NCBI GenBank assembly: GCA_001464155.1
Contig: LNEN01000260.1
Location: 1-33,661 of the forward strand
Direction of reading: 5' to 3'
From: Cytophagales bacterium Ga0077538
Lineage (GTDB): Bacteria > Bacteroidota > Bacteroidia > Cytophagales > Cyclobacteriaceae
DNA length: 33,661 nucleotides
Part shown: positions 1-33,661 of the stretch, piece by piece
Position numbering within the stretch: position 1 is the first letter of the stretch
Layout of the letters: every line of letters starts with the position of its first letter
Made by a program: the position numbers and the translations under genes
The notes under the pieces: generated by a model
Seen by the model: the letters and a program-made list of their open reading frames with translations, nothing else
What the model was told of the DNA's origin: nothing
Databases searched by the model: none

Positions 1-1211
1 AAGTTCAGGTCGCGGGCAAAAGTTTCATTTAAATAATGCAAGGCAATCAACGCAATGGTAATAGTGCCCATACCGACCACAAAGGCGCCCCAGGTAATTC
101 CCATACCCGGACGTAACAAACCAAAAATAAATACCAAGGGAACAACAGTGCCGCGAATGAAATTGGGAACAGTGGTCGCTACTGTAGAACGCAGATTGGT
201 ACCAAACTGTTCTGCAGCAATGGTTACAAACAAGGCCCAATACCCTGTACCAACACCCAAGCCAAAGCAGACTGCGTAGAAAACAGTAGAAGAATCAGAG
301 GGGTTGAATAAATAGGTCACGATAAAAATGAGTGTGATGATAATGTATAAAAACACCACTTTCTTCCGCGACTTTAACAGTTGACTGATCAACCCGCTAC
401 TCAGGTCTCCTACTGCCAGACCGATGTAGCTAAACATCACGGCATCACCAGCATTGATTTTTTCGGTTACCCCCAGCGCCATAGCAAACTCAGGTGAGAA
501 GCTAATCAGAATGCCAATCACAAACCAAATTGGAAGACCAATAAAGATACACGACAGAAAACGCTGCAAGCGATCGCGGCTTGTAAAGAGCTGAAGAAAA
601 TTTCCACGCTGTACGTTTTCCGATTTTACTTTTTCGTACATACCCGATTCAAAAATACTCACGCGGGCCACCAGCAACATTAATCCTAAACCGCCTCCAA
701 TAAAATAGGCGGTTTGCCATTCAAAATTGCGAGCAATAATATTGGCCAGTACAGCACCCATCAAGCCTACCGTTGCCACAATGGTAGTGCCGTAGCCGCG
801 CAATTCTTTCGGCAGAACTTCCGATACCAAGGTAATCCCCGCGCCCAGTTCTCCTGCCAAACCAATTCCGGCAATAAAGCGAAGCAAGGCGTATTGATCT
901 ACTGTAACCACAAATCCGTTTCCAATATTGGCCAGAGAATACAATAAGATTGAGCCGAACAAAACTGAAAGCCTTCCGCGTTTGTCACCCATAATTCCCC
1001 AGATAATTCCTCCTACTAACAAGCCAAACATTTGGGCTTGGATCAGAAATTCTCCGGTGCTCATTAATTCGGCATCGGGCACTCCCAGACTTTTCAAGCT
1101 GGTAATCCGCACAATGCTAAAAAGTAAGAGATCGTAGATATCTACAAAATAACCAAGGGCTGCTACCACAACGGGTACACTGTATAAGGATCGGTAATCG
1201 TGTTTCATCAT
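1..1211 (-). CDS. MFS transporter (C-terminus cut by window edge)
   Basis: Integral inner-membrane major facilitator superfamily transporter; about 403 residues are visible with no stop before base 1. The start is the first of two tandem ATGs at 1211 (MMKHDYRS). A long hydrophobic protein follows with the family's loop 2-3 motif A (GDKRGR, residues 75-80) and, further on, an RFIAGIGLAGELGAG segment (111-125). That segment resembles the sugar- and organic-acid proton symporter branches. A hydrophilic loop near the middle (around ESGMYEKVKSENVQ) separates the two six-helix bundles, so about ten to eleven helices are present. Substrate cannot be told from sequence; neither a partner enzyme nor a regulator lies on the visible side. 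It is transcribed divergently from the BNR gene at 1437, and the 225-base gap holds a palindromic repeat and the BNR promoter. The family is certain; the substrate is unknown. Confidence 0.9.
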   Translation of the reverse strand, partial: MMKHDYRSLYSVPVVVAALGYFVDIYDLLLFSIVRITSLKSLGVPDAELMSTGEFLIQAQMFGLLVGGIIWGIMGDKRGRLSVLFGSILLYSLANIGNGFVVTVDQYALLRFIAGIGLAGELGAGITLVSEVLPKELRGYGTTIVATVGLMGAVLANIIARNFEWQTAYFIGGGLGLMLLVARVSIFESGMYEKVKSENVQRGNFLQLFTSRDRLQRFLSCIFIGLPIWFVIGILISFSPEFAMALGVTEKINAGDAVMFSYIGLAVGDLSSGLISQLLKSRKKVVFLYIIITLIFIVTYLFNPSDSSTVFYAVCFGLGVGTGYWALFVTIAAEQFGTNLRSTVATTVPNFIRGTVVPLVFIFGLLRPGMGITWGAFVVGMGTITIALIALHYLNETFARDLN

Positions 1212-1221
1212 ATCTATTAAA

Positions 1222-1320
1222 TGTCAGCCTGAGCTTGTCGAAGGCTATTCCGTTAATAAACAGGTTTCGACATGCCTGCCTTTGCCGAAACGGCTACGTG
1301 CAGGCAGGCTCAACCTGACA
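1222..1320. repeat. Intergenic palindromic repeat (TGTCA...TGACA type)
   Basis: Imperfect nested palindrome in the gap between the divergent MFS and BNR genes. Outer arms: 1222-1233 TGTCAGCCTGAG against 1309-1320 CTCAACCTGACA. Middle arms: 1234-1242 CTTGTCGAA against 1266-1274. A separate inner hairpin is formed by GCCTGCC (1274-1280) with GGCAGGC (1303-1309), with a GCCG/CGGC core between. It shares its TGTCA/TGACA ends with the elements at 4606 and 32526. It looks like a non-coding REP/MITE-like element, not a gene-specific operator. Confidence 0.7.
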
Positions 1321-1375
1321 TGGGTTGAACTCCCAAACAACAAAAATTACCATTCATAAAAAAGCCTTTATTCTC

Positions 1376-1405
1376 TTGAATTCAAATAGCTAACTCATAG
1401 GTTGG
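1376..1405 (+). promoter_or_regulatory. Candidate Bacteroidota-type promoter of the BNR gene
   Basis: TTG at 1376-1378, a 19-base spacer, then TAGGTTGG at 1398-1405. This matches the Bacteroidota primary-sigma pattern TTG-N19-21-TAnnTTTG at all but one of the fixed bases. It lies 31 bases before the ATG at 1437. It was read by eye, not experimentally supported. Confidence 0.4.
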
Positions 1406-1436
1406 TACCAAATCGATTTCGATAAACCTAAACATC

Positions 1437-4400
1437 ATGAAAAGAATAGTTCTGTTAGCCGTGCTCGCGTTGGCTGGTTTCGTTACGCATGCACAGAAAA
1501 AAGGAAGCGCACCTGCCAAAGCAGCGCTTTCTTACGATGAAAAATTATATGCCGGCATGGAATGGCGCAGCATAGGACCCTACCGCGGGGGCCGCTCAGC
1601 AGCCGTTACGGGAGTGCCTGGCAAACCCACACTCTTTTATATGGGCTCTGTTGGCGGAGGTGTTTGGCGCACCACGGATGGCGGTGGAACCTGGGAAAAT
1701 ATTTCTGATGGATTCTTCGGCAATTCCATTGGTGCTATTACCGTAAGTGAGTGGGATAATAACGTACTCTACGTGGGCGGTGGTGAAGTGACCGTGCGTG
1801 GTAACGTATCGTTTGGTGAAGGTGTCTATAAATCAGTTGATGCTGGTAAAACCTGGAGTCACATCGGGTTAAAAGACTCCAAGCATGTGGTGAAGATTCG
1901 CATCCATCCTAAGAATCCTGATCTCGTATATGCAGCCGTGTTGGGTGATCTGTTTAAATCATCCGAAGAACGTGGTGTTTACCGTAGTGAAGATGGTGGC
2001 AAAAACTGGAAGCGTGTGCTTTTCGCCAATACCGATGCTGGTGCGTGTGATCTTACTTTCGATCCAAACAATCCACGCATTTTGTATGCATCTACCTGGC
2101 GCGTTCGCAGAACACCCTACAGTTTAGAAAGTGGTGGAGAGGGCTCTGCCCTTTGGAAAAGTGTAGATGGTGGCGATACCTGGACTAATATTTCTAAAAG
2201 CGATGGCATGCCTAAAGGTACCTGGGGCATTTCGGGGGTTACCGTTTCACCTGTAAACTCGAATCGCGTGTTTGCCATTATTGAAAATGATAATGGTGGT
2301 GTCTACCGCTCGGATGATGCCGGTAAAACCTGGAAGAAGATGAACGAAGATCGTGCCCTGCGTCAGCGTGCCTGGTACTACTCACGCATTTTTGCTGACA
2401 CGAAGGATGAAGACATGGTCTACGTAGTGAACGTATCCTATCACCGAAGCAAGGATGGCGGAAAAACATTCCAGGCTTTCAACGCTGCCCATGGCGATCA
2501 TCACGATATGTGGATTGCTCCTGAAGACAATCAGCGCATGATTATGGCCGATGATGGTGGTGGAAGTATTTCCTACGATGGTGGTGAGAACTGGAGCACC
2601 TACCACAACCAACCCACCGCTCAATTTTATAGAGTAATTACTGACAACCATTTCCCCTACAGAATTTACGGAGCACAACAAGACAACTCTACAGTACGCA
2701 TCTACCATCGCACCGATGGTTTTAGCATTGGCGAGCGCGATTGGGAAGAAACAGCAGGTGGAGAAAGTGGACACATTGCCGTTGACCCTACTGATTTAGA
2801 TGTGGTGTATGGCGGAAGTTACGATGGTTATTTAACACGCTTGAACCACCGCACCAAAGAAGAGCGTAGCATCAATGCCTGGCCCGATAATCCGATGGGG
2901 CACGGAGCGGAAGGTGCGAAGTATCGCTTCCAGTGGAACTTCCCTATTTTCTTTTCTCCACACGATAACAAAAAATTATATGCAGCTTCAAACGTAGTTC
3001 ACGTAACACGCAACGGTGGCGAGAGCTGGGAAATTATCAGTCCGGATTTAACCCGCAACGATGCCAGCAAAATGGGGCCGAGCGGTGGACCGATCACCAA
3101 AGACAATACCAGTGTTGAATACTACTGTACCATCTTTGCGGTGGGCGAATCGCCATACGAAAAAGATGTGATTGTAGCCGGTTCTGATGATGGCTTGTTG
3201 CACATCACCAAAGATGGTGGCAAGAACTGGGAGAAAATAACACCTGCCGGTATGCCCGAATGGATGATGTTAAACAGCGTTGAATTTGATCCACACACCA
3301 AAGGTGGATTGTATGTAGCCGGCACGCGTTATAAGTCTGGCGACTACGAGCCTTACTTGTATAAGTCTAAAGATTATGGAAAAACCTGGACAAAAATTAC
3401 CGATGGCATCAAGGCTCCGCATTTCACACGTGTGGTGCGTGTAGATCCGAAACGTGCTGGCTTGTTGTATGCAGGAACTGAGTTTGGCATGTACGTATCC
3501 TTCGATGATGGTGCCAGCTGGAAACCTTTCCAATTGAACTTGCCTAAAGTTCCCATTACAGATTTAACCATCAAGAATGATAATTTAATTGCCGCTACAC
3601 AAGGCAGAAGTTTCTGGATCATTGATGACCTTACTCCTTTACATCAGTTAAATGAAAGCGTAGCGAAAGCTGATTTCCATTTATACAAGCCGATGCCAAG
3701 CTACCGCATGAATGGTGGACAAGGCGGTTGGAGAGGTGAATCGAAAACAGAAGGCAAGAACCATCCCAATGGTGTACTCCTTCATTACTACGTAAAAGAT
3801 ACTGCCAAGCTTTCAGCCTCTTTGGAAATTATGGAATTGAATGGAACGCTGATCAAAAAATTTAGCACAAAGCCGGATAAGAAAGCGAAAGAAGAAGAGA
3901 TGAAAGTGAAGCCAGGTTTCAATCGCCACAACTGGAACATGCGCTATGCAAATGCAGAAGGCTTTGATGGTTTGATTATGTGGGGTGGTGGGTTGAACGG
4001 ACCGAAAGCCGTACCTGGTAAATACAAGGCCAAACTTACCATCAATGGTCAATCACAAGAAACCGAATTTGAAATTGTGAAAGATCCTCGTTCACAAGGA
4101 ACAGTGGCTGATATCAAAGAACAATTTGATTTCTTGATTCAGGTACGCGACAAACTCAGCGAAACCAACCTGGCCGTGAAGCGCATTCGTTCGGCCCGTG
4201 AACAAATTAATCGTGTTACGGAACCTATGAAAGGCAAAGAGGACATGAAAGAGGTAACCACACTTGCCAAAACTATTTTGGATGATATGAAGAAAATTGA
4301 AGAAGCTTTGTATCAAACCAAAAACAGAAGCGGACAAGATCCTTTGAACTTCCCGATTCGCCTGAACAATAAATTAGCAGGCTTATCCGGTGAAGCCAGT

Positions 4401-4568
4401 GGTGGAGATTACAAACCCACGGAACAGGTAAAAGCTGTCTACAAAGAAATCAGCGGGAAAATTGATGAGCAGCTAGTAGCCCTTGATAAAATTATTAAAG
4501 AACAAGTACCCAAGTTGAATGACCTGGTGAAGCAGAAAAATGTGAGTGCGGTAGTGTTAAATGACTAA
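1437..4568 (+). CDS. Secreted BNR/VPS10-like beta-propeller protein, paralogue 1
   Basis: A 1043-residue exported protein. Residues 1-20 are a Sec signal peptide (KR, hydrophobic core, THA-Q cleavage). Repeated Asp-box motifs of the S-x-D-x-G-x-T-W type follow, e.g. SVDAGKTW (133-140), SEDGGKNW (184-191), SVDGGDTW (242-249), SDDAGKTW (292-299) and SKDGGKTF (338-345), with more through about residue 640. This indicates one or two multi-blade sialidase/sortilin-like propellers. The last 300 residues are a beta-domain, then a helical tail with a TKNRSGQDPLNFPI signature shared with the paralogue at 9231. Databases often call this family glycosyl hydrolase, but no catalytic residues can be identified and the role is unknown. 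Localisation is periplasmic or secreted. No partner enzymes adjoin it. Confidence 0.85.
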   Translation: MKRIVLLAVLALAGFVTHAQKKGSAPAKAALSYDEKLYAGMEWRSIGPYRGGRSAAVTGVPGKPTLFYMGSVGGGVWRTTDGGGTWENISDGFFGNSIGAITVSEWDNNVLYVGGGEVTVRGNVSFGEGVYKSVDAGKTWSHIGLKDSKHVVKIRIHPKNPDLVYAAVLGDLFKSSEERGVYRSEDGGKNWKRVLFANTDAGACDLTFDPNNPRILYASTWRVRRTPYSLESGGEGSALWKSVDGGDTWTNISKSDGMPKGTWGISGVTVSPVNSNRVFAIIENDNGGVYRSDDAGKTWKKMNEDRALRQRAWYYSRIFADTKDEDMVYVVNVSYHRSKDGGKTFQAFNAAHGDHHDMWIAPEDNQRMIMADDGGGSISYDGGENWSTYHNQPTAQFYRVITDNHFPYRIYGAQQDNSTVRIYHRTDGFSIGERDWEETAGGESGHIAVDPTDLDVVYGGSYDGYLTRLNHRTKEERSINAWPDNPMGHGAEGAKYRFQWNFPIFFSPHDNKKLYAASNVVHVTRNGGESWEIISPDLTRNDASKMGPSGGPITKDNTSVEYYCTIFAVGESPYEKDVIVAGSDDGLLHITKDGGKNWEKITPAGMPEWMMLNSVEFDPHTKGGLYVAGTRYKSGDYEPYLYKSKDYGKTWTKITDGIKAPHFTRVVRVDPKRAGLLYAGTEFGMYVSFDDGASWKPFQLNLPKVPITDLTIKNDNLIAATQGRSFWIIDDLTPLHQLNESVAKADFHLYKPMPSYRMNGGQGGWRGESKTEGKNHPNGVLLHYYVKDTAKLSASLEIMELNGTLIKKFSTKPDKKAKEEEMKVKPGFNRHNWNMRYANAEGFDGLIMWGGGLNGPKAVPGKYKAKLTINGQSQETEFEIVKDPRSQGTVADIKEQFDFLIQVRDKLSETNLAVKRIRSAREQINRVTEPMKGKEDMKEVTTLAKTILDDMKKIEEALYQTKNRSGQDPLNFPIRLNNKLAGLSGEASGGDYKPTEQVKAVYKEISGKIDEQLVALDKIIKEQVPKLNDLVKQKNVSAVVLND

Positions 4569-4586
4569 AGTTAAGGTTTAATTGGG

Positions 4587-4708
4587 GCCATCTCGAAAAT
4601 CAAAATGTCATGCTGAACTTGTTTCAGCATCTTGCAAGAAGTGTTTTTAAAGCAGATTCCGAAACAAGTTCGGAATGACAAATTTTCTTAAATGATTTTT
4701 GAGATGGC
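4587..4708. repeat. Composite inverted repeat downstream of the BNR gene
   Basis: Outer arms 4587-4600 (GCCATCTCGAAAAT) and 4695-4708 (ATTTTTGAGATGGC) pair at 13 of 14 positions. They enclose a second palindrome at 4606-4680 with ends TGTCATGCTGAACTTG and CAAGTTCGGAATGACA. The whole block lies between two convergent genes and could fold into a long hairpin, so it may double as a transcription terminator. The inner element belongs to the same TGTCA...TGACA class as 1222-1320 and 32526-32604. Confidence 0.7.
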
Positions 4709-4713
4709 TTCTA

Positions 4714-4783
4714 GTTATCAGTTAACGGTTCGCTGTTAACTGATAACTGGTAACCCATAACTATTTACCAATTACTGATAACA
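4714..4783. repeat. Degenerate 7-bp-period array at the thioesterase 3' end
   Basis: Ten consecutive 7-bp units start at 4714 and every 7 bases to 4777. They are of GTTAnnn type on the left (GTTATCA, GTTAACG) and nnTAACn type on the right (GATAACT, GGTAACC, CATAACT). The first five units also form a perfect 13-bp inverted repeat, 4714-4726 with 4735-4747. The array runs across the thioesterase stop codon (4761-4763) and supplies its last six or seven codons. It has the same period and core as the arrays at 24031 and 26027. Confidence 0.7.
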
Positions 4784-5192
4784 ACCTCTCTGGTATAACG
4801 GCAATTTTCCGTTTCTCGTAATCAAAACAAACAATACCTGTCTTAGCTCTGGCCACTTCTTTACCTGTTTCCACATTCGTGACCAGGTAGAGCATATCAA
4901 AGCCATATTTGGATATGTCAGCTACAGCCAATTGAATGGTGAGTACATCGCCTAAAAAAGCTTCTGCTTTATAAATCACCAAGGCATCGGCAATAACCTG
5001 TCCCACACTTTCTTCAAAGCTCACTTCATCTTTAAATCCGCTAGCTCTATAGAATTCAATGCGCGCCTGTTGCATTAGTACCAGCATATTATCATTACCC
5101 ACATGGGCACCATAGTTGAGATCGTTCACACGTACGGTGAGGTTCGTAGTATAGATAAAGTGTTCAGGAAGGTCGAGTTGAAGGCGTGCCAT
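4761..5192 (-). CDS. Hotdog-fold acyl-CoA thioesterase (4HBT/YbgC-like)
   Basis: A 143-residue cytoplasmic thioesterase of the 4-hydroxybenzoyl-CoA thioesterase (YbgC/FadM) type. The motif DLNYGAHVGNDNML near residue 24 is the family's D-x-N-x3-H-x-x-N active-site segment on the central hotdog helix, with the Asp as the expected catalytic residue. Members hydrolyse acyl-CoA or aryl-CoA thioesters; the substrate here is unknown. I chose the ATG at 5192 (MARLQLDLPEH). The reading frame is open up to an ATG at 5264, but the promoter-like TTG-N18-TAGTTTTG at 5204-5232 lies inside that extension and the extension looks non-coding. The C-terminal residues (LLSVIGK) are encoded by a 7-bp-period repeat array. 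Confidence 0.85.
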   Translation of the reverse strand: MARLQLDLPEHFIYTTNLTVRVNDLNYGAHVGNDNMLVLMQQARIEFYRASGFKDEVSFEESVGQVIADALVIYKAEAFLGDVLTIQLAVADISKYGFDMLYLVTNVETGKEVARAKTGIVCFDYEKRKIAVIPERLLSVIGK

Positions 5193-5203
5193 AATTCTTT
5201 TTT

Positions 5204-5232
5204 CAAAACTACACAGCTTTGCGCATATCCAA
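5204..5232 (-). promoter_or_regulatory. Candidate promoter of the thioesterase gene
   Basis: Read on the minus strand: TTG (5232-5230), 18 bases, then TAGTTTTG (5211-5204), an exact match to the Bacteroidota TAnnTTTG box. The box ends 11 bases before the ATG at 5192 and argues against the longer start at 5264. Confidence 0.5.
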
Positions 5233-5363
5233 TATCTTAATAACCGCTTAGAGAGGTTTAGCACACTCTTTTACAAGCTTTGGATTGTGTAGTGGATCGT
5301 ACAGCTTGGAAATGTGTGCTTGTGATTTAATAGCCAGAATGATTTTCAAGTCAACTAATTTAG

Positions 5364-7742
5364 TTACTCGGTTCTTAGGCTATCAACAGGGTTTAGCAAG
5401 GCCGTCTTAATTGTTTGATAACTTATAGTCACACCAGCTATCACTACAACGAATAGTCCTGCTCCCATAAATGTTCCTATGCCAACTTCAGTACGATACG
5501 GATAGTTATCAAGCCAAATGCTACCCGCATAATAAGAGGTTGGCATCGCAATCAGGAGAGCTAATGAAATTAGGGATAAGTGGTTCTTATAAAGTGCAAA
5601 AACTATGTTTTGTACTGACGCTCCTAAAACTTTACGGATTCCGATTTCTTTAAATTTATTTTCTGCTGTGAGAATGGAAAGACCAAACAATCCAATACCC
5701 GCGATAAAGACTGAAAGAAATGCGCTTAAAAGAATTACTTTTTTCCACTTTGCTTCTGTTTCGTAGCTCATTAAGTTAATCTCGTCATAAAATTGGTAGG
5801 TGTAAGGCTGCAGTGGAAATAACTCCTTAAAAGTCTTCTCGATAAAAGGAAGTGAAACGGATTCCGAATTGGGTTGGATTCTCACCAACAGATTTTGATA
5901 GTATGGGTAATCTGAATTGAAAGCAAGCGAAAAGAGTTGAGGTTCAATCTTCTTCTTCAATGACTCATAGTTATAATCCCGTATTACGCCTATTACTTTT
6001 CTCACAGCTCCATCCATCATTTTAACTTCTTGTCCAATTGGTTCTGACCACCCTGCCTTTTTTGCAAATGTTTCATTAATGATTACCGAATTGGATGAGT
6101 CCGAAATATTTTGTGGTGAAAAGTCTCTTCCTTGAGCAAGTTGAATTTCAAACATGCCCAGGAAATTTTCATTCACTGCCTCATAGGTAAAGTGAAGTAA
6201 AGAATCATTATTAATTTTTCCGTTTTCCGCTCCATGATGTTGAGAAGATACAGAAATGATCGTTGGATTCTTGGACAATTCCTCATTGAAAAGTTTTGCT
6301 TCTCTATGAGATAAACCTCTCTTGACAACTTTTATTACATTATCCGGTTGATATCCCAAGTCCTTTGTAGTCAGGTAATCAAATTGCATATAAACGATTA
6401 GCGTAGCAATAATCATAAACGTTGCTAATGCAAATTGAAATACGATCAGCGTTTGCTGCAAATAGTTTTTACCTGCTAATTTAAATCTGGCATAAAGTGT
6501 TTGAACAGGATTATACCCAGATAAAACAATGGCAGGATAGAATCCCGCTAACAGTCCTGTTACAAAGAAAAGAGAAAGGTAGATGGCAATCAATCTGCTA
6601 TCTATCAAGTAGGAAAGAGATAATTCTTTGTTTACCAAATTGTTGAACATCGGAAGTAAGAATTGACCCAGAACCATAGCCCCGAGGAAAGATAAAAGGC
6701 AGAGTAAAAACGATTCTCCTAAAAATTGCACAATCAATTGCTGTCGGCCACTCCCTACCACCTTTCTGATTCCAATCTCCTTTGCTCTCTTCGCTGACCT
6801 TGCAATGGTAAGATTAATAAAGTTGATGCAAGCAATGCTTAATATGAATACAGCAATTCCAGAAAGTATGTATGAATAAATTGAATTGCTTGCATTCGTT
6901 AACCCTGCCTCTGCCTTAAAATCCTGACTTAAGTGTATTTCAGGCAATGGTTGCAGTTCGTGATGAAAAGATTGGGTAAAACCATAGGCACGAACTTGTT
7001 CCATGACTTCCTTCGCTTCACTTTCAAATACCTTTTGCATTTTAGATGAAACTGCCTTGATATTACTACCCTTGTTTAGCTTAACAAATGTTGAGAAAGA
7101 AACATCTACCCAACTGAAGTCATCCTGCACTTCTTTCAGTGGTATAATTGCCTGAAACTGGATAGACGAGTTTTGTGGGCATCGATTTGCCACACCGGTA
7201 ACTGTGTATGGAACAAGAACTCCATCATTTTCAAATAGTATTTCTTTATTGAGGGGGTCATCATTTCCAAAAAATCGGATGGCCATATCTTCAGATACCA
7301 CAATACTATTAACATCTTGAAGCGCTGTCTCTGGATTACCTTTAAGTAAGGGGAAAGTAAAAAACGAAAAAAAATTACTGTCGGCTTCTAGTATTTTTTG
7401 ACTGTTTATCTCATCGACCAACTTAATATTCCTGTAGCTATTTTTTAATCGTACGAATGACTCTACTTCAGGGAGATTATCCTTAAATCGTGGACCATGA
7501 AGAATACTGGTAAGGCCCATTTTTTCAGAGGAGCTTCCGTCAGGATTTTGAACATCTATTGCTAGTAGGTAAGTTGAACTTAAATCTTTGTGAAATTTAT
7601 CAAAGCTAAATTCATCCTTAGTATATAATATCATTAGCATAGCACACGCAAGGCTCAAGCTTAGTCCTGCTACGTTAATAAATGAATAAATCTTGTTCTT
7701 AGACAAATACCGGAGGGCAATCTTCAAATAGCTTACAAGCAT
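5364..7742 (-). CDS. MacB/FtsX-type ABC transporter permease
   Basis: A 792-residue inner-membrane protein with the duplicated MacB-like layout usual for Bacteroidota. There is an N-terminal helix (about 19-41), a MacB periplasmic core domain, an FtsX block of three helices whose first is followed by RAKEIGIRKVVGSGRQQL, then a second anchor helix, a second periplasmic domain and a final FtsX block beginning near FKEIGIRKVLGASVQNI. The repeated EIGIRKV[VL]G motif marks the two FtsX units. Such permeases use a separate ATPase to drive lipoprotein handling, peptide or drug export, or envelope signalling. No ATPase is encoded in the window, so it acts with one encoded elsewhere. It is transcribed alone, divergently from the Crp/Fnr gene. 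The family is sure; the cargo is unknown. Confidence 0.92.
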   Translation of the reverse strand: MLVSYLKIALRYLSKNKIYSFINVAGLSLSLACAMLMILYTKDEFSFDKFHKDLSSTYLLAIDVQNPDGSSSEKMGLTSILHGPRFKDNLPEVESFVRLKNSYRNIKLVDEINSQKILEADSNFFSFFTFPLLKGNPETALQDVNSIVVSEDMAIRFFGNDDPLNKEILFENDGVLVPYTVTGVANRCPQNSSIQFQAIIPLKEVQDDFSWVDVSFSTFVKLNKGSNIKAVSSKMQKVFESEAKEVMEQVRAYGFTQSFHHELQPLPEIHLSQDFKAEAGLTNASNSIYSYILSGIAVFILSIACINFINLTIARSAKRAKEIGIRKVVGSGRQQLIVQFLGESFLLCLLSFLGAMVLGQFLLPMFNNLVNKELSLSYLIDSRLIAIYLSLFFVTGLLAGFYPAIVLSGYNPVQTLYARFKLAGKNYLQQTLIVFQFALATFMIIATLIVYMQFDYLTTKDLGYQPDNVIKVVKRGLSHREAKLFNEELSKNPTIISVSSQHHGAENGKINNDSLLHFTYEAVNENFLGMFEIQLAQGRDFSPQNISDSSNSVIINETFAKKAGWSEPIGQEVKMMDGAVRKVIGVIRDYNYESLKKKIEPQLFSLAFNSDYPYYQNLLVRIQPNSESVSLPFIEKTFKELFPLQPYTYQFYDEINLMSYETEAKWKKVILLSAFLSVFIAGIGLFGLSILTAENKFKEIGIRKVLGASVQNIVFALYKNHLSLISLALLIAMPTSYYAGSIWLDNYPYRTEVGIGTFMGAGLFVVVIAGVTISYQTIKTALLNPVDSLRTE

Positions 7743-7970
7743 TAGATTAAAATTAGATACGATTAAAAATAGTTAAATTAAGTGACAGAATTAACTGTTC
7801 TATGCCGTCATTCTATCCAAACACACTGAGTTACTGTGAGGAGTGTCTGTTAGAAGCGTGTCTCGCGTTCAAAGCCTTATTTATCCAAACCACATGGCAA
7901 GCAACATTCACATCCGCGAAATAGTCAAATATTATTTTGTTAGCGATTCCGTAACTTCACAACCTGCTAC

Positions 7971-8549
7971 ATGACTTCCCTTGAACAATATATTCACCAA
8001 AGCATAGCCCTCTCACCCGAGAATCTAAAGGCCATTGCTGGATACTTTAAACCAAGCGAATTAAAGAAGGGTGATTTCTTCGCCCGCTCTGGCCGCTATT
8101 GCGAAAAGTTAAGTTTTATTCAGAGCGGGTACATGCGTGTATTCTTTGAAGCGAATGATCGGGAAGTTACACAGTGGATATCGCCACCTGGTTATTTCAT
8201 GACAGATCTATCCAGTTACATCTACCGCCAACCCGGGCGCTGGAATATTCAGGCACTCACCGATTGCACGATGTTAGATTTAAGTCGCGATGCCTACGAC
8301 ACCTTATGTAAAGAAGTGCCTGTGTGGAAAGACCTCGACCGACTCTTTATTGTAAAATGTTTTGGCATGCTGGAGGAACGTGTATTCAGTCATTTATATA
8401 TGAGTACCGAAGAACGCTTCAATCTCTTAATGAAAACGCAACCCGAACTCTTTAACATAGTCCCACTACAATACCTGGCTTCCATGCTGGGCATGACGCC
8501 CGAAACGCTGAGTAGACTCAGAAAAAAATCCTCTTCCCTTACTTCTTGA
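7971..8549 (+). CDS. Crp/Fnr-family transcriptional regulator
   Basis: A 192-residue regulator. Residues about 20-115 form the cyclic-nucleotide-binding-like beta-roll. A dimerisation helix follows, then a winged helix-turn-helix at 146-186 (STEERFNLLM, LASMLGMTPETLSRLRKK). The recognition helix has E178, S181 and R182, the E-x-x-S-R spacing with which FNR reads TTGAT half-sites. There is no FNR-type N-terminal cysteine cluster, and the CRP phosphate-binding cassette (GE..R.S) is not evident, so the ligand is unknown and may be absent. An FNR-type palindrome overlaps its stop codon, and the SRPBCC gene starts 62 bases downstream. Typical Bacteroidota members are annotated only as Crp/Fnr. Confidence 0.9.
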   Translation: MTSLEQYIHQSIALSPENLKAIAGYFKPSELKKGDFFARSGRYCEKLSFIQSGYMRVFFEANDREVTQWISPPGYFMTDLSSYIYRQPGRWNIQALTDCTMLDLSRDAYDTLCKEVPVWKDLDRLFIVKCFGMLEERVFSHLYMSTEERFNLLMKTQPELFNIVPLQYLASMLGMTPETLSRLRKKSSSLTS

Positions 8550-8561
8550 TTTTTATCAAGA
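8544..8561. promoter_or_regulatory. FNR-box-like palindrome TTGAT-N4-ATCAA
   Basis: The perfect palindrome TCTTGATTTTTATCAAGA contains TTGAT (8546-8550), four bases, and ATCAA (8555-8559), the exact FNR consensus. It overlaps the stop codon of the Crp/Fnr gene and precedes the SRPBCC gene. The sequence CACCTTTG at 8582-8589 is one base off the Bacteroidota -7 box. If the start site is about five bases beyond it, the palindrome centre lies near -42, and no TTG sits at -33. It could also act as a small RNA hairpin. Confidence 0.5.
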
Positions 8562-8611
8562 GGACGAGCGATTAATTCGCCCACCTTTGACTCATCAATA
8601 ACACAACCCGT

Positions 8612-9067
8612 ATGAGTCGTATAAAAAAAGAAATCCGCACCGAGTTAGTCATGAAAGCCAGTCCAGCCATTGTTTGGTCCGTGCTGACTGATTTTGAAAA
8701 ATATCCTTCCTGGAATCCCTTCATTAAATGGATCAAAGGCGAAGCTATAGAAGGATCAATAATTACTGCACGTATCGAACCTCCCAATGCTTCAGGCATG
8801 ACGTTCAAACCATTAGTACTCAAGGTAAATCCTCAAAAAGAATTTCGTTGGTTAGGCCATCTGTTTATCCCGGGCCTTTTCGATGGGGAGCACATCTTCG
8901 AACTTTACGAAAACTCCGATGGCAGCACCACTTTTGTACAGCGAGAAGAATTTAAAGGATGGCTGGTCGGTATGTTCACAAAAATGCTCGACACCAATAC
9001 CCTGCAGGGCTTTGAAGCGATGAATAGAAAGTTGAAAGAAAGAGCGGAAGCGTTGGCAGCCTTGTAA
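8612..9067 (+). CDS. SRPBCC-domain protein (START/Bet v1-like)
   Basis: A 151-residue cytoplasmic protein with the START/polyketide-cyclase-like fold. The N-terminal pattern (TELVMKASPAIVWSVLTDFEKYPSWNPFIKWI, about residues 8-39) is characteristic: a first strand, then a V-W helix and the F-x-x-Y-P-x-W-N-P segment. The second half has the FVQREEFKGWL strand and a long C-terminal helix lining the ligand cavity. The family binds hydrophobic ligands; no catalytic residue can be inferred. It lies 62 bases downstream of the Crp/Fnr gene on the same strand, behind an FNR-type palindrome, so it is a likely target of that regulator. The start ATG at 8612 is the only sensible one. Confidence 0.88.
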   Translation: MSRIKKEIRTELVMKASPAIVWSVLTDFEKYPSWNPFIKWIKGEAIEGSIITARIEPPNASGMTFKPLVLKVNPQKEFRWLGHLFIPGLFDGEHIFELYENSDGSTTFVQREEFKGWLVGMFTKMLDTNTLQGFEAMNRKLKERAEALAAL

Positions 9068-9230
9068 ATCACGTTGGCAGTTGGCTTTCTGGCAAAACTT
9101 GAAGAAAGGAATTTAACATGACAATAGAAGAACCTTGCCGGTTACAAGCAAGATACTCTGCTCTTGTAAAATACATTGGCCTGGCCATGACTTTTTGGTA
9201 TATTCAAAAACATCAAAACCTTTTTCCAAC

Positions 9231-12200
9231 ATGAAAAGTCATTACCCACTATTGCTTGTGATACTCCTCTGCCTTGTGCTGCAGGCGGAAGCACAACCCA
9301 CCTCTACTACTTACGATTCGAAATACTTCGACAACCTGAAATGGCGCAACATTGGTCCTCAACGGGGTGGGCGATCGTTAGGCGCTGCAGGTAGTCCGGG
9401 CAGACCGAATGAATATTATTTCGGTGCTACTGGTGGGGGACTTTGGAAAACGACTGATGGTGGACAAGAATGGTCCTCTGTTACCGATGGACAAATATCA
9501 AGCTCTTCCATTGGTGCTGTGGCGGTGGCTGAAACCAATCCGGATATTATTTATATAGGAGGTGGGGAAACACAATTGCGTGGCAGCATTACACAGGGTG
9601 ATGGTGTGTACAAATCAATAAACGGTGGTAAAACGTGGCGCCATCTCGGATTAAAAGAAACACAAGCTATCTCCCGCATCCGCGTTCATCCTACTAACCC
9701 CGATATTGTATACGTGGCGGCACTTGGTCATCCTTATGGCGATAATGAAGAGCGTGGTGTTTTTAAATCCATCGATGGAGGCAACACCTGGAAAAAAGTT
9801 TTATATGTGAGCCCGAAAGCTGGTGCTGCCGACTTAATCATTGATCGTACCAATCCTAAAATTCTCTATGCCTCTACCTGGCAAGTATATCGCAAAACAT
9901 GGAAGATGTGGGGCGGTGGGCCGGATTGTAAATTATGGAAATCAGAAAATGGTGGAGAGACGTGGAGCGAACTAACCAAAAATCCCGGTATGCCCACAGG
10001 CACCTTAGGGAAAATAGGCATTACTGTTTCACCCGTAGACAATAAAAGACTCTGGGCCATAATCGAAGCGAACGAGGGCGGTGTGTATCGCAGCGATGAT
10101 GCCGGTGCTACCTGGAAAAAAACTAACGAAGACCGCAAACTTCGCCAACGTGCTTTTTATTACTCACGCATTTATGCCGATCCTTTCGATCGTGAAACAG
10201 TATATTGCCTCAATGTGGATTTTTGGAAGTCTACAGACGGAGGATTAACCTTTGACCAGGAAATTAAGGGTAAGCATGGCGACTATCACGATCTGTGGAT
10301 CGACCCCAATAATCCCATGCGAATGATCGTGTCAGATGATGGCGGTGGTGCCGTGTCCGTAAATGGCGGAAAGAGTTGGACCGAGCAGGATTATTGTACT
10401 ACACAATTATATCATGTTACTACTACCAATCATGTACCCTACCATGTTGCCGGTGCTCAACAAGATAACTCAACGCTTGCCATCCCCAGCGAGGGGTGGG
10501 GGCATATGAATGAGTTGGGAGAGTGGGGTTACGATGTGGGTGGTGGCGAGAGTGGTTACATTACGTCACATCCGGATAATCCAAATATTTTTTATGCTGG
10601 TAGTCAGGGGGCCTTGCTCACCCGTAAGGATGTAACAACGGGACAGGTACGCGATATTCAAGTATACCCCCGTTTCTTTTCGGGTGAACCCGCCAGTTCC
10701 CTACCCGAACGCTGGCAGTGGACATATCCAATTGTATTCTCACCCAAAGATGCCAGCCTACTGTTTACCTGTTCGCAACATGTATGGCGCACTACTAATG
10801 ATGGACAGAGTTGGGAGAAGATCAGTCCTGACCTAACCTATGCCGATCCCGAAACCCTTGGGCTCACCGGTGGTGAGATCACTAAAGACATGAATGGTCC
10901 TGAAATTTATGCAACCGTGTTTGCACTTGCTCCCTCCAATCATGATGTCAATACAATCTGGGCCGGTTCAGATGATGGCAAGATTCACATCACCCGTGAT
11001 GGTGGAAAAAAATGGTTGGACATTACTCCAAAAGAGTTACCAAAACATTCTGTTGTAGCCATCATCGATGAATCAAAGCATGCTCCGGGCACTGCGTATG
11101 TGGCTGCCTTCCGCTACCAAGTAGATGACAGACAACCCTATGTTTTCCGTACACGCGATTTTGGAAAAACCTGGACAAAAATTGTTACTGGTATTAAAGA
11201 CGGACATTTTTCCAGATCGGTGCGAGAGGATCATGTGCGACCCGGATTGTTGTTTTTAGGAACCGAACATGGCGCGTATGTATCCTTCAATGCAGGCGAT
11301 CACTGGCAGCCTCTGCAATTGAATTTACCAGATACTCCTATCCGCGATTTAGTGATCAAAGACAATGACGTAGTGCTCGGCACGCACGGCCGCGGCTTCT
11401 GGATTCTAGATGACATTCAGCCCTTGCGACAACTCACTCCCGAGTTGATGAACCAGGAGGTGATTCTCTTTCAACCGAGTGATGCCATTCGTGGTGTATA
11501 TGATGCTTCTTTCCAATACTATTTAAAAACCAAAATGGATTCGGTTGTAATAGAAATTCTTGATGCAACGGGCGGTCTGGTGCAACGCTTTGTCGGGAAA
11601 GGATCTGAAGTGAAAACTGATGCCGGTGACTGGTGGGGACGTGGGCAATCCAAACCTGCGGCAGCACAAGGACTCAACACCTTTGTATGGACCTTGCGCT
11701 ACACTGGTGCTACTATTTTTGATGGGATGATCATCTGGGGGGCGCGTCCGCAAAACGGACCGAAAGCGCCTATCGGAAAATACCAGGTAAGGCTCACTGC
11801 CGGAGCGTATACACAGACCTATGCCTTCCAGATAAAAATGAATCCAAATTTGAAAGGAGTAACCGAAGCTGATTTGAAAGAGACTTTCGACCTGGCTATC
11901 AAAATCCGTGATCGCGAAAGTCAGGCAAATGAAGCCGTTATTAAAATTCGAAAAATACGTGTGCAGGTAGAAGAGGCTTTGAAAACAAACAGTGATCCTG
12001 TAGTAGCACAGGCAGCAAAAGATTTTATGTCGAAGATTACTTTAGTGGAAAAGGACTTGTATCAGACCAAAAACAGAAGTGGGCAAGATCCCCTCAACTT
12101 CCCGATTAAATTAGGCAACCGTATCTCTGCTGTACGCAGAAGTCTGGAAACAGGCGATGCGAAACCCACAGCCGGTGTGTACACCGTATTTGCAGAATTA

Positions 12201-12293
12201 TCAAAAGAGTTGGATGGCCATCTCTCCAAATTAGATGCGATGCTAACAACAGAGCTTCCTCCGTTGAAACAAAAATTGAATATGACCAACTAA
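9231..12293 (+). CDS. Secreted BNR/VPS10-like beta-propeller protein, paralogue 2
   Basis: A 1020-residue exported protein, paralogous along its whole length to the product at 1437. Shared segments include the RSDDAGxTWKK Asp box, RxRAxYYSRI, HGDxHDxWI, GAQQDNST, the VGGGESG/TAGGESG turn and the C-terminal LYQTKNRSGQDPLNFPI. I chose the ATG at 9231, which opens a clear signal peptide (MKSHYPLLLVILLCLVL, cleavage after AEA). The frame continues upstream only to a TTG at 9135 with no export signal. Many Asp boxes indicate one or two beta-propellers, followed by a beta-domain and a helical tail. No catalytic residues are recognisable; the common name glycosyl hydrolase is unproven. A strong terminator follows. 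Confidence 0.85.
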   Translation: MKSHYPLLLVILLCLVLQAEAQPTSTTYDSKYFDNLKWRNIGPQRGGRSLGAAGSPGRPNEYYFGATGGGLWKTTDGGQEWSSVTDGQISSSSIGAVAVAETNPDIIYIGGGETQLRGSITQGDGVYKSINGGKTWRHLGLKETQAISRIRVHPTNPDIVYVAALGHPYGDNEERGVFKSIDGGNTWKKVLYVSPKAGAADLIIDRTNPKILYASTWQVYRKTWKMWGGGPDCKLWKSENGGETWSELTKNPGMPTGTLGKIGITVSPVDNKRLWAIIEANEGGVYRSDDAGATWKKTNEDRKLRQRAFYYSRIYADPFDRETVYCLNVDFWKSTDGGLTFDQEIKGKHGDYHDLWIDPNNPMRMIVSDDGGGAVSVNGGKSWTEQDYCTTQLYHVTTTNHVPYHVAGAQQDNSTLAIPSEGWGHMNELGEWGYDVGGGESGYITSHPDNPNIFYAGSQGALLTRKDVTTGQVRDIQVYPRFFSGEPASSLPERWQWTYPIVFSPKDASLLFTCSQHVWRTTNDGQSWEKISPDLTYADPETLGLTGGEITKDMNGPEIYATVFALAPSNHDVNTIWAGSDDGKIHITRDGGKKWLDITPKELPKHSVVAIIDESKHAPGTAYVAAFRYQVDDRQPYVFRTRDFGKTWTKIVTGIKDGHFSRSVREDHVRPGLLFLGTEHGAYVSFNAGDHWQPLQLNLPDTPIRDLVIKDNDVVLGTHGRGFWILDDIQPLRQLTPELMNQEVILFQPSDAIRGVYDASFQYYLKTKMDSVVIEILDATGGLVQRFVGKGSEVKTDAGDWWGRGQSKPAAAQGLNTFVWTLRYTGATIFDGMIIWGARPQNGPKAPIGKYQVRLTAGAYTQTYAFQIKMNPNLKGVTEADLKETFDLAIKIRDRESQANEAVIKIRKIRVQVEEALKTNSDPVVAQAAKDFMSKITLVEKDLYQTKNRSGQDPLNFPIKLGNRISAVRRSLETGDAKPTAGVYTVFAELSKELDGHLSKLDAMLTTELPPLKQKLNMTN

Positions 12294-12334
12294 AAGAACG
12301 AGACAGCCGATACCGATACGTCATTAGTTCTATT

Positions 12335-12373
12335 AAAAATTATCCTGAGTTGTAAACTCAGGATAATTTTTTT
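12335..12373. terminator. Bidirectional intrinsic terminator
   Basis: Perfect 17-bp inverted repeat, 12335-12351 and 12355-12371, with the core ATTATCCTGAGTT and a three-base loop. It is flanked by A-runs on the left and a T-run through 12373. It sits between the convergent BNR gene (+) and DUF6232 gene (-), so it can serve both. Confidence 0.9.
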
Positions 12374-12421
12374 ATCCAGTAACTGTAAGCTTACTGAAAT
12401 CTTGCTCTAGTATTCGTTACC

Positions 12422-12868
12422 TTAAAATTTCCAACGTTGTAGAGCCTTCGTTAAGGCTTCATCGATCATGGCAATGTATTCTCGCTGCTTACTTACCACC
12501 ACTTCCTTCTCTCCTTCTGCAGTAACGATTTGCACTCCGTATTTTTCCTTTTCAATCAGAAGAAAAATAAGTCCCGCTAAAAACAGCATGGTTCCGAAAA
12601 TCAGCGATAGCAGTCTGGCCGTTAGTATATAATTACCCACTTCCATATAAGGTATCAAATTGGCTGGAGCCAGATTAAATACACCTAAGGATAAAAAAGC
12701 GAGACCCATAGAAACAAGTACCAGCACAGGTATTCGTCTCGGTGCTATCACTCTGAAATCGTGTCGAATAATTCCTTCCAGGTGATACAAATTATTGTTC
12801 ACCTTAAAGGTAGAATCGGTAACGGTGACCTTGTGACCATCCGTATACAATAATTTTTCTGTAGTCAT
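12422..12868 (-). CDS. DUF6232-family membrane protein
   Basis: A 148-residue protein of unknown function. The N-terminal 45 residues (YTDGHKVTVTDSTFKVNNNLYHLEGI) are a small beta-rich domain with the YTDG...VT...F...Y.L..I pattern of DUF6232. Two hydrophobic helices follow (about 48-67 and 87-107), then a 40-residue C-terminal part with a short strand and a helix (SKQREYIAMIDEALTKAL). The expected topology places both soluble parts on the same side, probably the cytoplasm. An AGAGG sequence lies about 13 bases before the ATG. It is a single gene, convergent with the BNR gene and divergent from the oxygenase gene. No function can be assigned. Confidence 0.75.
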   Translation of the reverse strand: MTTEKLLYTDGHKVTVTDSTFKVNNNLYHLEGIIRHDFRVIAPRRIPVLVLVSMGLAFLSLGVFNLAPANLIPYMEVGNYILTARLLSLIFGTMLFLAGLIFLLIEKEKYGVQIVTAEGEKEVVVSKQREYIAMIDEALTKALQRWKF

Positions 12869-13097
12869 AGTATTTCGTTTTACCTCTTAAACGATTTTGA
12901 AGCAGCTGCAGATGACTCTTATGCTCTTTGGGGCTTTAAACGGTCAATTTTTAATGTTCAAGTGCTGATATACGCGAAATTGATTTAACACAATGAAGCT
13001 GTGCTCTATCAGATTAACAGAATCAAGAAATCAATGTTCTCTTCACAATCGCAAGAATCGGGTTTTAACACCCTGCAGGCCTCTTGATCTTTACTAC

Positions 13098-13826
13098 ATG
13101 CAAACACATGCCGAAGCATCCATCCATACCAGAGTAGAAAATTGTACTTGGTCGATCGTTACCGAACATCTGCACAACCATGGCTACGCCATTCTTCCCC
13201 GCCTATTAACGACAGAAGAATGTGACTTACTGAAATCCCTGTACAACGATTCTACACACTACCGAAAAACCATTGTGATGGAACGGTATCGTTTTGGCTT
13301 GGGGGAGTATAAATATTTCAACTATCCACTTCCTTCAATTCTGCAAACCCTGCGTGAAACAATCTATCCCAAACTCGCCCCGGTTGCCAATACCTGGATG
13401 AAGGCATTGAATATTGACACGACTTTTCCGAAGACACACGCAGAACTTCTGGCGCAGTGCCATGCGAACGAACAAACAAAAGCAACTGTACTCATTTTGA
13501 CATATGGGAAAGGTGGATTCAATACGCTTCATCAGGATTTATATGGAGACGTGTATTTCCCGCTTCAATGTGTGCTCTTCTTAACGGAACCAAATGAGGA
13601 GTATACTGGAGGTGAATTTGTACTCACACAACAAACGCCTCGCACACAATCCAAAGCCATTGTACTACAACCTAAGAAGGGTGACGTGCTGGTATTCACT
13701 ACCAACTTCAGACCGATAAAAGGAAGCAAGGGATATTACCGCGCAGCCATGAAACACGGAGTCAGCGAAATTCATAGTGGAGAGCGCTGTACACTGGGAA
13801 TTATTTTTCACGATGCTACCAGTTAG
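13098..13826 (+). CDS. 2OG-Fe(II) oxygenase, Oxygenase-NA (DUF2086) type
   Basis: A 242-residue cytoplasmic iron(II)/2-oxoglutarate dioxygenase. The facial triad is H145-x-D147 (LHQDLYGD) and H220 (KHGVSE), and R230 in SGERCTLGIIFHDA is the likely 2-oxoglutarate ligand. The surrounding blocks YFPLQCVLFL, EEYTGGEFVL, RTQSKAIVL and GDVLVFTT match the Oxygenase-NA family, which is proposed to act on damaged nucleic acid as AlkB does. The frame is open back to an ATG at 12993, but that extension is cysteine- and arginine-rich with no family match, so the ATG at 13098 (MQTHAEAS) is preferred. It is followed after two bases by a broken Ada-type zinc-domain gene, which supports a role in alkylation-damage repair. 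Confidence 0.85.
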   Translation: MQTHAEASIHTRVENCTWSIVTEHLHNHGYAILPRLLTTEECDLLKSLYNDSTHYRKTIVMERYRFGLGEYKYFNYPLPSILQTLRETIYPKLAPVANTWMKALNIDTTFPKTHAELLAQCHANEQTKATVLILTYGKGGFNTLHQDLYGDVYFPLQCVLFLTEPNEEYTGGEFVLTQQTPRTQSKAIVLQPKKGDVLVFTTNFRPIKGSKGYYRAAMKHGVSEIHSGERCTLGIIFHDATS

Positions 13827-13828
13827 TG

Positions 13829-14083
13829 ATGGTCGCACATAGTGATTTGGAAGATGCGTTCCTGCGAAAGTTAATTCGCCAACAGCAACTTGTGTTAGGA
13901 GGCATTCGGAGATTAAAAATTTATGGAAGCCTTGCCTGCACCTCTGGTAAACGAATGAAAAAAGAGAACCGTGTTTTCTTTGCTTCGGAACAATAGGCTT
14001 TGCACTTGGGCTATCGACCTTGTGGTCATTGTAAGAAAGAAGCCTACAAAAAATATCGACAGCTTCATTCACCTTTAGTTTAA
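13829..14083 (+). pseudogene. Ada-type metal-binding domain protein, interrupted by TAG
   Basis: The frame starting at the ATG at 13829 encodes 55 residues ending ENRVFFASEQ, then a TAG at 13994-13996. The same frame continues without further stops as ALHLGYRPCGHCKKEAYKKY to a TAA at 14081-14083. Read through, it is an 84-residue protein with the Ada N-terminal zinc-domain signature: G-x-x-x-C-T-S-G-K-R, RVFF, then GYRPCGHC. The CxxC zinc ligands lie after the stop, so the truncated product would be non-functional. The position is one where relatives usually have a sense codon (SEQEA), so one base change explains it. It starts two bases after the oxygenase stop and was probably translationally coupled to it. 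A sequencing error is the alternative. Confidence 0.75.
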
Positions 14084-14130
14084 TGGTCCCGCTCTGAAGG
14101 TAAATCCAAGAAGATCCGGAGATTTTGGTG

Positions 14131-14149
14131 AATGACTGATGCAGTCATT
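14131..14149. promoter_or_regulatory. Palindromic operator candidate upstream of tetR
   Basis: AATGACTG-ATG-CAGTCATT, a perfect 8-bp inverted repeat with a 3-base spacer. A further CAGTCATT half-site occurs at 14173-14180. It lies 106-124 bases before the TetR ATG. The binding protein is unknown. Confidence 0.4.
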
Positions 14150-14214
14150 AATAAAATTTATGTCCTCATTATCAGTCATTTATGTGATGAAATAAAGAAA
14201 TATCACTAATTTAC

Positions 14215-14227
14215 TAAACACTGTTCA
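14215..14227. promoter_or_regulatory. Candidate TetR operator 1
   Basis: TAAACACTGTTCA, a near-palindrome (arms TAAACA/TGTTCA around one base), 28 bases before the TetR start. The same 13-mer with one base changed is at 14921-14933, just before the next gene. Confidence 0.5.
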
Positions 14228-14254
14228 TAAAATTTTCGTTGTTTTGCTACCGAT

Positions 14255-14902
14255 ATGGGAGTAGCCGAAAGAAAAGAACGTCATAAGGAAGATCTGAAAA
14301 AGGACATCCTCACAGCCGCGAAGCAACTGTTTACAGAAAAGGGCTTCGAGGCAACTTCTATTCGCGCCATTGCCGAAAAAATTGAATACTCCCCTGCTAC
14401 CATTTACCTCTATTATAAAGACAAGAATGAAATCGTACATGCTCTGCATCAGGATGGTTTCAATTTGTTGATGCAGCACTTTAGCAAAATCGATTTTTCA
14501 CAATCCGCTTTTGCGCGTCTTATTGCCTTGGGTAGAGCCTACATGCAATTCGCCTTTGAGCATCCGGATGTTTACACGCTTATCTTCTCCATGAAGGAGC
14601 CGATGCAACATGTTACCGACTGCGAAAAGGAATGGCATGAAGGCGATCGCGCTTTTTCTTTGCTCTACAAAACAGTAGAAGAATGTAAACAAGAAGGCTA
14701 TTTCAAGGATATGGAATCGGTTGGAATGTCTTTCATGATCTGGAGCGCCATGCACGGTCTATGCACGCTACGCACCAGCGGACATTTGGAACACATGGCA
14801 CTTTCTTGCGCTGAAGTAACCTCTCTTAAGATGGATGTGAATACTTTGTTGGATCACAACTTTGAAACCTTTATCAAGCTCTTAGAAAAACTCAAAAACT
14901 AA
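14255..14902 (+). CDS. TetR/AcrR-family regulator of the efflux operon
   Basis: A 215-residue one-component repressor. The N-terminal DNA-binding domain (about 10-60) has ILTAAKQLFTEKGFEATSIRAIAEKI followed by the turn and recognition helix SPATIYLYYKDK, the classic TetR pattern. The C-terminal 150 residues are all-helical and would form the ligand and dimer domain; two cysteines occur there (DCEKEW, EECKQEGY), as well as ALSCAEV. It is the first gene of a same-strand set with TolC, adaptor and RND pump genes, the usual arrangement for local control of efflux. Two matching 13-bp near-palindromes precede its own start and the next gene, consistent with autoregulation. The ligand is unknown. 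Confidence 0.92.
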   Translation: MGVAERKERHKEDLKKDILTAAKQLFTEKGFEATSIRAIAEKIEYSPATIYLYYKDKNEIVHALHQDGFNLLMQHFSKIDFSQSAFARLIALGRAYMQFAFEHPDVYTLIFSMKEPMQHVTDCEKEWHEGDRAFSLLYKTVEECKQEGYFKDMESVGMSFMIWSAMHGLCTLRTSGHLEHMALSCAEVTSLKMDVNTLLDHNFETFIKLLEKLKN

Positions 14903-14920
14903 AATTTTTTACCCCCTCAC

Positions 14921-14933
14921 TTAACACTGTTCA
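14921..14933. promoter_or_regulatory. Candidate TetR operator 2
   Basis: TTAACACTGTTCA, identical to the site at 14215 except at one base. It ends two bases before the tolC-like ATG at 14936, so a bound repressor would sit over the translation start region or a transcript start close to it. Confidence 0.45.
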
Positions 14934-14935
14934 GT

Positions 14936-16303
14936 ATGAGAACACTATTAATAAAACTAAGAATCCCCACGCTAGCAGTCTTGCTGTTGGCGCTTAGCCC
15001 CAACGTTAAAGCCCAAAGCAGTCTTGATGCCTATATCGACATTGGATTACAGAACAATCTTGTACTCCAACAGAAAAACGTAAGCCTTGAAAAGGCCTTG
15101 TATTCCTTAAAAATTGCCAAGGGTATGTTTATGCCTTCACTGGCACTCATTGGTAACTACACTACCGGAGACGGTGGCCGCAGTATCTCTCTTCCTGTTG
15201 GGGATCTGTTGAACCCTGTGTACTCAACACTCAACCAACTCACCGATAGCGAGGCCTTTCCACAAATAGAAAATGTAGAGCAGAATTTCTTCCCGCAGAA
15301 TTTCTATGATGTACGCACGCGTTTGTCCATGCCCATTTTCAATACAGACCTGGTCTACAACAAGAAAATACAGTCGCAGCAAATTCAATTGCAAGAATTT
15401 GAAGTAATCATTTACAAGCGTGAACTCATTCGCAATATCAAAGTTGCCTACTTCAATTATTTGGGAGCACGCAAGGGCAGTGCCATTTACGAAAGTGCGT
15501 TGGTCAGGGCGCAGGAAAGCAAGCGCGTGAATGAATCACTCTTAGCCAACGGCAGGGGACTTCCAGCGTATGTCTTGCGTGCACAAAGCGAAATGGAAAC
15601 ATTGTCGGCACAAAAAAATGAAGCCGATCAGTTGGTGCGCAATGCTCAATTGTATTTGAATTTTTTATTGAACAGAGAGGCAACTTTACCAATAGAAGAA
15701 AGCTACGATGCTACGCTCAACAATGCTGTTCAACTATTAGCTCAACCAGCATCTGGAGCATTACGCGAAGAGCTCTTGCAAGTAGAGTCGGGTATTGAAA
15801 TCAATTCCAACATCGTAAAAATGAAACAATCTTTTTGGATGCCCAAAGTAAACGGCTTTGTGGATGTTGGTGCACAAGCAGAGAATTTACAATATAATAG
15901 CAGTGCCAATTACTATTTACTCGGCCTGCAGGTAGATGTGCCTTTGTTTGCAGGTTTTACCAATCGATATAAAACTTCGCAGGCCAAATTGGATCTTAAG
16001 AATGCAGAACTCAACCGAGGCCTGGTAGGACAGCAAGTGAACATGAGCAGCTCCATGGCACAAAACTCCCTGCGTACAGCCTATCAAAATTACTTATCTG
16101 CTACTAAGCAACTAGAGGCCGCTCAAAGCTATCAACACTTAATTGAACGCGGATACAAAGAAGGCGTCAACACTTTTATTGAATCGCTGGACGCTCGTAA
16201 TCAACTTACCACCGCGCAACTGTTAGTAACCACCAACCAATACAAAGTACTGATTGCCGAAGCAAACCTCGAAAGAGAGATGGCAACGTATGCTCTAAAA
16301 TAA
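14936..16303 (+). CDS. TolC-family outer-membrane efflux protein
   Basis: A 455-residue outer-membrane factor. A signal peptide (residues 1-27, ending VKAQ) is followed by SLDAYIDIGLQNNLVLQQKNVSLEKALYSL, the family's first helical hairpin. Two OEP repeats follow: long amphipathic helices around beta segments, e.g. IQSQQIQLQEFEVI, then VNTFIESLDARNQLTTAQL near the C-terminus. It would form the trimeric exit duct for the adaptor and RND pump encoded next. The stop is a tandem TAA-TAA. The 76-base spacer to the adaptor gene begins with a five-unit 7-bp-period repeat. Substrate is unknown. Confidence 0.92.
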   Translation: MRTLLIKLRIPTLAVLLLALSPNVKAQSSLDAYIDIGLQNNLVLQQKNVSLEKALYSLKIAKGMFMPSLALIGNYTTGDGGRSISLPVGDLLNPVYSTLNQLTDSEAFPQIENVEQNFFPQNFYDVRTRLSMPIFNTDLVYNKKIQSQQIQLQEFEVIIYKRELIRNIKVAYFNYLGARKGSAIYESALVRAQESKRVNESLLANGRGLPAYVLRAQSEMETLSAQKNEADQLVRNAQLYLNFLLNREATLPIEESYDATLNNAVQLLAQPASGALREELLQVESGIEINSNIVKMKQSFWMPKVNGFVDVGAQAENLQYNSSANYYLLGLQVDVPLFAGFTNRYKTSQAKLDLKNAELNRGLVGQQVNMSSSMAQNSLRTAYQNYLSATKQLEAAQSYQHLIERGYKEGVNTFIESLDARNQLTTAQLLVTTNQYKVLIAEANLEREMATYALK

Positions 16304-16305
16304 TA

Positions 16306-16340
16306 AGCTAAGAGCAATGAGCTGCTAGCTACTGGCTCGC
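16306..16340. repeat. Degenerate 7-bp-period array after the tolC-like gene
   Basis: Five 7-bp units, AGCTAAG, AGCAATG, AGCTGCT, AGCTACT and GGCTCGC, start at 16306, 16313, 16320, 16327 and 16334. Every unit has G and C at its second and third positions. It begins on the second TAA after the gene. The period matches the arrays at 4714, 24031 and 26027, but the core differs (AGCTA instead of GTTA/TAAC). Confidence 0.6.
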
Positions 16341-16379
16341 ACCCAAGGAATTAAAAGTAAAAAATAAAAATCCACCACC

Positions 16380-17429
16380 ATGAAATCAACCCCACTCATT
16401 CTTCTCTTTTCAGCCGCCTGGTTCGTACAAGCCTGTACCAGCAGCGAAGGCAACGATAAAGCTCTTGTAAAAAAATCGGAAGAGATTCCGGTAAAGATAA
16501 TTGCCTTAACTAAGCAAGAGGTAAGTTCTGTCATTGAGACTTCAGGGCTTTTTACCACAGACGATGAAACGATGTTAAGTTTCAAAACAGGTGGTGTGAT
16601 TGATCGCATTTATGTAAAAGAAGGCGATGCCATCAAAAAAGGACAAGTATTGGCTTCTTTAAATCTGACAGAAATTGAAGCGCAAGTTGCGCAGGCAAAA
16701 TTGGCTTTCGAAAAAGCTCAACGTGATTACAAACGAGTGGAAAATTTATACAAAGACAGTGTGGCCACCTTAGAGCAATTTCAAAATGCGAAAACAGGAT
16801 TTGACGTAGCGCAAAAACAATTAGAGGCTGCCAACTTCAATAGGTCCTTCTCCGAGATACGCGCCATCAACTCCGGTTATGTGTTACGCAAATTGGCCAA
16901 CGAGGGACAGGTAGTTGGGCCGGGTTCTGTGGTCTTACAAACCAATGGTGCCTCCACCAGCAATTGGAAACTGCGCGTGGGCGTTAGTGATCGCGAATGG
17001 GCTTCTGTCGCCTTGGGTGATAAAGCAACCATAACAACAGATGCTTTAGGTGATAAAAAATTAGTAGCACTCGTTACGCGCAAGTCAGAAGGAACAGATG
17101 GTGCGAGTGGCGCCTTTACCTTAGAGTTAACCCTGCAAGAATCCAGTCCATCTCTAGCCAGTGGTTTATTTGGTAAAGCTTCTATTCAGACCAATCGTAC
17201 TCAACATGTTTGGAGCATTCCCTACGATGCCTTGTTGGATGGTGATGCGCAATCTGGGTATGTGTTTACAACTAACGATTCGAAGACAGCCATCAAAACC
17301 AAGGTGAACATCGGCAGCATCACACGTCAGCATGTGTTGGTGACAGGCGGACTAGAAAATGCTACGTCCCTTATTGTATCCGGTAATGCATACCTGACAG
17401 ACGGTTCTAAAATTTCTGTACTTAACTAA
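16380..17429 (+). CDS. RND efflux periplasmic adaptor (membrane fusion) lipoprotein
   Basis: A 349-residue adaptor, anchored as a lipoprotein: signal of 18 residues with lipobox VQA-C19. Domain order is a barrel-sandwich half-motif (TGGVIDRIYVKEGDAIKKGQ, about 70-90), a helical hairpin (about 100-155, VAQAKLAFEKAQRDYKRVENLY), the second lipoyl half (EIRAINSGYVLRKLANEGQVV), then beta-barrel and membrane-proximal domains. It bridges the RND pump and the TolC-like duct encoded on either side. The gap to the pump gene is 72 bases and holds a GC-rich quasi-palindrome. Confidence 0.92.
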   Translation: MKSTPLILLFSAAWFVQACTSSEGNDKALVKKSEEIPVKIIALTKQEVSSVIETSGLFTTDDETMLSFKTGGVIDRIYVKEGDAIKKGQVLASLNLTEIEAQVAQAKLAFEKAQRDYKRVENLYKDSVATLEQFQNAKTGFDVAQKQLEAANFNRSFSEIRAINSGYVLRKLANEGQVVGPGSVVLQTNGASTSNWKLRVGVSDREWASVALGDKATITTDALGDKKLVALVTRKSEGTDGASGAFTLELTLQESSPSLASGLFGKASIQTNRTQHVWSIPYDALLDGDAQSGYVFTTNDSKTAIKTKVNIGSITRQHVLVTGGLENATSLIVSGNAYLTDGSKISVLN

Positions 17430-17454
17430 ATCATCTTATCCCGCCTCTTATAAA

Positions 17455-17486
17455 CCCTTCTCTCCAAGGAGGGGTACGGGGGAAGG
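17455..17486. repeat. GC-rich quasi-palindrome between adaptor and pump genes
   Basis: CCCTTCTCTCC (17455-17465) is partly complementary to the following GGAGGGG and GGGGGAAGG. The central CTCC-AA-GGAG pairs exactly. The GGAGG is over 30 bases from the ATG at 17502, too far to act as a ribosome-binding site. Possibly a short intergenic repeat or attenuating hairpin. Confidence 0.4.
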
Positions 17487-17501
17487 TCTAACATATTGAA
17501 T

Positions 17502-20500
17502 ATGAAAATATCAGACTACGCAGTAAAGAACTACCAATTCACCTTGGTGATCTTTCTCATGATTATCGCATTAGGGGCTACCACCATTCTCACCATGCCT
17601 CGTTCTGAAGACCCGGAACTACATGCACCCCAATATCCCATTGTTGCTATCTACCCCGGTACCAGTCCGCAAGACATGGAGGAATTAGTCGTTGAACCTC
17701 TGGAACGAAAAATATCAGAGCTGGAAGGGATCAAACGCATCAAAACAAACATCTCTGATGGCGTGGCTGTTCTTTTTATTGAATACAAGTACGAAAGTGA
17801 TGTAGATGACAAGTACTCAGAATTAGTACGTGAAGTAAATGCGCTGCGCAGTGAGCTGCCACAGAACATTGCCAGCATAGAAGTCCGCAGGGTGTTGCCT
17901 TCGGATGTAAACATCATGCAAATCGCCTTAGTTTCTGAAAATGCATCGCGCGATAAATTGAAAGAAGCGGCCGAAGATTTACAAGATAAGTTGGAGCAAA
18001 TCAAAGAATTAAAGAATATCAAAATTCATGGCCTGCCCGATCGCATCGTTCGGATTGATTTGAAATTAGAAAAAATGGCGCAATTGCGCATTCCGTTGGA
18101 AGCAGTGGTTGGCAACATCCAAAGTGAAATTGCCAACATACCAGGGGGAAGTGTGGATGCCGGAACGAAGTCCTTCAACATTAAAACAAGCGGTAACTAT
18201 GCAAATGTTGAAGAGATCGCTAATACCATTGTGTATTCTGCTAACAACAACAATATTTTTCTGCGCGACATCGCAGCCGTGTATGCTTCGTATGAAGAGG
18301 AAACTCACCTCACGCGCTTAAATGGCTATCGCAGTGTGTTTGTGACTGCTGCCCAAAAACCGGGTGAAAATATTTCCAAGACACAAGAGCGCTATCTAAC
18401 CGTCATCGAGTCCTTTAAGAAAAACCTACCTGCGAACATTGATTTAGTACATCACTTTGATCAGGCGAACAATGTGAACAAACGATTAAAAGGTTTGGGT
18501 ATTGATTTCATCATTGCCATACTCCTGGTGGCGATTACCTTGTTGCCACTTGGTCAGCGTGCAGCCATCATTGTGATGATTTCCATTCCGCTTTCGCTTG
18601 CGATTGGTATCGTACTCATGAATGCACTCGGCTACAACTTAAATCAACTGAGTATTGTAGGACTGGTGGTGGCGCTTGGTTTACTAGTCGATGACAGTAT
18701 CGTAGTAGTCGAAAATATTGAGCGCTGGATGGCCAATGGTTACTCGCGTTTAGAAGCAACACTAAAAGCAACACAACAAATCGGATTAGCTGTAATCGGT
18801 TGTACGGCCACCTTGATCATTGCCTTTCTCCCTTTAGTATTCTTACCTGAAGCAGCCGGTGAATTTATTCGCAGTCTGCCCATGGGTGTAATCTTAAGTG
18901 TACTCGCTTCCATGGTAGTGTCGCTGACCATCATTCCTTTTCTATCAAGTCGCATCTTGAAAGAACAACACGGACATCCGAATGGAAACATCTTCATGCG
19001 TGGGTTAAAGAAGATTATTTCTGGTAGTTATTCTGTTCTATTAGATAAGGCCTTGGCAAAACCCTGGTGGACCATTGCTGTGGCCGTTGTTATCTTCATT
19101 GGTTCACTACAACTATTCCCTGTGATTGGTTTCAGTTTATTCCCAGCTTCTGAAAAGCCACAGTTTTTAGTAGAGATCACTACTCCTTTGCAATCCAATC
19201 TTAGTTATACCGATAGTGTAACGCGAAAGATTGAAAAGGAATTGGCGGAACATGAAGAGATCCAATTTTTTGCTACCAATGTTGGCAAAGGCAATCCGCG
19301 CATTTACTACAATGTAATTCCAGAAAATGAGCGCACCGATTACACACAAATTTTTGTACAGTTAGAAGGAAATACTTCTAATACCAGAAAGCTGGCCCTC
19401 ATTGAAGAGTTGAGAAAGAAGTGGACACCCTACCCCGGTGCCAAAGTAGAAGTGAAAAATTTCGAACAAGGTCCTCCGATCAATGCACCAGTAGAAGTAC
19501 GCTTATTTGGTGACAACCTGGATTCACTCAGAACGCTTGCCAGCCGGGTAGAGAGTATGTTACAAAATACCGAAGGCACCATTTACATCACCAATCCTGT
19601 GATGCACTTGAAGTCTGATATTAAAGTAGATATTAATAAAGAGAAGGCTCAAATGTTAGGCATCCCTACAGTTACAATCGATCGCACGGTTCGTTTGGCT
19701 GTGGCTGGTTTACAGGTTGGAAAATATTCAGATGAAAAGGGAAATGATGTAGGCATTGTACTTGGAAAAGGGAATGAAGGACAGGCTACGTTGCGATCGC
19801 TTGAGAACATTTATGTTAACAATCAACAAGGAAGAGCCATACCGCTAAATCAAGTAGCTTCGCTACGATTAGAAGCCTCTCCGCTTAACATCAATCACTT
19901 TGATAAAATACGCATGGTATCCATTACTGCCTTTGTCGATAAAGGATACTTAGTCGACAATGTGCTGAAGGAAGTGATGGATAAAATGGACACAATGAAC
20001 TTACCCGATGGATATTCCTATGGTATGGGAGGTGAAATTGAAAGCCGCCAAGAATCCTTTGGAGGATTTGAAAGTGTGATTATCGTAACCATCTTTCTGT
20101 TTATTGCGGTACTGATTTTAGAATTTGGAACCTTCAAAAGTACCCTTATTGTACTCTCAGTTATTCCCCTGGGAATTGTCGGGGCGGTGATTGCCTTATT
20201 GGTGACTGGCAATTCACTTTCGTTTGTTGCCATCATCGGTCTGATTGCACTGGCTGGTATCGAAGTGAAGAACACAATTCTTCTAGTGGACTTTACAAAT
20301 CAATTACGTGAGCAAGGCAAGTCATTGGAAGAAGCGATACGCGAAGCAGGAGAAGTACGCTTCTTGCCTATCATCTTAACATCAATGACAGCCATCGGTG
20401 GTTTAACACCGATTGCTCTTTCTTCTAATCCACTTATTTCTCCATTAGCCATAGTGCTCATTGGTGGATTGATCAGCTCTACACTTTTATCCAGAGTTGT

Positions 20501-20558
20501 GACACCCGTTGTGTATAAATTGATCCCACCTCGTGTGGAAGTAAAAACACCTGCTTAA
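17502..20558 (+). CDS. RND-family efflux pump (HAE1-like inner-membrane transporter)
   Basis: A 1018-residue proton-driven exporter of the AcrB type. One N-terminal helix (13-33) is followed by a large periplasmic loop, helices 2-6 (about 333-490), a short linker, helix 7, the second periplasmic loop and helices 8-12. Proton-relay residues are present: D397 and D398 in helix 4 (GLLVDDSIVVVENIERW) and the lysine of GIEVKNTILLVDF in helix 10. The ATG at 17502 is used; the frame also allows a TTG two codons upstream. With the TolC-like and adaptor proteins it forms the tripartite pump. A hairpin follows the gene. Substrate is unknown; the pair of acidic residues and overall size favour drugs or lipophilic compounds over metals. 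Confidence 0.95.
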   Translation: MKISDYAVKNYQFTLVIFLMIIALGATTILTMPRSEDPELHAPQYPIVAIYPGTSPQDMEELVVEPLERKISELEGIKRIKTNISDGVAVLFIEYKYESDVDDKYSELVREVNALRSELPQNIASIEVRRVLPSDVNIMQIALVSENASRDKLKEAAEDLQDKLEQIKELKNIKIHGLPDRIVRIDLKLEKMAQLRIPLEAVVGNIQSEIANIPGGSVDAGTKSFNIKTSGNYANVEEIANTIVYSANNNNIFLRDIAAVYASYEEETHLTRLNGYRSVFVTAAQKPGENISKTQERYLTVIESFKKNLPANIDLVHHFDQANNVNKRLKGLGIDFIIAILLVAITLLPLGQRAAIIVMISIPLSLAIGIVLMNALGYNLNQLSIVGLVVALGLLVDDSIVVVENIERWMANGYSRLEATLKATQQIGLAVIGCTATLIIAFLPLVFLPEAAGEFIRSLPMGVILSVLASMVVSLTIIPFLSSRILKEQHGHPNGNIFMRGLKKIISGSYSVLLDKALAKPWWTIAVAVVIFIGSLQLFPVIGFSLFPASEKPQFLVEITTPLQSNLSYTDSVTRKIEKELAEHEEIQFFATNVGKGNPRIYYNVIPENERTDYTQIFVQLEGNTSNTRKLALIEELRKKWTPYPGAKVEVKNFEQGPPINAPVEVRLFGDNLDSLRTLASRVESMLQNTEGTIYITNPVMHLKSDIKVDINKEKAQMLGIPTVTIDRTVRLAVAGLQVGKYSDEKGNDVGIVLGKGNEGQATLRSLENIYVNNQQGRAIPLNQVASLRLEASPLNINHFDKIRMVSITAFVDKGYLVDNVLKEVMDKMDTMNLPDGYSYGMGGEIESRQESFGGFESVIIVTIFLFIAVLILEFGTFKSTLIVLSVIPLGIVGAVIALLVTGNSLSFVAIIGLIALAGIEVKNTILLVDFTNQLREQGKSLEEAIREAGEVRFLPIILTSMTAIGGLTPIALSSNPLISPLAIVLIGGLISSTLLSRVVTPVVYKLIPPRVEVKTPA

Positions 20559-20572
20559 CGCTGCAGAACCAA

Positions 20573-20605
20573 CCTGAAAGCACTTTTTCATCAAGTGTTT
20601 TCAGG
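20573..20605 (+). terminator. Hairpin after the efflux operon
   Basis: CCTGAAAGCACTT (20573-20585) and AAGTGTTTTCAGG (20593-20605) pair over 13 positions with one G-T, with a 7-base loop. The following T-content is modest (GGTTTTGTT), so termination may be partial. Confidence 0.65.
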
Positions 20606-20625
20606 TAAAGGTTTTGTTATAGATG

Positions 20626-20641
20626 AAGATCAATTGATCTT
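20626..20641. promoter_or_regulatory. 16-bp perfect palindrome upstream of the lipoprotein gene
   Basis: AAGATCAATTGATCTT, fully self-complementary, 95 bases before the ATG at 20737. It is a possible operator, but a 16-bp palindrome is not rare enough in 33 kb to be convincing alone. Confidence 0.3.
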
Positions 20642-20736
20642 ATTGTCCATTCATCGAAGCATAGTGTCATTGGTCCGTGCTCTCCCAATTCCAGCAAATT
20701 CTCTTCGTTGTATAGTCAAACAAACCCAAATTGACT

Positions 20737-21471
20737 ATGAAAGGATTCGCAAGATTAAGCATTAGCCTGATGGTAGTATTCACCATTTTTGGCTGTCAGA
20801 CAAAAGAAAACAAAATGCTTCGTGCTTCCGTAGATTCTCTCAAAACAGAACTAAGCACCAGCATGGAAGTAGCACAAACACTCAGTGAAGTGGGCTCACT
20901 CATGGATTCTATTGATCAGAATAGAAATCTGCTAAATGTGAATATGGTGGAAGGAACCTCCTACACCAATTACAAAGAGCGGATGTGGGAGCTGAATGAA
21001 TATGTGAAACAAACCGTCCGGAAGATCGCCTCGTTAGAGGAAGTGGTTCGCAAGTCTAAATCGAATAATTCATACTACGCCTCTACTATTAAAAAATTAA
21101 AGGCAGATCTTGAATCACAAACCCTTCGGATGACAGCACTGCAACAAGAAGTAGAAAGCGTACGCAGTCAGAATACCGAGCTTACCGAATCAGTGCGATT
21201 AAAGAATGAAGCATTGGTGGCGCGCGATGAAATGATTCAACTTAATCAACAAAGTATTGCTTCGCTAGAGCAACGTTTGCAAGAGATTTCAATACAAGCT
21301 TCTACAGATCAGGCTGATGCCTTATTCAAGCAAGCGCAAGCTCTTGAGATTGCCGCACAGCGAACCAAATTTGCTCCTAAGAAAAAGAAAGCAACCTCTC
21401 GGGAAGCATTGGAGAATTATAGCGCTAGAAAAATCCATTTAAGAAAGTTTTGGAGAGGGGGAGGTGAATAG
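20737..21471 (+). CDS. Coiled-coil lipoprotein of unknown function
   Basis: A 244-residue envelope protein. A lipoprotein signal ends at C20 (FTIFG-C). Residues about 25-205 are heptad-rich and charged, predicted to form long coiled coils (e.g. ESVRSQNTELTESVRLKNEALVARDEM). The last 35 residues are very basic (KFAPKKKKATS, ARKIHLRKFWRGGGE), which could contact phospholipid headgroups, peptidoglycan or nucleic acid. The ATG at 20737 is used; an upstream TTG at 20731 adds only two codons. It lies 178 bases after the efflux operon but behind a hairpin, so it is probably its own unit. I do not recognise a named family. Confidence 0.7.
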   Translation: MKGFARLSISLMVVFTIFGCQTKENKMLRASVDSLKTELSTSMEVAQTLSEVGSLMDSIDQNRNLLNVNMVEGTSYTNYKERMWELNEYVKQTVRKIASLEEVVRKSKSNNSYYASTIKKLKADLESQTLRMTALQQEVESVRSQNTELTESVRLKNEALVARDEMIQLNQQSIASLEQRLQEISIQASTDQADALFKQAQALEIAAQRTKFAPKKKKATSREALENYSARKIHLRKFWRGGGE

Positions 21472-21509
21472 GTGTACCATTTTGAGAGGGTGGTGCACCT
21501 TTCTTTTTT
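21471..21509 (+). terminator. Intrinsic terminator of the coiled-coil lipoprotein gene
   Basis: GGTGTACCA (21471-21479) pairs with TGGTGCACC (21491-21499) with one G-T, then TTTCTTTTTT. The stem begins on the last base of the stop codon. Confidence 0.8.
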
Positions 21510-21758
21510 CTATCGAATGAAATTTTTATTAGAAATAGTTACCCTAAACAAGGAGAATTATGATTTTTTGATTGTGAAAAAGATTGATCAAAACCGCAAA
21601 AGCAGCCATTCCAATAAAATATCTCTCACCTATTGTGCGTAGTATCGTCTCCCACCCTTCTTTTTGACAGATTCTTCACTTAAAGATCTGTGTACCATTC
21701 TCACTAAAATTGATTTGTAAATACAAGAAAAATCGAATTACTTGTATGGACCAAGTCT

Positions 21759-21944
21759 ATGGTTCGCATCCTACTTTTTACTAGCCTGATTCTCTCTTCC
21801 TTCAGCTCTTTTTCTCAGCCGGAGCAGGATAGTTTGCGTATCCATACACAGTTCCGCGATTTACATAGCGTCCCTTGCTTTAGAGCAGATAAGACCCACC
21901 AGCGATTATCTCAATGGTTTTGCGAACTATATTATTTCCTATAG
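21759..21944 (+). pseudogene. Frameshifted 5' part of the histidine kinase gene
   Basis: The ATG at 21759 opens a clear Sec signal peptide (MVRILLFTSLILSSFSSFSQ) and about 15 residues of mature start (PEQDSLRIHTQFRD). The frame then goes on to a stop at 21944. The +1 frame is open from 21790 and runs into the histidine kinase at 22006. From about 21859 that frame gives a convincing helical segment (NGFANYIISYSNWVKANY). One extra base, or two missing bases, between roughly 21840 and 21905 would join the two. No long homopolymer lies in that interval, so a real mutation is as likely as a read error. Confidence 0.65.
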
Positions 21945-22005
21945 CAATTGGGTAAAGGCTAACTACAAGCTCAGTGCAGAGTTTGGGTTCCGTTCGCTCC
22001 GCTAC

Positions 22006-23601
22006 ATGGAAAAAACAAATTTTTTCTATGAGAAATCACTCGTTCTCCTGGAACTCAGCCGCACCTTTGTGGATCTCAAAAATTTAAAGGAAGGAAAAAA
22101 ATACCTTGACCTTACCTTGACCATCGCCAAAGAACATCCCGAAGACGATCGAATCATGGCCAATTATTACCGTGAATTATCGTTCTACTTTTTGGAAATC
22201 AATGAGACAGACTCTGCCTTGGCTGCCGCACAAAAAGGAATACATATCTATGAAAATAGAGGAGACAAATTAAATGCGAGTGTTCTCTACAGTCGTCAGA
22301 TACGCGCTTACCTCCTTCAACAAAAATTTGAGAAGGCAGCCATTCTGTGCAGAAAAACACTTGTGTTAGATAGTCTTGTTAAAAATAAAAGAGGACAAGG
22401 AATCAGTTTTCTCCAAATGGCAACCATCTTGGGTGAATTAAATAAGGTTGACAGCGCTATACTGCTTGTTAAAAAAGCAATTACGATCAACAAAGAAATT
22501 GGGAATTGGCAAGCCTTGCATCGCTCGTATAAAAAGCTGAGTGAATTATATGTAGCTAAAAACAAACCTTTGTTAGCCATCGAACAACTACTCCTGGCCG
22601 ATGTGTTTAAAGACAGTCTGTACAACGTTCGCTCTTCCGGTCAAATTGAAGAAATGAAAATTTTGTATGAGACAGAGAAAAAAGATAATACGATTGCCCT
22701 ACTTGAAAAAGATAAAGCGCTTCAAGAACAACAAACTCGCAATCAACGTCTCTTTGTTGGATTTTTAATAGCTCTTATTATTTTATTGGGTATTCTACTT
22801 TTTGTTGTGTTTCGTTCTCAGCGAGTTCAAAAAAAGACTAATAAGGAATTAGAGGAGAAAAATAAATCCATTGAGCAGCAACGGGAAGAGATGCAATTAC
22901 AGGCAGAAAAGCTACAAGAATTAAATCAGCTCAAGTCAAAACTTTTCTCCGTCATCGGTCATGATTTACGAGGCCCCATCAATAGCTTACAAGCACTACT
23001 GGATCTCTTCACTAAAAATTTACTAACGCAAGAAGAATTTATACAACACTCCGATAAATTAAAGGCTAGTGTAAACATTATACAGCGTACGTTGGAGAAT
23101 TTACTAAACTGGTCGCTCAGTCAAATGGAAGGTATTCGCACAAGGCCTTCGGTAATGGACATTAAAAATTCTGCGGACGAGGCCGCCCGACTGCTTACCG
23201 ATATTGCTTCTCGTAAAAACATTCATGTGGAGAATACTATAGAAAGCGCTTTGTTGGTGTATGCAGATCCGGATCAAGTGCAACTCATTCTACGAAATCT
23301 GATTCACAACGGCATTAAATTTTCGAAAGCCAACAGCACGGTCACCATTTCAGCCGTTACTAAAGATCGGGAATGCTCTATTTCCATTCTTGATCAGGGT
23401 ATCGGCATGACTCAGGAAGAACTGGAGCGCCTTCAGATTCAGAAAGAACATTTCACTAAGATTGGAACCCTCCAAGAAAAAGGTACTGGACTCGGGATTC
23501 TATTATGCCGGGAGTTTGTAACTCGCAATGAAGGAACACTTACTATTCAAAGTGAAGCAGGAAAAGGAACGATCATTTCCCTTACACTTCCACTTGCTTA
23601 A
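22006..23601 (+). CDS. TPR sensor histidine kinase (main part; 5' end frameshifted)
   Basis: Counting from the ATG at 22006: residues 1-230 hold about five tetratricopeptide repeats (e.g. YYRELSFYFLEINETDSALAAA, ISFLQMATILGELNKVDSAI). A membrane helix at 249-269 and a coiled coil at 271-310 follow. The HisKA domain has the phospho-acceptor H319 (VIGHDLRGPINS), and the HATPase domain has N435 (NLIHNGIKFS), DQGIGM (463-468) and GTGLG (493-497). All kinase boxes are intact. The natural protein should have an exported TPR sensor, but the signal peptide is encoded in another frame just upstream. Starting at 22006 would remove the export signal and the first TPR helices. There is no response regulator next door. 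The stop overlaps that of the convergent CDGSH gene. Confidence 0.85.
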   Translation: MEKTNFFYEKSLVLLELSRTFVDLKNLKEGKKYLDLTLTIAKEHPEDDRIMANYYRELSFYFLEINETDSALAAAQKGIHIYENRGDKLNASVLYSRQIRAYLLQQKFEKAAILCRKTLVLDSLVKNKRGQGISFLQMATILGELNKVDSAILLVKKAITINKEIGNWQALHRSYKKLSELYVAKNKPLLAIEQLLLADVFKDSLYNVRSSGQIEEMKILYETEKKDNTIALLEKDKALQEQQTRNQRLFVGFLIALIILLGILLFVVFRSQRVQKKTNKELEEKNKSIEQQREEMQLQAEKLQELNQLKSKLFSVIGHDLRGPINSLQALLDLFTKNLLTQEEFIQHSDKLKASVNIIQRTLENLLNWSLSQMEGIRTRPSVMDIKNSADEAARLLTDIASRKNIHVENTIESALLVYADPDQVQLILRNLIHNGIKFSKANSTVTISAVTKDRECSISILDQGIGMTQEELERLQIQKEHFTKIGTLQEKGTGLGILLCREFVTRNEGTLTIQSEAGKGTIISLTLPLA

Positions 23602-24026
23602 GCTTTAAAATCGATCTTGCGATGAGATCCATCACAAAAAGGTTTGTTGCTTGATGCCCCACAACGGCAGAAGGCAGTTACGTTATTCTTCTTCGTCAAA
23701 ACACCGGCAGCATCTTTCACGACTACATTTCCATAAACCATCAAGGGGCCATTGACCACTGGTTCCATAATAGTTTCCGCTGATACACTTACTTGATCCT
23801 TTTCTGCCTCCTTGTTTAGGTAGTAACTTAACGCACCACTTGGGCATTTCTTTACCTGTGCAATTATTTTTTCGGTAGCGGATTTTTCCGGAGTAATCCA
23901 AGGACGCTTCTGTGGATCGAACACTTCACCTAAACCTTTAAAACATATTGCAGAGTGAACACATTCTGTTGGCTTCCATACGATGGTCACCTCTCCGTTG
24001 GTATATTTTTTTGTGATGTCCTTCAT
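23598..24026 (-). CDS. Iron-sulfur protein: Fer4_19 plus CDGSH domains
   Basis: A 142-residue cytoplasmic protein with two metal domains. Residues 5-70 are a divergent mono-cluster ferredoxin (DUF1271/YjdI-type) with C22, C28 and C61 (TECVHSAICFKG, KKCPSGAL). Residues 93-140 are a CDGSH domain with C120-x-C122, C131-D-G-S-H135, the ligands of a 2Fe-2S cluster with one histidine. The probable role is electron transfer or redox sensing. It is the last gene of the minus-strand redox cluster, 26 bases after the OsmC gene; that gap is filled by a 7-bp-period repeat that also lies just before its ATG. Its TAA overlaps the TAA of the convergent kinase gene (shared TTAA at 23598-23601). Confidence 0.9.
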   Translation of the reverse strand: MKDITKKYTNGEVTIVWKPTECVHSAICFKGLGEVFDPQKRPWITPEKSATEKIIAQVKKCPSGALSYYLNKEAEKDQVSVSAETIMEPVVNGPLMVYGNVVVKDAAGVLTKKNNVTAFCRCGASSNKPFCDGSHRKIDFKA

Positions 24027-24030
24027 AGAA

Positions 24031-24079
24031 GTTAATAGTTATTGGCTATCTGTTAACTGACAACAGATAGCTGGGTACT
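24031..24079. repeat. Degenerate 7-bp-period array across the OsmC stop codon
   Basis: Seven 7-bp units, each beginning with G at 24031, 24038, 24045, 24052, 24059, 24066 and 24073 (GTTAATA, GTTATTG, GCTATCT, GTTAACT, GACAACA and so on). A perfect 10-bp stem, 24045-24054 with 24062-24071, lies inside. The array fills the gap between OsmC and CDGSH genes and extends 24 bases into the OsmC gene, encoding its last eight residues. Confidence 0.7.
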
Positions 24080-24454
24080 AATCTGAATGGGGTTAGTGAG
24101 TACTTTGTGCACTGGACACAATTTAGCGATTTGTAACATGCGCTGATGTTGGGCCTCGTCTAAGTTGCCCATAATTTTTATATCCGTTTCGAAAGCCGTT
24201 CCCCCTTCCACCTCTTTAGAGACAACCGATACCTGGATTTCCTTTACATCAAATTTTTTGCGGTTTGCATACATGCGCAAGGTAATGGCTGTGCAAGAGG
24301 CTAAGGACATGCGTAGAAAATCACCGGGGCGCGGCCCCAAATCCTTTCCGCCTACATCCATTGGTTCATCAGCAACAAGCATGTGTGTGCGAGCTACCAA
24401 TTCTGTTTTGTAGGTATCTGTTCCGATCGTTGCGACAGCAATTTTTTCTTCCAT
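24053..24454 (-). CDS. OsmC-family protein
   Basis: A 133-residue OsmC/Ohr-fold protein. The two family cysteines are C54 (LASCTAITLRMYANRK) and C113 (AKLCPVHKVL), the thiol pair used by OsmC and Ohr peroxidases to reduce organic hydroperoxides. Glu/Arg partner positions of Ohr are not obvious, so it fits the broader YhfA-like OsmC branch. It begins one base before the nitroreductase stop, so the two are almost certainly co-transcribed and coupled. Its final residues STQLSVVS are encoded by a 7-bp-period repeat array, beyond the normal end of the fold (NPIQIS). It is likely part of an oxidative or electrophile-stress unit. Confidence 0.9.
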   Translation of the reverse strand: MEEKIAVATIGTDTYKTELVARTHMLVADEPMDVGGKDLGPRPGDFLRMSLASCTAITLRMYANRKKFDVKEIQVSVVSKEVEGGTAFETDIKIMGNLDEAQHQRMLQIAKLCPVHKVLTNPIQISTQLSVVS

Positions 24455-24455
24455 A

Positions 24456-25043
24456 CTAAAAGGTTCCGTTTATGGTAAACTCTTGTTGTAGGTAACGCTC
24501 GCGTGGCGCCAGCTCGCGCTTCTTCAATTCTTCAGGAAGTTGATTCACATCCCCCGGATACCCCACTGCCATAAACACACCTAACTCATATTCATCAGGG
24601 ATATTCAACTTGACTCTTGCCTGCTGATGATCGTACCCCGCCATTTGTCTTACCTGCAAGCCTAAATCTACTGCCTGGAGAGCTAATAAAGAATTAGCTG
24701 CACCTAAATCATATAAGGCGTAAGCATTTGGAGTATTGAAACGTGAGAAATTTTTTCGGGCAATGCTGAAGATCAAAACCGGAGCCTCTCTTACCCAGGC
24801 CTTGTTGCCATCGTTCAATACTTCAAAAAAAGTATTCCACAGTGCGGGCTGCTCCTTCGTAGCATATAAATAAATCCAGGGTTGTTCATTGATGCTAGAC
24901 GGTGCCCAACGGGTAGCTTCAAAAAGTGACTTCAACTTCTCTAGCTCTACAGACCGATCTGCGAAAGCACGAATACTTCTTCTGTTCCTAATGAGATTAG
25001 AAATCTCAAATTCTACTACCGCTGACTTTTGCTTCGATACCAT
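24456..25043 (-). CDS. Nitroreductase-family flavoprotein
   Basis: A 195-residue FMN-dependent oxidoreductase. The N-terminal NRRSIRAFADRSV segment (about 18-30) is the FMN-phosphate-binding motif, followed by ATRWAPSSINEQPWIYLYA, the second FMN-binding block. GVFMAVGYPGD near the C-terminus is the last conserved block. Relatives reduce quinones, nitro groups or enones with NAD(P)H. It lies between the second pirin gene (106 bases upstream) and OsmC gene (one base downstream), which suggests quinone or electrophile detoxification. Confidence 0.92.
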   Translation of the reverse strand: MVSKQKSAVVEFEISNLIRNRRSIRAFADRSVELEKLKSLFEATRWAPSSINEQPWIYLYATKEQPALWNTFFEVLNDGNKAWVREAPVLIFSIARKNFSRFNTPNAYALYDLGAANSLLALQAVDLGLQVRQMAGYDHQQARVKLNIPDEYELGVFMAVGYPGDVNQLPEELKKRELAPRERYLQQEFTINGTF

Positions 25044-25149
25044 TCTTACCTTAATTTCTCTTTAAACACACAACTCCACAAAGAGTTTACTCCTTACCCC
25101 TGCGCATGAAAATTCTACTTCTTGGAAATTTCATTGTTCATTGAAAACA

Positions 25150-26019
25150 TTACTCTTCAATCAACACTCCCATCTTACCCATTTGGTAGTCACGCATCGC
25201 CTCCAGTATCTCTGTTTGGGTGTTCATCACAAAAGGACCGTGCGATACTACCGGTTCATCCAAAGGCGCTCCGCTCAAAAGAAGCATGCGCGTGTCTTCT
25301 ACTGCTTCGAAGGCAATGCCTTCTCCATCATTCTTAAAATAAACAGCGTGCAATCCTTCCGCCAATCCATAGCCTTCCAATCGAATGCTACCATCCAGTA
25401 AGTACAAGAGCACCTGGTGATTCTCAGGCAAATGGTAAGACATTTTACCGCCCTGCTTTGAATAGACAGTAGCCGCATTCACAGGACTTAAGGTTGGAAT
25501 TTTACCTCTAACCTTTTCGACTTCACCGGCAAAAACACTTGTTGTCACCAATCCATCTGCAGAGACAAGAGAGGGAACTTCCGATGCTTGAATGGGAAAG
25601 TAAGAAGGTTGATCCATTTTATTCTTCGCAGGATTGTTAATCCATAACTGAATGATTTCTTGTCGTCCCCCTAGTTCATGGATATCGTGTGGAGGACGCT
25701 CGCTGTGAATAAGACCCCTACCGGCATTCATCCACTGTGCGCCTCCAGCATATACAACACTATCATAGCCACGGCTGTCGCGGTGGTGAACTCCTCCCTG
25801 GAAGATAAAAGTAACCGGAGAAAATCCTCTGTGCGGATGCGGCCCCACACCAGCGTGACCGGGTTCTAGGTGAGTGGGCACTTTAACGCTGGCATGATGC
25901 AAGAGAAGAAAAGGATCTACTTGTTGTACCTGCTGTGTTGGTAAAGGTTGCCGTATGGGCAAGCCACCCATATCGACCTCATGCGCATATAATAAATGAG
26001 AGACCGATCTTGATTTCAT
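25150..26019 (-). CDS. Pirin family protein (cytoplasmic)
   Basis: A 289-residue bicupin. The metal ligands are H61-P-H63 (VGPHPHRGFSPVTFIFQGGVHHRD) and H105-S-E107 (AGRGLIHSERP), matching the pirin H-x-H...H-x-E iron site. The C-terminal pirin domain holds the segment SGAPLDEPVVSHGPFVMNT near residue 250. Members are known as quercetin dioxygenases or redox-sensing cofactors. No signal peptide is present, unlike the pirin encoded just upstream at 26908. The 73-base gap between the two is entirely filled by a 7-bp-period repeat array. Confidence 0.93.
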   Translation of the reverse strand: MKSRSVSHLLYAHEVDMGGLPIRQPLPTQQVQQVDPFLLLHHASVKVPTHLEPGHAGVGPHPHRGFSPVTFIFQGGVHHRDSRGYDSVVYAGGAQWMNAGRGLIHSERPPHDIHELGGRQEIIQLWINNPAKNKMDQPSYFPIQASEVPSLVSADGLVTTSVFAGEVEKVRGKIPTLSPVNAATVYSKQGGKMSYHLPENHQVLLYLLDGSIRLEGYGLAEGLHAVYFKNDGEGIAFEAVEDTRMLLLSGAPLDEPVVSHGPFVMNTQTEILEAMRDYQMGKMGVLIEE

Positions 26020-26026
26020 TTTGTTC

Positions 26027-26096
26027 GTTATTGGTTATTCGTTACGAGTTATTTGTAGTCGCCAGTAACAAATAACCCATAACTGTTAACAATTAA
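26027..26096. repeat. Degenerate 7-bp-period array between the two pirin genes
   Basis: Ten 7-bp units start at 26027 and every 7 bases to 26090. The left half is GTTAnnn (GTTATTG, GTTATTC, GTTACGA, GTTATTT); the right half is nnnnTAA (CCAGTAA, CAAATAA, CCCATAA, CTGTTAA). The two halves are roughly reverse complements, with a perfect 9-bp stem at 26048-26056/26068-26076. It runs from the stop codon of the upstream pirin gene to seven bases before the ATG of the next. Confidence 0.7.
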
Positions 26097-26908
26097 TTCA
26101 TAGGAACTTCCATCAGCAATACTTCCGCATCGCTATCCGCTGCGATTGTAAGCTTCTCTACATCCCACACACCCAAGCCATCGCGCTTATTCAGTTTTTG
26201 TCCATTGATCGTGACATCACCTTCAATAACAAAAGCATACACACCATTGGAATTTTTATTGATGGAATACTCTGTTGTTAAACCTTTTGCCAATTTACCA
26301 AGCGAAAACCAGGCATCCTGATTAATCCACAAGGCTCCCTCCTTTTTATCGGGGGCCACCACGGTTTGAAATTTATTGATTCGATCTTCAGCACTGAATA
26401 ATTTCTGATCGTAGCGAGGTTGTATGTTTCTTTCTTTGGGGAAGACCCATACTTGCAAAAAATTAACGTCTTCCGTCTTCGATGCATTCTTCTCGCTGTG
26501 AGCGATGCCCGAACCTGCACTCATAATTTGTACCTCACCGGATTTAATGATCCCATGACCTCCTGTGTTATCGCCATGTTCCAAGGCACCCCGCAAGGGA
26601 ATGGAAATGATTTCCATGTTATCGTGCGGATGCTGACCAAAGCCTGCACCGCCTGTCACTACGTCATCATTCAAAACACGGAGAGCACCAAAGTTTACAC
26701 GGGCAGGATCGTAATATCCTGCAAAACTGAAGGTGTGATAAGAATTGAGCCAACCGTGATTGGCGTGGCCACGTGTGTTGGCCTTATGCAAGACACTTTT
26801 CATAGTAGTAATTTTTTTGTCTGATGCTTTTTTCTGAGCGCTAGCCTCTAAACCCTCCAAACTGAGTATGGTTCCTAAAACAAGCCAAAAAAGAGGTTTT
26901 TTCTGCAT
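26093..26908 (-). CDS. Pirin family protein with apparent signal peptide
   Basis: A 271-residue bicupin. Metal ligands H93-P-H95 (GQHPHDNMEI) and H137-S-E139 (GSGIAHSEK) are present. The core starts at M36 (MKSVLHKANTRGHANHGWLNSYHTFSF), the usual first residue of YhaK/pirin proteins. In front lie 35 residues resembling a Sec signal peptide (QKK, hydrophobic core LFWLVLGTILSLEGL, cleavage EASA-QK). If used, the protein is exported, which is unusual for pirins. The internal ATG at 26803 would give a normal cytoplasmic form. It is the first gene of the five-gene redox cluster. A 12-bp palindrome lies 47-58 bases upstream. Confidence 0.88.
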   Translation of the reverse strand: MQKKPLFWLVLGTILSLEGLEASAQKKASDKKITTMKSVLHKANTRGHANHGWLNSYHTFSFAGYYDPARVNFGALRVLNDDVVTGGAGFGQHPHDNMEIISIPLRGALEHGDNTGGHGIIKSGEVQIMSAGSGIAHSEKNASKTEDVNFLQVWVFPKERNIQPRYDQKLFSAEDRINKFQTVVAPDKKEGALWINQDAWFSLGKLAKGLTTEYSINKNSNGVYAFVIEGDVTINGQKLNKRDGLGVWDVEKLTIAADSDAEVLLMEVPMN

Positions 26909-26954
26909 AGCTACTGATTTAACGGAGTTTTGATATTTAAAGTTGCAACAATTA

Positions 26955-26966
26955 TTGTATATACAA
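26955..26966. promoter_or_regulatory. Palindrome TTGTATATACAA upstream of the redox cluster
   Basis: A perfect 12-bp palindrome 47 bases before the pirin ATG at 26908, in the divergent gap shared with the TonB receptor gene. It is a possible operator for a dimeric regulator, not encoded nearby. Confidence 0.35.
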
Positions 26967-27197
26967 ATATCAACTAAAATTCCAATTTTGCTAGCAGATA
27001 CCCATGACTCCTGTTCTTCCCCCTTTTACCACGAATAGCGATCATCTCTTATGAGATTATAAGGGCCTACTCATCGCCAGTCAAACCATTGATCCTCAAA
27101 GGAAGCCTGTGAAGATTTTGCAAATCATTTATGCCTAAAATCCTCCTAATGAAGTAAACAAGGCAGAACTTTAAACTTGCCGATAGGTTATAGTAGC

Positions 27198-29474
27198 ATG
27201 AGGGGCGCAACAATCTTATTTCTGGCATTCAGCCTATCGGCATTCGCTCAGGAAGCCTTAGTAAGTGGTCGCGTTCAAGATGCATCGGGCGAAACGCTTC
27301 CCTTGGCTCACTTGATTATCAACTCCACCAACAAAATAGTTATAACATCCACCGAAGGTGTTTTCACCTTTTCACATCCAGTGGGCCCTATTTCAATTGA
27401 AGTGCGTTATACGGGATATCAATCCTCAAGAACTTCTTTTGTGCTGAGCCAAGACACCGTTGTTCATTTCACACTTGCACTCGCTAACAAGCAACTAAAA
27501 GAAGTGGTGATTACAGGAGCCCCCGTACTTCAATCCGATCAGTTACAGGCCACGCGATCCAGCACACTTACCCTCACAGAAAAGGAAATTAATTCGATAC
27601 CGGTACTTGGCGGTGAAGCCGACCTGATAAAAACGATTCAATTACTCCCCGGTGTTTCGAAAGGTATTGAAGGAACCACTGATTTATTTGTACGGGGTGG
27701 AGCAGCCGATCAAAATTTGGTGCTGTTGGACGGTGCGCCCATTTACAACACGGGGCATCTTTTTGGTTTCTTGTCGGTATTCAATCCCGATATTCTGGAA
27801 GGTGTTGAATCCATCAACGGTGCTTTTCCCGCTCAGTATGGTGGAAGGCTCTCCTCCATACTCAATGTAAACACGAAGTCACGCTTTGCTGAACACACAA
27901 AAGTAAATGGCAACGTAGGCTTATTGGCATCCCGACTCATGGTACGTCAGCCACTCATTAAAAATAAACTCGAGATCTGGGCAGCGGGGCGTAGAACATA
28001 TGTAGACCAGGTAGTCCGACTGACAGGTGAAACACTGCCTTATTATTTCTATGACTTTAATACCAAACTCATTTATCAACCTAGCACTCGCGACCGGCTT
28101 GAAGTAACTCACTACTCGGGTACCGACATTCTAAATTTTGTTCGGACAGGGCGCGATACTGCTAGTAATTTTCGATTCACCAGTGATTTTAAAATTGCCA
28201 ACAGTAGCCAGACGTTTCGGTGGGAACGTACTGTACGAAAAGATCTCCAGTCTTCCCTTCGCTTATACCGAACACAGTTTCGATACTATATCGAAAATCA
28301 ATTTGAAGAAAGTCGTCTGTTCACAAATTCAAACATTACCGATTATGGTGCTACCTGGATGGTGCGCAAGAAATCAACTGACCTACTTTCCTGGACAGCC
28401 GGTATGGATTTGGTTCACCACATCGTAAGTCCCAACATAATAAGTACTTCTGGTGAAATCTCACAACTGGTGGAGAGTAGCGCCACTACTGCGCAACAGA
28501 GTACCGAAGCAAGTGCATACCTACAAGCTGATGGAAATCTTTCGAGTCGTTGGAATTGGAGCGCAGGGTTGAGGCTCTCCTCTGCCATCGTACAAAATTC
28601 GTTCTATGTAAATCCTGAGCCCAGAGTAGCCTTACGATACAAACTAAGTAACGAGAGCGCCTTGAAGTTTAGTTATTCGCGCATGGCACAGTATCTGCAT
28701 CGTGTGTCCAGCGCTGCGGTCGCCTTTCCCACCGATATTTGGTATCCGGTTACTGACAACGTAGCGCCTCAAACAGCCGATCAAGTTACACTTGCCTTCA
28801 ACCAGCACTTACCGCGCAAACAGTTGTTCATCAGTGTGGAGACGTATTATAAAAATATGGATAAGCTTATCGGCTATCGCGAAGGAACAAATCTGTTCTT
28901 AAACACCGATTTTGAAAATCAACTGATACAAGGCAAGGGGCGTGCCTATGGCTTAGAGGTTTTAATGAAAAAAGAATCTGGAAAACTAACCGGATGGATT
29001 AGTTACACACTCTCTAAAAGTCTTCGTCAGTATGACGAAATCAATAACGGTGAATGGTTTCTTGCCCGTTACGATCGCAGGCATAACGGAGCCATTGTTG
29101 CCAATTATCAACTCACACCTCGCTGGTCGGTATCAGGGGTATTTGAATTTATCTCCGGTTCGCGCTTCACTCCCATTATCGGGCAATACATTGTGCCGAG
29201 CCCCAGTTTAGGTGGTGTACAGCTCATCCCGGTTTACGCACCACTCAATTCTGTGAAATTAGCAGATGCTCATCGCCTAGACGTAGGAGTAAAATATCAA
29301 AGTGTAAACACAAAACGATATAGAAGTGAATGGTTTGCGGGTGTGTACAACACGTACAATCGTGCTACTCCACTCGGCATTAGTATCCAAGCTAATCCGG
29401 ATGGTTCCTACCAATACCAACAACCCGGACTCTTTGGTCTACTGCCTTTTGTGAGCTATGGATTTAAATTTTAG
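27198..29474 (+). CDS. TonB-dependent outer-membrane receptor (carboxypeptidase-regulatory-like N-domain)
   Basis: A 758-residue outer-membrane transporter. A signal peptide (residues 1-17, SAFA-Q) is followed by a carboxypeptidase-D regulatory-like domain (19-95, VSGRVQDASGETLPLAHLI). A plug (about 110-225) carries GGEADLIKTIQLLPGV, LFVRGGAADQNLVLLDGAPIYN and AQYGGRLSSILNV. The 22-strand barrel ends in an aromatic residue (SYGFKF). I start at ATG 27198; the frame also reaches a TTG at 27177 without adding signal. It is paired with a DUF4249 lipoprotein six bases downstream, the usual partner of this receptor class. The substrate is unknown; no neighbouring enzyme indicates it. Confidence 0.93.
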   Translation: MRGATILFLAFSLSAFAQEALVSGRVQDASGETLPLAHLIINSTNKIVITSTEGVFTFSHPVGPISIEVRYTGYQSSRTSFVLSQDTVVHFTLALANKQLKEVVITGAPVLQSDQLQATRSSTLTLTEKEINSIPVLGGEADLIKTIQLLPGVSKGIEGTTDLFVRGGAADQNLVLLDGAPIYNTGHLFGFLSVFNPDILEGVESINGAFPAQYGGRLSSILNVNTKSRFAEHTKVNGNVGLLASRLMVRQPLIKNKLEIWAAGRRTYVDQVVRLTGETLPYYFYDFNTKLIYQPSTRDRLEVTHYSGTDILNFVRTGRDTASNFRFTSDFKIANSSQTFRWERTVRKDLQSSLRLYRTQFRYYIENQFEESRLFTNSNITDYGATWMVRKKSTDLLSWTAGMDLVHHIVSPNIISTSGEISQLVESSATTAQQSTEASAYLQADGNLSSRWNWSAGLRLSSAIVQNSFYVNPEPRVALRYKLSNESALKFSYSRMAQYLHRVSSAAVAFPTDIWYPVTDNVAPQTADQVTLAFNQHLPRKQLFISVETYYKNMDKLIGYREGTNLFLNTDFENQLIQGKGRAYGLEVLMKKESGKLTGWISYTLSKSLRQYDEINNGEWFLARYDRRHNGAIVANYQLTPRWSVSGVFEFISGSRFTPIIGQYIVPSPSLGGVQLIPVYAPLNSVKLADAHRLDVGVKYQSVNTKRYRSEWFAGVYNTYNRATPLGISIQANPDGSYQYQQPGLFGLLPFVSYGFKF

Positions 29475-29480
29475 AAAGTC

Positions 29481-30323
29481 ATGAAGTGTAATTTTTACCT
29501 CTTCCTTGGCATAACAAGTGTATTGTTTAGCGGCTGCTTACCCGAACCTTTGCCCGTTTCAAACATTCCCACACTTGAACCTAAAATAGTGGTGTCCTCA
29601 CAGTTCCTGCCTGAGGTGGGTTTAGTCATTTTCGTTTCAAAAAGTATTGGCGCCTTAGATGCTGGTGAAGAGAGTGATTCAGAAGAGTTGATTAGTCAAA
29701 TTGCGATTGATGATGCCCTCGTTACCATTACCAATGGCAATGAAGTGGATACGCTTCAAAACCTGGGCAGTGGTTTGTATGGCGGATTGAAAACCGACTG
29801 GCAATCGAATACGAACTATCAGCTTACGGTGATCTCTCCAGAACTTGGCAGTGTGCGTGCTACCACACAAGTACCGGCCTTTGTTCCTTTTGAACAAGTG
29901 ACAGCTCGTATTCTAGATAACGGTTATGATTCATTGGCGGAGATAACGTATCAGTTACTAGATCCTGCAGGTGTTAACTTCTACATGATCAATGTGCAGC
30001 GATTCAGTACGCAACAGGATGTGGGCAGTTTACTCAATCCTCGTATTTTTACCAAGCTACTCGAAGACACCGATTTTGAAGCTCAACTGCGCAGCGAAAC
30101 ATTCAATGTGCTCTTCCAGGAATTTTCCAAAGGCGATTCCATTGCTGTATCCATGGCGAACATTAGTCCAGCGTATTATCAATTTTTAAAATTGCGAAGT
30201 GAAAGCCGCTTTAGCTTTGTGGAGTTTGCTGGTGAACCGATCAACTATCCCAGCAATGTAGAAGGTGGTTACGGATTTTTCAATCTCCACACACCCGATG
30301 TGCGCTTATTCTCACTGGAATAA
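29481..30323 (+). CDS. DUF4249 lipoprotein partner of the TonB receptor
   Basis: A 280-residue lipoprotein: signal residues 1-18, lipobox FSG-C19. The N-terminal half has the DUF4249 layout: KIVVSSQFLPEVGLVIFVSKSIG, an acidic stretch (DAGEESDSEEL), then DALVTITNG and LGSGLYGG, an immunoglobulin-like beta domain. These proteins follow TonB receptors of this type in Bacteroidota and probably act at the cell surface with them. The six-base gap implies co-transcription. Its end is only four bases from the convergent SDR gene, with no terminator between them. Confidence 0.88.
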   Translation: MKCNFYLFLGITSVLFSGCLPEPLPVSNIPTLEPKIVVSSQFLPEVGLVIFVSKSIGALDAGEESDSEELISQIAIDDALVTITNGNEVDTLQNLGSGLYGGLKTDWQSNTNYQLTVISPELGSVRATTQVPAFVPFEQVTARILDNGYDSLAEITYQLLDPAGVNFYMINVQRFSTQQDVGSLLNPRIFTKLLEDTDFEAQLRSETFNVLFQEFSKGDSIAVSMANISPAYYQFLKLRSESRFSFVEFAGEPINYPSNVEGGYGFFNLHTPDVRLFSLE

Positions 30324-30327
30324 GTTG

Positions 30328-31029
30328 CTACCAGGGAATCTCTTTACGATCTCTGAAAAATTTCCCGGTAGGTATCGTCTCAGCTGTCGCCAACCACACG
30401 GCCGTATCGGCACCTTGCTCCACTTTGCGTGGAGCTGACTTCCCTCCCATGTCGGTTTGTACCCAACCCGGACAATAGGCATTTACAGTAATGGACTTGC
30501 CTTCTAATTCATACGCCAGATGGCGGGTGATCGCATTGAGTAAGGATTTTGATATACAATAAGCAGGAGACCAGCCCCCAACAGGATCCGTCATACTTCC
30601 GCCACCACTGCTAGCCATCAGAATTCTTCCGCCTCGTACCAAGAGCGGCAGCATATAGCGTACAAGTTTCAGTTGTGCCTGTGCATTGGTATTAATCGTT
30701 TGCTCAATTATAACCCAATCACTTTGTAGTAAAGATTGATCCTGCTTTTGAAGAATCGCAGCATTATTGATCAGCACATCGATTCTGCCAAATTGTTCTT
30801 TTACATAGACCACTGCTTTTCGAATACTTTCTTCAACGTCCAGATCCAATAAAACAAAATGAACGTTTAGCTTTTCCTGATTCAGTTTATCCATTGCTTC
30901 CTTTCCTCGGAGTTCATGGCGAGCAGATAGAATAACAGTATGGCCTTGCTTGATTAACTGCCGGACCATCTCAAAGCCAATACCTTTGTTCGCACCAGTA
31001 ACAAGTATCACTTTCTTTTCCTCTTTCAT
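30328..31029 (-). CDS. Short-chain dehydrogenase/reductase (classical SDR)
   Basis: A 233-residue NAD(P)H oxidoreductase with Rossmann fold. Motifs: TGANKGIG (11-18) nucleotide loop, NNA (88-90), catalytic S140/S141 region (LMASSGGGSMTD), Y157-x-x-x-K161 and YCPGWVQTDMGG. The arginine after the second strand (SARH) suggests NADPH preference. The order resembles eukaryotic carbonyl-reductase-like SDRs (GANKGIGFEMVRQL). It lies seven bases downstream of the GlxA-type regulator and is likely its co-transcribed target. The substrate is unknown. Confidence 0.93.
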   Translation of the reverse strand: MKEEKKVILVTGANKGIGFEMVRQLIKQGHTVILSARHELRGKEAMDKLNQEKLNVHFVLLDLDVEESIRKAVVYVKEQFGRIDVLINNAAILQKQDQSLLQSDWVIIEQTINTNAQAQLKLVRYMLPLLVRGGRILMASSGGGSMTDPVGGWSPAYCISKSLLNAITRHLAYELEGKSITVNAYCPGWVQTDMGGKSAPRKVEQGADTAVWLATAETIPTGKFFRDRKEIPW

Positions 31030-31036
31030 GATCTTC

Positions 31037-31963
31037 TCAATTCATCACACCAATTTTTGCATACTTGTTTCGGTATTCGATGGGTGTGAGTCCTGTTACC
31101 TTTTTAAAGATAGAACGGAAGGCCTTGGTATCGCTATAGCCGACATCGTACATCACTTCGTTGATATTCTTCCGGCTCGATTCAAAACTTCGCTTGGCGG
31201 CTTCAATCTTAATTCGTTGAATGTATTCAAGTACCGAATTATTCGTGGCTTGTTTAAATCTCCGCTCAAAAGTTCTTCGACCTGTGTTAAACCGATCCGC
31301 CAACTCATCCACATTCAACTTATCCGAAATGTTATGCTCTATGTATTCTTGTGCTTCCCGAATCATTTCATTCCCATGATCTTTTTGTCCTTTAAACACC
31401 AGGATGGCGGTCTCCCGATCGGTGTACTTCTCAACTAAGTAAAGCAACAATGTCCAGTACGAATTCGCACCACCACTGGAATAGATTCCATTCTCTTCTG
31501 TGAGAATACTGCCATCGACCAATTCCACATCGGGAAACATAGCTCTGAAATCAGATGCCGCATTCCAATGGGTAGAACATTTTTTGCCTTTCAATAAGCC
31601 AGTTGATGCTAAGAGAAAAGCGCCAATACAAAGAGAAGCTACTTCCGCTCCTTGTTCATGCTGGTTCACAATCCAGGGCAGCAAATTTCTATTCACCTCC
31701 ACGGCTTTTCGTACATCACCACTAATGGCAGGAACAAATATTAAATCAGTTTTTTTAACTTCATGCAAGAGCTGGTCAGTATGCACGGAAAATAAACTCC
31801 CGTTCAGTTTTACTTCCTTCTTCTCTCCTACCAATTGTACGCGAAAGAGAGGAGCCTTTCCAGCACTTTCTAAAAACTGATTGACCGCATTGAACATATA
31901 GTGCGGATCCGCTACAGCTTCTATGACGGCTGTTTCCGGAACCAGAATGGAGACATTTTTCAT
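31037..31963 (-). CDS. GlxA-type AraC-family regulator (DJ-1/PfpI plus HTH)
   Basis: A 308-residue regulator. The N-terminal 185 residues form a class-I glutamine-amidotransferase/DJ-1-like domain with C112 at the nucleophile elbow (SLCIGAFLLASTGLL) and H132 (CSTHW). The C-terminal AraC/XylS domain (about 210-302) has two helix-turn-helix units: LNVDELADRFNTGRRTFERRFKQAT and INEVMYDVGYSDTKAFRSIFKKVTGLTPIEYR. The regulator is first in a two-gene unit with the SDR. The gene is divergent from the SRPBCC gene at 32072, and the 108-base gap could hold operators for both. Confidence 0.93.
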   Translation of the reverse strand: MKNVSILVPETAVIEAVADPHYMFNAVNQFLESAGKAPLFRVQLVGEKKEVKLNGSLFSVHTDQLLHEVKKTDLIFVPAISGDVRKAVEVNRNLLPWIVNQHEQGAEVASLCIGAFLLASTGLLKGKKCSTHWNAASDFRAMFPDVELVDGSILTEENGIYSSGGANSYWTLLLYLVEKYTDRETAILVFKGQKDHGNEMIREAQEYIEHNISDKLNVDELADRFNTGRRTFERRFKQATNNSVLEYIQRIKIEAAKRSFESSRKNINEVMYDVGYSDTKAFRSIFKKVTGLTPIEYRNKYAKIGVMN

Positions 31964-32043
31964 GGACTAAAGATAAAAATTGATTGTCGTAATTCACCCT
32001 TTAACTGTCGCAAGTACACAGCCATTTGATTAACGGCTGGCTT

Positions 32044-32051
32044 TACCTTTG
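32044..32051 (+). promoter_or_regulatory. TAnnTTTG box upstream of the SRPBCC gene
   Basis: TACCTTTG is an exact Bacteroidota -7 box 20 bases before the ATG at 32072. No TTG lies 19-21 bases upstream (the nearest is 15 bases away), so the promoter is weak or needs an activator, possibly the divergent GlxA-type regulator. Confidence 0.35.
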
Positions 32052-32071
32052 AACTACCAAATCACTAAAAA

Positions 32072-32491
32072 ATGGAAAACAAGAAACCCCAAATCACCGT
32101 AAGCGCCACCATTAACGCACCCATTGAAAAAGTTTGGATGTGCTGGAACGGCCCCGAGCACATTACAAAATGGAATCAGGCTTCTCCTGATTGGCATACA
32201 CCTAAAGCAAGCAATGATCTTCGTGTGGGAGGTAAGTTTACCTCTACCATGGCTGCTAAAGATGGCAGCATGAGTTTTGATTTTGGAGGTGTCTACGATC
32301 AGGTAGTTCCGCACCAATTGATAGCATACACCTTAGATGATCACCGTAAAGTTACGATTCAGTTCCATTCAAATAAGAATGAAACAACTGTAATAGAAAC
32401 CTTTGAAGCGGAAGGAACCAACTCACTGGAGTTGCAGCAATCCGGATGGCAAGCCATTATGGATAGCTTTAAGCAATACGTAGAAAAATAA
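32072..32491 (+). CDS. SRPBCC protein, AHSA1-like
   Basis: A 139-residue cytoplasmic protein with the activator-of-Hsp90-ATPase-homologue-1 fold. The N-terminal pattern VSATINAPIEKVWMCWNGPEHITKWNQASPDWHTP is the family signature, with W and the P-x-x-I-x-x-W turn. GGKFTSTMAAKDGSMSFDFGGVYDQVVPHQLI and a C-terminal GWQAIMDSFKQYVEK helix complete the cavity. Function is unknown; relatives are often found beside VOC proteins, as here (two downstream). A palindromic repeat separates it from them. Confidence 0.92.
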   Translation: MENKKPQITVSATINAPIEKVWMCWNGPEHITKWNQASPDWHTPKASNDLRVGGKFTSTMAAKDGSMSFDFGGVYDQVVPHQLIAYTLDDHRKVTIQFHSNKNETTVIETFEAEGTNSLELQQSGWQAIMDSFKQYVEK

Positions 32492-32525
32492 AATGTCTAT
32501 TCGGTTGACGTTAAATTATAGACTA

Positions 32526-32604
32526 CTGTCACACCGAGGCACGAGGTGTCTTTTAAAAATGTAAACACCTCTATTAAAAGATGCCTCATTCTTCGGCATG
32601 ACAG
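32526..32604. repeat. Intergenic palindromic repeat (TGTCA...TGACA type)
   Basis: CTGTCACACCGAGGCACGAG (from 32526) is imperfectly complementary to the segment ending CTTCGGCATGACAG at 32604; both arms continue through a TCTTTT/AAAAGA pair. It sits between the SRPBCC and first VOC genes. It shares TGTCA/TGACA ends and a CYGAR motif near the 5' end with the elements at 1222 and 4606. It may also act as a terminator. Confidence 0.7.
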
Positions 32605-32676
32605 TTATTTATCAAATTTCGAACTTCAGGTGGATACCCAGGGAAAAATAAATACCACACTAACAAAATAAAACTT

Positions 32677-33114
32677 ATGGCACGTGTAAGCACCTACCTT
32701 AATTTCTCAAGAAACACAGAAGAAGCCTTCAATTTTTATAAATCCATTTTTGGTGGAGAGTTTGCGGGAAATGGAATTTCTCGCTTTGGAGATATTCCAC
32801 CAACAGACGGAATGCCTCCCTTGGCAGAGGCTGATAAGAACCTGGTCATGCACATTGAGTTACCTATTTTAGGTGGACACTCGTTGATGGGAACGGACGC
32901 TCCCGAATCCATCGGTTTTACCATTGAACCTGGCAACAATGTATTCATTAACCTGGAACCTGATACGCGTCAGGAAACGAAGCGACTATTCGATGCACTC
33001 TCTGCAGGAGGCAAAGTCACCATGGATCTTCAAGATATGTTTTGGGGAGACTACTTTGGAAGTTGCACTGATAAGTATGGCGTCCAATGGATGTTCAATT
33101 GTTCTGCTAAATAA
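32677..33114 (+). CDS. VOC-fold protein, PhnB-like
   Basis: A 145-residue vicinal-oxygen-chelate protein of the PhnB/3-demethylubiquinone-methyltransferase-like branch. STYLNFSRNTEEAFNFYKSIFGGEF starts the first beta-alpha-beta-beta-beta unit. The second unit ends with WGDYFGSCTDKYGVQWMFNC, the family's typical end. The usual first metal ligand His is replaced by N9 of YLNF, so metal binding is uncertain. The name PhnB does not prove a phosphonate role. It is 14 bases upstream of a second VOC gene and probably co-transcribed with it. Confidence 0.92.
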   Translation: MARVSTYLNFSRNTEEAFNFYKSIFGGEFAGNGISRFGDIPPTDGMPPLAEADKNLVMHIELPILGGHSLMGTDAPESIGFTIEPGNNVFINLEPDTRQETKRLFDALSAGGKVTMDLQDMFWGDYFGSCTDKYGVQWMFNCSAK

Positions 33115-33128
33115 CCAACTCAAAAATT

Positions 33129-33661
33129 ATGAGCTCCTCTCTTTATCCCTGCCTTTGGTTCGACAATCATGCATCCGAGGCTGCTACCTTTTACACCAGC
33201 TTGTTTAAAGATGCAACCATCACCGATAGCAATCCCATTGTTACGATGTTTCGCATCGGAGACAAAAAGTTTATGTGCCTGAACGGTGGCCCCAAATTCT
33301 CCATCACTCCCTCCATTTCACTTTTTGTGTATTGCAAAACTGTTGAGGAGATAAATACATTATGGAATAAACTCATTCAGGGTGGTTCTGTTATGATGGA
33401 CATTAATCAATACCCCTGGAGCGAACGGTACGGTTGGCTGAAAGACAAGTTTGGGTTAACCTGGCAAATCAGCCTAGTCAATCCAGGAGAATTGGAAAGC
33501 ATTCGGCCTAGTATGCTCTTCACAGGTTCAGTTTTTGGAAAGGCAGAAGAAGCCATGCGTTTTTACACCCAGACTTTTAAAAACTCTTCCATCACACGAC
33601 TGTCGCATTACTCAACCGGAGATGCGAATGCGGGAAAAGTACTCTATGCAGAATTTCAACT
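33129..33661 (+). CDS. Two-domain VOC-fold (PhnB-like) protein, C-terminus cut by window edge
   Basis: The frame from the ATG at 33129 is open to the window end (177 residues). The first domain starts LYPCLWFDNHASEAATFYTSLF and ends PWSERYGWLKDKFGLTWQIS. A second copy begins RPSMLFTGSVFGKAEEAMRFYTQTF, so the gene encodes a tandem VOC protein of which the second half is cut. This layout is typical of the 3-demethylubiquinone-9 3-methyltransferase-like Pfam family (misnamed). It lies 14 bases after the single-domain VOC gene. Confidence 0.9.
   Translation, partial: MSSSLYPCLWFDNHASEAATFYTSLFKDATITDSNPIVTMFRIGDKKFMCLNGGPKFSITPSISLFVYCKTVEEINTLWNKLIQGGSVMMDINQYPWSERYGWLKDKFGLTWQISLVNPGELESIRPSMLFTGSVFGKAEEAMRFYTQTFKNSSITRLSHYSTGDANAGKVLYAEFQ

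Follow-up and report, generated by a model that had tools for sequence, protein, structure and literature searches.

The degenerate array of seven-base units at positions 24031-24079, together with two further GTTA arrays at 4714-4783 and 26027-26096, belongs to a genome-wide class of hairpin-forming arrays. The window, i.e., the whole stretch of DNA that was analysed (33,661 nucleotides), is one contig of a 323-contig draft genome of the Cytophagales, whose nearest named records by the pirin gene are a Cyclobacteriaceae MAG (bin.177, 81% identity) and Chryseotalea sanaruensis (79%). Arrays of this class have a period of seven, dyad symmetry, a fixed polarity, and a position at gene borders; among close relatives of another family, indels near arrays are multiples of seven more often than elsewhere, and one loop inversion and the replacement of the spelling at one gap were observed. 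Our best explanation, to which we give a probability of roughly 45%, is that the arrays are hairpin-forming DNA that is reshaped by slippage in steps of 7 nt and by template switching from arm to arm, and that is retained at gene borders.

A sequence-only reading of the window had listed four degenerate 7-bp arrays, all of them at gene 3' ends. Lag-7 matches number 41/63 at 4714-4783 (ten units; best lag-7 score 20), 39/63 at 26027-26096 (ten units; score 15), 25/42 at 24031-24079 (seven units; score 10), and 17/28 at 16306-16340 (score 9), giving a lag-7 identity of 60-65% at all four sites versus 7-29% at lags 5, 6, 8, and 9. The window-wide null consisted of 60 order-1 shuffles with a mean maximum lag-7 score of 8.8 and a highest value of 14. 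The two ten-unit arrays score above every one of these shuffles; the other two are significant locally only (p 0.0007 for 24031-24079 and p 0.0003 for 16306-16340), their scores lying under the shuffle maximum of the window. Tandem Repeats Finder reported parts of the 4714 and 26027 arrays only, and Rfam at gathering thresholds gave no match in the whole window. The dyad symmetry claimed for the three GTTA sites is borne out, with palindrome p values of 0/800 (4714-4783), 0.0025 (24031-24079), and 0/800 (26027-26096); their RNA folding z values on the plus strand are -5.9, -3.1, and -2.2, respectively. The fourth site, an AGCnnnn array lying 3 nt past the stop of an OEP (outer membrane efflux) ORF, is a doubtful member of the class, because it has no significant dyad (palindrome p 0.086) and no hairpin (z +0.3), and GCTANNN in three consecutive units is rare in the genome (3 matches, control 0). 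The list of four thus stands firmly for two arrays, locally for the flagged one, and doubtfully for 16306-16340. The location at a gene 3' end is correct for 4/4 sites, and the 24031 and 26027 arrays are near start codons as well.

The flagged array lies between an ORF with Fer4_19 and CDGSH domains (23598-24026, minus strand), whose start codon is 5 nt away, and an OsmC-like ORF (24053-24454, minus strand), whose stop codon lies inside the array. Folding of the segment 24020-24090 gives a predicted hairpin with its left arm at 24042-24054 and its right arm at 24062-24074; on the minus strand, the last codons of the OsmC-like frame make up the right arm, and the other arm lies past the stop codon. 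Since relatives keep a similar OsmC protein end without the hairpin (alignment read by eye), the arm past the stop codon resembles coding sequence that was copied in inverted orientation, with the coding sequence as the presumed source. No such array was seen by eye in the corresponding gap of three aligned relatives. Please note that the flagged array holds only one in-phase GTTA pair, and it is therefore absent from the 51 stricter elements used below.

The 4714-4783 array is located between two convergent genes and overlaps the 3' end of a minus-strand ORF that stops at 4761. Directly upstream, at 4696-4711, is TTTTTGAGATGGCTTC, whose reverse complement recurs beside the heptamer arms of another locus (L028); this sequence may belong to a composite repeat. 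The 26027-26096 array fills the gap between two pirin-type genes, i.e., a pirin ORF (25150-26019, minus strand) with its start codon 8 nt from the array and a second pirin-type ORF (26093-26908, minus strand) with its stop codon at the array's end. In alignments read by eye, the pirin gap is only ~24 nt long in a genome of the same genus (G003) and carries other heptamers (TTTCAAA) in C. sanaruensis, and in a further related locus (L025) the two gaps hold arrays of GAGATAA and GTTGnnn units.

The expectation that the pattern would recur across the genome held. GTTANNN repeated three times gives 193 matches versus 38 for the reversed pattern, and the dyad of three GTTA and two TAAC units gives 138 versus 3 for the reversed control, all of these being overlapping matches rather than elements. 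Polarity is fixed: the opposite order, TAAC..GTTA, has 0 matches in this genome, and in its arrays the runs are ordered GTTA-then-TAAC in 33 cases versus 1. Across Bacteroidota, GTTA..TAAC order was found in 56/395 genomes and TAAC..GTTA in 6/395; the reversed control is impure, as three genomes (G351, G275, and G310) match the control but not the real pattern, probably because they carry another dialect. The stretches taken at places with three GTTANNN units were among the matches listed, a part of the 193. Of 69 clusters, 51 have at least two in-phase pairs and were used for the stricter counts.

The unit reads GTTAWYN on the 5' arm and NRWTAAC on the 3' arm. Spacers of three bases, taken from 63 arms, prefer T or A first and then a pyrimidine (151/176), and TCA is the most frequent spacer (20/176). 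Exact spacer triplets agree between the two arms of an element 21 times versus 11.9 with arms swapped (maximum 18 in 1000; 29 elements); base-by-base agreement stays within the control (118 versus 109, control maximum 127). The period-8 version of the dyad pattern has 0 matches in this genome and occurs in 4/99 genomes, one of which (G037) has a clear octamer class. Arrays with an 8-bp period and the same dyad build accompany the heptamers in G037 and in G001.

Period-seven arrays with other cores are in excess in other Bacteroidota. When 80 named loci of Bacteroidota (514 kb in total) were scanned without assuming a core, lag 7 returned 40 arrays; a shuffle had 3, every other lag between 4 and 13 had 0-3, and further peaks stood at lags 14 and 21. 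The number of lag-7 arrays in 150 kb of E. coli was 0. The cores vary among loci (GAGATAA, GTTGnnn, AGTCnAT, TAATGAn, and others). In a set of 169 array clusters, 82 contain palindromes versus 2 shuffled. One genome, G037, has many cores, often in dyad pairs such as GATGACn/nGTCATC and GCAATnn/nnATTGC (by reading). By tetramer counts, this genome uses mostly GTTA, and C. sanaruensis mostly AAAT/AATT plus an 8-bp ATCA class. Among four other genomes of the same genus, G001 has 27 GTTA arrays versus 24 in the control, with runs of perfect GTTATTC, and G002, G003, and G004 have 0 versus 1, 2 versus 17, and 0 versus 2, respectively. As none of the four has a GTTA excess, the dialect is either young or has been lost there.

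Several individual records are worth mentioning. A near-identical AGG-type heptamer array lies downstream of the pirin gene in two records that are classified in different genera, Flavihumibacter and Sediminibacterium (L096:3859-3951 and L099:3867-3951). A C. sanaruensis contig starts within a perfect TGAATTA array of ~18 units (L208:1-127), so perfect heptamer arrays may break assemblies. One Bacteroidetes record contains CCCTAAA-type heptamers (L067:3857-3907), CCCTAAA being the spelling of plant telomere repeats.

How the arrays change was followed in a comparison group of related genomes from another family, with blocks 88-94% identical and one block at 76%. GTTA arrays occur at corresponding places in 6/13 loci; the other seven have no ortholog among the stretches compared. 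Variable columns in four of these six loci amount to 1/92 in cores, 4/45 in spacers, and 15/88 in loops (core versus loop, p 0.0001; core versus spacer, p 0.04), a count that excludes one poorly alignable locus, one direct array, and the inverted G167 row of locus L183, and whose references were picked for exact cores, which favours conserved cores. Read from these alignments, the contrast between cores and loops resembles selection on the core. When all GTTA arms are pooled, their substitutions (8.4%) are not below those of other intergenic DNA (7.2%). Indels are multiples of 7 in 13/59 cases near arrays versus 4/107 elsewhere in intergenic DNA (Fisher p 0.0004); this figure and the substitution figures pool 15 overlapping genome pairs, and some indel events are common to several pairs. 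For all arrays together, substitutions reach 13.5% versus 7.2% in other intergenic DNA and gaps 10.9% versus 1.3%; split by class, substitutions are 17.8% in non-GTTA arrays and gaps are 13.5% in non-GTTA arrays and 7.7% in GTTA arrays.

At one locus, the close species G030 and G167 carry the loop between the arms in opposite orientations (L183:8722-8786 against L192). Although an inner inversion fits better at 6/28 orthologous array gaps, this one only is convincing, the other five comparisons being one single gap whose sequence differs altogether. At the gap at L184:6161, at least three heptamer spellings were found in five genomes that are ~90% identical; in two genomes a REP-like palindrome of ~100 bp sits between the arms, one of them also found by pattern. 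REP-like palindromes (GTCATTTCGA..TCGAAATGAC and kin) were also observed between or beside heptamer arms at L200:5907-6090, L028:5133-5330, and L117:2950-3100. Nesting between heptamer arms was rejected as a general rule for such cores, as 10 of the 13 found by pattern are unflanked; lag-7 arrays (score at least 9) lie on both sides of two and on one side of one.

We therefore propose, as a model, that the GTTA arrays are noncoding, hairpin-forming runs of degenerate 7-bp units in dyad order. Units would be gained and lost through 7-nt slippage at the DNA level, one arm of the hairpin would template the other through a presumed template switch, and the loops would be able to flip. Because a period not divisible by three would not be tolerated inside genes, the arrays would settle flush against gene ends, as REPs do; most copies would be kept passively, and some would probably be under selection on the core. 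Such remodelling would explain the dyads, the partial agreement between arms, the steps of 7 nt, the flipped loop, the quick respelling, and the absence of a G·U bias. On its own, it does not account for why the polarity is fixed, GTTA conserved, and the spacers independent, and a factor that reads the sequence fits these three better; the many cores in G037, however, speak against a single sequence-specific factor. On this balance of evidence we rank remodelling first and a protein-binding ladder second.

In the latter reading, which we hold to be possible though doubtful, a lineage-specific protein would recognise GTTA cores spaced 7 bp apart and arranged as a dyad, with the spacer left free, and the dialect would follow the protein; by analogy, such a binder might be compared to the ribbon-helix-helix proteins that occupy contiguous 7-bp heptads. 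The single dominant core in this genome, the free spacers, the fixed polarity, and the 1/92 variable core columns argue for it, and there is a precedent for a 7-bp ladder in the Omega/ParB sites of plasmid pSM19035 (PMC9499535). It sits poorly with the several unrelated cores within G037, with the different spellings at one gap among close species, and with the non-GTTA heptamer arrays evolving faster than other intergenic DNA. No binder was found either: the single candidate family searched, Omega, gave 0/5 genomes, in a search in which the control genomes also gave no match. A broader version, rather unlikely when taken as a whole, holds that each Bacteroidota lineage has its own dialect of dyad heptamer (and some octamer) ladders, placed at gene borders with fixed polarity and free spacers and kept by a fast-evolving factor that reads or writes a 7-nt grammar; the factor would be a ladder-binding or a hairpin-processing protein, and the dialect would shift whenever the factor shifts.

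The arrays lie conspicuously close to gene ends. In long gaps (at least 150 bp), 13/20 arrays are within 10 nt of a gene end, versus 2.0 at random (maximum 8 in 10,000). Stop sides are within 10 nt of an array in 37/51 cases versus 18/45 for start sides (p 0.002), as measured on the 51 clusters minus three (two inside ORFs, one at an edge) with gene ends from longest-ORF calling with ATG only, so that starts are less certain than stops. Core-free arrays of four genome samples are depleted in divergent gaps (13/115 versus 164/842 gaps, p 0.04) and show no enrichment in convergent gaps (14/115 versus 118/842); this count started from 147 clusters, 27 of them inside called ORFs (15/39 in G037) and five more without a neighbour, and its sample holds 20 stretches (f24) picked for carrying GTTA arrays.

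Much of this placement would also be expected of RNA hairpins at message ends, which, like REP RNA, could shield 3' ends, keep cistrons apart, or hold up ribosomes close to the stop codon; the closeness to stops, the depletion in divergent gaps, and the strong predicted folds of the 4714 and 24031 arrays fit such a role. We nevertheless regard it as unlikely. On the sense strand, 57 co-directional palindromes have 38 G·U against 40 A·C and thus no G·U excess; RNA-level pairing was rejected on this absence of asymmetry, and the earlier proposal of an RNA element with seven-base turns is left without support. No compensatory changes were seen on reading the aligned loci, the start sides within 10 nt are not few, and the lack of enrichment in convergent gaps counts against RNA hairpins and led us to reject a bidirectional terminator.

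Plain relics of slippage, i.e., perfect 7-nt repeats that expand and then decay with no later role, are less probable still. Perfect arrays do exist (GTTAGAA in contig C89 of this genome, GTTATTC in G001, and GTTATGA in five or more units versus two in relatives), and the indels in multiples of 7 point the same way. The units, however, do not behave as recent copies of their neighbours, since identical neighbouring spacers occur 3/109 times versus 4.8 expected, with one perfect array excluded. Decay is also uneven over the seven columns (122.9 versus 97.2, 0/2000, 123 arrays), a result to which shared unit ancestry may contribute and which, taken array by array, falls below p 0.05 in only 5/123. 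Dyads and fixed polarity go unexplained. The slippage-relic reading is thus hard to hold for the GTTA class; of the earlier suggestion of slippage-driven expansion, the 7-nt steps survive, and the relics by themselves fail on the chance-level likeness of neighbouring spacers.

A barrier of stop codons in all six frames, in which TTA/TAA recurs on both strands with a spacing not divisible by three, is very improbable: the core contains TTA/TAA, the two periods seen, 7 and 8, each run through every frame, and stop codons abutting arrays are TAG in 17/37 cases versus 105/419 called genes (p 0.01), but the polarity is the wrong way round, the sense strand after a stop meeting GTTA and not TAAC, and the cores GCAAT and CAGCCAG contain no stop, so that the barrier was rejected. 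We also rejected a copy-and-paste mobile element, as the genome holds no true copy of the flagged region (one weak match only, 84% over 38 bases) and the spacer strings common to elements are at chance level (12 shared adjacent spacer pairs versus 10.9 expected).

Heptamer repeats in bacteria have so far been attributed to slippage or taken for rare motifs acquired by transfer. The arrays described here are a common hairpin class with a fixed core, a free spacer, a fixed polarity, and a position flush with gene ends, and their spelling is genome-specific and can be exchanged for another one even between close species. Because relatives carry similar arrays with different letters, the data point to a class of hairpin-forming DNA that changes fast and has been little described. 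Why seven is a favoured repeat length in bacteria becomes testable through the comparison of close strains, and the arrays matter for how 3' ends and operon gaps are annotated in Bacteroidota.

The earlier statement that no known feature class explains the arrays was too strong, as two close precedents exist (PMC4679880 and PMC4476775); even so, none of the families tested shares all of its defining traits with these arrays. The dyad GTTA class, its polarity, and the Bacteroidota dialects were not found described in the open-access literature, the available portions of these two papers included, and an earlier description is possible. The first precedent is the TAACTGA heptamer, reported as intergenic in five Bacteroidetes, often near start codons with other placements in some genomes; that study counted exact direct repeats and reported few related heptamers for its main genome (MacGregor 2015, PMC4679880). 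Read on the other strand, (TAACTGA)n becomes (GTTATCA)n, with TCA as the commonest spacer of our arrays, and both are intergenic. Of exact tandem TAACTGA in this genome, the 4714 array is off in the last base of its second unit, and GTTATCAGTTATCAGTTA in contig C208 is exact. In contrast to these direct repeats, which lie mostly upstream of starts, our arrays are degenerate, in dyad order and of fixed polarity, and abut stops (37/51) more than starts (18/45).

The second precedent is the P6b stem of the Nostoc trnL intron, in which degenerate 7-nt units with the core TDNGATT or NNTGAGT are reported to undergo 7-nt indels and come in two interchangeable spellings (PMC4476775). In our arrays, too, degenerate fixed-core 7-nt units build both sides of the stem; the trnL stem, however, is a single site in a group I intron, whereas the arrays here occupy many gene borders, and the window has no Rfam match. 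The Omega/ParB sites of pSM19035 are contiguous 7-bp units, direct and inverted, at plasmid partition and promoter sites (PMC9499535); our arrays share this build, but the consensus there is WATCACW and not GTTAWYN.

REP elements come closest in placement. Those of the GTAG/CGTC families are reported to be small intergenic palindromes by ORF 3' ends, rarer in divergent gaps and often supplying a TAG stop (PMC3733652). Our arrays likewise lie at ORF 3' ends and are depleted in divergent gaps, and, unlike REPs, they are not enriched in convergent ones. About 1.5 kb on each side of the Y1_Tnp (RAYT-type) genes at 17 loci in five genomes contains no lag-7 array (the single lag-7 hit is a stretch of N) and just one isolated TAAC pair; the sole Y1_Tnp match in this genome is one short frame. 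A RAYT link was accordingly rejected. The earlier verdict that the arrays are not REPs is favoured by the missing Y1_Tnp neighbour and by the lack of any longer shared sequence and is weakened by the very REP-like placement: REPs are copies of one sequence, whereas the elements described here have only a grammar in common.
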